Source of the DNA: Sphingomonas sp.
Lineage (GTDB): Bacteria; Pseudomonadota; Alphaproteobacteria; Sphingomonadales; Sphingomonadaceae
Length of the DNA: 42,574 nt
Assembly (NCBI GenBank): GCA_025980335.1
Contig: JAICXO010000006.1
Span: forward strand, 1 to 42,574
Direction: 5' to 3'
Positions within the stretch are counted from its first letter, which is position 1. Each line of letters opens with the position of its first letter. Below the pieces are notes generated by a model. That model made no database searches. It had not been told where the DNA came from and saw only the letters and a program-made list of their open reading frames with translations. Made by a program: the position numbers and the translations under genes. Of the stretch, positions 1 to 42,574 are shown piece after piece.

Positions 1-461
1 ACGGCGCGCTGGTAGCGCTCGTCCATCGTGCAGCGCTCGTGGCGCCAATCGCACGACGCGCCAAGGCGGCGAAGCTGCCGCGTGATCGCGCCGCCGCTTT
101 CCCCCTTCCACGCCCAGACGCGTTCGAGGAATGCGTCGCGGCCGAGGTCTGTACGCTTCTTCTGCTCGAGATCGAGCTGCCGCTCGACGACCATCTGCGT
201 CGCAATCCCGGCATGGTCGGTACCGACCACCCACAGCGCATCCTTGCCGAGCATCCGCTCGCGCCGGGTGAGCACGTCCTGAAGCGTGTTGTCGAGCGCG
301 TGGCCGATGTGGAGCGAGCCCGTGACGTTCGGCGGCGGCATGACGATCGTCCATGGCTGCGCGTCGGGACGCTCGGGACGGAACAGCCCTTCGCGTTCCC
401 AATGCGCGTACCAGCGCTGCTCGATCGCGGCCGGATCGAAGGTCTTCGGGAGGTCGGTCAT
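1..461 (-). CDS. valS: Valyl-tRNA synthetase, N-terminal part (partial)
   Basis: Class I aminoacyl-tRNA synthetase that charges tRNA-Val in the cytoplasm. Reading the minus strand from the ATG at 461 gives an uninterrupted frame of about 153 codons that runs off the left edge. It begins [18 protein letters not shown], followed by the class I signature [15 protein letters not shown] with the HIGH motif at residues 51-54, and [13 protein letters not shown] near residues 78-90. These are diagnostic of ValRS. The KMSKS loop, editing domain and C-terminal coiled coil lie outside the window. It is the last gene of the leftward pcm-tolC-popZ-peptidase-valS series, and a palindromic repeat lies just upstream. 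Identity is firm; the length cannot be judged. Confidence 0.95.
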
Positions 462-500
462 GGCGAGCGGGCGTTAGCGGTGGGGTCTTTCACCCGCAAC

Positions 501-620
501 CGCTCATCCTGAGTAGGGGCTGAGTAACCCCGGCCAACGCCGGGGGCATGGAAGACCCGTATCGAAGGACGTCCTTCGATACGCCATTTCGACAAGCTCA
601 ATGGCTACTCAGGATGAGCG
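501..620. repeat. Palindromic repeat family A, copy 1
   Basis: Nested inverted repeat between valS and the S9 peptidase. The outer arms CGCTCATCCTGAGTAG (501-516) and CTACTCAGGATGAGCG (605-620) are perfect 16-base complements. The inner arms CGTATCGAAGGAC (558-570) and GTCCTTCGATACG (571-583) abut as a 26-base palindrome. Related copies lie at 24154-24273 and 35769-35880. No coding capacity is apparent. It looks like a REP-type or MITE-like intergenic element that could fold into a long hairpin in RNA from either strand. Confidence 0.85.
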
Positions 621-644
621 GCTGCGAGTTATTCCCGTCCGTCC

Positions 645-2678
645 TCACTTGCCCAACCATCGCTTCATCCAGCCGAACACCTCGTCATACCATTGGACCG
701 AGTTCTTCGGCTTCAGCACCCAATGGTTCTCGTCGGGGAAGACCAGCAGGCGCGACGGGATGCCTCGGCGCTGGAGCGCGGTGAACGCCGCAATCCCCTG
801 CGTGTAGGGGATTCGGAAATCGTTCTCCGAGGTGACGACCAGCTGCGGCGTGCTCCAGTTCTGCACGTAATTGACCGGATTCCAGCGCTCATATTCGGCG
901 GGCGTCTCGTAATAGGGATGGCCGCCGTGCTCCCATTCGTCGAACCACAATTCGTCGGTCTCGTAAGCCATGGCGCGAGCGTCGAAGACGCCGTCGTGCT
1001 GGACGATGCACTTGAACCGGTCGGGCCAGTTGCCCTCGATCCAGTTCATCATGTAGCCGCCGTACGAGCCGCCAAGCGCGCAGGCGTTGTTGGCTTCGAG
1101 CTGCGGGTCGTGCGCAGTCGCGTAGGCGAGGCCGAGCTTCAGGTCGGTGAGCGGCCACCCGCCCCAGTTCTGATGGATGGCGTCGGTGAACGCCTGGCCG
1201 TAGCCGGTGCTGCCGTGGAAATCGACGCTGACCGCCGCGTAGCCCGGAGCGATGAACAGCCGCGGGTTCCAGCGATAGGACCAGCTGTCGTTGAAGCTGC
1301 CCTGCGGCCCTCCGTGGACGAGGAAGGCGATCGGCAGCGGGGCGGTCGTGTTCGCGGGCTTCAGCGTCCAACCCCACACGGTGTCGTTGTTCGCGCCGGT
1401 GAAGCTGAACTTGTGGAACGCGACGGGATCGAACTGGGCGAGGTAGTCGTGGTTGAGGTCGGTGAGCTTCGCCGGCTCTGCGGCGGCGCTCAGCCGATAG
1501 AGGTCGTCGGGCGCGAAGATGCTGTTCATCGTCGCGATCGCGCCGCCGCCGGCAAGCGCATGGACGTTGCCATAGCTTCCGTCGCCGGTGAGGCGCGTGA
1601 CCTTCCCGCTCGCCACGTCGACGCTGAACACCGGCGTTTCGAGCGTGTCCTCCGCCGTCACGAGGATGCTGCGACCGTCCTTCGCCCATTCGATCGAGCC
1701 GACCGAGCGGTCCCAGCCTTGGGTCAGCGGGCGGACCTCGCCCGAGGCGAGATCGCGCAACATCAGCACCTGGCGGTCCGATTCGTAGCCCGGGCGTGCC
1801 ATGGCGACATAGGCGAGCGTGCGGCCGTCCGGCGAGACGGTCGGAAGCGTGTCGGTCGCCTTGTTCGCGGCGGTCAGGTTGACCGGCAGCGTGCTCCCGT
1901 CGGCAGGCGCGGCGAAGATGTCGAGGTTGGTCGACAGCTCCTCGGTCCGCCCGGCTTCCCGGAGCGCGAAATAAACCGTGCGGCCGTCGGGCGAGAAGGC
2001 GATCTCCTCGCCGCCGCCGAACGGTTTGGACGGCGTGTCGCCGACGAGCTTGCCCTCGACCGGAACGCCGGCGCCCGAAAGCTTGCCGCCTGCAATCGCG
2101 AAGGTGAACAGGCGCGACCGAACGCCAGGTTGCTCCCAGGTATCCCAGTGGCGGACGAACAGCTGGTCGTAGGTGCGGCCGGAGCCGGTCTTCGGCTTCG
2201 GCGGCAGGCCGGCGCAGTTGAGGTCGGCGCAGCGCAGGTCGCGGTCGGCCCAGACGACCACGCGATTGTCGGACGGCGCGATCTTGAACCCGCCGATATC
2301 GCCCTTGAAGCGGCTGACCTGCACGGGCTTGCCGCCGATCGTCATTCGGAACAGCTGGTCCTGATCGCGGACCGGCATCAGGAACCACAGCGACCCGTCG
2401 GAGGCGAATACGGCGTCGTGCCCTTTGGCCGCACCGGCGATGACGTGTGGCTGCGCGCCGGCTTTGGTCAGGTCCAGGAGGTTCAACGTGTTATTTCGCT
2501 TGTTCTTCGCCCAGTCGGTGCTCGAAACCGTGAACACCGCCCAGTGCCCATTCGGCGAGACGTCGGGCGAGCCCATGCGGTGCATCGACTGGAGGTCGTG
2601 GGCGGTCATCGGGCGGGCGAGCGCGGGGGAGGCCGCGAGCGCGGTCGCGGCGGCGATGAGGAGGGCGATCCTGGTCAT
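645..2678 (-). CDS. S9 family prolyl oligopeptidase-type serine peptidase, secreted
   Basis: Secreted alpha/beta-hydrolase peptidase of 677 residues. The ATG at 2678 opens a clean signal peptide (MTRIALLIAAATALAASPALA). The longer reading up to 2873 is rejected because its extra 65 residues translate a palindromic repeat. The N-terminal half is a WD40/TolB-like beta-propeller with repeated SPDGRT motifs. The C-terminal catalytic domain has Ser538 in GGSYGGYM, Asp620 in SENDFRIP and His652 in ENHW, which is the S9 triad in the expected order and spacing. Likely substrates are short peptides in the periplasm, in the acylaminoacyl-peptidase or dipeptidyl-peptidase subgroup; exact specificity cannot be read from the sequence. 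It sits between popZ and valS on the same strand, separated by repeats on both sides, so it may be an insertion into that older gene order. Confidence 0.9.
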   Translation of the reverse strand: MTRIALLIAAATALAASPALARPMTAHDLQSMHRMGSPDVSPNGHWAVFTVSSTDWAKNKRNNTLNLLDLTKAGAQPHVIAGAAKGHDAVFASDGSLWFLMPVRDQDQLFRMTIGGKPVQVSRFKGDIGGFKIAPSDNRVVVWADRDLRCADLNCAGLPPKPKTGSGRTYDQLFVRHWDTWEQPGVRSRLFTFAIAGGKLSGAGVPVEGKLVGDTPSKPFGGGEEIAFSPDGRTVYFALREAGRTEELSTNLDIFAAPADGSTLPVNLTAANKATDTLPTVSPDGRTLAYVAMARPGYESDRQVLMLRDLASGEVRPLTQGWDRSVGSIEWAKDGRSILVTAEDTLETPVFSVDVASGKVTRLTGDGSYGNVHALAGGGAIATMNSIFAPDDLYRLSAAAEPAKLTDLNHDYLAQFDPVAFHKFSFTGANNDTVWGWTLKPANTTAPLPIAFLVHGGPQGSFNDSWSYRWNPRLFIAPGYAAVSVDFHGSTGYGQAFTDAIHQNWGGWPLTDLKLGLAYATAHDPQLEANNACALGGSYGGYMMNWIEGNWPDRFKCIVQHDGVFDARAMAYETDELWFDEWEHGGHPYYETPAEYERWNPVNYVQNWSTPQLVVTSENDFRIPYTQGIAAFTALQRRGIPSRLLVFPDENHWVLKPKNSVQWYDEVFGWMKRWLGK

Positions 2679-2718
2679 CACGCAGGCGTAGCGAGCGCTA
2701 AGCCGTCCATCAACAACC

Positions 2719-2790
2719 GTCATTGCGAGGAGCCGAAGGCGACGCGGCAATCCAGACCGCGCTGGATTGCTTCGCTGCGCTCGCAATGAC
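2719..2790. repeat. Palindromic repeat family B, copy 1
   Basis: Inverted repeat with arms GTCATTGCGAG (2719-2729) and CTCGCAATGAC (2780-2790), and a second internal pair around GCAATCCAG / CTGGATTGC. It fills most of the gap between the S9 peptidase start and the popZ stop codon, which begins two bases past the right arm. Other members are at 9401-9472 (full) and 18126-18154 (half). It has no coding role, and it makes reading frames on both strands look artificially long. Confidence 0.85.
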
Positions 2791-2791
2791 G

Positions 2792-3214
2792 CTAAAGCGG
2801 GCGCCCGGTGATCCGCGAAATCTCGCGCTTGACGTGCTCGTCGACCATCTGCGGAAGGTGCTCGTCGAGCCACTGCTTGAGGATCGGCCGGAGCATTTCG
2901 CGGACCATCTCTTCGAGCGGGTTGACCAGCGGCGCCGCCGGAATCGTCGCCGCGACGGTCTGCAGCTGCTCGAGCGCCTGTCGGCTCTGACCGGCGATTT
3001 GCTCGTCGACGAGCGGCGGCCCGAGGTCGACCGGCGGTGCGAGCTGGTCGGTGAGCTCGAGCACGTCCTCGTCGCCGCTCGCGCGCGGGTCCTCGGCCGG
3101 AGACTCGTCGTCCTCGACCGTACCCACGGTCGCCCGCAGCTCCTTCTCCTCGGCGATCACTTTCTTGATCGATGCGAGGATGTCTTCCATCGAGGGTTCG
3201 CGGCCGGCCTGCAT
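2792..3214 (-). CDS. popZ: PopZ-family pole-organizing protein (DUF2497)
   Basis: Small acidic protein of 140 residues with the two conserved ends of the PopZ/DUF2497 family. The N-terminal helix contains SMEDILASIKKVIAEEKE (about residues 8-25). A disordered Asp/Glu/Pro-rich linker follows. The C-terminal helical oligomerisation region reads LEEMVREMLRPILKQWLDEH with LPQMVDEHVKREISRI after it (about residues 99-135). In Caulobacter PopZ polymerises at cell poles, tethers the ParB-parS centromere and recruits cell-cycle proteins. Its position between tolC and valS matches the usual alphaproteobacterial neighbourhood. It is shorter than Caulobacter PopZ (about 177 residues) because the linker is short. 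Family assignment is firm; a polar role in this organism is inferred. Confidence 0.85.
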   Translation of the reverse strand: MQAGREPSMEDILASIKKVIAEEKELRATVGTVEDDESPAEDPRASGDEDVLELTDQLAPPVDLGPPLVDEQIAGQSRQALEQLQTVAATIPAAPLVNPLEEMVREMLRPILKQWLDEHLPQMVDEHVKREISRITGRPL

Positions 3215-3273
3215 GGCGAACGATATCGCTTATTGGTTCGGCCGAGTCACGCTCGACGACAAGAGAATCTGCC

Positions 3274-4824
3274 TCAGCCGCGCTCGGGCGATTCGCTCGG
3301 CAGCGGCGCGAGCACGGAGGGGTTGGCCGCAGGCTGGGTCGTCACCCCGGGCGAGCTCGGCGGAGTCGCGTTGATTCCCGCCGGTTCGATCTGCGGCGTG
3401 ACGATCGGGTTGGCCGGCATTTCCTGCGGGCTCACGGTCCGCGTCGCCGCCGGCACGTGCGCGGGATCGGTCGCCCAGTCATTCCAGTTGTTTGCCACGC
3501 GGCGGTAATTGCCGAGCGGATCATAGAGCGGTCCGCCGTCGAGCCCGAGGTCCTGCGCCTGCGCCTGACCCATGGCGTTCAGGAGCTGGAAGCCAGCGAC
3601 ATAGGCGTCGCGCTTCGCAGTCACCAGCGCGACCTGCGAATTCAGAAGATCCTGCTCGGCGTTCAGCACCTCGATGATCGTTCGCGTACCGACACTCTGT
3701 TCGGCGCGGTTGCCCTCGAGCGCAAGCTGGTTGGCCTGGACGGCGACCGTCTGAGCCTGGATCGCCTGCTGCGCTGCCTCGTAATTGGCGTAAGCGGCGC
3801 GCGTCTGCTGGACGACCGCGCGCTCGGTTCCGACGACCTGCTCACGCAGCTCCCCCTGCTGCGCTTGCGCCTGCCGGATGCGGGCAGCGGGAAGTCCGCC
3901 CTGGAAGATTGGGATCGTCGCGCCGAGGCCGATCGCCGTCTGGGTGCCCGTATTTGGAAAACCCTGCGGCGCATTGCCTCCGATATTCGCGGCGTAATCG
4001 CCGCTGGCCTGAGCCGACAGAGTCGGCAGCCGTCCTGCCTTGGCGACGTTCACGTCGTAGCCAGACGCGACTTCCTGCCGGGCGATCGAGAGCAGGTCGG
4101 GATTGTCGGCGAGCGCGATCCTGACCGCTTCGTCATCGCTCGCCGGTAGCGGCGGCAGCGGAGGCGGCGGGGAAAGGTCGCCGGGCGGATGGCCGATCTG
4201 CTGGCGATAGGTCGCTTCGCTTGCAGCGGCATTGCCCTGCGCCGTGGCAAGCTGGGCATAGCCGAGCTGCAGGCGCGCTTCGGACTGGGCAACGTCGGTG
4301 CGCGTCAAATCGCCGATCTGGAAGCGGTCGCGCGTCGCCTCGAGGTTCGTCGTCAGGACCTTCACGTTATTCTGGTTCAGTTCGACGATCGCGCGGTCGC
4401 GGATCACGTCCATGTAGGACCCGACCGCGTTGGTGAAGACGTCGCCCTCGACTGCGGTGAGCGTCGCCCGGCCCGCTTCGACGCGCGTTTCAGCGGCCTT
4501 CACGTTGTTGCGAACGCTGCCGCCGTTGAACAAAGGGTAACTGACGTTGACCCCTGTCGAGAGCGTCGGTCCCTTGCCCCCGGTCGCGAGCACGCCGGTC
4601 TGCGTGATGTAGCGGTTGAGCCCGACGGTCGCGCTGACCTGCGGCCGGCCCGCGGCCTTGGCAATCGCGACCTGCGCATCGGTCGATTCGAGCGTCTGCC
4701 GCTGCGCGGTCAGCGTCGGATTGGTCTGGTAGGCCGAAACCAGCGCCTCTCGGAGCGTGTCGGCGTCGGCTGTGCCGGCCATCAGCGCAGCGACCAGCGT
4801 TCCGGTGAGAAGAGTGCGAACCAA
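3274..4824 (-). CDS. tolC: TolC family outer membrane efflux channel
   Basis: Outer-membrane trimeric exit duct for type I secretion and tripartite efflux pumps. The two-fold TolC repeat is visible: an N-terminal half beginning TLREALVSAYQTNPTLTAQRQ, and a second half with NPDLLSIARQEV, ending in a Pro-rich tail after LGNYRRVANNWNDWATDP. I place the start at TTG 4824. It gives a compact signal peptide (MVRTLLTGTLVAALMAGTADA) and has an AAAAGGG ribosome site about eight bases upstream, directly after the pcm stop codon (4838). An in-frame ATG at 4893 would add 23 residues lacking signal-peptide character and overlap pcm by 56 bases. Length (516 residues) suits the family. It is probably co-transcribed with pcm. 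Confidence 0.9.
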   Translation of the reverse strand: MVRTLLTGTLVAALMAGTADADTLREALVSAYQTNPTLTAQRQTLESTDAQVAIAKAAGRPQVSATVGLNRYITQTGVLATGGKGPTLSTGVNVSYPLFNGGSVRNNVKAAETRVEAGRATLTAVEGDVFTNAVGSYMDVIRDRAIVELNQNNVKVLTTNLEATRDRFQIGDLTRTDVAQSEARLQLGYAQLATAQGNAAASEATYRQQIGHPPGDLSPPPPLPPLPASDDEAVRIALADNPDLLSIARQEVASGYDVNVAKAGRLPTLSAQASGDYAANIGGNAPQGFPNTGTQTAIGLGATIPIFQGGLPAARIRQAQAQQGELREQVVGTERAVVQQTRAAYANYEAAQQAIQAQTVAVQANQLALEGNRAEQSVGTRTIIEVLNAEQDLLNSQVALVTAKRDAYVAGFQLLNAMGQAQAQDLGLDGGPLYDPLGNYRRVANNWNDWATDPAHVPAATRTVSPQEMPANPIVTPQIEPAGINATPPSSPGVTTQPAANPSVLAPLPSESPERG

Positions 4825-4837
4825 TCGAAAAACCCTT

Positions 4838-5488
4838 TTAGAAAGTGAAAGCCGCTGGCCGGGCGAAGCCTGGAAGCGCGGGCACACCCGCATCGCTCAG
4901 CGACAGATAGCCGAATGCGCCCGCAGCCTTTCGGCCGACGATCAGGCGCGTGATTCCGCGGTCGGCGAGCGCGGTCCCTAGGCGGCCGCCGTTGGCGAGC
5001 TGCGCGACGATTCCATCGGGAATATACTCGACCGCGCCGTCGATCAGAATCAGGTCGTAGGGTGCAGCCTTCTTCCACCCGCCCTCGAGCGGCCCCTCGA
5101 TGACGTCGATGCCGTTCTCCCGAGCCATCGCGGCAAGCACGGTGGAGCTTTCGAGTGCGGTCACGGCAACGCCCATCGACTTCAGGACTGCGGCCGAATA
5201 TCCGCTCCCAGCGCCGACCACGAGCGCGCGGTGACCGCGGTCTGCCATCATCGCCGTGAGCAGCGCGCCGAGCACCGCGGGCGCCGGAAGATACCGGCCG
5301 TCGCCCATCAGCACAGCGCGATCGACATAAGCGAGCGGACGCGTTTCGGGCGGAAGGAAGTTCTCCCGCGGAACCGAGCCCATCGCGTCGACCACGGCGG
5401 GATCGGTCACTCCCTGCGGCCTTAGCTGGCTCTCGACCATCGCGGCGCGCGCGGCGGCGAAGTCTGGGATCGGGCTCTGCACGGTCAT
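4838..5488 (-). CDS. pcm: Protein-L-isoaspartate O-methyltransferase family protein
   Basis: SAM-dependent methyltransferase of 216 residues that by family repairs isoaspartyl residues in damaged proteins. The ATG at 5488 begins MTVQSPIPDFAAARAAMVESQLRPQ. The hallmark N-terminal segment VPRENFLPPETRPLAYVDRA is present, then the SAM-binding glycine loop VVGAGSGYSAAVL, and the motif YDLILIDGAVEYIP. A much longer reading up to 5893 crosses the antisense side of the tRNA and is not credible. This tolC-linked clade diverges from classical Pcm: the glycine loop reads VGAGSGYS where most enzymes have GTGSGYQ. Isoaspartyl activity is therefore probable rather than certain. It is the first gene of the leftward cluster. 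Confidence 0.85.
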   Translation of the reverse strand: MTVQSPIPDFAAARAAMVESQLRPQGVTDPAVVDAMGSVPRENFLPPETRPLAYVDRAVLMGDGRYLPAPAVLGALLTAMMADRGHRALVVGAGSGYSAAVLKSMGVAVTALESSTVLAAMARENGIDVIEGPLEGGWKKAAPYDLILIDGAVEYIPDGIVAQLANGGRLGTALADRGITRLIVGRKAAGAFGYLSLSDAGVPALPGFARPAAFTF

Positions 5489-5492
5489 TGCT

Positions 5493-5523
5493 GTTATATG
5501 CCGATAATACACTTGCAGTTCAA
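5493..5523 (-). promoter_or_regulatory. Candidate sigma-70 promoter for pcm-tolC
   Basis: On the minus strand TTGAAC (5518-5523) is followed 19 bases later by TATAAC (5493-5498), just ahead of the pcm ATG at 5488. The -35 is good, but the spacing is long and the -10 would leave almost no leader. This is an eye-made match only. Confidence 0.3.
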
Positions 5524-5646
5524 GACGTCGGGCGCTCATATCGGCAGCTTGGGTCCGCGCCAACCGCCATTGATCGAAAGACGAGCAGGCGCCGCCGCAG
5601 GCTTGACCCGGGAGCGAAGGTCGCGGCAAAGACCGCCGCTCTCCCC

Positions 5647-5720
5647 GGCCCGATGGCGGAGTGGTTACGCAGAGGACTGCAAATCCTTGCACGCCGGTTC
5701 GATTCCGGCTCGGGCCTCCA
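5647..5720 (+). tRNA. tRNA-Cys (GCA)
   Basis: A 74-base cloverleaf. The acceptor arms GGCCCGA (5647-5653) and TCGGGCC are fully complementary, with discriminator T5717 and an encoded CCA (5718-5720). The anticodon loop contains GCA inside GGACTGCAAATCC. The T arm reads GCCGGTTCGATTCCGGC. The U73 discriminator with GCA anticodon is the cysteine identity set. It lies on the plus strand between divergent pcm and the SCO gene. Confidence 0.95.
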
Positions 5721-5750
5721 CCTCCCGTCAATGTCCGGAGGCGGACGCGT

Positions 5751-5770
5751 GCTGTCCGCAAATGGACAGC
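5751..5770 (+). terminator. Hairpin downstream of tRNA-Cys
   Basis: Perfect 7-base stem GCTGTCC / GGACAGC with a six-base loop, 30 bases after the tRNA. It has no T-run, so it may be a weak terminator or a processing structure. Confidence 0.3.
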
Positions 5771-5874
5771 GCCGGGACATGAATTCCCCTGCTGCGGCGA
5801 ACGAGGCTGCCGAATATGTGCAATCATCGACGGATGAAGCTGCAAGCACCGTGCCAGGCAAGTGAGCAGAGGCC

Positions 5875-6504
5875 GTGACCGAAGAACGTCCACCCCGATC
5901 GAAGGTGAGGACAGTACGCGTGCTGCTGTGGGTGATCGTGGTGCTGGCGATCGCCGGAATGGCCGCGCTGCTGCTGGTCAAGCGCGTCGACGTCAACCCG
6001 CCCGAGGCGACCACCAGCGCCGCGCAGTCTAGCTTCGGCGGCCCGTTCACGCTCGTCGGCGCCGACGGGAAGCCGTTCTCGAGCGCGAAGCTGCTGGGCG
6101 AACCCTATGCGATGTATTTCGGGTTCACGCGCTGCGGCGACGTGTGCCCGACGACGCTGTCGCGGATGGTCAAGCTGCGCAATGAGGTCGGCGGTCCGGA
6201 CAAGTTCAACATCGTCTTCGTCACGATCGACCCGACCCACGACGGTCCCAAGGAAGTCGGGCAGTACGCCACGCTGTTCAATTCGCCGATCATCGGCCTG
6301 ACCGGCACGCCGGCCGAAATCGATCGTGTGAAGAAGGAATATGGAATCTACGCCCAACCCTCGCCGCATCCGATGCCGGGCAAGGAGATGGAGCACAGCG
6401 CGATCGTCCTGCTGTTCGACCGCGACGGCAAGTTCGTGACCACGATCTCGCCGGATGAATCGGATGCCGACGCACTTGTGAAACTGAGGGCGCTGGCCGG
6501 CTAG
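5875..6504 (+). CDS. SCO family copper chaperone / thioredoxin-like protein
   Basis: Membrane-anchored periplasmic SCO1/SenC-type protein of 209 residues, normally involved in delivering copper to the CuA site of cytochrome c oxidase or in redox maintenance. A single N-terminal membrane helix (about residues 14-35, VRVLLWVIVVLAIAGMAALLL) is followed by the thioredoxin-like fold with the metal-binding CGDVC motif (Cys87, Cys91) and the third ligand His174 in EMEHSAIVLLFD. All three copper ligands are therefore present. The start is GTG at 5875. No cytochrome oxidase genes are nearby. It is followed 38 bases later by selO. Confidence 0.9.
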   Translation: MTEERPPRSKVRTVRVLLWVIVVLAIAGMAALLLVKRVDVNPPEATTSAAQSSFGGPFTLVGADGKPFSSAKLLGEPYAMYFGFTRCGDVCPTTLSRMVKLRNEVGGPDKFNIVFVTIDPTHDGPKEVGQYATLFNSPIIGLTGTPAEIDRVKKEYGIYAQPSPHPMPGKEMEHSAIVLLFDRDGKFVTTISPDESDADALVKLRALAG

Positions 6505-6542
6505 GCTTGGAACTCGAGCGCCGGGGCGCCACTTGAGGTCCG

Positions 6543-7937
6543 ATGGCAATCTACCGGCCCGATCCCGAAATCCTGACGCTCGGGCCGGATTTCTACGACC
6601 CCGTCGAGCCGGCCAAATTCCCGCGTTGCACCGGCCGCTTCACAAACAGCCGCTGGGCCGAACGGGTCGGACTGGAGTTGACCAGCGATCAATTGGCGGC
6701 CCATTTCTGCCATTTCGAGCCGCTCGCGGAGAATCTGAGACAGCCGCTGGCGCTCCGCTATCACGGGCACCAATTCCGCATGTACAATCCGGAGATCGGC
6801 GACGGCCGCGGGTTGCTCTTCGCGCAGCTCCGCGACGACAGGGATCGGCTGCTCGACCTCGGCACCAAGGGTTCAGGCCAGACGCCCTACAGCCGGCACG
6901 CCGACGGACGGCTGACGCTCAAGGGCGGCGTTCGCGAAGTCCTCGCCACCGAAATGCTCGAAGCGCTCGGCGTGAACACGTCGAAGAGCTTCGCCTTGTT
7001 CGAAACCGGCGAAGCGCTCGAGCGCGGCGACGAGCCCTCCCCCACCCGCTCGTCGGTGCTGACCCGGCTCAGCCACGGCCATATCCGCATCGGCACCTTC
7101 CAGCGGCTCGCCTTCTTCGGCGACGTCGCGAACATCAACAAGCTGGTCCGCTACTGCCTGTCGAACCTCTACGGCGAGGTGCCGGGGGCGGACGATGCGA
7201 AGAATGCGCTGAGGTTGTTCGCCCTCGTCGGCGCGGCCACGGCGAAGCTTGCAGCATCCTATCTGGCTGCCGGATTCGTCCATGGGGTGCTCAACAGCGA
7301 CAACATCAACGTGACCGGCGAGAGCTTCGACTACGGCCCGTGGCGCTTCACGCCGTACTGGGACCCGGAGTTCACCGCGGCCTACTTCGACCATTACGGC
7401 CTGTACGCCTTCGGACGTCAGCCCGAGGCGATCCATTGGGACCTGGCGCAGCTCGCGGGGTGCCTGTCGCTCGTTGCCGAAGCGCCGCCGCTCTCGGACA
7501 TGCTCGCGGGCTGGAGCGAGACGTTCGAGAATGCGCTGGTCGCGGCAATGCTTCGCCGGCTCGGCGTTGCGGCGGGACAGACCGGGCGCGAGATCGCGTC
7601 GGCACTGATCAAGGCGCTGGCCACGCGTGCAGAGACGATCGATCGCGTGTTCTTCGACTGGCACGGAGGCCGCGATCCCGGCGCGGACGCGTACCCGGCC
7701 GAAGAATTCCGCGAGCTGGCTGCGCTGCTCGAACGCACCGTCCCCGCCCAACGGGCTGCCGCCCGTCGTTCGCACTCCTATTGGTCCGATCCGGCACCCT
7801 GCTCGATGCACATCGACGAGGTCGAAGCGATCTGGTCGGCGATCGCCGAGCGCGACGACTGGCGCCCGTTCGAGGAGAAGATCGGCGCCGTCCGGCGGAT
7901 GGGCGAAGCGATGAACCACGATGCACCGGCAGCTTGA
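6543..7937 (+). CDS. selO: Protein adenylyltransferase SelO (YdiU/UPF0061)
   Basis: Pseudokinase-fold enzyme of 464 residues; characterised SelO proteins transfer AMP from ATP to Ser, Thr or Tyr of target proteins, with a role in redox stress. Conserved blocks are LALRYHGHQFRMYNPEIGDGR, then DLGTKGSGQTPYSRHADGRL (the nucleotide-binding segment), VLTRLSHGHIRIGTFQ, and VHGVLNSDNINVTGESFDYGPW, which carries the metal-coordinating Asn/Asp residues. Length is close to the E. coli protein (478). Translation starts at ATG 6543, and the 3' end overlaps the first codons of the downstream aldehyde dehydrogenase by 17 bases, suggesting coupled expression. Confidence 0.92.
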   Translation: MAIYRPDPEILTLGPDFYDPVEPAKFPRCTGRFTNSRWAERVGLELTSDQLAAHFCHFEPLAENLRQPLALRYHGHQFRMYNPEIGDGRGLLFAQLRDDRDRLLDLGTKGSGQTPYSRHADGRLTLKGGVREVLATEMLEALGVNTSKSFALFETGEALERGDEPSPTRSSVLTRLSHGHIRIGTFQRLAFFGDVANINKLVRYCLSNLYGEVPGADDAKNALRLFALVGAATAKLAASYLAAGFVHGVLNSDNINVTGESFDYGPWRFTPYWDPEFTAAYFDHYGLYAFGRQPEAIHWDLAQLAGCLSLVAEAPPLSDMLAGWSETFENALVAAMLRRLGVAAGQTGREIASALIKALATRAETIDRVFFDWHGGRDPGADAYPAEEFRELAALLERTVPAQRAAARRSHSYWSDPAPCSMHIDEVEAIWSAIAERDDWRPFEEKIGAVRRMGEAMNHDAPAA

Positions 7938-9396
7938 CGAAAGGGCGCCGGTCGTCGACCGCGCTTGCGTGGCTGAAACCATCGTTTCGACGAACCCGGC
8001 GACGGGCGAGCAGGTCTGGTCCGGCGAAGCTGGCGATGCCGCCGCCGAAGTCGTTGCCGCACGCGCGGCGTGGCCGGCCTGGGCAGCGCATTCGCACGCC
8101 TTCCGGATCGAGGCGGTCCGGCGCTTTGCGAACGTGGTTCGCGGCAAGGAGGCCGAGTTCGCCGAGCTGATCGCGCGCGAGACCGGCAAGCCGTTCTGGG
8201 AAGCGCGCACCGAGGTCGGCGCGGTCGTCAACAAGGTCCAGATCTCGATCGACGCTTACGCCGAGCGCACGCCGATGCGGAAGATGGAAGCTGCGCTCGG
8301 CAACCGTGTCGCGGTGCGGCACAAGCCGCATGGCGTGCTCGCGGTGCTCGGCCCCTACAATTTCCCGGCGCACTTGCCGAACGGCCACATCGTGCCCGCG
8401 CTGATCGCCGGCAACACGGTGGTGTTCAAACCCTCGGAGAAAACTCCCGCGACCGGCGAGTTCCTGGTCCGCTGCTTCCACGAGGCGGGCATCCCCGAAG
8501 GCGCGGTGCGCCTGCTGATCGGTGGCCCCGACCAGGGTCGCGCGCTCGCCGGGCCGTCCGGAATCGACGGGCTGCTGTTCACCGGCTCGGCGCGGGCAGG
8601 GATTTCGCTGCACAAGCAATTCGCCGAAACGCCGCAGAAGATTCTCGCACTCGAGCTCGGCGGCAACAATCCGCTGGTGATCTGGGAGTCGAAGGACGTC
8701 GACGCAGCCGCCATGGTCGCTGCCCAGTCCGCATACCTGACCGCAGGCCAGCGCTGCACCGCGGCGCGGCGGCTGATCGTCGAGGACGGCAAGGAGGGTG
8801 AGCTGGTCGATGCGATCGCCAGGCTCGCCGACCGGATCATCGTCGACCAGCCGTTCGCCGATCCGCAGCCGTTCATGGGACCGGTGATCGACAATGCCGC
8901 CGCCGATCAGGTGCAGGAGCAGTGGCTCAACCTGATGATGAAGGGCGGAAAGCCGCTGCGGCGGCTCGATCGTCCGTTCGAGGAGCGGCCCTATCTCACC
9001 CCGGCGCTTATCGACGTGACCGACGCGAAGGAGAGACCCGACGAGGAGATTTTCGGACCGGTCCTCCAGCTCATCCGGGTGAAGGATTTCGACGCGGCGA
9101 TCGACGAAGCGAACAACACGCGGTTCGGCCTCGCCGCCAGCCTCATCGGCGGCACGCCCGAGATGTACGACAAATTCTGGGCGAACGTGCGTGCCGGCGT
9201 GATCAACTGGAACAAGCCGACCAACGGCGCGCCGTCGAGTGCGCCGTTCGGGGGTGTCGGCATTTCGGGGAATCATCGCCCGAGCGCGTTCTACGCTGCC
9301 GATTATTGCGCTTATCCGGTGACCAGCAGCGAGGCCGACCGCGCCCGCGCCGCGATCGGCGAGGGGTTGAGAGACCCGAACATGCAGGAGGATTGA
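7921..9396 (+). CDS. astD: Succinylglutamate-semialdehyde dehydrogenase
   Basis: NAD-dependent aldehyde dehydrogenase that by family oxidises N-succinylglutamate 5-semialdehyde, the fourth step of the arginine succinyltransferase (AST) pathway. It shows the AstD-specific strings NPATGEQVWSGEA, ARETGKPFWEARTEV, GPYNFPAHLPNGHIVPAL and VINWNKPTNGAPSSAPFGG, then GNHRPSAFYAADYCAYP. Catalytic Cys279 lies in GQRCTAARR and the general base Glu245 in LELGGNNP. The ATG at 7921 overlaps the end of selO by 17 bases; a GTG at 7969 is the alternative start, and homology only becomes clear after it. No astA, astB, astC or astE is in the window, so its partners must be elsewhere or it serves another semialdehyde. 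Confidence 0.88.
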   Translation: MHRQLDERAPVVDRACVAETIVSTNPATGEQVWSGEAGDAAAEVVAARAAWPAWAAHSHAFRIEAVRRFANVVRGKEAEFAELIARETGKPFWEARTEVGAVVNKVQISIDAYAERTPMRKMEAALGNRVAVRHKPHGVLAVLGPYNFPAHLPNGHIVPALIAGNTVVFKPSEKTPATGEFLVRCFHEAGIPEGAVRLLIGGPDQGRALAGPSGIDGLLFTGSARAGISLHKQFAETPQKILALELGGNNPLVIWESKDVDAAAMVAAQSAYLTAGQRCTAARRLIVEDGKEGELVDAIARLADRIIVDQPFADPQPFMGPVIDNAAADQVQEQWLNLMMKGGKPLRRLDRPFEERPYLTPALIDVTDAKERPDEEIFGPVLQLIRVKDFDAAIDEANNTRFGLAASLIGGTPEMYDKFWANVRAGVINWNKPTNGAPSSAPFGGVGISGNHRPSAFYAADYCAYPVTSSEADRARAAIGEGLRDPNMQED

Positions 9397-9400
9397 TTCC

Positions 9401-9472
9401 GTCATTGCGAGCGTAGCGAAGCAATCCAGCCGCAGCTCTGGATTGCCGCGCACCTTCGGTGCTCGCAATGAC
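9401..9472. repeat. Palindromic repeat family B, copy 2
   Basis: Arms GTCATTGCGAGC (9401-9412) and GCTCGCAATGAC (9461-9472) are perfect 12-base complements, with inner arms GCAATCCAG and CTGGATTGC. It begins five bases after the astD stop codon and ends 45 bases before the L,D-transpeptidase start, so it may act as a transcript-end hairpin for astD. Confidence 0.85.
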
Positions 9473-9517
9473 GAGTCACCTTGCACCCGTTTCGCTGAAC
9501 CCGGCGTTCAGCTTCCC

Positions 9518-10999
9518 GTGAAAAACAGCAAATGGATCGGCACGGCCCTCGGCCTTGCCCTGTGCGCCGCCCTTCCCGCCTGCTCTCAGGGCGGGAATTC
9601 TTCCAACCAGCAATCCTCGAACGCCGCCGCAAGCGACACTGGCCAGGCCCAATGGAACTCGAAGCTCGAGAAGCAGCTTCGCGACGCCATTGCCAACGCG
9701 CCTGCGAACGGCCTCAAGCCCGACCTCTTCCTCAAGGGCAACGGGCAGGACGGGGCAGCGCTGACACAGGCGGCGCTCAAATATGCCGAGGCGCTCGCCC
9801 ACGGCTACACGGATCCGACAAAGCTTTACGACGTCTACACGATCCCGCGGCCGTCAGCGGACGTGCGGCAAGGCTTGCAGCAAGCGATGCAGAACGGCGA
9901 CATCGCAAGCTGGTTCAATTCGCTTCCGCCCCAGACCGACGAGTACAAGGCGCTCAGCCAGGCCCACATCAAATATTTGAAGCTCGCATCGCAAGACCCG
10001 AACTTCCAGCCGGTTGCCGATGGCGACCCGATCAAGCCCGGCAGCCATGACAAGCGGGTCGCGGCGCTCGCCACAGCGCTGACGGCGATGGGCTATGTCG
10101 CCGCGCCCCAACCGGCGAAGGGCAAGAAGGCAGCGCCTGCAGCTGCCCCTGCGACCCGCTATTCGCCGCAGCTCGTTGCGGCGGTGAAGCGGCTCCAGGG
10201 CGATTTCGGCCTCAAGACCGACGGAATCGTCGGCGGCAACACGCTCGCCGCGGTCAACCTCGGGCCGGGCGGGCTCGCACGCGAGTGCGCGATTGCAATG
10301 GAGCGGCTGCGCTGGCTCGACCGCACTCCCCCGCAAACGCGGATCGACGTCAATACCGCCTCCACTTTGCTGGATTATTGGCGCGACGGGAAGCACATGG
10401 ACCGCCGCGAAGTGGTCGCGGGCGAGCCCGACAAGCAGACCCCGCAGATCGAGGCGCCGATCGTCAATCTCGTCGCCAACCCGACCTGGACCGTCCCCAA
10501 GTCGATCGCGGGGGACGAAATCGCCACCAAGAGCTCGAGCTGGCTTCAGGCGAACAATTTCGTGATGAAGAACGGCATGTACGTCCAGCAGCCGGGGCCG
10601 AAGAATTCGCTCGGCCTGGTCAAGTTCGACATGGACGACAAATACGCCATCTACCTCCACGACACGCCGGCCAAGGCGCTGTTCAGCCTGCCCGACCGTC
10701 ACCGGAGCCACGGCTGCGTGCGGGTCCAGGACGCGGTCGCCTTCGCAACCGCGATCGCCACCGAGGAAGGCGTGCTCGACCAGTTCAAGAAGGGGATGGC
10801 GAGCAAGCAGGAGACCTTCGTCAAGCTCCCGCAGTCCATCCCCGTTCGCCTGATGTATCACACCGCCTTCTGGGACGGCTCGCGCGTGCAGTTCAGGCCT
10901 GACGTCTACAGCTGGGACGACAATGTGGCCGCCGCGCTCGGGCTGGTCCGCGGGGTCAAGTGGATGCCCGTCCAGCAGAGCGGCGACATCGGGCCGTAG
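9518..10999 (+). CDS. L,D-transpeptidase (YkuD) lipoprotein with peptidoglycan-binding domain
   Basis: Cell-wall enzyme of 493 residues that by family makes 3-3 crosslinks in peptidoglycan or attaches partners to it. The GTG start at 9518 gives VKNSKWIGTALGLALCAALPAC, a lipoprotein signal with the lipobox LPAC. An upstream ATG at 9443 lies inside a palindromic repeat and would bury the signal, so it is rejected. After a Ser/Asn/Gln linker comes a scaffold region, a PG_binding_1 module around RYSPQLVAAVKRLQGDFGL, and a C-terminal YkuD domain with HRSHGCVRVQDAVAF (catalytic Cys400). The architecture matches the large YcbB/LdtD group rather than small Ldts. It is convergent with dnaB across a hairpin. 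Confidence 0.9.
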   Translation: MKNSKWIGTALGLALCAALPACSQGGNSSNQQSSNAAASDTGQAQWNSKLEKQLRDAIANAPANGLKPDLFLKGNGQDGAALTQAALKYAEALAHGYTDPTKLYDVYTIPRPSADVRQGLQQAMQNGDIASWFNSLPPQTDEYKALSQAHIKYLKLASQDPNFQPVADGDPIKPGSHDKRVAALATALTAMGYVAAPQPAKGKKAAPAAAPATRYSPQLVAAVKRLQGDFGLKTDGIVGGNTLAAVNLGPGGLARECAIAMERLRWLDRTPPQTRIDVNTASTLLDYWRDGKHMDRREVVAGEPDKQTPQIEAPIVNLVANPTWTVPKSIAGDEIATKSSSWLQANNFVMKNGMYVQQPGPKNSLGLVKFDMDDKYAIYLHDTPAKALFSLPDRHRSHGCVRVQDAVAFATAIATEEGVLDQFKKGMASKQETFVKLPQSIPVRLMYHTAFWDGSRVQFRPDVYSWDDNVAAALGLVRGVKWMPVQQSGDIGP

Positions 11000-11006
11000 A
11001 GACGAC

Positions 11007-11038
11007 TGAGGGCGCCGGAACTCGGTCCGGCGCCCTCA
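11007..11038. terminator. Bidirectional hairpin terminator between the L,D-transpeptidase gene and dnaB
   Basis: Perfect 13-base stem (11007-11019 with 11026-11038, core GAGGGCGCCGGA) and a six-base loop, centred in the 60-base gap between two convergent genes. No long T-run is present on either side, but position and stem strength favour a terminator for both. Confidence 0.7.
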
Positions 11039-11059
11039 TCCCCCACCCCGGAACCATTG

Positions 11060-12550
11060 CTAACCGCGCGCCTCGGGCAAAAAGCCGTCGTCGGCGGCGT
11101 CGCTGAACTTCGTGATTCGGCTGTCGAACTTCATTCGAACTTTGCCGGTCGCGCCGTGGCGCTGCTTGGCGACGATCACTTCGGCGCGCCCGTAGGCGCG
11201 GCCCATTTCCTCCTGCCACGCGGCAAAGTCCGGGTGGTCCTCGGCCGGCGCCTTGGCGGCGAGGTAATAATCCTCGCGGTAGATGAAGAGCACGATGTCG
11301 GCGTCCTGCTCGATCGAGCCCGATTCCCTGAGGTCCGAGAGCTGCGGGCGCTTGTCCTCGCGCTGCTCGACCGCGCGGCTGAGCTGGGAAAGGCCGATCA
11401 CCGGCACGTTCAGCTCCTTGGCGAGTTGCTTGAGCCCACGGCTGATTTCGGAGATTTCCTGGACCCGGTTGTCGTTGCTGTTCTTGCCGCTGCCCTGGAG
11501 CAGCTGGAGATAGTCGACGACGACCACCCCGATGCCTTTCTGGCGCTTCAGCCGTCGTGCGCGGGTGCGCAGCGCGGCGATGGTCAGGCCCGGCGTGTCG
11601 TCGATGTAGAACGGAAGGCTCTGGAGCTCCGCCGCGGCGCGGGCGAGCTGGCGGAATTCCTGCTGGCTGATCTTGCCCATGCGCAGATTCTCGGAGCTGA
11701 TCCCCGACTGTTCGGCGAGGATTCGGGTGGCGAGCTGGTCGGCCGACATTTCGAGGCTGAACAGCGCCACCGGAGCGCCCGCGGACTTCTCCGGCTCGAC
11801 GCCGTCCTCGACATCGCGAATGAAGCGCTGCGCGGCGGCGAAGGCGATGTTGGTGCCGAGCGCGCTCTTGCCCATGCCCGGCCTGCCGGCGACGATGATC
11901 AGGTCCGACTTGTGAAGGCCGCCGATCTTCGCGTTGAGGCTTTCGAGCCCGGTCGTGAAGCCGGACAGATGACCGCCGCTGTTGAGCGCGCGCTCGGCCA
12001 TTTCGAGCGCTTCCTTGGTGGCGTCGGCGAAGGATTTGGCCCTGCCCTCGGCCCCTCCTGCCTCCGCCACCGAGTAAAGCGCGGACTCGGCGCGCTCGAT
12101 TTGAGCGAGGGGGGCAACGTCCTCACTCGTGTCGAGCGCGCCTTCGACCAGGTCGCGGCCTACGCCGATGAGCGCACGGAGTAGCGCCAGATCGTAGATC
12201 TGGTCGGCAAAGTCCCGTGCCCCGATCACGGCCGCGCCCGATCCCGTCAATTGCGCCAAATATGCGACGCCGCCAACCTCTTTTATATTTTCGTCACTCT
12301 CGAACAGTGGACGCAAAGTTACCGGATTGGCGATGCGGTTGCCGTCGGTCAGCTTGAGGATTGCTTCGTAAATCCGCTGATGGAGCGGCTCGAAGAAGTG
12401 GTGGGATTTCAGCTTGAGCTGGAGATCCTCCACCAACCGGTTGTCGATCATCAGCGCGCCCAGGAGCGCGGCTTCGGCCTCGACGTTCTGCGGCAGGGAC
12501 TGAGTTGCGGTTTCCGACGCAGACTCGGCGATGCGAACGACTTCGGCCAT
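11060..12550 (-). CDS. dnaB: Replicative DNA helicase DnaB
   Basis: Hexameric 5'-3' helicase that unwinds DNA at the replication fork; 496 residues from the ATG at 12550 ([22 protein letters not shown]). The N-terminal primase-interacting domain begins [16 protein letters not shown]. The RecA-like motor has the Walker [11 protein letters not shown] (Lys228), Walker [11 protein letters not shown], and the DnaB-specific segments [20 protein letters not shown] and [18 protein letters not shown]. An in-frame ATG at 12679 would add 43 Arg-rich residues unlike the family. It is divergent from dcd; the 183-base gap between them carries two DnaA-box-like sites. Confidence 0.97.
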
Positions 12551-12606
12551 GACCGGGCTCCTACGCTCGTGCGGCCCCACATCAAGCGAAGCAAATATAG
12601 CACAGC

Positions 12607-12680
12607 TGTGGATAGCTTGTGCGCGAATCGGCCGCCGGTTCGCGGAAAGTCGGGAATTCCGCCGCGGCCGCCCATCCACA
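12607..12680. promoter_or_regulatory. Two DnaA-box-like sites upstream of dnaB
   Basis: TGTGGATAG at 12607-12615 matches the reverse complement of the consensus TTATCCACA at 8 of 9 positions. CCATCCACA at 12672-12680 matches the direct consensus at 7 of 9. Both lie in the dnaB-dcd divergent region. A role in DnaA control of dnaB is inference from position only. Confidence 0.3.
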
Positions 12681-12733
12681 GAAATGATGCCTGGAAAATT
12701 GATGCGTTCCGGCGGTCCCGTTACGCACTCGGC

Positions 12734-13288
12734 ATGGCGATTTTATCCGACCGCTGGATTCGCGAACAGGCGCAGGCGAACCGCATGATCGAGCCGTTCG
12801 TCGAGGCGCAGCGACGCGAAGGCTGCATCAGTTATGGGCTCTCCTCCTACGGCTACGATGCGCGCGTATCGCGGCACTTCAAGATCTTCACCAATGTCGA
12901 CAACGCAGTCGTCGACCCCAAGGACTTCGCGCACAACAGCTTCGTCGACCGCGAGACCGACGTCTGCATCATTCCGCCGAACAGTTTCGCGCTCGCCCAC
13001 ACCGTCGAATATTTCCGCGTGCCGCGCGACGTGATGGTGATCTGCCTCGGCAAGTCGACCTATGCGCGGTGCGGGATCATCGTGAACGTGACGCCGCTGG
13101 AGCCCGGTTGGGAGGGTCACGTGACGCTCGAGTTCTCGAACACGACGCCGCTGCCGGCGAAGGTCTACGCCAATGAAGGCGCGTGCCAGTTCCTGTTCCT
13201 TCAGGGCAACGAGCCGTGCGAAGTGAGCTACGCCGATCGCGCCGGCAAATACATGGGCCAGAAGGGCGTGACGCTGCCGAAGCTTTGA
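12734..13288 (+). CDS. dcd: dCTP deaminase
   Basis: Trimeric enzyme that deaminates dCTP to dUTP, feeding dTMP synthesis; 184 residues. It begins [22 protein letters not shown] and carries the family signatures [34 protein letters not shown] (with the conserved Ser-Thr-Arg nucleotide contacts and the following Glu), [12 protein letters not shown] and ACQFLFLQG. The ending [13 protein letters not shown] is typical. The ATG at 12734 has no strong Shine-Dalgarno but is the start used across the family. The upstream gene dnaB is divergent. A family C repeat separates dcd from kynU. Confidence 0.96.
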
Positions 13289-13319
13289 TCGATCGCGAGC
13301 GCACCGCCGCGGTCCATTT

Positions 13320-13409
13320 TTCACACGAAGCCACGAAGAAGAAAAATAAGGCGCGAAGAAACGTCGGTTTGTCTTCGTGGCTTCCTTCTTCTTCGTGCCT
13401 TCGTGTGAA
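13320..13409. repeat. Palindromic repeat family C, copy 1
   Basis: Inverted repeat with perfect 11-base outer arms TTCACACGAAG (13320-13330) and CTTCGTGTGAA (13399-13409), plus partly complementary GAAG/CTTC-rich inner arms. It is AT-richer than its surroundings. It fills the gap between dcd and kynU. A second copy is at 18166-18252. Confidence 0.85.
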
Positions 13410-13438
13410 TCGAATTGCTTCGCCGCTGCGCGTCTCGC

Positions 13439-14674
13439 ATGGCGTGGACCGTGACCTTGGAAGAAGCACAGCAACTCGACGCGGTCGACCCGTTAGCCTT
13501 TGCGCGGGAGCGGTTTCGCTTGCCGGAAGACACGATCTATCTCGACGGCAATTCGCTTGGCGCGCTTCCGAAGGCTGCGCCGGGCGCACTGGCGCAAACC
13601 GCCGAGCGGCAGTGGGGCGAGGACCTGATCGCCAGCTGGAACAAACATGCGTGGATCGACTGGCCGACCCGCATTGCAGCGACGCTCGCGCCGATCGTCG
13701 GTGCGAAGCCGAACGAGCTGCTGATTGCCGATTCGACCAGCGTCTGCCTGTTCAAGTTGCTGGCGGCCGCAGTTCGCGCGCGGCCCGGGCGCAAAACGAT
13801 CGTCAGCCAGCAGGCGAACTTCCCGACCGATCTCTACGTCGCGCAGGGTATCTGCGACATGCTTAGGCTCGAGCTCAAGGCCGTCCGTGCACGAGAGGTG
13901 CTGGACGCAATCGACGGCGAAACCGCGGTCGCGACGCTTTCCCACGTCGATTACCGCTCGGCGGCCATATACGACATGGCTGCTGTCAATGAGGCTGCGC
14001 ATGCCGCCGGTGCGCTCACCGTCTGGGACCTGTCGCACAGCGCAGGCGCGGTCGAGCTCGACCTCGACGGAAGCGGGTGCGACCTCGCGGTCGGCTGCGG
14101 CTACAAATATCTGAACGGTGGTCCCGGCGCGCCGGCCTTCATCTATGTCGCCGAGGGACTGCATAATGAGCTCACCAACCCGTTGCAGGGCTGGATGGGC
14201 CATGCCGAGCCGTTCGCGTTCGTCGACGATTATCGGCCCGCGGAGGCCATCAACCGCTTTCTCACCGGCACCCCCTCGATCCTGGCGATGGCGGCGCTCG
14301 CCGCAGGCATCGACACTTTCGACGGAATCTCGATGGCGGCAGTGCAGGCGAAATCGTGCAAGCTGTCGCAATTGTTCGTCGACGAGGTCGAGGCGCGGTG
14401 CGGGAGCGAGGTTCGCCTCGCCTCCCCGCCCGATCCCGGCCGCCGCGGCAGCCACGTCGTGTTCGCGCACCCGGAAAGCTATGCAGTGATGCAGGCGCTG
14501 ATTGCGCGAGGCGTGATCGGCGATTTCCGCGCACCCGACCTGATGCGGTTCGGCTTCACACCGCTCTACACCCGCTACGCCGATGTTGTGCGCGCGGCCG
14601 AAATCCTCACCGGCATCCTCGAAAGCCGCGAATGGGACGAGCCGCGGTTCAGGACTCGCGCGAAGGTCACCTGA
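13439..14674 (+). CDS. kynU: Kynureninase
   Basis: PLP-dependent hydrolase of the tryptophan-kynurenine pathway; it cleaves L-kynurenine to anthranilate and alanine. It has 411 residues from the ATG at 13439 (MAWTVTLEEAQQLDAVDPLAF); an in-frame ATG at 13415 adds eight residues that look derived from repeat-flanking DNA. Diagnostic segments are IYLDGNSLGALPKAAP, SVDYR-type LSHVDYRSAAIYDM, WDLSHSAGAVELDLD, and GCGYKYLNGGPGAPAFIYV with the PLP lysine at residue 223. GTPSILAMAALAAGIDTFD is also typical. No tryptophan dioxygenase or kynurenine formamidase gene is nearby. Its 3' end overlaps the convergent DoxX gene by eight bases. Confidence 0.95.
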   Translation: MAWTVTLEEAQQLDAVDPLAFARERFRLPEDTIYLDGNSLGALPKAAPGALAQTAERQWGEDLIASWNKHAWIDWPTRIAATLAPIVGAKPNELLIADSTSVCLFKLLAAAVRARPGRKTIVSQQANFPTDLYVAQGICDMLRLELKAVRAREVLDAIDGETAVATLSHVDYRSAAIYDMAAVNEAAHAAGALTVWDLSHSAGAVELDLDGSGCDLAVGCGYKYLNGGPGAPAFIYVAEGLHNELTNPLQGWMGHAEPFAFVDDYRPAEAINRFLTGTPSILAMAALAAGIDTFDGISMAAVQAKSCKLSQLFVDEVEARCGSEVRLASPPDPGRRGSHVVFAHPESYAVMQALIARGVIGDFRAPDLMRFGFTPLYTRYADVVRAAEILTGILESREWDEPRFRTRAKVT

Positions 14675-15071
14675 TCGGCGCGCGCTTCGTCCGCGCGCTG
14701 TCGATGCTCCAGGCGCCCGCGCCCGCCGCGGCGAGATAGAGGAAGATGAAGCAGAACAGGATCGCGCCCTCGCCCATGTTCGCGATCGGCCACGGGCTCT
14801 TCGGAAAGTGCGACGTCCAGTAGGCGATCGCCATTTCGCCCGAGGCAATGAAGGCGGCGACGCGGGTGAACAATCCGATGGTGACGAGGATTCCTGTAAT
14901 CAGCTCGACGGCGCCCGCCGCCATCAGCAACGGCGTAAGCGGGTGGACCATGAACGGCACCGGGAAGGCGAAATATTTCGACAGGCCGTGTTCGAGGAAC
15001 AGCAGCCCGACCACGATCCTGAGGATCGCGAGCAGTTGCGGCTGCCACCGCGCGAGCCAGGGCAATTCCAT
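14667..15071 (-). CDS. DoxX family membrane protein
   Basis: Integral membrane protein of 134 residues with four predicted helices, the DoxX/SURF4-like layout. Family-typical features are the first helix with LRIVVGLLFLEHGLSKYF and the second with AAGAVELITGILVTIGLFTRVAAF, followed by EMAIAYW. DoxX-type proteins occur in membrane redox complexes and stress responses, but no defined reaction can be assigned here. It lies downstream of an NADPH-dependent FMN reductase on the same strand (59-base gap), which may indicate a shared redox context. Confidence 0.85.
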   Translation of the reverse strand: MELPWLARWQPQLLAILRIVVGLLFLEHGLSKYFAFPVPFMVHPLTPLLMAAGAVELITGILVTIGLFTRVAAFIASGEMAIAYWTSHFPKSPWPIANMGEGAILFCFIFLYLAAAGAGAWSIDSARTKRAPIR

Positions 15072-15130
15072 TCGAACCTCCGCTTTATTGGTGCGGCAAG
15101 CTAGGGCGGCGGTTCAAGCGCCGCCAAGTG

Positions 15131-15760
15131 TCAGGCGTGTTCCTTGGCCTTCGCCGCCTGCTGGCTCGCGTGCGCCGAATCCTCGGCGAGCAGCTGGCGC
15201 GAGCGGTGAATCATGTCGACCCAGTCGTGGAACGAATGGGCGAGCTTCGTCACCAGATCCTTCAGCGGTCCGTCCTTCAGCTGGCCGTGCTCGTCGAAGC
15301 TGTCGTCGGTGACATGGCTAAGATAGGCTTCGGGCTGCTGCATCACGGGCATGTTGAGGAACACGCACGACTGGCGGATTTGGTGGTTCGCTCCGAAGCC
15401 GCCGATGCTTCCCGGTGAAGCGGTGACGATCGCCGCCGGTTTGCGGTCCCAAACACTGTGGCCGTAGGGCCGCGAACCGACGTCTATCGCGTTCTTGAGC
15501 ACGCCCGGGACGCCTCGGTTGTACTCGGGGCTGACGAACAGCACGCCGTCGACCGGGCGGACCTGATCGCGGAAGCGGACATAAGCTTCGGGCTGGTTTG
15601 GCAGCGCGTCGTAATCCTGGTTGTAGAGCGGCAGGTCGCCGATCTGCACCATCGAGCAGTCGAGATTGTCGTTGCGGATGGCGCAGATCGACTGCGCGAC
15701 CCTGCGGTTGATGCTGCCCTCGCGAAGGCTCCCGACGATAATTGCGATCTTGTAGCTCAT
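15131..15760 (-). CDS. NADPH-dependent FMN reductase family protein
   Basis: Flavodoxin-fold reductase of 209 residues. The start at 15760 gives MSYKIAIIVGSLREGSINRR, where GSLREGSINR (residues 10-19) is the phosphate-binding loop for FMN. Later family motifs are FVSPEYNRGVPGVLKNAIDV, and the segment from WDRKPAAIVTASPGSIGGFGA. Such enzymes reduce flavins, quinones, azo dyes or chromate using NADPH; the physiological substrate is not evident. The gene is on the same strand as rnr, 70 bases downstream of it. The C-terminal 25 residues are Ala/Gln/His-rich and probably disordered. Confidence 0.88.
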   Translation of the reverse strand: MSYKIAIIVGSLREGSINRRVAQSICAIRNDNLDCSMVQIGDLPLYNQDYDALPNQPEAYVRFRDQVRPVDGVLFVSPEYNRGVPGVLKNAIDVGSRPYGHSVWDRKPAAIVTASPGSIGGFGANHQIRQSCVFLNMPVMQQPEAYLSHVTDDSFDEHGQLKDGPLKDLVTKLAHSFHDWVDMIHRSRQLLAEDSAHASQQAAKAKEHA

Positions 15761-15830
15761 GGTTGCGCCTCCGGTTTCCCTACCTTCAATCCGGTTTGCC
15801 GCGAAAGGTTGCGACAGCTGCTCCGCCCCC

Positions 15831-18110
15831 TCAGCGGCGGCGCGACTGGTGGCGGATGTTGGGCGGCCTGCCCCGCCGTCCTGGCGTCCGGACCCGGTCG
15901 CGGCGCTCCGAGGTCGGGCGAGACGATGCCTGTTGGTCCGGCAATTCGAAGCGCAGCGAGCCTGAAACCGGATTCGCCTCCGCAATCCGCAGGCGAAGCT
16001 TCTGGCCCTGGCGGTAGGTCGTCCCGCTGTCCTCGCCGACCAGCTGCTGCGCTTTCTCGTCGTAGCGGAAATATTCGTCGCCGATGGTCGAGACCGGCAC
16101 CAGTCCATCGCCGCCGAACTCGACCACCGTCGCGAAAAAGCCGAACGGCTGGACGCCGGTGATCCGGCACATGACGACCTGCCCCACCTGATCCGCGAGA
16201 TAGGCCGCGACATAGCGGTCGACGGTTTCGCGCTCCGCTTCCATCGCGCGGCGTTCCAGCTTCGAGATCTGCTCGCCGATTTCCTCGAATTTCTCTGCGT
16301 CGGCAGGTGGAAGGGCGCCCTCGCCAAGCTTGTAGGCGCTGACCAGCGCGCGATGCACGAGAAGGTCCGCGTAGCGGCGGATCGGCGAGGTGAAATGCGC
16401 GTAAGTGCCGAGCGCCAGTCCGAAGTGGCCGAGCCGGTCCGGCGCGTAACGCGCCTGCATCTGCGTGCGAAGCAGCTGCTCCATGATCTCGGGCCGGCTG
16501 TCCGCGTCACCCACCCGCTCGAGGATGCCGTTGAAAGTGGCGGGCTTGATCACCTCTCCGAGCGTGAACTGAATCCCGAAAGTCTCGAGATAGTCCTTCA
16601 GCGCCGCGAGCTTCTCGCGGCTCGGCGGCTCGTGCACGCGGTACATCGCCGGCGACTTTTTCGCTTCGAGCGCGCGCGCCGCAGCGACATTCGCTGCGAT
16701 CATGAAGTCCTCGACGAGCCGGTGCGCATCGAGTCGCTCGCGCGGCGCGACCGATTCGATCCGCCCTTTTTCGTCGAGCACCACCTGCCGCTCGGGAAGA
16801 TCGAGCTCGAGCGGCTCGCGGCGATTGCGCGCGGCGAGCAGCGCGCGCCAACAACCCCACAGCGGCATCAGCGCGTCGTCGACCAGCTCCTTCGGCACGG
16901 GACCGTCGAGCTCCGGCATCCAGCAGACCGGCGAGGACACTTCGACGCGTTCCTCTTCCGCGGCATCGATCGCGGCCTGCGCGTCCTCGTAGGCAATGTT
17001 CGCGGCGACGCGGATCTTCGCCCTCGTGAAGCGCCAGCCCTTGAGCGTGCCGTCCGTCGCAATCGTGAGATGGCAGGCGAGCGCGGCACGGTTCTCGCCC
17101 GCCTTTAGCGAGCAGACGTCGGCCGACAGCTCCTCGGGAAGCATCGGCACCACGCGATCGGGGAAATAGACGCTGTTTCCGCGTGCTCTCGCTGCCCTGT
17201 CGAGCTCGGTTCCGGGGCGCACGTAGAAGCTGACGTCGGCGATGGCCACGATCGCCTTCCACCCGCCCTTGTTGTCCTCGTCCTCGTCACGCGCCGCCCA
17301 GATCGCATCGTCGTGATCGCGCGCGTCGGCGGGGTCGATCGCGACGATGGGGAGCTGGGTGAGGTCTTCGCGCTCGCCGAGCGGCTGCTTCGCGACGCGC
17401 TTCGCCTCGTCGACGACAGCGTCGCTGAATTCATGCGGAAGCTCGTACTTGTGGATCGCGATCAGGCTGAAGCTCTTCGGCGCGAACGGGTCGCCGAGCA
17501 CGGCATCGACGCGCGCGGTCACCCGACCGCCGCGGCCTGACACCTCGCACAGCACGAGGTCCCCGGCCTCGCCATCGGCCACGTCGCTGATTGGAAGCTC
17601 GCGCCGCTCCTTCTTCTCGACCGGGGTCAACCAGAAGCGCGTGCCTTCCTGCCGCAGGACGCCGAGCACCAGCTCCTGCTTTTTCGCGAGCTTCTTGAGC
17701 GGATGCGCGACGAACCGGTCGCCGCGCTCCTCGGTGCGGGCGAGCACGCGGTCGCCGATGCCGAGCGCGCCGCGCCGTTCCTTCTCGATGATCCGCAACT
17801 TCGGCGGCGGCGTGTCCGCTTCCCAATGCTCCGGTTGGCCATAAACGTGACCGCTGTCGTCGACTTCGACGATCTTGAGCACCGTGACCCGCGGAACGCC
17901 TCCGACCTGGTTGAACGCCCTCCCGCGCGAGGTCTCGATCAGTCCCTCGTCCGCCATGTCGTTCAAGAGCTTCTTGAGCGTGATCTTGGCGTCGCCACGG
18001 ATGCCAAATGCCTTGGCGATCTCGCGCTTGCCCGCCGGCACGTCCGAACTCGCGACGAAATCGAGGATTTGCTTGCGGGTGGGGAGGTCGGCGGAGCGCT
18101 TGCGGGGCAT
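15831..18110 (-). CDS. rnr: Ribonuclease R
   Basis: RNB-family 3'-5' exoribonuclease of 759 residues that degrades structured RNA and takes part in rRNA and tmRNA quality control. The ATG at 18110 (MPRKRSADLPTRKQILDFV) has a GGGGG ribosome site six bases upstream; an ATG four codons earlier (18122) is possible. Domains in order: N-terminal winged helix (to about 80), cold-shock domains, and the RNB core with AIDPADARDHDDAIWA (residues 257-272; Asp259, Asp265, Asp267 and Asp268 form the metal site). TSPIRRYADLLVHRALV and a C-terminal S1 domain (about 640-725) follow, then a basic tail. It is preceded by repeats at 18126-18252. Confidence 0.96.
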   Translation of the reverse strand: MPRKRSADLPTRKQILDFVASSDVPAGKREIAKAFGIRGDAKITLKKLLNDMADEGLIETSRGRAFNQVGGVPRVTVLKIVEVDDSGHVYGQPEHWEADTPPPKLRIIEKERRGALGIGDRVLARTEERGDRFVAHPLKKLAKKQELVLGVLRQEGTRFWLTPVEKKERRELPISDVADGEAGDLVLCEVSGRGGRVTARVDAVLGDPFAPKSFSLIAIHKYELPHEFSDAVVDEAKRVAKQPLGEREDLTQLPIVAIDPADARDHDDAIWAARDEDEDNKGGWKAIVAIADVSFYVRPGTELDRAARARGNSVYFPDRVVPMLPEELSADVCSLKAGENRAALACHLTIATDGTLKGWRFTRAKIRVAANIAYEDAQAAIDAAEEERVEVSSPVCWMPELDGPVPKELVDDALMPLWGCWRALLAARNRREPLELDLPERQVVLDEKGRIESVAPRERLDAHRLVEDFMIAANVAAARALEAKKSPAMYRVHEPPSREKLAALKDYLETFGIQFTLGEVIKPATFNGILERVGDADSRPEIMEQLLRTQMQARYAPDRLGHFGLALGTYAHFTSPIRRYADLLVHRALVSAYKLGEGALPPADAEKFEEIGEQISKLERRAMEAERETVDRYVAAYLADQVGQVVMCRITGVQPFGFFATVVEFGGDGLVPVSTIGDEYFRYDEKAQQLVGEDSGTTYRQGQKLRLRIAEANPVSGSLRFELPDQQASSRPTSERRDRVRTPGRRGRPPNIRHQSRRR

Positions 18111-18125
18111 CAGAACCCCCATAAC

Positions 18126-18154
18126 GTCATTGCGAGCGAAGCGAAGCAATCCAG
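18126..18154. repeat. Palindromic repeat family B, half copy
   Basis: Only the left half of the family B element is present: GTCATTGCGAG followed by CGAAGCGAAGCAATCCAG. The expected right arm is missing, and a family C element begins 12 bases later. It appears truncated, perhaps by the neighbouring element. Confidence 0.75.
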
Positions 18155-18165
18155 AACGGGATTGG

Positions 18166-18252
18166 TTCACACGAAGGCACGAAGGTCACGAAGAGCACGA
18201 TGAAGATTGCGTCCTCTTGGTGGCCTTCGTGTCCTTCGTGTCTTCGTGTGAA
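18166..18252. repeat. Palindromic repeat family C, copy 2
   Basis: Outer arms TTCACACGAAG and CTTCGTGTGAA are identical to the copy at 13320-13409, with inner CACGAAGG / CCTTCGTG tracts. The centre differs from copy 1. It lies between rnr and the ybiI-like gene, whose stop codon begins at 18259, five bases beyond the repeat. Confidence 0.85.
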
Positions 18253-18256
18253 AACA

Positions 18257-18520
18257 TTACCGCAGCTGGCTATCCTTGCTCCCACGCCGATTGATCGTGG
18301 AATGCACCACCGCCTTGTCGCGCTCCGACTGGCACGCGACACAGGTACGCACCCCCGCAACCGCATCGCGCCGCTTTTTCGGAATGGGCTCTCCGCAATC
18401 GTCGCATTCCTCGGCGCTCTCGCCTTTCGGCGTCAGCGCACGCGCGCGGAGCACCGCGTCTTTCACCGTATCGTCGATCTGGTCCTGAACCGCGCCATCG
18501 CGCGTCCATCCGCCGGCCAT
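18257..18520 (-). CDS. ybiI: DksA/TraR family C4 zinc-finger protein, YbiI-like
   Basis: Protein of 87 residues, essentially the length of E. coli YbiI (88). It begins MAGGWTRDGAVQDQIDDTV, carries a four-cysteine zinc finger (Cys39, Cys42, Cys60, Cys63; CDDCGEPIPKKRR then VRTCVACQ), and ends NRRGSKDSQLR, the characteristic YbiI tail. It lacks the long coiled coil that DksA inserts into the RNA polymerase secondary channel, so DksA-like regulation cannot be assumed. It lies 34 bases downstream of the M28 peptidase on the same strand and may be co-transcribed with it. Confidence 0.9.
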   Translation of the reverse strand: MAGGWTRDGAVQDQIDDTVKDAVLRARALTPKGESAEECDDCGEPIPKKRRDAVAGVRTCVACQSERDKAVVHSTINRRGSKDSQLR

Positions 18521-18554
18521 TTCACTCTCCTTCGCCGCTGAACGCGCGAGCGCG

Positions 18555-19928
18555 TCAGGGCTTCTTGTCAGGAGCAATATAGGGTTTGAACGCGCCGCCC
18601 GGAACCGCCGAGGCGACCGGGCTTTCGAACCCATCCTTACTCACCGACGAGACGCCGAAGATCCAGTCGTCGACCCTGATGTGCGGGAGCACGACCTTGC
18701 ACTCTGCCGCGCAGGCGGCAGGCCCGACCGCGCGGGATTGCTGCCACTGGTTGGCGTCGGTGCGCCGCCAGCGGATCATGTACGAGGAAGCGCCCGTAAC
18801 CGGCGCCCAGGTCAGCGTCGTATCGGTGCTGACCGCGCCCTCGACCTTCGGCGCCGGCGGCGGCGGGGCGCTGGCGATCGCGGCGAGCGCAGCGACGTTC
18901 AGCTTCGTCATTTTCGCGAGGTACGGGAAATCGACGTGGTCGATCGTGTCGCCGTACTTGATCCCGTTCTCAGTCCTCAGGTCCTGGTGCTGCCAATTGT
19001 AATTCTCGATCGCGACGTTGAGCCGCGCGGCCGGATAGCCGAGCTCGAGGAACGGGATGTGGTCGCCGCCGCGGCCGAATCGGTCGGTGCGCCAGATCTG
19101 CCGCAGGTCGAGACCGATATTCAGCCGGTCGGCGAGGCTGTCGAGGAAGCGCGAGATGTTGCGGGACGGAGCGTCGTTTTCGCCGCCGAGCGCATGGGTC
19201 GCGGCCATCAGTTGGACCTGCCCCTGCGAGCGCGGGCCTTCGGAGAGCACGCGCGCATGCGTCGAATCGCACACGCCGTCCGAGCCGCAAGTGCCGCCGA
19301 TGATATCGTTGTTGATGTCGGTGACGACGTTCCAGCCGTGCTCCTTGGCATAGTCGGCGAGCACCTTCGCGCCGTAGAGCCCCTGCTCTTCCCCCGAGAC
19401 CGCCGCATAGACGATGGTTCCCGGAAACTTGTGCTTCGACAGGACACGCGCCGATTCCATCACCGCCGCGACGCCGGAGCCATCGTCGTTCGCCCCGGGG
19501 GCATCCGACGTAAAGTTCAGGATATCGCTGACTCGGCTGTCGATGTGCCCGGTGATGATGACGACGTCGTTGGGACGCCCGGTGCCGCGCTGGATCGCGA
19601 CCATGTCATAGACCCAGGTCGGCTTGGGGATTCGCGAACCCGTGAAGACCTGCCCCGGCTTGATGATCTCGAGGCAGCCGCCGCATTGCGCCGAATCGCG
19701 CGCGAACTCGTCGTGCACCCAGTTCAGCGCCGCGCCGATCCCGCGGTGGGGGTCGGTCTGCGATGACAGCGTGTGCCGGGTGCCGAAGCTCACCAGAGTC
19801 GCGATCGTGTGATGCAGCTGCGCCTGACTGACGGGCGCGACGATCGCGCGGAGCTTCGCATCGGTCCTCGACGGCGGCGGCGCCGCACCGAGCAGGCTGA
19901 CGCACATCAAGATCGCGATCTTACGCAT
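18555..19928 (-). CDS. Secreted M28 family metallopeptidase with C-terminal fibronectin-like domain
   Basis: Zinc aminopeptidase-type protein of 457 residues. A signal peptide (MRKIAILMCVSLLGAAPPP) points to export. The M28 two-zinc site is visible: His128 and Asp130 in TGHIDSR, Asp148/Asp149 in GANDDGSG, Glu180/Glu181 in SGEEQGLYG, an Asp in DINNDIIGG, and His in GGDHIPFLELG. After about residue 350, VEGAVSTDTTLTWAPVTGAS resembles a fibronectin type III module, common in secreted M28 enzymes. Substrate specificity is unknown. It is divergent from mmsA across a 94-base gap and stands first in a leftward pair with the ybiI-like gene. Confidence 0.9.
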   Translation of the reverse strand: MRKIAILMCVSLLGAAPPPSRTDAKLRAIVAPVSQAQLHHTIATLVSFGTRHTLSSQTDPHRGIGAALNWVHDEFARDSAQCGGCLEIIKPGQVFTGSRIPKPTWVYDMVAIQRGTGRPNDVVIITGHIDSRVSDILNFTSDAPGANDDGSGVAAVMESARVLSKHKFPGTIVYAAVSGEEQGLYGAKVLADYAKEHGWNVVTDINNDIIGGTCGSDGVCDSTHARVLSEGPRSQGQVQLMAATHALGGENDAPSRNISRFLDSLADRLNIGLDLRQIWRTDRFGRGGDHIPFLELGYPAARLNVAIENYNWQHQDLRTENGIKYGDTIDHVDFPYLAKMTKLNVAALAAIASAPPPPAPKVEGAVSTDTTLTWAPVTGASSYMIRWRRTDANQWQQSRAVGPAACAAECKVVLPHIRVDDWIFGVSSVSKDGFESPVASAVPGGAFKPYIAPDKKP

Positions 19929-20022
19929 TCGACTCTCCCTCTCGCCCGGTCCGCAACTGGCATTTGCAAGGGCGCGGGTCTAGGGGAGCGCCAACCCCAA
20001 ACCAGCAAACCGAGGCGTCTCC

Positions 20023-21528
20023 ATGTTGCGCACTATTGACCATTTCATCGGCGGTTCCACCTTCGCTTCCGGCGAGCGGCAAGGCGACGTGTTCGACCCG
20101 AACCAGGGTCAGGTGCAGGCGAACGTCGGCTTCGGAACCCCCGCGGACCTGCAGAAGGCGGTCGACTCCGCGAAGGCCGCGCAGCCGGCGTGGGCCGCGA
20201 CCAACCCGCAGCGCCGCGCACGCGTAATGTTCAAGTTCCGCGACCTGGTCGAGCAGAACATGGACGACCTCGCGAAACTGCTGAGCTCCGAACACGGCAA
20301 GGTGCTCGCCGACGCGCGCGGCGACGTTCAGCGCGGTCTCGAGGTAATCGAATATGCGTGCGGCATCCCGCAGGCGCTGAAGGGCGAGTACACGCAGGGC
20401 GCGGGCACCGGAATCGACGTCTATTCGATGCACCAGCCGATCGGAATCGGCGCCGGAATCACGCCGTTCAACTTCCCGGCCATGATCCCGATGTGGATGT
20501 TCGGAATGGCGATCGCCTGCGGGAACGCGTTCATCCTCAAGCCGTCGGAGCGCGACCCCAGCGTTCCCGTGCGGCTTGCCGAGCTGATGAGCCAGGCGGG
20601 CCTGCCCGACGGCATCCTCAACGTCGTCCATGGGGACAAGGAAATGGTCGACGCGATCCTCGACCATCCCGACATCGCCGGCGTGAGCTTCGTCGGCTCA
20701 TCCGACATTGCCCAGTACATCTATGCCCGCGGCACCGCGAACGGAAAGCGTGTCCAGGCGATGGGCGGCGCGAAGAACCACGGCGTCGTGATGCCCGACG
20801 CCGACCTCGACCAGGTCGTCAACGACCTTGCCGGGGCTGCATTCGGCTCCGCGGGCGAGCGCTGCATGGCGCTTCCCGTCGTGGTCCCGGTCGGCCAGGA
20901 AACCGCCGACAAGCTGCGGGCCAAGCTGATTCCCGCGATCGAGTCGCTGCGCGTCGGCGTCTCCACGGATCCCGAAGCCCATTACGGACCGGTGGTCAGC
21001 AGGGCGCATCGCGAGCGGATCGAGCATTACATCCAGATGTGCATCGACGAGGGCGCGGAGATGGTCGTCGACGGCCGCAACTTCACCCTCCAGGGCCACG
21101 AGCAGGGCTTTTTCATCGGGCCGACCTTCTTCGACCACGTCACGCCCGACATGGAGAGCTACAAGGACGAGATTTTCGGCCCCGTCCTGCAGATGGTCCG
21201 GGTCAACGATTTCGAGGAAGCGGTTCGGCTTCCGAGCCAGCACCAGTACGGCAACGGAGTCGCGATCTTCACCCGCAACGGCCACGCGGCGCGCGAGTTC
21301 ACGCATCGCGTCAACGTCGGCATGGTCGGAGTCAACGTGCCGATTCCGGTGCCGGTCTCCTACCACAGCTTCGGCGGGTGGAAGCGTTCGGGTTTCGGCG
21401 ACATCGGCCAGTACGGCCAGGAGGGACTGCGCTTCTGGACCAAGACCAAGGTCGTGACCCAGCGCTGGCCCGACGGCTTCGTCGACGCCGACGACAAGCA
21501 GGCGTTCATGATCCCGACCATGGGGTAG
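20023..21528 (+). CDS. mmsA: CoA-acylating methylmalonate-semialdehyde dehydrogenase
   Basis: Aldehyde dehydrogenase superfamily enzyme of 501 residues converting (methyl)malonate semialdehyde plus CoA and NAD to propionyl-CoA or acetyl-CoA with loss of CO2, the final step of valine degradation. It begins MLRTIDHFIGGSTF and shows MmsA-specific PIGIGAGITPFNFPAMIPMW and GSAGERCMALPV with catalytic Cys281. GGAKNHGVVMPDADLDQV carries the Asn that replaces the usual general-base Glu. PVPVSYHSFGGWKRSGFGD near the end is also typical. It heads the rightward valine cluster that ends with mmsB at 27271. Its promoter should lie in the 94-base divergent gap, but I see no convincing boxes. Confidence 0.95.
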   Translation: MLRTIDHFIGGSTFASGERQGDVFDPNQGQVQANVGFGTPADLQKAVDSAKAAQPAWAATNPQRRARVMFKFRDLVEQNMDDLAKLLSSEHGKVLADARGDVQRGLEVIEYACGIPQALKGEYTQGAGTGIDVYSMHQPIGIGAGITPFNFPAMIPMWMFGMAIACGNAFILKPSERDPSVPVRLAELMSQAGLPDGILNVVHGDKEMVDAILDHPDIAGVSFVGSSDIAQYIYARGTANGKRVQAMGGAKNHGVVMPDADLDQVVNDLAGAAFGSAGERCMALPVVVPVGQETADKLRAKLIPAIESLRVGVSTDPEAHYGPVVSRAHRERIEHYIQMCIDEGAEMVVDGRNFTLQGHEQGFFIGPTFFDHVTPDMESYKDEIFGPVLQMVRVNDFEEAVRLPSQHQYGNGVAIFTRNGHAAREFTHRVNVGMVGVNVPIPVPVSYHSFGGWKRSGFGDIGQYGQEGLRFWTKTKVVTQRWPDGFVDADDKQAFMIPTMG

Positions 21529-21563
21529 GGGATACCGGCAGGGCACCTCGGCGTTAGTGGGGC

Positions 21564-22073
21564 ATGCGTGTCCGCTTGCCGATCATCACCTGCAGCCTGA
21601 TCCTCATTGTCGCCTCGTGCGGCAGGCCGGACCCTGTCGCGAATGGCGCCAATGCAGTGACGGGCCTTCCGGCTGCGGCGAACCAGCCCGCGCCGAACCC
21701 CGCGCCGACCCCGGAAGGTGCGCCGCCGACAAACCGGACCGCAGCGCCTCCATCCACCGCTGCGGCGGGTCCGGCGCCGCTCATTCCGGAGTCGCTCCAG
21801 GGGCGCTGGGGACTGACTCCGGCCGACTGCACCTCGGCGCTCGGAGATGCCAAAGGCCTGCTGGTGATCAACGGACGCGAGGCTCGCTTCTACGAATCGC
21901 GCGCAGTGCCGTCGCCCGCCGCTCAGACGAGCAGCAATTCGATCGGCGGCGACTTCCATTTCACCGGCGAAGGCCAGTCGTGGACTCGTTACGAGGCATT
22001 GAAACGGAGCGGCGATCGGCTGACACGTACGGAGACCAACCCAGCAGCGAGCTACACCTATGCGAAATGCTAG
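21564..22073 (+). CDS. Hypothetical lipoprotein
   Basis: Protein of 169 residues with a lipoprotein signal (MRVRLPIITCSLILIVASCG, lipobox VASC, Cys19). A long Pro/Ala/Asn-rich linker (about residues 23-75) is followed by a small globular domain starting LIPESLQGRWGLTPADC and ending NPAASYTYAKC. The two cysteines in the domain could form a disulphide. No known function is recognised; the C-terminal part resembles small secreted domains common in sphingomonads. It follows mmsA by 35 bases, and its 3' end overlaps the next lipoprotein gene by 14 bases, so the two are likely co-translated. Confidence 0.75.
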   Translation: MRVRLPIITCSLILIVASCGRPDPVANGANAVTGLPAAANQPAPNPAPTPEGAPPTNRTAAPPSTAAAGPAPLIPESLQGRWGLTPADCTSALGDAKGLLVINGREARFYESRAVPSPAAQTSSNSIGGDFHFTGEGQSWTRYEALKRSGDRLTRTETNPAASYTYAKC

Positions 22074-22317
22074 ATTCATCGTCGCGGTCGGAATTGCCGC
22101 TTTGGCGCTCGGCGCATGCCACAAGCAGCAGCAACAGGCGCAGGATCAGAACATCTCGATCGACGAGGGCGTGCCCGACAACCAGATGGCGGTCGGCAAT
22201 GCGGACATCGAGACGCTTCCGCCCGACGAAAGCAGCACGACGCCGTCGAACCAGCTGCAGAACGGATTCGACAATCCCGACGTCAATGACGTCGGACCTT
22301 CCGGCAACTCCGATTGA
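22060..22317 (+). CDS. Small hypothetical lipoprotein
   Basis: Protein of 85 residues with signal MRNARFIVAVGIAALALGAC (lipobox LGAC, Cys20). The rest is polar and low complexity: KQQQQAQ, then an acidic Asp/Glu/Asn/Pro-rich stretch to the end (GPSGNSD). There is no recognisable domain, and it is probably disordered. The ATG at 22060 lies inside the end of the preceding lipoprotein gene (14-base overlap), and the GST gene follows by 12 bases, so it seems part of the same transcript. Confidence 0.65.
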   Translation: MRNARFIVAVGIAALALGACHKQQQQAQDQNISIDEGVPDNQMAVGNADIETLPPDESSTTPSNQLQNGFDNPDVNDVGPSGNSD

Positions 22318-22329
22318 GGCGAAGCGACC

Positions 22330-22959
22330 ATGAAGTTGATCCTCTATTATTCGCCGGGCGCATGCAGTCAGGCGCCCCACATCATTCTCCACGAGGTCGG
22401 GTTCGAGCACGAAGCCAGGCGCGTCGACCTCAAGACCAAGACGCTCGAGGACGGAAGCGACTACCTCAAGATCAACCAGAAGGGCGCGGTTCCGGCGCTC
22501 CAGCTCGAAAGCGGCGAGGTGCTGACCGAGAATGCCGTAATCCTGCAATTTCTCGGCGATCGCGCGACCTGGCCACAAGTGCTTCCGCCGATGGGCGAGT
22601 TCAGCCGCTATCGTGTTCTCGAAGTCCTGAATTTCATCACCACCGAGCTGCACAAGCCCTTCGGTTTCCTGTTCAGCAGTGAGGCGACCGACGCATTCAA
22701 GCAATTCGTAGTCGACGGGCTGCGCAAGAAGCTCGATTATATCGACCGGAAGCTCGGGGCAGGTCCGTTCCTGATGGGTGAAGAGCTGACCCTGCCCGAC
22801 GCCTATCTATTCGTGATCACCGGCTGGACCGAGAAGATGCTCGGGCTCGGCGATTGGCCGAACCTCGCCGCCTTCCGCGAGCGGATGCTGCAGCGCCCGG
22901 CGGTGCGCCAGGTCCTCAGGTTCGAGGGGTTGCTAAAGGAAGAGCCGGCGACTGCCTGA
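22330..22959 (+). CDS. gst: Beta-class glutathione S-transferase
   Basis: Bacterial beta-class GST of 209 residues. The thioredoxin-like domain begins MKLILYYSPGACSQAPHIIL, where Cys12 corresponds to the glutathione-bonding cysteine of E. coli GST (PGACS motif). KGAVPALQLESGEVLTENAV supplies the cis-Pro and the Glu-Asn glutathione contacts. The all-helical C-terminal domain includes FLMGEELTLPDAYLFVITGW. By family it conjugates or reduces electrophiles with glutathione. Its place inside the valine cluster may reflect protection from reactive methacrylyl-CoA, but that is inference. Confidence 0.9.
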   Translation: MKLILYYSPGACSQAPHIILHEVGFEHEARRVDLKTKTLEDGSDYLKINQKGAVPALQLESGEVLTENAVILQFLGDRATWPQVLPPMGEFSRYRVLEVLNFITTELHKPFGFLFSSEATDAFKQFVVDGLRKKLDYIDRKLGAGPFLMGEELTLPDAYLFVITGWTEKMLGLGDWPNLAAFRERMLQRPAVRQVLRFEGLLKEEPATA

Positions 22960-23005
22960 GCACGCACTTGCTGACGATAGGGCCGCGCCCTAGAGCCGCC
23001 GCGCG

Positions 23006-24148
23006 ATGACCCAGTTCGACCTGACCGACGACCAGCTCCAGATCCAGGAGATGGCGCGCAAGTTCACCGCCGACGCGATCACGCCGTTCGCGGCCGAATG
23101 GGACGAGAAGCACATCTTCCCCCGCGATACGATCCGCGAGGCTGCCGAGCTCGGTTTCGGGTCGATCTACGTATCCGAAGAAAGCGGCGGCATCGGGCTC
23201 GGCCGGCTCGACGCCGCGCTGATTTTCGAAGCCATGGCCTATGGCTGCCCCTCGACCAGCGCCTTCATCTCGATCCACAACATGGCGAGCTGGATGATCG
23301 ACCGGTTCGGCTCGGCCGCGGTCAAAGAGAAATATTTGCCCTCGATGATCCCGATGCAGCGCATGGGCAGCTACTGCCTGACCGAGCCTTCGTCCGGCTC
23401 CGACGCGGCGGCGCTCAAGACCAAGGCGGTGCTGGACGGCAATCATTATATCGTCTCCGGATCGAAGGCGTTCATCTCGGGCGGCGGCGAGAACGAAATT
23501 TATGTGACCATGGTCCGCACCGGCGAGGAGGGGCCGAAGGGCATTTCCTGCCTGGTCATCGAAAAGGACATGCCAGGCGTCAGCTTCGGCGCGCAGGAGA
23601 AGAAGCTTGGCTGGCATTCGCAGCCCACCGCCCAGGTCAATTTCGACGAGGTCCGGGTGCCGGTCGAGAACCGCGTCGGCGCCGAAGGCGAGGGTTTCCG
23701 GATCGCAATGATGGGCCTCGACGGGGGCCGGCTGAACATCGGCGCCTGCTCGTTGGGCGGTGCGCAGCGCTGCCTCGACGAGGCGGTCCGCTACACCAAG
23801 GAGCGCAAGCAATTCGGCCAGCCGATCGCCGATTTCCAGGCGATCCAGTTCATGCTCGCGGATATGGAGACCGAGCTCGAGGCGGCCCGTTACCTGCTCT
23901 ACGTCGCGGCGGCCAAGGTGACGGCAAACGCGCCCGACAAGACCAGGTTCGCGGCGATGGCGAAGCGGCTCGCGACCGACACCGGCTCTTCCGTCGTCGA
24001 CCGTGCGCTGCAGCTCCACGGCGGCTACGGCTATTTGATGGACTATCCGGTCGAGCGCTTCTGGCGCGACCTTCGCGTCCATTCGATCCTCGAGGGCACC
24101 AACCAGATCATGCGCGTGATCGTCAGCCGCGATTTGCTCCGGCAGTGA
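23006..24148 (+). CDS. Isobutyryl-CoA dehydrogenase-type acyl-CoA dehydrogenase
   Basis: FAD-dependent acyl-CoA dehydrogenase of 380 residues. Given its neighbours, it most likely oxidises isobutyryl-CoA to methacrylyl-CoA in valine catabolism. Family motifs: GSIYVSEESGGIGLGRLDA, YCLTEPSSGSDAAALKT, SKAFISGGGENEIY, ERKQFGQPIADFQAIQF and LHGGYGYLMDYPVERFWRD. The catalytic base is Glu363 in LEGTNQIMR near the C-terminus, the ACAD8/short-chain position. The clade cannot be fixed without alignment; 2-methylbutyryl-CoA is another possible substrate. A family A repeat starts six bases after the stop codon and separates it from the next gene. Confidence 0.9.
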   Translation: MTQFDLTDDQLQIQEMARKFTADAITPFAAEWDEKHIFPRDTIREAAELGFGSIYVSEESGGIGLGRLDAALIFEAMAYGCPSTSAFISIHNMASWMIDRFGSAAVKEKYLPSMIPMQRMGSYCLTEPSSGSDAAALKTKAVLDGNHYIVSGSKAFISGGGENEIYVTMVRTGEEGPKGISCLVIEKDMPGVSFGAQEKKLGWHSQPTAQVNFDEVRVPVENRVGAEGEGFRIAMMGLDGGRLNIGACSLGGAQRCLDEAVRYTKERKQFGQPIADFQAIQFMLADMETELEAARYLLYVAAAKVTANAPDKTRFAAMAKRLATDTGSSVVDRALQLHGGYGYLMDYPVERFWRDLRVHSILEGTNQIMRVIVSRDLLRQ

Positions 24149-24153
24149 TGCTC

Positions 24154-24273
24154 GTCCTTCGATACGCCATTTCGACCGGCTCAATGGCTACTCAGGATGA
24201 GCGGCTTGTGGGCGCGCCTTCCCCGCTCATCCTGAGTAGGGGCTGAGCTTGCCGAAGACCCGTATCGAAGGAC
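24154..24273. repeat. Palindromic repeat family A, copy 2 (permuted arm order)
   Basis: Made of the same two half-units as the copy at 501-620 but in swapped order. The outer arms are GTCCTTCGATACG (24154-24166) and CGTATCGAAGGAC (24261-24273). The inner arms are CTACTCAGGATGAGCG (24188-24203) and CGCTCATCCTGAGTAG (24224-24239). It sits inside the valine operon between the acyl-CoA dehydrogenase and the hydrolase, starting six bases after the former's stop codon. Confidence 0.85.
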
Positions 24274-24283
24274 CGGCGGCCGC

Positions 24284-25348
24284 ATGACCGAGGACGTCCT
24301 CACTTTCGTCGAGCGCGGAGTCGGCCGCATTCGCCTCAACCGGCCGAAAGCCATCCACGCGCTCACCACGCGGATGTGCGAGGCGATGAGCGACGCCCTC
24401 CTGCGCTGGCGGACCGACTCGAATGTCGAAGTGGTGCTGATCGACCATGCAGAGGGCCGCGGCTTCTGCGCCGGGGGCGATGTGGTGATGCTGGCGCGCA
24501 GCGGATCGGAAGATGCGACCGAGGCCAAAGGCTTCTTCTTCGCCGAATACCGGCTGAACCACCTGCTCTTCACCTACGACAAGCCGACGATCGCGATCAT
24601 GGACGGGATCACCATGGGGGGCGGCGTCGGCATCTCGCTGCCGTGCACCTATCGCGTCGCGACCGAGAACACGCGCCTCGCGATGCCCGAGACGAGCATC
24701 GGGCTGTTCCCCGACGTCGGCGGCGGCTGGTATCTCTCGCGTCTGCCGGCTCGCGTCGGCCAGTTCATGGTGCTGACCGGCGCGCGGCTCGACGGCGCGG
24801 AGTGCCGCTATCTCAACCTCGCGACCCATTATGTCGAGCAATCCGGCCTCGAAGAGCTGATCGAGCGCATCATGAAAGCGCCTGGGCGCGCCCAGGGCGC
24901 TCTTGGTGCCGCCTCGACCCCTCCGCCGCCTGCGAAGATCGAGGAAAGCCTTGGGCAGACTTCACGGCTGTTCGCGTCCGACCGGCTCGAAGAGGTCATC
25001 GCCGCGCTCGAGCAGGAAGACGGCCCGTGGGCCGAATCCACGCTTGCCACGATGCGCACCAAGAGCCCGCTATCGTGCAAGGTGTCGCTCCGGCTGCTGG
25101 CCGAAGGTGCGGTGCGCGAAGCCTTCGCGGACGAGATGCGCGCCGAATATGCGCTCGCTGGACGGGTGGTGCGGACCCATGATTTCCGCGAGGGTGTGCG
25201 CGCAGTGCTGATCGACAAGACCGGGGAGCCGCAATGGGACCCCGCAAGGCCGGAGGGCGTCACCGACGAGATGCTCGACGTGCTGTTTGCGCCGCTGCCG
25301 CCGAGCGAGCAATGGATGCCCTTCCCCGCCGCGGAGACGGTTGCATGA
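24284..25348 (+). CDS. 3-hydroxyisobutyryl-CoA hydrolase (crotonase fold)
   Basis: Enoyl-CoA hydratase/isomerase superfamily protein of 354 residues, about 100 longer than simple hydratases and matching the HIBCH group, which releases 3-hydroxyisobutyrate from its CoA ester in valine degradation. Family segments: [33 protein letters not shown] (oxyanion loop at 63-66), [14 protein letters not shown], and [20 protein letters not shown] with Glu136 and Asp144, the hydrolase catalytic pair. It starts at ATG 24284, ten bases after a family A repeat, and its stop overlaps the next gene by four bases (ATGA at 25345). Confidence 0.9.
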
Positions 25349-26121
25349 GCGAGCACGAGACGGTCCTGGTCGAACAGCGCGGCGCAGTGACGCTGGTAAC
25401 CTTGAACCGCCCGCAGGCGCTCAATGCACTCAACAGCCAGGTGCTCCGGGAGCTGATCGAGGTCTTTGCCGCCTACGATGCGGACGATAGCCAGCATTGC
25501 CTCGTCCTGACCGGCTCTGAAAAGGCGTTCGCGGCCGGCGCCGACATCAAGGAAATGTCGAGCCAGGGCTTCGCCGACATGTATTCGTCGGACTTCTTCG
25601 CGGGTTGGGAGAAGGTCACCGCGACGCGCAAGCCGTGGATCGCCGCTGTGGCCGGCTATGCGCTCGGCGGCGGGTGCGAAGTCGCGATGATGGCCGACTT
25701 CATCATCGCCGCGGACACGGCCAAGTTCGGCCAGCCCGAGATCAAGCTCGGCGTCACGCCCGGCATGGGCGGTTCGCAGCGCCTCACCTGGGCCATCGGC
25801 AAGGCCAAGGCGATGGAGATGTGCCTCACCGGGCGGATGATGGAAGCAGCGGAAGCCGAGCGCTCCGGCCTTGTGGCGAAAGTCGTGCCCGCCGATCAGC
25901 TCCTCGACGAGACGCTCAAGACGGCAGAAGCCATCGCCGCAATGCCTCCGCTCGCCGCGATCGCGGTCAAGGAAATGGTCAACACCGCATTCGAGATCCC
26001 GCTTTCGCAAGGCATCCGTTTCGAACGCCGCCTGTTCCACGGCCTGTTCGGGACCGAGGACCAGAAGGAGGGAATGGCGGCCTTCGTCGAAAAACGGCCC
26101 GGCAATTGGAAGGGGCGTTGA
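25345..26121 (+). CDS. Enoyl-CoA hydratase
   Basis: Short-chain enoyl-CoA hydratase of 258 residues, likely hydrating methacrylyl-CoA to 3-hydroxyisobutyryl-CoA in this cluster, though the family also acts on crotonyl-CoA. It begins [20 protein letters not shown]. The oxyanion-hole segments are [11 protein letters not shown] and [13 protein letters not shown]. Both catalytic glutamates of true hydratases are present: Glu112 in GGGCEVAM and Glu132 in GQPEIKLGV. The ending [12 protein letters not shown] is usual. It overlaps the preceding hydrolase (ATGA) and, at its own stop, the TTG start of a small membrane protein, so three genes are translationally coupled. Confidence 0.93.
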
Positions 26122-26375
26122 AGGTATCCGTCTTCTGTCTCGTGCTGGGCGCGCTTCTCACCTGGTTGGGGTGGCGGCACTGGCGCTATCGAAATGAAGA
26201 GACGATCAGCGTGCTGGAAGTCGGAATTCTAAAAACGACCGGTGTCGAGCCACTGCCGAGAACGCGCTTGGATCGCTTTCTGACTTACGTTCATGTCTTC
26301 TTTGGCTTCACGTTGGGTCCACTTTTCTTGTTAGTCGGCATCGCCGGAATCTTTATGGAAGTGGGATTGCTATGA
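26118..26375 (+). CDS. Small hypothetical membrane protein
   Basis: Probable 85-residue protein with two hydrophobic segments: [20 protein letters not shown] near the N-terminus, and [20 protein letters not shown] running on into [12 protein letters not shown] at the C-terminus. A polar stretch with [22 protein letters not shown] lies between them. No family is recognised. The start is unusual: TTG at 26118, overlapping the upstream stop codon as TTGA, with AAGGGG very close upstream; GTG at 26142 is an alternative. Its end overlaps the mmsB start (ATGA at 26372). The DNA is visibly less GC-rich than its neighbours, which suggests later acquisition. It is real if the tight coupling on both sides is meaningful. 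Confidence 0.55.
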
Positions 26376-27271
26376 AGATCGCATTCATCGGCTTGGGGCA
26401 CATGGGCGGGGGAATGGCGCCGAATCTGGCGAAGGCCGGTCACGACGTCCGCGCGTACGACCTCGTCAAGGACGCCGTCGAGAAAGCGGCTGGTGCGGGC
26501 TGCACCGCGGTTCCATCCGCGGCCGATGCGATCAAAGGCGCCGACGTGGTCATCACCATGCTCCCCGCCGCCAAGCACGTGCGCGCCGTCTATCAAGACG
26601 ACGTCGCGCCGAATGCGAAGCCCGGCGCGCTGCTGATCGATTGCTCGACCATCGACGTCGCGAGCGCGCGCGAGGTCGGGCAGGCGATGGAGCGACAAGG
26701 CTTCGAATTCGTCGACGCACCGGTGTCCGGGGGAATCGCCGCGGCCGCGGGCGGATCGCTGACCTTCATGGTCGGCGGCAACGACGAGGCGTTCGGAAAG
26801 GCCAAGACGTTCCTCGACCCGATGGGCAAAGCGGTGATCCATGCCGGCGAGCTCGGCGCGGGCCAGGCGGCGAAAATCTGCAACAACATGATCCTGGGCG
26901 CGACCATGGCGGTCACCTGCGAAGCCTTCGTCCTCGCGCAGAAGCTCGGGCTCGACGCGCAGGTCTTCTTCGATATTTCATCGAAGGCATCGGGCCAGAG
27001 CTGGTCGATGACGAGCTATGCGCCAGTGCCCGGCGTCGGGCCGGATACGCCGGCCGACCACGATTACGAAGGCGGGTTCGCCGCCGCGCTGATGCTCAAG
27101 GACCTGAAGCTCGCCGAGGAAGCGGCGCAGCAGGTCGGCGCCTACACGCCAATGGGCGGCGAGGCCGAGGAGCTCTATCAGCGGTTCGTCGACCGCGGCG
27201 GCGGCTCGAAGGATTTTTCTGGAATCATCAAGATGATCGACGACAGCTGGAAAGTGCCGGACGAAGAATAG
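26372..27271 (+). CDS. mmsB: 3-hydroxyisobutyrate dehydrogenase
   Basis: NAD-dependent beta-hydroxyacid dehydrogenase of 299 residues oxidising 3-hydroxyisobutyrate to methylmalonate semialdehyde, the substrate of MmsA encoded at the head of the cluster. The Rossmann loop is IAFIGLGHMGGGMAPNLAKAG (GLGHMG at 7-12). The substrate-binding motif FVDAPVSGG is at 113-121, the catalytic Lys168 is in GAGQAAKICNNM, and the C-terminal segment FAAALMLKDLKLAEE is typical. The start overlaps the preceding small gene by four bases. It completes the set from isobutyryl-CoA to propionyl-CoA. Confidence 0.95.
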   Translation: MKIAFIGLGHMGGGMAPNLAKAGHDVRAYDLVKDAVEKAAGAGCTAVPSAADAIKGADVVITMLPAAKHVRAVYQDDVAPNAKPGALLIDCSTIDVASAREVGQAMERQGFEFVDAPVSGGIAAAAGGSLTFMVGGNDEAFGKAKTFLDPMGKAVIHAGELGAGQAAKICNNMILGATMAVTCEAFVLAQKLGLDAQVFFDISSKASGQSWSMTSYAPVPGVGPDTPADHDYEGGFAAALMLKDLKLAEEAAQQVGAYTPMGGEAEELYQRFVDRGGGSKDFSGIIKMIDDSWKVPDEE

Positions 27272-27279
27272 GAGGGATT

Positions 27280-27864
27280 ATGCGCTTCGTGACCATTGCC
27301 GCCGCTTGTGCGTGCGTTTCACTGGCAGCCTGCGGCGGATGGAAGTCCGGACAAGCGAACAGTGCCCAGGGCAACATCAGCAAAGACAACCGCCCGCCCG
27401 CAACCGCAAAGGCGAGCGCAGTGACTAACGCACCGGTCACCAACGAGATGGTCATGCTCGCGGCGCCCTTGAGCAAAGGTCGAGCGCTGCAGGTCATGAA
27501 GGCGCGGCACGACGGCATGGAAGCGATGGGCGATGCGACCAAGGCGATCCACCGGGGACTGGTCGGATCCGACCTCGCAACGGTCCGCTCCAATGCAGCG
27601 AAGGTGGTGCAGCTTTCGCAGCAGGCATCGGCCTGGTTCCCAGCGGGCACAGGGCCGGACGTCGGGAAGACCCGTGCGAAGCCGGACATTTGGCAGAATT
27701 CCGAGGACTTCGCGTCCAAGCTCCGCAATTTCCAGGCTGCGGCCCATGCGTTCGATGCCGCCGCACGCGGCAATGACGTTGCGGCGATGAACGCCCGCTT
27801 CGCCGACCTCGGCGGCACCTGCAAGGCCTGCCACGACAAGTATCGCGCGGAGGAGAAGCACTGA
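27280..27864 (+). CDS. Cytochrome c'-type lipoprotein
   Basis: Protein of 194 residues with a lipoprotein signal (MRFVTIAAACACVSLAACGG, lipobox LAAC). A Ser/Asn/Ala linker leads to a four-helix domain with residues such as ALQVMKARHDGMEAMGDATK. The single C-terminal haem motif CKACH (Cys181, Cys184, His185) close to the end is the cytochrome c' arrangement (family PF01322). ATG 27280 has a good GGAGGG seven bases upstream. The next gene, a b-type cytochrome, starts at its stop codon, so the pair likely forms an electron-transfer unit; the donor and acceptor are unknown. Confidence 0.88.
   Translation: MRFVTIAAACACVSLAACGGWKSGQANSAQGNISKDNRPPATAKASAVTNAPVTNEMVMLAAPLSKGRALQVMKARHDGMEAMGDATKAIHRGLVGSDLATVRSNAAKVVQLSQQASAWFPAGTGPDVGKTRAKPDIWQNSEDFASKLRNFQAAAHAFDAAARGNDVAAMNARFADLGGTCKACHDKYRAEEKH
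27849..27855 (+). promoter_or_regulatory. Strong ribosome binding site preceding a CTG start
   Basis: GGAGGAG lies five bases before CTG 27861. There is no ATG, GTG or TTG in frame nearby, so this site supports CTG as the initiation codon of the cytochrome b561 gene. Confidence 0.6.
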
Positions 27865-28508
27865 AGCAGCGCGTCTGGGACCTGCCCGTCCGGCTGGTCC
27901 ATTGGCTCCTCGTCCTGCTGATCGCGTTCAGCTGGTGGTCGGTGACTTACGGCCACACTCAGTGGCACATCTGGTCGGGCTGCGCGATCCTGACGCTGCT
28001 GATCTTCCGGATTCTGTGGGGTTTCGTCGGAAGTTCGACCGCGCGCTTTGCAAGCTTCGTGCGGGGACCGCGCGCGGTTGCCGATTACTGGCAAGGCCGT
28101 TGGGTCGGAATCGGCCACAATCCGCTCGGCGCCTTGAGCGTGCTCGCGCTGCTCGGCGCCGTGGCGGTGCAGATCGGGCTAGGCCTGATCGCCGAAGACG
28201 AGGACGGTACCTACTTCGGCCCCCTCTCGACGCTGGTCAGCACGGACACGTCGGACAGGGCCCGCGACATACACGCGACCTGGTTTTACGTGATCCTCGC
28301 GCTGATTGCGCTGCACCTGCTCGCGATCGTCTATTACCGCGTCCGCGGCAGGAAGCTGACATTGCCGATGATCACCGGCCGGGCACCGTCTCAATCCGGG
28401 GCTGCACCGATGCGGCCGGGCAAATGGTGGGTTGCGCTGATCTGTCTCGCGATCGGCATCGGGGTGACGCGCTGGGTCATCGCCGGCGCGCCGCCCTTTG
28501 GTCCTTGA
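27861..28508 (+). CDS. Cytochrome b561-type membrane protein (CTG start)
   Basis: Di-haem b-type cytochrome of about 215 residues with four to five membrane helices. The characteristic N-terminus KQRVWDLPVRLVHWLLVLLI carries His14, a likely haem ligand. Further helices contain YGHTQWHIWSGCAILTLLIF, LGALSVLALLGAVAVQIGLG and DIHATWFYVILALIALHLLA with His residues. No ATG, GTG or TTG precedes this N-terminus in frame; the first one is GTG 27942, which would remove the first helix. I therefore place initiation at CTG 27861, overlapping the upstream stop codon as CTGA and preceded by GGAGGAG. It is paired with the cytochrome c' gene and probably passes electrons between quinol and that protein. 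Confidence 0.82.
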   Translation: MKQRVWDLPVRLVHWLLVLLIAFSWWSVTYGHTQWHIWSGCAILTLLIFRILWGFVGSSTARFASFVRGPRAVADYWQGRWVGIGHNPLGALSVLALLGAVAVQIGLGLIAEDEDGTYFGPLSTLVSTDTSDRARDIHATWFYVILALIALHLLAIVYYRVRGRKLTLPMITGRAPSQSGAAPMRPGKWWVALICLAIGIGVTRWVIAGAPPFGP

Positions 28509-28539
28509 TCGCAACGCATTCGAGGGCCACATCGCGGCC

Positions 28540-29112
28540 ATGCTGATCCGCACCGAACAGACGCCCAACCCGGCGACGCGCAAGTTCCTTCCCGGCCAGG
28601 CGGTCATGGATTCGGGCACGCGCGATTTCCCCGACTCGCAGTCGGCCGAGGTGTCGCCGCTCGCGAATGCCTTGTTCGACAGCGGCATGGTGGAGGGTGT
28701 GTTCTATGGCCGTGATTTCGTCTCGGTGACGGCCGCGCCGGGCGTTTCCTGGAGCGATCTCGAGCCGCTGGTTCTCGAAACACTCCTCGACCGTTTCGTC
28801 AGCGGAGCGCCGCTGTTCGCCGCGGGCAGTGCGGCGGGTATCCACGTTGCCGAGGACTCGTCCTTCGAAGAGAATCCGGACGACGCCGAAATCATCGATC
28901 AGATCAAGGAGCTGATCGAGACCCGCGTCCGGCCGGCGGTGGCGCAAGACGGTGGCGACATTCACTACAAGGGCTACCGCGACGGGCGGCTGTTCCTGAC
29001 AATGCACGGAGCGTGCTCGGGATGTCCCTCCTCGACGATCACGCTCAAGCGTGGGATCGAGAGCCTCATCCGCCACTACGTTCCCGAGGTCGAGTCGGTC
29101 GAAGCGGTGTAA
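28540..29112 (+). CDS. nfuA: NifU family Fe-S cluster carrier (Nfu type)
   Basis: Iron-sulphur scaffold or carrier of 190 residues with the alphaproteobacterial/mitochondrial NFU1 layout. The N-terminal Nfu domain begins MLIRTEQTPNPATRKFLPGQ. The C-terminal NifU domain has RPAVAQDGGDIHYKGYRDG and the cluster-binding CSGC (Cys159, Cys162) in HGACSGCPSSTITLKRGIES. Dimers of this domain hold a 4Fe-4S cluster that is passed to target enzymes, which may include the Fe-S enzyme MiaB encoded downstream. The start at 28540 is chosen by homology; a GTG at 28498 would add 14 unrelated residues. It opens the housekeeping block. Confidence 0.92.
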   Translation: MLIRTEQTPNPATRKFLPGQAVMDSGTRDFPDSQSAEVSPLANALFDSGMVEGVFYGRDFVSVTAAPGVSWSDLEPLVLETLLDRFVSGAPLFAAGSAAGIHVAEDSSFEENPDDAEIIDQIKELIETRVRPAVAQDGGDIHYKGYRDGRLFLTMHGACSGCPSSTITLKRGIESLIRHYVPEVESVEAV

Positions 29113-29158
29113 TTCAGGCACTTGCGGCGTTGTCCCGCATGTGCCCACTATCGCTCCC

Positions 29159-29770
29159 ATGCTTCTCGCGTTCGATACGTCGAGTGCCGCCTGCACCGCC
29201 GCCTTGTTTGACGGCGACGGCCTGTGCCTGGGGCAGCGCGACGAACTGATTGGCCGCGGCCATTCCGAGCGGCTGGTGCCGATGATTGCCGAGCTGCTCG
29301 ACGGCAGGAAGGCGCAGCGCATTCTCGTCGGCGTGGGTCCGGGCAGCTTTACCGGCATCCGGGTGGCAATCGCTGCCGCGCACGGCCTGGCGATCGGATG
29401 GGGGGCGGAGCTCGAAGGCATGTCCTCTCTCGCACTGATCGCCGCCGGTGCAGATGTGGATGGCGACGTGGCGTCGGCGGTGATCGGCGGCCATGGCGAG
29501 CTGCTCGTCCAGCAGTTCGACGCGCGCACCTTTGAGCCGACGTCCGAATTGCGCAATCTCGTGCCTGCCGACGCGGCGCTGTTCGCGACGAGCGATCTGG
29601 TGATCGGGTCCGGCGCCGCGCAGCTGGTCGAGGCGCGCGGCTGGGGTGAAGCGCGCGAAGCGTGGCCGTCCGCTGCCAATGCCCTGAAGCTTCCCCGCGC
29701 ACTCCGCTCCTTGCCTCCCAAGCCCGTCTATGCGCGCGCGCCGGACGCGCGCGTACGGGAGGCGGCGTGA
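29159..29770 (+). CDS. tsaB: tRNA threonylcarbamoyladenosine biosynthesis protein TsaB
   Basis: Partner of TsaD and TsaE in making t6A37 of ANN-decoding tRNAs; 203 residues. It begins MLLAFDTSSAACTAALFDGD, the ASKHA-type N-terminal strand pair. The diagnostic segment VGVGPGSFTGIRVAIAAAHG is at residues 58-77, and WGAELEGMSSLALIA follows. As usual for TsaB it is shorter than TsaD and lacks its metal-binding histidines. It overlaps rimI by one base (stop TGA 29768-29770 and ATG 29770), the common tsaB-rimI pairing. Confidence 0.93.
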   Translation: MLLAFDTSSAACTAALFDGDGLCLGQRDELIGRGHSERLVPMIAELLDGRKAQRILVGVGPGSFTGIRVAIAAAHGLAIGWGAELEGMSSLALIAAGADVDGDVASAVIGGHGELLVQQFDARTFEPTSELRNLVPADAALFATSDLVIGSGAAQLVEARGWGEAREAWPSAANALKLPRALRSLPPKPVYARAPDARVREAA

Positions 29771-30255
29771 TGGCGACTCCAGCGATCGCCGAGGGAATCC
29801 GGATCGCACCCGGCACTCCCGACCGGATCGACGGAGTCATGAAGGTGATGGATGCCGCCTTCGGAGACCGCTTCGGCGAAGCCTGGACTCGGTCGCAGCT
29901 CAGCGGAATCCTGCCAATGGCGGGCGTGACGTTGGCCCTAGCGTTCGACCTCGCGCGAGAGACGATCGTCGGCTTTTCGCTCGTTCGCACCGTCGCGGAC
30001 GAAGCTGAGCTGCTGCTGATCGCGGTGCTCCCGCAAGAACAGCGGCGCGGCGTCGGGAGCCTGCTCCTCGGCGACTTCCTCGATCACGCGCGCGACGAGG
30101 GCGTTCGCCGGGTCCACCTCGAAGTGCGCGACGGCAATCCTGCAATCGGCATGTATACGGCCGCGAAGTTTTCTCCGGCTGGTCGACGGCGCAACTATTA
30201 TCATGCCGCGGACGGCAAGAGGTATGACGCGATCACCCTTGCTCATGAACTTTAG
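29770..30255 (+). CDS. rimI: GNAT N-acetyltransferase, RimI type
   Basis: Acetyltransferase of 161 residues. The GNAT acetyl-CoA loop is visible as LLIAVLPQEQRRGVGSLLLGDFL (Q/R-x-x-G-x-G at RRGVG), followed by VHLEVRDGNPAIGMYTAAKFS, the RimI-like segment contacting the peptide N-terminus. RimI acetylates ribosomal protein S18 in E. coli; the assignment here relies on the fold and on the tsaB neighbour. The ATG at 29770 is preceded immediately by an in-frame GTG (29767), which could also serve. The N-terminus is slightly longer than in E. coli RimI. Confidence 0.85.
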   Translation: MATPAIAEGIRIAPGTPDRIDGVMKVMDAAFGDRFGEAWTRSQLSGILPMAGVTLALAFDLARETIVGFSLVRTVADEAELLLIAVLPQEQRRGVGSLLLGDFLDHARDEGVRRVHLEVRDGNPAIGMYTAAKFSPAGRRRNYYHAADGKRYDAITLAHEL

Positions 30256-30376
30256 TTAATCGGCTCGTCTTCGCGAATTCTTCCGAGCACTTGCGCGGCC
30301 CAGTATAGATGGGTAGTGGGGCCCCGGTGTGCAGGTCCTTGCACCACCTTCTGCTCACTTGTTCGGGAACGCGACC

Positions 30377-30799
30377 ATGGCCGACAATGAAACCACCGAA
30401 GACACGCTGCTGACTCTGACGGCCGACATCGTCGCTGCCCATGTCAGCAACAACAGCGTCGCCGTGAACGATCTTCCGAACCTCATACAGAACGTCCATG
30501 CGGCGCTCAGCGGCATTTCGAGCGCATCGTCGGCGCCCGAGCCGAGGCCGGAGCCGAAGGTCTCCATCCGCTCCTCGATCAAGCCCGACTACATCGTCTG
30601 CCTCGAGGACGGGAAGAAACTGAAGATGCTGAAGCGGCACCTGATGACGCATTACAACATGACGCCCGAGCAGTACCGCCAGAAGTGGGGACTTTCGGCC
30701 GACTATCCGATGGTCGCCCCCAATTACGCCGAGCAGCGGCGCTCTCTGGCCAAGTCAATCGGCCTCGGAACGAAGCGCAAGCGCACGCGGGGCAAGTGA
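30377..30799 (+). CDS. mucR: MucR family transcriptional regulator
   Basis: Ros/MucR zinc-finger DNA-binding protein of 140 residues. The N-terminal oligomerisation region is LLTLTADIVAAHVSNNSVAV. The finger region reads DYIVCLEDGKKLKMLKRHLM then THYNMTPEQYR, with ligands Cys75, Asp78, His88 and His92; Asp in place of the second Cys is usual in MucR proteins. The C-terminal KWGL followed by DYPMVAPNYAEQRR completes the family pattern, and the tail is strongly basic. In other alphaproteobacteria it acts as a nucleoid-associated repressor of exopolysaccharide and cell-cycle genes at AT-rich sites. It stands alone between rimI and fur with a 121-base leader in which I saw no clear promoter. Confidence 0.93.
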   Translation: MADNETTEDTLLTLTADIVAAHVSNNSVAVNDLPNLIQNVHAALSGISSASSAPEPRPEPKVSIRSSIKPDYIVCLEDGKKLKMLKRHLMTHYNMTPEQYRQKWGLSADYPMVAPNYAEQRRSLAKSIGLGTKRKRTRGK

Positions 30800-30804
30800 C
30801 TGTC

Positions 30805-30826
30805 CTCCCCTGCAAATGCAGGGGAG
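30805..30826 (+). terminator. Possible terminator after mucR
   Basis: Ten-base inverted repeat CTCCCCTGCA / TGCAGGGGAG starting six bases after the mucR stop codon, followed by AATATT. The nominal loop is only two bases, so the top pairs must open. No long T-run is present. Confidence 0.45.
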
Positions 30827-30874
30827 AATATTGCGCCCTTTGACCCTCCCCTGCGCCGTGCCTAAATTCGCCGC

Positions 30875-31297
30875 ATGAGCCGCACCATCGACATCGAGGC
30901 GCTGTGCGCCGACAAGGGGCTTCGCATCACCGAGCAGCGCAAGGTGATCGCCCGAGTCCTCGGCGACAGCGAGGATCATCCCGATGTCGAGACGCTTCAC
31001 GCGCGCGCCTCGGCGGTCGATCCGAACATCTCGATTGCAACGGTGTATCGGACGGTCCGGCTTTTCGAGGAAGCGGGGATCCTCGAACGCCATGAGTTCG
31101 GCGACGGCCGCTCGCGCTACGAAGCGGCGTCGGAAAGCCATCATGACCATCTGATCGACGTCGAAACCGGGAACATCATCGAGTTCGTCGACGACGAGCT
31201 CGAGCAGCTGCAGAAGCGGATCGCCGAGAAGCTGGGCTTCCGCCTCGTCGATCACCGGATGGAGCTTTACGGAGTCGCGCTCAATCGCGACCGCTGA
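30875..31297 (+). CDS. fur: Fur family transcriptional regulator
   Basis: Metal-responsive repressor of 140 residues. The winged-helix domain includes LRITEQRKVIARVLGDSEDH and SIATVYRTVRLFEEAGILER. The dimerisation/metal domain has ESHHDHLIDVETGNIIEF, containing the His cluster. The CxxC pairs that bind structural zinc in E. coli Fur are absent, as in the alphaproteobacterial Fur/Mur clade, some members of which respond mainly to manganese. Which metal is sensed here is open. plsC follows by ten bases, so the two are likely co-transcribed. Confidence 0.92.
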   Translation: MSRTIDIEALCADKGLRITEQRKVIARVLGDSEDHPDVETLHARASAVDPNISIATVYRTVRLFEEAGILERHEFGDGRSRYEAASESHHDHLIDVETGNIIEFVDDELEQLQKRIAEKLGFRLVDHRMELYGVALNRDR

Positions 31298-31307
31298 TCA
31301 CCCATCA

Positions 31308-32057
31308 GTGAAGCTGAACGCGCGGGCGGTGCTGCGGATCGCCGGCCTGCTCCTCCTGTTCGCAGTGCTGGCGCCGACCCACGTCGTCACCAAGGTGGTC
31401 TTCCGCCGTTCGCCCTGGCCGCACAGGTTTCTCTCTGCGGCTGCGTGGATCCTGGGTGTGCGGACCCGCGTGAAGGGACGTAGGCCCGGCCGCGGCACGC
31501 TGCTGGTTGCCAATCACACCAGTTGGCTCGACATCCTGATCCTAGGCGGAGCGCTTCGCAGCACCTTCGTTTCGAAGGACGAGCTCGGCCATCCGCTGAT
31601 CCACTGGCTCGCCGACCAGAACGGCACGGTTTATGTCAAACGCGCGCACCGCAAAGGCGCGAAGGACCAGGCGAGCGCGGTCGCGAGGGCGCTCGAGGGT
31701 GCGAAGCCGGTGACGGTTTTCCCGGAGGGCACCACCGGCACCGGAACCCACCTGCTCCCCTTCCGCTCGTCGCTGCTCGAGGCGGTCGCTCTCGCGGGGC
31801 GCGGCGTGCGCGTCCGTCCCGTCGCGATCGACTACGGAGACGCCCGGACGCAGGTCGGATGGTTCGACGAGCCCGGGTCGGACAATGTGAAGCGCATTCT
31901 CGGCCGCCGCGGCACTTTGCCGGTGACCGTCAACGTCCTTGCGGCGCTCGATCCGGCGCTCGACCGCAAGCAGCTCACGCATGAAGCGCGCGAGAGGATC
32001 GCCGAAACGCTCCGCTTAACCTCGCCCGCCCACTCGCCTATAGGCGGCGAGAGATGA
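31308..32057 (+). CDS. plsC: Lysophospholipid acyltransferase (PlsC family)
   Basis: 1-acyl-sn-glycerol-3-phosphate acyltransferase-type enzyme of 249 residues. An N-terminal membrane helix (about 9-28) precedes motif I NHTSWLD (His70, Asp75; the HX4D catalytic pair) and motif III FPEGTTGTG (137-145). Family members acylate lysophosphatidate; a role as OlsA in ornithine-lipid synthesis is also possible in alphaproteobacteria and cannot be excluded. The start is GTG at 31308 (MKLNARAVLRIAG). The stop overlaps the miaB start by four bases (ATGA at 32054). Confidence 0.9.
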   Translation: MKLNARAVLRIAGLLLLFAVLAPTHVVTKVVFRRSPWPHRFLSAAAWILGVRTRVKGRRPGRGTLLVANHTSWLDILILGGALRSTFVSKDELGHPLIHWLADQNGTVYVKRAHRKGAKDQASAVARALEGAKPVTVFPEGTTGTGTHLLPFRSSLLEAVALAGRGVRVRPVAIDYGDARTQVGWFDEPGSDNVKRILGRRGTLPVTVNVLAALDPALDRKQLTHEARERIAETLRLTSPAHSPIGGER

Positions 32058-33361
32058 ATCCCAAGACCTTCAAAATCAAAAGCTTCGGCTGCCAGATGAA
32101 CGTCTATGACGGCGAGCGCATGGCCGAGCTGCTCGGCGCGCAAGGCATGAGCGCGGCCGCCGGGACCGACGATGCCGACCTCGTCGTCTTCAACACCTGC
32201 CACATCCGCGAGAAAGCCGCCGAGAAGGCGTATTCGGACGTCGGGCGCCTGAGGCGCGAGGACGGGTCGAAGCCGCTGATTGCGCTCGCAGGGTGCGTCG
32301 CGCAGGCCGAAGGCGCGGAAGCGAAGCGCCGTTCGTCGATGATCGATATCGTGGTCGGCCCGCAGGCGTACCACCGCCTGCCGGAGATGGTCGCCGAGGC
32401 GGTGCGGGGCGCCCGGCCGGTCGACACCGACATGCCGGCAATCGCCAAGTTCGATGCGTTTCCGGAGCGGCGCCGCGCCAATCCGAGCGCGTTCCTCACG
32501 GTCCAGGAAGGTTGCGACAAGTTCTGCACGTACTGCGTCGTGCCCTACACCCGCGGCGCCGAAATTTCGCGCCCGTGGAACGACATTGTCGCCGAGGCAC
32601 ATGCGCTCGTCGCTGCAGGCGCGCGCGAGATCGTGCTGCTCGGCCAGAACGTGAACGCCTGGACGCACGACGGCCGTGACTTTGCCGACCTGATCCGCGC
32701 TCTCGCGACGATCGATGGGCTCGCGCGCATTCGCTACACGACCAGCCACCCTGCCGACATGACCGACGCGCTCATCGCCGCGCACGGCGAGGTCGAGAAG
32801 CTGATGCCCTACCTCCACCTGCCGGTGCAGTCCGGGAGCAATCGCGTGCTCAAGGCGATGAACCGCAGTCACAGCGTCGAAACCTATCTCGCCACGATCG
32901 AGAAGATGCGCGCCGCGCGGCCCGACATTGCCGTTTCCGGCGATTTCATCGTCGGCTTCCCGGGCGAGACGGAGGCGGATTTCGACGCCACGCTGCAGAT
33001 CGTGGATGCGGTGCGTTACGCCTCCGCCTACTCGTTCAAGTACAGCGCCCGGCCGGGAACGCCGGCCGCGAGCATGGAGGACCAGATCCCGCGCACCGTC
33101 ATGGATGACCGTCTCCAGCGCCTGCAGGCGCGGATCACCGAAAATCAGATGTCGTTCAACCGTTCCAAGATCGGGGTCGACACGCAGGTGCTGATCGAAC
33201 GCAAGGGCAGGCACGAAGGACAGATGATCGGCCGCTCGCCATGGCTTCAGTCCGTGCACGTCGAGACGGCCGCTCAGCCGGGCGAAATCATCGACGTGAC
33301 CCTCGTCGCCGCGGGGCCGAACAGCATGACCGGCGCCGCGCGCCAGAAGGCAGCCGCCTGA
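32054..33361 (+). CDS. miaB: tRNA-2-methylthio-N6-dimethylallyladenosine synthase
   Basis: Radical-SAM methylthiotransferase of 435 residues that converts i6A37 to ms2i6A37 in tRNA. The N-terminal MTTase domain carries the auxiliary-cluster cysteines Cys13, Cys49 and Cys81 (SFGCQMNVYD, FNTCHIREKA, AGCVAQAEG). The radical-SAM CxxxCxxC is Cys154, Cys158 and Cys161 in GCDKFCTYCVVPYTRG. YLHLPVQSGSNRVLKAMNR and a C-terminal TRAM domain follow. It is coupled at both ends: ATGA with plsC, and a one-base overlap with phoH (TGATG at 33359-33363). Confidence 0.97.
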   Translation: MNPKTFKIKSFGCQMNVYDGERMAELLGAQGMSAAAGTDDADLVVFNTCHIREKAAEKAYSDVGRLRREDGSKPLIALAGCVAQAEGAEAKRRSSMIDIVVGPQAYHRLPEMVAEAVRGARPVDTDMPAIAKFDAFPERRRANPSAFLTVQEGCDKFCTYCVVPYTRGAEISRPWNDIVAEAHALVAAGAREIVLLGQNVNAWTHDGRDFADLIRALATIDGLARIRYTTSHPADMTDALIAAHGEVEKLMPYLHLPVQSGSNRVLKAMNRSHSVETYLATIEKMRAARPDIAVSGDFIVGFPGETEADFDATLQIVDAVRYASAYSFKYSARPGTPAASMEDQIPRTVMDDRLQRLQARITENQMSFNRSKIGVDTQVLIERKGRHEGQMIGRSPWLQSVHVETAAQPGEIIDVTLVAAGPNSMTGAARQKAAA

Positions 33362-34371
33362 TGGCCCGCCGCGACCTCGCCGCAGTGCCGGAGCGCGCCC
33401 GGCTCGAGATCGAGTTCGAGCAGCCCTATCTGCTCGGGCCCTTGTTCGGCGATTACGATCGGCATTTGATCACCATCGAGCAGCGGCTCGGCGTCCACAT
33501 CGCCGCACGAGGAAACCGCGTCCAGATCGAAGGCGATCCGGATGCGGCGGCGCGCGCCCGCGACGTGCTGATCGGCCTCTACAACCGACTCGACAGCGGC
33601 CATGACGTCGACGCAGAGGCAGTCGAAGCCGTGCTCGGCATGGCTGCCCAGCCGCACCTCGACGGGATCATCCAGGAAGAGGTCACCTCGGCACCCAAGG
33701 TGATGATCCGCACGCGCAAGAAGACCATCGTTCCGCGCTCGGCGATGCAGACGCCGTATATGGAAGCACTTGCGCGGGATGACATGATCTTCGGCCTTGG
33801 CCCCGCGGGCACGGGCAAGACCTATCTGGCGGTCGCGCAGGCGGTCTCGCAGCTGATCAGCGGAAGCGTCGACCGGCTCATCCTTTCGCGCCCTGCGGTC
33901 GAGGCCGGCGAACGCCTCGGCTTCCTTCCCGGCGACATGAAGGAGAAGGTCGATCCCTATCTCCGGCCGCTCTACGATGCGCTTTACGACATGCTCCCGA
34001 CGGAGCAGGTCGAACGGCGCATCGCGAGTGGCGAGATCGAAATTGCGCCGCTCGCCTTCATGCGCGGCCGAACGCTCAACGATGCTTTCATCATCCTCGA
34101 CGAGGCGCAGAACACCACGCCGCTTCAGATGAAGATGTTCCTGACCCGCTTCGGCATGCGCAGCCGGATGGTGATCTGCGGAGACCCGCACCAGGTCGAC
34201 CTGCCCGATCCAGGCAAGTCCGGCCTCGCCGATGCGGTCCGGCGGCTCGAGAACGTAAAGGGCATCGCGGTGGTGCGCTTCACCGCCGCCGACGTGGTCC
34301 GGCACCCGCTGGTCGGCCGCATCGTCGATGCCTATGAGGGCCCGAACGCCGTTCGGGATGTAGGGGCATGA
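33361..34371 (+). CDS. phoH: PhoH family ATPase (YbeZ-like)
   Basis: P-loop ATPase of 336 residues. An N-terminal KH-like region (IEQRLGVHIAARGNRVQIEG) precedes the ATPase domain. Walker A is GLGPAGTGKTYL (Lys153), Walker B IILDEAQNTTPLQMKMFLTR, and sensor motifs include VICGDPHQVDLP and RFTAADVVRHPLVGRIVDAY. It partners with YbeY in rRNA processing in other bacteria, and the two genes overlap here by four bases. The start ATG 33361 shares its A with the miaB stop. Confidence 0.95.
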   Translation: MARRDLAAVPERARLEIEFEQPYLLGPLFGDYDRHLITIEQRLGVHIAARGNRVQIEGDPDAAARARDVLIGLYNRLDSGHDVDAEAVEAVLGMAAQPHLDGIIQEEVTSAPKVMIRTRKKTIVPRSAMQTPYMEALARDDMIFGLGPAGTGKTYLAVAQAVSQLISGSVDRLILSRPAVEAGERLGFLPGDMKEKVDPYLRPLYDALYDMLPTEQVERRIASGEIEIAPLAFMRGRTLNDAFIILDEAQNTTPLQMKMFLTRFGMRSRMVICGDPHQVDLPDPGKSGLADAVRRLENVKGIAVVRFTAADVVRHPLVGRIVDAYEGPNAVRDVGA

Positions 34372-34874
34372 CGCTCGAGATTGCGCTGGACGCCGACGAG
34401 GAATGGGACAGTAGCAGTTTCTGGCTGCCGCTCGCGCGGAAGGCCGCCGAAGCCGCGATCGGCGAAAGCGTCTTTCCCGACTTGGCGGATGCGGACCGGC
34501 CGGTCGAAATCTCGATCACGCTGACGGGTGACGAGCAGGTCCGCGAGCTCAACGCCAAGTGGCGCGGGAAGGACAAAGCAACCAACGTCCTCTCCTTTCC
34601 AATGGCCGACGAGCGAGATTTGACGAGAGCAAATCTTGCACAAGGGGAACTGTTGCTCGGTGACATCATCCTCGCGCGTGGCGTTTGCGAGGTGGAAGCG
34701 ATCGAGAAAGGCGTCAGCGTGGAGGACCACGTGGCGCATCTGATGGTGCATGGAACGCTCCACCTGCTGGGCTACGATCATCATGAGGAACGCGACGCCG
34801 CGGATATGGAGTCGCGGGAGGTGCGCGCGCTCGAACGGCTCGGCATCGCGAATCCGTACGAGGTGACCGCCTGA
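34368..34874 (+). CDS. ybeY: Endoribonuclease YbeY (16S rRNA maturation)
   Basis: Zinc-dependent single-strand endoribonuclease of 168 residues needed for 16S rRNA 3' maturation and ribosome quality control. The metal site HGTLHLLGYDH carries His128, His132 and His138, and LNAKWRGKDKATNVLSFP is the other conserved block. It overlaps phoH (ATGA at 34368) and corC (one base, TGATG at 34872), so phoH-ybeY-corC are translationally coupled. Confidence 0.96.
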   Translation: MTLEIALDADEEWDSSSFWLPLARKAAEAAIGESVFPDLADADRPVEISITLTGDEQVRELNAKWRGKDKATNVLSFPMADERDLTRANLAQGELLLGDIILARGVCEVEAIEKGVSVEDHVAHLMVHGTLHLLGYDHHEERDAADMESREVRALERLGIANPYEVTA

Positions 34875-35761
34875 TGGCGACCCGCGGCGACGATGGCGGG
34901 TCGGCGCTGTGGCGCGGCATGCGGCACCTGCTGTTCGGCGAGGAGGCCGAGCCGACGCTTCGCGCGGAGATCGAGGAAGCGATCGACGAAGCCGAGGGAA
35001 GCGAAGGGGGCACGCCGGCAGCCGGCGACCTCGGCGCCGCCGAGCGGCAGATGCTGCGCAACCTGCTTCACTTCGGCGAGCAGACGGCGGGCGACATCTG
35101 CGTGACCCGCGGCGACATCGTCGCGGTCCCGAGCGACATCAGCTTCGACGACCTTGTCCGCGCCTTCGTCGAGGCGGGGCACAGCCGCCTGCCGGTTTAT
35201 GGCGAGAGCCTCGACGACGTGATCGGCATGGTTCACATCAAGGACGTGTTCGTCGCCAGCGTCGAACCGGGACGCGATCGATCACTCGCGGCGCTGATGC
35301 GTGAGCCCCTGTTCGTCCCGGAATCGATGGGCGTGATCGAGCTGCTCGCGCGCATGCGAACCGAGCGCGTCCATCTCGCGATCGTTGTCGACGAGTTCGG
35401 CGGCACCGAAGGTCTCGTCACCATCGAGGACGTGGTCGAGGAGATCGTCGGTGACATCGAGGACGAGCACGACGACGCCGAGGCAGCGATGCTGACGTTG
35501 CTCGACGACGGCCTGTGGGAAGCCGACGCGCGGATCGAACTCGAGGAACTCGCCGACGCCGTCGACACCCGCCTGTCCTCGGAAGAGGATGAGGTCGACA
35601 CGCTCGGCGGCCTGATGTTCCTGCTCGCCGGTCACATTCCGCCGAAGGGCGAATGCGTGACCCACCCTTCCGGCTGGAAGCTCGAGGCAATCGACTCCGA
35701 CCCCCGGCGCATCATCCGAGTGCGCCTGCATGCGCCCGAGGCGGAGGCAAGGACTGAATAA
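34874..35761 (+). CDS. corC: CBS-domain hemolysin/CorC family protein
   Basis: Cytoplasmic protein of 295 residues with paired CBS domains (about 70-190: TRGDIVAVPSDISFDDLVRA, GMVHIKDVF, then LLARMRTERVHLAIVVDEFG) and a C-terminal CorC_HlyC domain (LGGLMFLLAGHIPPKGECV). It lacks the N-terminal DUF21 membrane domain of larger relatives, like E. coli CorC/YbeX. It is linked to Mg/Co efflux or to ribosome-related functions; the latter fits its position after ybeY. A family A repeat and an antisense VOC gene now separate it from lnt, which normally follows directly. Confidence 0.92.
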   Translation: MATRGDDGGSALWRGMRHLLFGEEAEPTLRAEIEEAIDEAEGSEGGTPAAGDLGAAERQMLRNLLHFGEQTAGDICVTRGDIVAVPSDISFDDLVRAFVEAGHSRLPVYGESLDDVIGMVHIKDVFVASVEPGRDRSLAALMREPLFVPESMGVIELLARMRTERVHLAIVVDEFGGTEGLVTIEDVVEEIVGDIEDEHDDAEAAMLTLLDDGLWEADARIELEELADAVDTRLSSEEDEVDTLGGLMFLLAGHIPPKGECVTHPSGWKLEAIDSDPRRIIRVRLHAPEAEARTE

Positions 35762-35768
35762 TTGCTCC

Positions 35769-35880
35769 CGCTCATGCTGAGTAGCGGCTGAGCGAAGCCG
35801 AAGACGCGTATCGAAGCACGTCCTTCGATACGCGCCCTCGACAGACCTTCGGTCTGCTCAGCCGCTACTCAGGATGAGCG
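35769..35880. repeat. Palindromic repeat family A, copy 3
   Basis: Outer arms CGCTCATGCTGAGTAG (35769-35784) and CTACTCAGGATGAGCG (35865-35880) pair with one mismatch, extended inward by CGGCTGAG / CTCAGCCG. The inner CGTATCGAAGCAC / GTCCTTCGATACG arms match copy 1 with one change. Between the inner and right arms an extra CAGACCTTCGGTCTG palindrome is present. It starts eight bases after the corC stop codon. Confidence 0.85.
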
Positions 35881-35894
35881 CATTTTTAGGCAAC

Positions 35895-36389
35895 TTACTG
35901 CTTCGCGAACAGCTTGCCGCGATCGGCCATCGCCTTGAACTCCAGCGCGTTGCCGGCGGGATCGTGAAAGAACATCGTCGCCTGCTCGCCTGGCTGGCCT
36001 TCGAAGCGGATTGTCGGCGCGATGACGAATTCGACAGCGGCGTCCTGCAATCGTCCGGCGAGCGCCTTCCATTCGTCCATCGGCAGTACGATCCCGAAAT
36101 GCGGCACCGGTACCTCTTCGCCATCGACGGGATTGGTGTAGCCCGTCCCCTTCAGGGGAGGGGTTGGGCTGCGGGCTTCGGCTTCGACTGCGACAGCTCC
36201 CACCCCACGCACCTCCGCTGAAGGGAAGGGGTGGACCAGGTGCGCGACGATCTGGTGACCGTAGAGATCGAAGTCGACCCATTCGTCCGCGCTGCGTCCC
36301 TCCGGGCAGCCGAGCAGCCCGCCGTAGAAGCGGCGCGCAGCGTTTAGGTCACTGACCGGAAAGGCGAGGTGAAACGGCGGCAGATTCAT
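35895..36389 (-). CDS. VOC (glyoxalase/dioxygenase) family protein with in-frame palindromic insert
   Basis: Vicinal-oxygen-chelate superfamily protein of 164 residues from the ATG at 36389 ([20 protein letters not shown]). Two beta-alpha-beta-beta-beta modules are recognisable: [20 protein letters not shown] at the start and [20 protein letters not shown] later, ending [20 protein letters not shown]. Candidate metal ligands are His7, the His of VPHFG and the Glu of LEFK. Substrate unknown. Between HLVH and NPVDG, where homologues run almost directly on, lie about 30 extra residues ([11 protein letters not shown], then [11 protein letters not shown]) encoded by an imperfect palindrome at about 36141-36230. 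The insert keeps the frame. The gene is antisense within the corC-lnt interval. Confidence 0.85.
36141..36230. repeat. Palindromic element inside the VOC gene (family D)
   Basis: About 90 bases with complementary ends: CCCCTTCAGGGGAGGGGTTG on the left, and CACCTCCGCTGAAGGGAAGG on the right, which in reverse complement reads CCTTCCCTTCAGCGGAGGTG. It is an imperfect hairpin with a CTTCGG-containing centre. It lies wholly within the VOC coding frame and its length is close to a multiple of three. No second copy is in this window. Confidence 0.75.
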
Positions 36390-36465
36390 GAACTCTGCAC
36401 TGCAAAGTCGTAGGTCGATTGTCGAGGCTTTCGTTAGCGTCGCGTAACCGCTAGCCATCGCTGCG

Positions 36466-37977
36466 ATGCTGTACGTCCTGTACGCGCTGATTGCGGGCGC
36501 AGTGTCCGCCTTCGCCTTCGAGCCGGTCGGCTGGTGGCCGCTGTTGCTCGTCGCGATCGCGGTGCTGTGCGAGCTGCTCGACCGCACCAAATCAATCGGA
36601 CGAAGCCTTGCGATCGGCTGGGCATTCGGATTCGGTCAGTTCGCGGTCGGACTCAACTGGATCGCGACCTCGTTCATTTATCAGTCGAACATGCCGCCAT
36701 GGCTCGGCTGGGTCGCCGTCATCATGCTTTCGATCTATCTGGCCGTTTATCCGATGATTGCGGCGGGAGTCGCGTGGCGGCTCGGACGCGACGACCGGGT
36801 CGTGCTGGTGACCGTGCTCGGCGGTGCCTGGGCGATCACCGAATGGCTGCGCGGAACGATGTTCACCGGATTTCCGTGGAACCCGGCCGCAGCGGCGTTG
36901 GCGCCGACGCCGCTGATCGGCGTGACGCCGCTGATCGGCACCTACGGAATGTCCGGCCTTGTCGTGCTCCTCGGCGGCGCGATCTGGCTCGAATATTATC
37001 GCAAGTGGCTGCCGCTGGTCGTGATCCTCGCCGCCGCGGTATTCCTGTGGGTGCTGCCGTCCTCGGCCGTGCCTGCGGACCCGCTGACGATCCGGAACGT
37101 CCGCATCGTCCAGCCGAACATCGGCCAGGAAGAGAAATGGCGGCCGGGATTCGACGAGGAAGCGGCACGCCGCCTCGCGCAATTGTCGGGCCCGGCCGGC
37201 GGCGAGCCACGGCTGCTGCTCTGGCCCGAAGCGGCGATTACCGATCCCGTCGAGGACCAGCGGCTTGCCGGACAGGGAGCCGCAACCTTCCAGCGTCTTC
37301 GTGCAGCGTCGCTGCTCGGGCCCGGCGACCTGCTGCTGACCGGAGGCCTCGCAGTCCGCTCTCCGGACGGCGTGCGCATCGGCGGCGCGACGAACAGCAT
37401 CTTCGTGATCGCGCCGGGCGGACGCATCGTCGGCCGCTACGACAAGGCGCACCTGGTGCCTTACGGCGAATATCTGCCGATGCGCCCGTTGCTCTCGGCG
37501 ATCGGCCTCTCCCGCCTTGCACCGGGCGATTTCGACTTCACGCCGGGACCGGGCCCGAAGACAATCGATCTCGGCGGCGAATGGGGAAAGGTCGGGTTCG
37601 ACCTCTGCTACGAAATCATCTTCTCCGGCCATGTCGTCGACGAGCACGACCGGCCGGAATTCATCTTCAACCCGTCGAACGACGCGTGGTTCGGCGCCTG
37701 GGGCCCGCCGCAGCACCTCGCCCAGGCGCGGCTTCGCGCAGCCGAGGAAGGTCTTCCGGTCCTCCGCGCGACGCCGACCGGCATCAGCGCCGTGATCGAC
37801 GGACGCGGCAATGTCGTGAAGGAACTGCCGTGGCGCACCGCCGGAGCGATCGACGCCGTGCTTCCGCCCGCCGCCAACGCCGCCCCGCTGTTCGCCCGCT
37901 TCGGCAACGCGATCCCGCTGCTGCTAGGCCTGCTGCTCATCGCCGGCGGCATTGTGCTTGGCCGTAAGCGCCGCTAG
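36466..37977 (+). CDS. lnt: Apolipoprotein N-acyltransferase
   Basis: Inner-membrane enzyme of 503 residues that adds the third acyl chain to lipoprotein N-termini. About six N-terminal helices (to about residue 200) precede a periplasmic nitrilase-type domain with the catalytic triad Glu255 (LLWPEAAI), Lys327 ([15 protein letters not shown]) and Cys381 ([13 protein letters not shown]). A last helix lies near 480-498 ([18 protein letters not shown]). Several lipoproteins in this window (transpeptidase, cytochrome c', sugar dehydrogenase) would be substrates. The start at 36466 lies 76 bases from the divergent VOC start. It continues the conserved corC-lnt-metK order. Confidence 0.95.
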
Positions 37978-37985
37978 AGGCGCAC

Positions 37986-38005
37986 ATATAAAGACTTCCT
38001 TATAT
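37986..38005. promoter_or_regulatory. Palindromic operator candidate upstream of metK
   Basis: ATATAAAG and CCTTATAT flank ACTT as a 20-base inverted repeat (seven of eight arm positions pair), AT-rich in a GC-rich region, 42 bases before the metK ATG. It resembles the ATATAAAG-type palindromes that I associate with the ArsR-family regulator SahR of SAM-cycle genes; the regulator assignment is from memory and is inference. Confidence 0.5.
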
Positions 38006-38047
38006 CCCGAAATTTGCCAACCTGATCTCGAGGGCCGCCTTCACTCC

Positions 38048-39277
38048 ATGCGCAGCAATTATCTCTTCACGTCCGAATCCGTGTCCGAAGGGCACCCCGA
38101 CAAGGTCGCGGACCAGATCTCCGACGCCATCGTCGACCTCTTCCTGAGCAAGGACCCCGAGGCACGCGTCGCCTGCGAGACGATGACCACCACGAACCGG
38201 GTGGTGCTTGCCGGCGAGATCCGCTGCAAGCCGGTCTATGACGAGGAGCGCTGGCCCGAGCACGGCGGCTGGGCGCCCGCAGCACGCGACGAGATCGAGG
38301 AAGTCGTGCGCGGCGTCGTCAAGCGCATCGGCTATGAGCAGGCGGGCTTCCACTGGTCCGAGTTCGAGTTTTCCAACCACCTCCACGGCCAATCGCCGCA
38401 CATCGCGCAGGGCGTGGATGCCGGCGAGAACAAGGAGGAGGGCGCGGGCGACCAGGGCATCATGTTCGGCTTCGCCTGCGACGAGACGCCGGACCTGATG
38501 CCGGCGACGCTCGACTATAGCCACAAGATCCTGCTGCAGATGGCAGCGGATCGCCACTCGGGCGCTGCGCCGTTCCTCGAGCCCGATGCGAAGAGCCAGG
38601 TCACGCTCCGTTTCGAGGACGGTCACCCTGCGAAGGCGACGGCGATCGTCGTCTCGACCCAGCACAAGCCCGGATACGACAAGGGCGAGAAGCAGGCGCA
38701 GCTGCACGCCTACGTGAAGGACGTCGTGGCCCGCGTGATGCCCTCACAGCTCCTGGGCAATGAGACCGTCTATCACATCAACCCGACCGGCAGCTTCGAG
38801 ATCGGCGGCCCAGACGGCGACGCCGGCCTCACCGGACGCAAGATCATCGTCGACACGTATGGCGGCGCGGCCCCGCACGGCGGCGGCGCCTTCTCGGGCA
38901 AGGACCCGACCAAGGTCGACCGCTCCGCCGCCTACGCGGCGCGTTATCTCGCGAAGAACATCGTTGCCGCCGGCCTCGCCAAGCGCTGCACCATCCAACT
39001 CGCCTATGCGATCGGCGTGTCGGAGCCGCTGTCGCTCTATGTGGACACGCACGGCACAGGAGCGCTCGAGGACTCGAAAATCGAGCAGGCGATCGGGCGC
39101 ATCGAAAAGCTCGGCAGGCTGACGCCGCGCGGCATCCGCACCCATCTCGAGCTCAACCGTCCGATTTACGAGCCGACCGCCGCCTACGGCCATTTCGGCC
39201 GCAGTACCGACGGCGGCTTCTTCCCATGGGAGCGGGTCGATCTGGTAGACGACCTCAAGGCGGCCGTCGCGGCCTGA
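38048..39277 (+). CDS. metK: S-adenosylmethionine synthetase
   Basis: Makes SAM from methionine and ATP; 409 residues from the ATG at 38048 ([20 protein letters not shown]). A longer in-frame reading from 37952 overlaps lnt and the palindrome and is rejected. Conserved blocks: [20 protein letters not shown] (ATP), [24 protein letters not shown] (signature 1) and [20 protein letters not shown] (signature 2). It is slightly longer than E. coli MetK (384), as in many alphaproteobacteria, with an insertion around [20 protein letters not shown]. The short leader (70 bases after lnt) holds an operator-like palindrome. Confidence 0.97.
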
Positions 39278-39287
39278 GCTTGCAGGA

Positions 39288-39770
39288 CTAAAGCGCGCGC
39301 CCTTCGTCCTCGACGCCGATCCCGTGCTCGAAGACCAGGGTGCCGCCCTTCCATCCACTGTATAGCAGGATCAGGACGACGATCACCGACAGGATGATTC
39401 CGACTCCGCGGATTGCTGCATCGCTGTGCAGCCGGACGAAGAAATTGATGATCTCGAGGATCACGGCGGTGACGTTCGCGAGCATGTGCTTAAGCGCATC
39501 GCTCATGTGCCGGATGCGCTCGCTGCTGAGAAAGTCGGTCAGTCCGGCGACCGCCGCGAGTGCGGCCATGATGATCCCGACTCCGAGCAGGTAACGCGAT
39601 CCGATCGCCCACATCGGGTTGCTCGTGCTGACGAACACGATGTCCGTGACGAGCGTACCGATGAACAGCACGATCGGAAAAGACACCAGCATCGGGTGAA
39701 TCGGGTGACCGCCGATCTTGGCGGTGCTGCGCGGATGGTCAGCGTGCGCACGCTCGTTGATGGTCGCCAT
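39288..39770 (-). CDS. DUF2231 domain membrane protein
   Basis: Membrane protein of 160 residues with four hydrophobic helices and the DUF2231 opening GGHPIHPMLVSFPIVLFIGT after a polar N-terminus (MATINERAHADHPRSTAKI). The second helix region reads LLGVGIIMAALAAVAGLTDF. The function of the family is unknown; the conserved His-Pro-x-His-Pro near the first helix could bind metal or haem, but this is speculation. It has a good AGGAGGAG ribosome site upstream and is inserted antisense between metK and trmB. Confidence 0.88.
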   Translation of the reverse strand: MATINERAHADHPRSTAKIGGHPIHPMLVSFPIVLFIGTLVTDIVFVSTSNPMWAIGSRYLLGVGIIMAALAAVAGLTDFLSSERIRHMSDALKHMLANVTAVILEIINFFVRLHSDAAIRGVGIILSVIVVLILLYSGWKGGTLVFEHGIGVEDEGRAL

Positions 39771-39860
39771 GACGACTCTCCTCCTTTGAAGTCCCTTTGA
39801 CGCGCCGAGGCCATGCGCGGTTCCCTTGATGCGCAGGCACGCGGGCGACTAGGGGCGCGC

Positions 39861-40559
39861 ATGACCGCCTTCAAATCCGGCGACCCGCTGACTCTGAACC
39901 GGCTCTACGGCCGGTCGAGCGGCCACAAACTGCGCAAAAGTCAGCAGGAGCTTGTCGACACGCTGCTTCCGCAGATCGAGCTGCCGGCCGAAGGCGAGCT
40001 CACGTCGCGCGGACTATTCGGCGACGATCGTCCGCTCCATTTCGAAATCGGTTTCGGCTCGGGCGAGCATCTTGCCGATCGTGCCGACATGCTTCCCGAT
40101 CATGGCTTCATCGGCGCGGAGCCGTTCCTCAACGGGGTCGCCGCGGCGCTGGCGCATGTGCGCGACAAGCATCTGGCGAACGTGCGGTTGTGGCGCGGCG
40201 ATGCGCTGGAGGTGCTCCAACGCATGCCCGACGACGAGCTCGGCTTCCTCTACCTGTTGCATCCCGACCCCTGGCCCAAGGCCCGGCACGCCAAGCGGCG
40301 GATGGTCAACGACCGGCCGGTAGACCTCTTCGCAGCGAAGCTGAAACGCGGAGGGGAGTTCCGCCTCGCGACCGACGATCCGACCTACCTCGCCTGGTCG
40401 CTGATGATCATGCAGCGGCACCGCGATCAATTCGAATGGCCTGCCGAGCGGCCCGCGGACTTCCTCGAGCCTTCGGGCGGCTGGATTGAGACCCGCTATG
40501 GCGCCAAGTCGCGGCGAGAGGGGCGCCGTCCTTATTACCTGCGGTATCGCCGCCGCTAG
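39861..40559 (+). CDS. trmB: tRNA (guanine(46)-N7)-methyltransferase
   Basis: SAM-dependent enzyme of 232 residues that forms m7G46 in tRNA variable loops. It begins MTAFKSGDPLTLNRLYGRSS; an upstream ATG at 39813 adds 16 non-conserved residues. The SAM-binding motif is LHFEIGFGSGEHLADRA, and the family signature LLHPDPWPKARHAKRRMVND is intact, including the catalytic-region Asp and the basic tRNA-contact residues. TRYGAKSRREGRRPYYLRY ends the protein. Its stop codon shares the CTAG palindrome with the stop codon of the convergent vapC gene. Confidence 0.95.
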   Translation: MTAFKSGDPLTLNRLYGRSSGHKLRKSQQELVDTLLPQIELPAEGELTSRGLFGDDRPLHFEIGFGSGEHLADRADMLPDHGFIGAEPFLNGVAAALAHVRDKHLANVRLWRGDALEVLQRMPDDELGFLYLLHPDPWPKARHAKRRMVNDRPVDLFAAKLKRGGEFRLATDDPTYLAWSLMIMQRHRDQFEWPAERPADFLEPSGGWIETRYGAKSRREGRRPYYLRYRRR

Positions 40560-40951
40560 GCGGCCCAGTTTTCGACCTTCAATCCCGGCACCCGGCGAAA
40601 CTTGCGCTCATTGGCTGTGACGAGCGTTGCGCCGAGCGCAATCGCGTGGGCTGCGATGAAAAGGTCGTTGGCACCAATCGGCGTGCCGGCGCGCTCCAAG
40701 TCTGAACGAACTCGCGCATAACACTCATCACCCGGAGCTTCGAACGGTATCACCGGAATTTGGTCGAGCAGTCGGAGAGCACCGATGGATCCTCGCCGAC
40801 TGGGATGTTTTGCGGCCCCGAAGCGTATTTCGGCCGCTACGATGATGCTGGTGAAGCAATCGGGTATCCGCGGATAAAAGCGGCTTGCGACCTTGCCGTC
40901 CGGAAGTCGCTGAAGTTCGCCGATAGCATTCGCGTCCAACAAAAAGTGCAT
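40556..40951 (-). CDS. vapC: VapC-type PIN domain toxin ribonuclease
   Basis: PIN-domain endoribonuclease of 131 residues, the toxin of a type II system; VapC enzymes cleave tRNA or rRNA. The acidic site is complete: Asp6 (FLLDANAI), Glu41 (VAAEIRFG) and Asp96 (GANDLFIAAHA), with Asn114 in LVTANERKF. The ATG at 40951 overlaps the vapB stop codon (ATGA), so the start is set by that coupling; longer readings into vapB are rejected. The ending KVENWAA is typical of the FitB/VapC group. The stop codon overlaps the convergent trmB stop in CTAG. Confidence 0.92.
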   Translation of the reverse strand: MHFLLDANAIGELQRLPDGKVASRFYPRIPDCFTSIIVAAEIRFGAAKHPSRRGSIGALRLLDQIPVIPFEAPGDECYARVRSDLERAGTPIGANDLFIAAHAIALGATLVTANERKFRRVPGLKVENWAA

Positions 40952-41205
40952 CAGAGCTCGAACGGCTCGGGCGGCGAATCCTCGACGTCGGGGAGCTCCT
41001 CGCCGGGGGGCAGCGGGCCCTCTTTCCGCCACTCGTCGAGCAATGAACGCAAAGCGGCGACGCGGTCCCCTGTCGGCTCGATCACGAGCTTGTTCCCCTC
41101 CTTGTGGATGACGGCCTCATTGCCGGGTAGTTCGAACTCGCGCGGGATGCGCACTGCCTGGTTGCGGCCGTTGCGAAAGAGTCTGACGCGTCGCTCGTAA
41201 CCCAT
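40951..41205 (-). CDS. vapB: VapB-type AbrB/SpoVT antitoxin
   Basis: Antitoxin of 84 residues. The N-terminal swapped-hairpin DNA-binding domain reads RVRLFRNGRNQAVRIPREFE and HKEGNKLVIEP. The C-terminal acidic/Pro-rich tail (from about residue 62, EGPLPPGEELPDVEDSPPEP) would thread through the toxin active site. It starts at ATG 41205, ten bases from a near-perfect palindrome that should be its operator, and overlaps vapC by the ATGA junction. Expected to repress its own operon together with VapC. Confidence 0.92.
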   Translation of the reverse strand: MGYERRVRLFRNGRNQAVRIPREFELPGNEAVIHKEGNKLVIEPTGDRVAALRSLLDEWRKEGPLPPGEELPDVEDSPPEPFEL

Positions 41206-41215
41206 GATTGCAGTG

Positions 41216-41239
41216 TGGCATATGCCATGGCATATGTCA
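41216..41239. promoter_or_regulatory. vapBC operator palindrome
   Basis: CATATGCCATGGCATATG forms the perfect core, extended to 24 bases with a single mismatched pair. It lies 10 bases upstream of the vapB ATG, where a VapBC complex would bind and autoregulate. Its right end includes the stop codon of the neighbouring sugar dehydrogenase (41237-41239). Confidence 0.75.
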
Positions 41240-42514
41240 ATGCGTGGGCGTCAGTCTGAGCAACTTTCCGTCCTTGCCGTCCTGGAGCAGATAAACGGCG
41301 CCATCAGGCCCCTCGCCGACGAAGCGGATGCGCTTGCCGATGTCCCATTGCTCGAGCGCGCTCGCCCGGTCGCCGCGGATTCGTACGTGGATCAGCGATT
41401 GTCCGGCGAGCGAGCCGATCAGGCCATCGCCGTTCCACTCAGGGAACAGCTTGCCCGAATAGAAGAGCAGGCTCGTCGGCGCGATTGAGGGCGCCCAATA
41501 GAGCTTCGGCGGCATGAAGTCGGGCCGGCTCGAATGCGGCGGGATCGGCACGTCGTTGTAATTTTTGCCGTTGGAGACCAGCGGCCAGCCGTAATTCTTC
41601 CCTTTGATGATCAGGTTGAGCTCGTCGCCACCCTGCGGGCCCATTTCGGTCTCCCACAGGCGCCCGTCGGACGCGAAGGCGAGTCCGTAAGGATTGCGAT
41701 GACCCAGCGTCCAGATCTCGGCGGGCGTGAGGTTCGGGCCGGGCCATTTCATTTGGCGCCCCGATGCGTGCTTTGCTGCCTCGGTATCCTCGGGCGGATC
41801 GGTGACCGTCACCGTCGCTGCGCCGGTCCTGCCCGCCCATGGATTGTCCGGCGCGGGCTTGCCGTCGAGCGTCAGGTGGAGGATCTTGCCGAGCGGCTGG
41901 CTTATGTCCTGCGCCGGCGTGAAGCGCTGGCGTTCGCCGGAGCTCAGGAACAGCGTCTTCCCGTCCGGCGCAAAGACGACGATCGCGCCGAACTGGCCGC
42001 CCTCCCCTCCTGCCGGATCGTGCCACAGTCGCTGGAGCCCATCGAGTCGCGCTCCGTTCGAATCCCGGACCAGCCTCGCGCGGGCGAGCGCGAGCCCGCT
42101 GCCGCCGTTCGCGGACGGCTCGGAATAGGTCAGATAGACGAGTCCGCTATTCGCGAAGTCGGGGGCGAGCACTACGTCTAGCAATCCGCCCTGCCCTCCA
42201 TAGACCACGCGCGGCGCGCCGCCCACCGGCTGCTTCTTGCCGGTGGCGACGTCGACGAGCCAGACATGCCCCGGCTTCTCGGTCAGGATCGCCGTGTTGC
42301 TGCCCGGGAGGAAGACCATCGCCCAGGGATCGTCGAAGGTCGCCACATCGGTCGTGGTGAACGGCGGACGTGAGCCGGGCAGGTTCGATGGCGCCGAGGG
42401 GGAGGACGCCGCGCCGTCGCCGGAGTCGTGCCCCGTCTGCGAATTGGTCTGCGCAGAGGTGCCGCAGGCCGCAAGGAGAAGCAGCATGCCGAAATGCAGC
42501 GAACGAAATTTCAT
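41237..42514 (-). CDS. PQQ-dependent sugar dehydrogenase lipoprotein
   Basis: Six-bladed propeller dehydrogenase of the soluble glucose/sorbosone dehydrogenase family (YliI-like), 425 residues. The signal MKFRSLHFGMLLLLAACG has a lipobox (LAAC, Cys17), so the protein is probably membrane-anchored in the periplasm. A Ser/Gly/Pro linker leads to the propeller with PWAMVFLPG, YGGQGGLLDVVLAPDFANSG, VFAPDGKTLFLSSGERQRF, the PQQ-region motif LGHRNPYGLAFASDGRLWE, and MGPQGGDELNLI. It oxidises aldose sugars using PQQ and calcium by family; the physiological sugar is unknown, and no PQQ synthesis genes are in view. Its stop codon lies within the vapBC operator. Confidence 0.9.
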   Translation of the reverse strand: MKFRSLHFGMLLLLAACGTSAQTNSQTGHDSGDGAASSPSAPSNLPGSRPPFTTTDVATFDDPWAMVFLPGSNTAILTEKPGHVWLVDVATGKKQPVGGAPRVVYGGQGGLLDVVLAPDFANSGLVYLTYSEPSANGGSGLALARARLVRDSNGARLDGLQRLWHDPAGGEGGQFGAIVVFAPDGKTLFLSSGERQRFTPAQDISQPLGKILHLTLDGKPAPDNPWAGRTGAATVTVTDPPEDTEAAKHASGRQMKWPGPNLTPAEIWTLGHRNPYGLAFASDGRLWETEMGPQGGDELNLIIKGKNYGWPLVSNGKNYNDVPIPPHSSRPDFMPPKLYWAPSIAPTSLLFYSGKLFPEWNGDGLIGSLAGQSLIHVRIRGDRASALEQWDIGKRIRFVGEGPDGAVYLLQDGKDGKLLRLTPTH

Positions 42515-42574
42515 CGGGCCTCCTCAGATGCCGAATATTTGAACCAAAGCGGAGTTCCGCCGCTCTATACGGAG

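Follow-up and report, generated by a model that had tools for sequence, protein, structure and literature searches.

A VOC-family gene of a sphingomonad carries within its reading frame a palindromic element that belongs to a dispersed repeat family, here called family A, and eight further in-frame copies are spread over seven other genes of the same genome. We consider it highly probable that a non-autonomous family A palindrome was inserted into the linker between the two modules of the VOC protein with the frame kept, and that it persists there as a translated, disordered loop which is slowly decaying. The element is confirmed as real, known in kind and unusually rich in in-frame copies. 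The part that a specialist would not expect is the presence of unlike palindromes in the same protein loops. Palindromes that encode part of a protein are familiar above all from Rickettsia, and REP examples come from other genera. Here, a single sphingomonad genome has nine in-frame family A copies, five of them in repair or replication genes, and many species belonging to the same bacterial family have unlike palindrome families at one CarA loop.

A palindrome in the reading frame of a VOC gene

The window, by which we mean the whole stretch of 42,574 nucleotides analyzed, is contig C80. It comes from G000, a metagenome-assembled genome of 2.37 Mb in 151 contigs with a completeness of 83%. 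A gene of the VOC family (glyoxalase/dioxygenase superfamily) lies at 35895..36389 on the minus strand and encodes 164 residues with an in-frame interruption. The earlier note had placed a palindrome in frame within this gene at 36141..36230, and this was borne out. The reading frame, from 36389 to 35895, is free of stops across the whole palindrome, and the covariance model R2, built from 19 units with both window arms left out, finds both arms in inverted orientation. The coordinates were right to about one base, with the 90-nt imperfect palindrome found at 36142..36231 (no strand assigned).

This element consists of a pair of REP-like units in inverted orientation, whose matches are about 19 nt apart. 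Unit 1, which is 5' in the VOC gene, occupies 36196..36233 on the minus strand and is composed of the hairpin CCCCTTCCCTTCAGCGGAGG and a GGGGTGGG tail (R2 E 3.3e-4). Unit 2, 3' in the gene and in the opposite orientation, is CCCGTCCCCTTCAGGGGAGGGGTTGGGCTG at 36141..36176 on the plus strand (R2 match 36141-36171, E 6.3e-3), and its arm has BLAST matches to places in other genomes, the best with an E of 4.1e-6. After the two arms, the next R2 matches in the 42.6-kb window have E-values of 0.95 (the left arm on the other strand) and 0.97. The training units of R2 came from searches started with the window element, and these values are independent of the letters of the arms, not of the search. A first model, R1, had the window arms in its training set, which makes its E-values for the window circular, and R2 was used in its place for them. 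In general form, the family A unit is composed of the hairpin CCCCTCCC-loop-GGGAGGGG and, after it, the tail GGGGTGGG, and two units in inverted order make up an element of 83-153 nt (16 copies measured).

As a fold alone, the window element is modestly unusual (-50.9 kcal/mol, z -2.2, with 6 of 200 dinucleotide shuffles as good), which is why it was examined as a repeat; membership in a repeat family is the stronger evidence, and the z-value marks the window copy as diverged. An Rfam search of 35700-36500 returned no match at E 1. At E 0.01, R2 matched 44 of the 71 genomes of the genus, with 18 unit matches in G000 itself, so that the claim of other genomic copies holds. REPIN-like inverted pairs of units are represented by the R2 pair in the window and, with R1, by several plus/minus pairs elsewhere in the genome. 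One of 80 VOC loci matched at E 0.1, that of Sphingomonas sp. PsM26, in which an inverted unit pair stands directly past a stop codon. Among the open-access literature matches listed, no paper dealt with family A or with CarA as a landing site.

The VOC protein matches PF00903 with an E of 3.3e-7, and the features of the superfamily, paired beta-alpha-beta-beta-beta modules and conserved residues, were found through this match, the alignment and an AlphaFold model. His7, His97 and Glu150, which we take to be the metal ligands, are invariant columns of the VOC alignment and all three are present in the window protein. A FosB identity was considered and dropped, the NCBIfam match lying far below the cut-off. 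From the alignments, a 33-codon stretch, V52-Y84 (36138..36236, minus strand), follows ...IVAHL and stands in place of a loop of about nine residues in the orthologues, for example APDAVRARA. The addition of about 30 residues proposed earlier thus stood as an in-frame lengthening and fell as a clean addition, with 33 residues replacing about nine for a net gain of 24. The native loop cannot be recognized any more in the alignments, and was replaced or eroded rather than simply split. No target-site duplication was visible by eye at the insert, where one would be unreadable because the native loop is gone. In the AlphaFold model, residues 58-77 have a pLDDT below 50 and lie between two confident strands (45-51 and 85-88), which agrees with the suggestion of a surface-loop insert and predicts a disordered linker joining the two modules. 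Over 140 aligned codons without the insert, dN/dS was 0.087-0.155 in four pairs including the window and 0.088-0.124 in four pairs excluding it, with dS in such pairs around 1 and near saturation; the flanks of the insert are under constraint.

The insert was sought in relatives both inside and outside the genus. A VOC match was obtained in 40 of the 71 genus genomes, and the insert is absent from all 36 other genomes that list both flanks (0-24 nt between the matched pieces), three more that list a single flank being left out of this count. It is likewise absent from the 80 public relatives kept out of at least 593, whose titles name several phyla, each of which gave a single match stretch of 399-432 nt; this absence is based on the match spans and on 38 aligned relatives, and a regular expression for the loop matched 39 of the 80. 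Neither outcome named as refuting in the earlier note was obtained: the residues are missing from every VOC relative seen, and the element has other genomic copies. The absence is not a precise one, as the native loop was not simply split. The best public match, the metagenome-assembled genome Sphingomonas sp. HEB_FP_1_bin.19, has 83% identity to a second version of the VOC locus in G000, on contig C123, and 77% to the window protein, the C123 version having been the first row of the query. That second version (locus L004) has the short loop HLAPEEARVRATN and lacks the element, and for this reason the assembly may mix two related populations. With the insert present in one genome only, the VOC gene found no support as an insertion hot spot.

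Family A in other genes of the same genome

The best 30 of the 47 R1 unit matches in G000 were merged by eye into 25 elements, nine of which lie inside genes: the VOC gene, leuS, mutL, recF, carA, imuB, the gene of an E2-like acyltransferase, and dnaE2 twice. A composition test called seven of them as in-gene; those in mutL and imuB were missed by it and were counted by orthologue alignment. Of a related element type, TTGTGGGGAGGGTTGGGTGGGGGC, none of seven passed the same test. LeuRS, MutL, RecF, CarA and the C-terminal part of DnaE2 exceed their NCBIfam cut-offs; the E2-like protein reaches none. The name imuB is putative, supported by weak polymerase IV matches. RPE family models exist in NCBIfam. 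At E 0.1, none was shown among the NCBIfam matches of ten proteins, for three of which the best 25 families were seen.

In seven of the nine in-gene copies, the reading frame turns the 5' hairpin into PLPLAGG or a diverged form of it, which in VOC is HPFPSAEV. Other frames are used in mutL (LPYRLREG) and imuB (SPSLQGRG), and the copy at the N-terminal site of dnaE2 is in the opposite orientation. The insert is missing from the relatives aligned for leuS (4 of 4), recF (2 of 2), imuB (4 of 4) and dnaE2 (3 of 4 at the N-site, 2 of 5 at the C-site). The leuS of one relative, G066, has a longer loop with no palindrome, and the linkers of MutL and E2 vary in length in all species aligned. Five of the nine in-gene copies are in DNA repair or replication genes (mutL, recF, imuB and dnaE2 twice). 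The parallel to the Rickettsia elements drawn by the earlier note is strengthened by these eight additional in-frame copies in seven genes.

Two further loci deserve mention. At the start of hemW (L119, contig C117), a tenth family A element forms an edge case, with the apparent gene start just upstream of it; either the repeat encodes an N-terminal extension or the gene starts downstream. In imuB (L096, contig C62), there is a second in-frame insert of a different kind (GPSPLGEGGSS...SRWERDL), absent from three aligned relatives. One of these, G055, has a shorter variable stretch at that place, and PSTSLGTGPSTSLGTG at yet another.

Shared loops in CarA and other core proteins

At the same protein places as the G000 inserts, other species have different repeat-like peptides. 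This is best seen in the linker of CarA, a choice that was not blind since it was surveyed because G000 itself is occupied there. CarA was matched in 61 of the 71 genus genomes, and its linker is 12-15 residues long in 42 of them, 17 in three (with a possible repeat remnant, PLPHAGGEP) and at least 26 in 16. Judged by their letters, the 16 occupied linkers comprise nine of family A and seven of an unlike family B, CCCTCGACTTCGCTCGGGAC. The fold z is -3.3 or lower, against mononucleotide shuffles, in 14 of the 16, the remaining two being G024 (-2.1) and G016 (-0.9). Across the order, CarA was matched in 117 of 118 genomes, and a split linker match was obtained in 10 of 52 genomes from other genera of the family versus 0 of 60 from other families. 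Nine of these ten linkers outside the genus contain palindromes (z -3.6 to -13.5; G098, with z +1.9, has none), which by letters are A in three, B-like in two, D, a relative of B, in three, and E in one. In the carA of G183 (L278, contig C22), the frame differs across a B-related palindrome next to an N, indicating a broken gene or an assembly error.

Pairwise alignment of 24 CarA linkers separates the families, with median z-values of 12.3 for A-A and 11.0 for B-B versus 0.5 for A-B, -0.1 for A-D and 2.4 for B-D; family E, seen in one genome, has no pair at z of 5 or more. Family D, CCGTTCGCCCTGAGCCTGTCGAAGGGC, was first set apart from B as a fourth family, and this was abandoned: a z of 5 or more was reached in 5 of the 18 B-D comparisons, so B and D count as one. 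By comparison of these sequences, the CarA linker is occupied by two families that recur (A, and B with D) and by another that was seen in one genome, which makes three or more that are unlike one another.

How did such a site come to be occupied so often? One account, which we offer only tentatively and would not expect to prove right, is that CarA above all, along with LeuRS, DnaE2 and MutL, provides shared landing sites at which unlike palindromes repeatedly insert in frame and turn over, with some machinery or DNA feature setting the sites. If this were true, core enzymes would keep gaining new loops from mobile palindromes, and where these land would depend on more than tolerance, either on an insertion machinery common to them or on a feature of the DNA. 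The competing account is that occupied CarA alleles were spread by recombination or transfer and palindromes were swapped by conversion, with few true insertions. To this we give a similarly guarded reception, possible yet rather doubtful. G021 and G045 have nearly the same element with empty species between them on the CarA tree, and the glycine before the linker (loci L231-L267) is encoded by GGG in 11 of the 15 occupied alleles listed and in none of the 13 listed empty alleles, a hint that some alleles have a common origin or were transferred. However, with three or more unlike families present at the same site, several insertions are needed in any case.

The tree points in the same direction for family B. 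It was built from 37 CarA proteins without the linker (30 fetched loci and seven picked for long or odd linkers) and is enriched for occupied species. Family B needs seven changes for its seven rows, six of them forced by supported branches, and family A seven changes for nine rows, four of them forced. Over all four states, the tree requires 15 changes or more, compared with a mean of 17.0 for shuffled labels, which were as low in 21 of 200 trials. For part of the pattern seen in CarA, allele transfer from one species to another deserves serious consideration.

LeuRS was matched in 69 of the 71 genomes and is split in three, by family A in G000, by an unlike palindrome in G084 and by family A in a second copy in G003. 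With three of 69, the case for LeuRS being a strong hot spot is weak. The best PDB match of LeuRS has an alignment gap at the insert loop, which makes the loop variable in length elsewhere too. At the MutL site, the fold z against shuffles is -11.8 in G055 and -2.8 in G082, with 0.0 in the empty G066. For DnaE2 it is -4.5 in G055 at the N-site, and -8.2 in G066 (family A), -6.3 in G055 and -4.9 in G082 at the C-site. In the few genomes compared, these loops, like that of CarA, contain unlike palindromes in relatives.

Persistence of the insert and relation to known repeats

Under insertion followed by slow decay, the reading that we prefer for the VOC gene, the steps would be as follows. A non-autonomous family A repeat would insert into the linker between the VOC modules. 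The repeat is GC-rich, and its composition by itself leaves about half of the six reading frames free of stops. An insertion would survive if it preserved the frame and fell in a surface loop or domain linker that tolerates it; others would be purged, and the repeat would persist as a translated disordered loop and decay slowly. We infer that the element moved to the VOC site as a mobile element, that its peptide is produced and has a neutral effect, and that insertion sites are set by tolerance rather than by target choice. In seven intergenic or gene-edge copies, 20 of 42 frames are open, versus 21.5 expected from dinucleotide shuffles. In the nine in-gene copies, where one frame is open by definition, the count is 35 of 54 versus 30.5. 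Selection of the element for coding was thereby left unsupported, and the open frames do not require it, since intergenic and edge copies are as open as their shuffles.

That the insert has instead been kept for a function, with its peptide or an mRNA hairpin regulating the VOC gene or protein, strikes us as improbable. A stable hairpin is possible in the VOC mRNA, and the five copies in repair and replication genes follow a trend described for intragenic REPs, which favor genes of DNA synthesis and repair (PMC3733652, excerpt). However, the VOC insert is found in one genome only and is disordered in the AlphaFold model, the hairpins are read in differing frames from site to site, and the gene bias rests on few loci because dnaE2 and imuB are on one contig. 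Considerably less likely still is a decaying VOC gene with the insert as its lesion. A conserved loop was lost and the protein became 24 residues longer, but the frame is intact, the conserved residues are present, dN/dS is low (with dS near saturation), and the same element occurs in leuS and carA, which are essential or central genes. An artefact of metagenome assembly, to which the 83% completeness, the 151 contigs and the second VOC version on C123 might point, is the least credible reading of all, given that CarA is occupied in single-contig genomes as well (e.g., G007, G055, G021 and G050) and that nine frame-keeping artefacts are implausible.

The in-frame copies and the shared CarA loop amount to a natural experiment that shows where core enzymes accept 25-50 foreign residues in their loops, and they offer a means of dating insertions and a lead towards the machinery that moves such repeats. 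They are also a warning to annotators that these core proteins are partly repeat-derived.

Other repeats are present in the window. A different palindromic repeat of about 110-120 nt, CTCATCCTGAGTAG...TATCGAAGGACGTCCTTCGATACG, has three copies at 500-623, 24154-24273 and 35768-35880, the last of them just downstream of the VOC gene, and TTCACACGAAGCCACGAAG inverted repeats are found at 13306-13409 and 18166-18266. The CGTCATTGCGAGCG...AAGCAATCCAG repeats at 2718-2791, 9400-9473 and 18125-18154 are possibly of the CGTC REP type, likened by its description rather than by consensus (PMC3733652, excerpt).

Among known systems, the Rickettsia palindromic elements (RPE; Ogata 2000) are palindromes, about 100 nt long, that lie within conserved genes and are translated with them in frame, with intergenic copies too; in PMC2229807 they are described as likely neutral or slightly harmful, and the product of an RPE-bearing gmk as translated and active. 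Family A resembles them in being in frame in conserved genes (VOC and the eight other copies), and differs in its GC-rich sequence and in a host unrelated to Rickettsia. The same source reports that Correia/NEMIS, ERIC and other bacterial MITEs have terminal inverted repeats and that some are fused in frame into genes; family A shares the inverted repeat ends and the fusion, a likeness of form (PMC2229807, excerpt). Like REPINs (PMC3116915, excerpt), a family A element is made of two inverted REP-like units. Unlike REPINs with RAYT transposases, its genome has no Y1 transposase (PF01797) that could be found at 83% completeness; the domain occurs in three of the 71 genomes, R2 gave no match at E 10 around those three loci, and mobilization by RAYT was not supported.

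Also close in kind are the intragenic GTAG/CGTC REPs. As excerpts of PMC3733652 describe them, these are short hairpin units, often in inverted dimers, found in dnaE2, recB, a tRNA synthetase and other genes, with S. alaskensis and E. litoralis included, and one recB site is common to different REPs in two Xanthomonas. The idea of a sphingomonad repeat family parallel to RPE is thus supported without being new in kind, as intragenic REPs, sphingomonad cases among them, are already in print (PMC3733652, excerpt). Family A likewise has short hairpin units in inverted pairs inside genes. Unlike those REPs, it lacks their tag as a rule: of 30 matches in its own genome, 2 have GTAG or CGTC no more than 6 nt from where the unit starts, one being the GTAG at the left window arm, and the tag was discarded as a mark of the family. 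A further difference is the presence of unlike families at common sites in CarA, LeuRS, DnaE2 and MutL, in CarA across genera. Family A, then, acts like RPE and the intragenic REPs and is a different sequence family.
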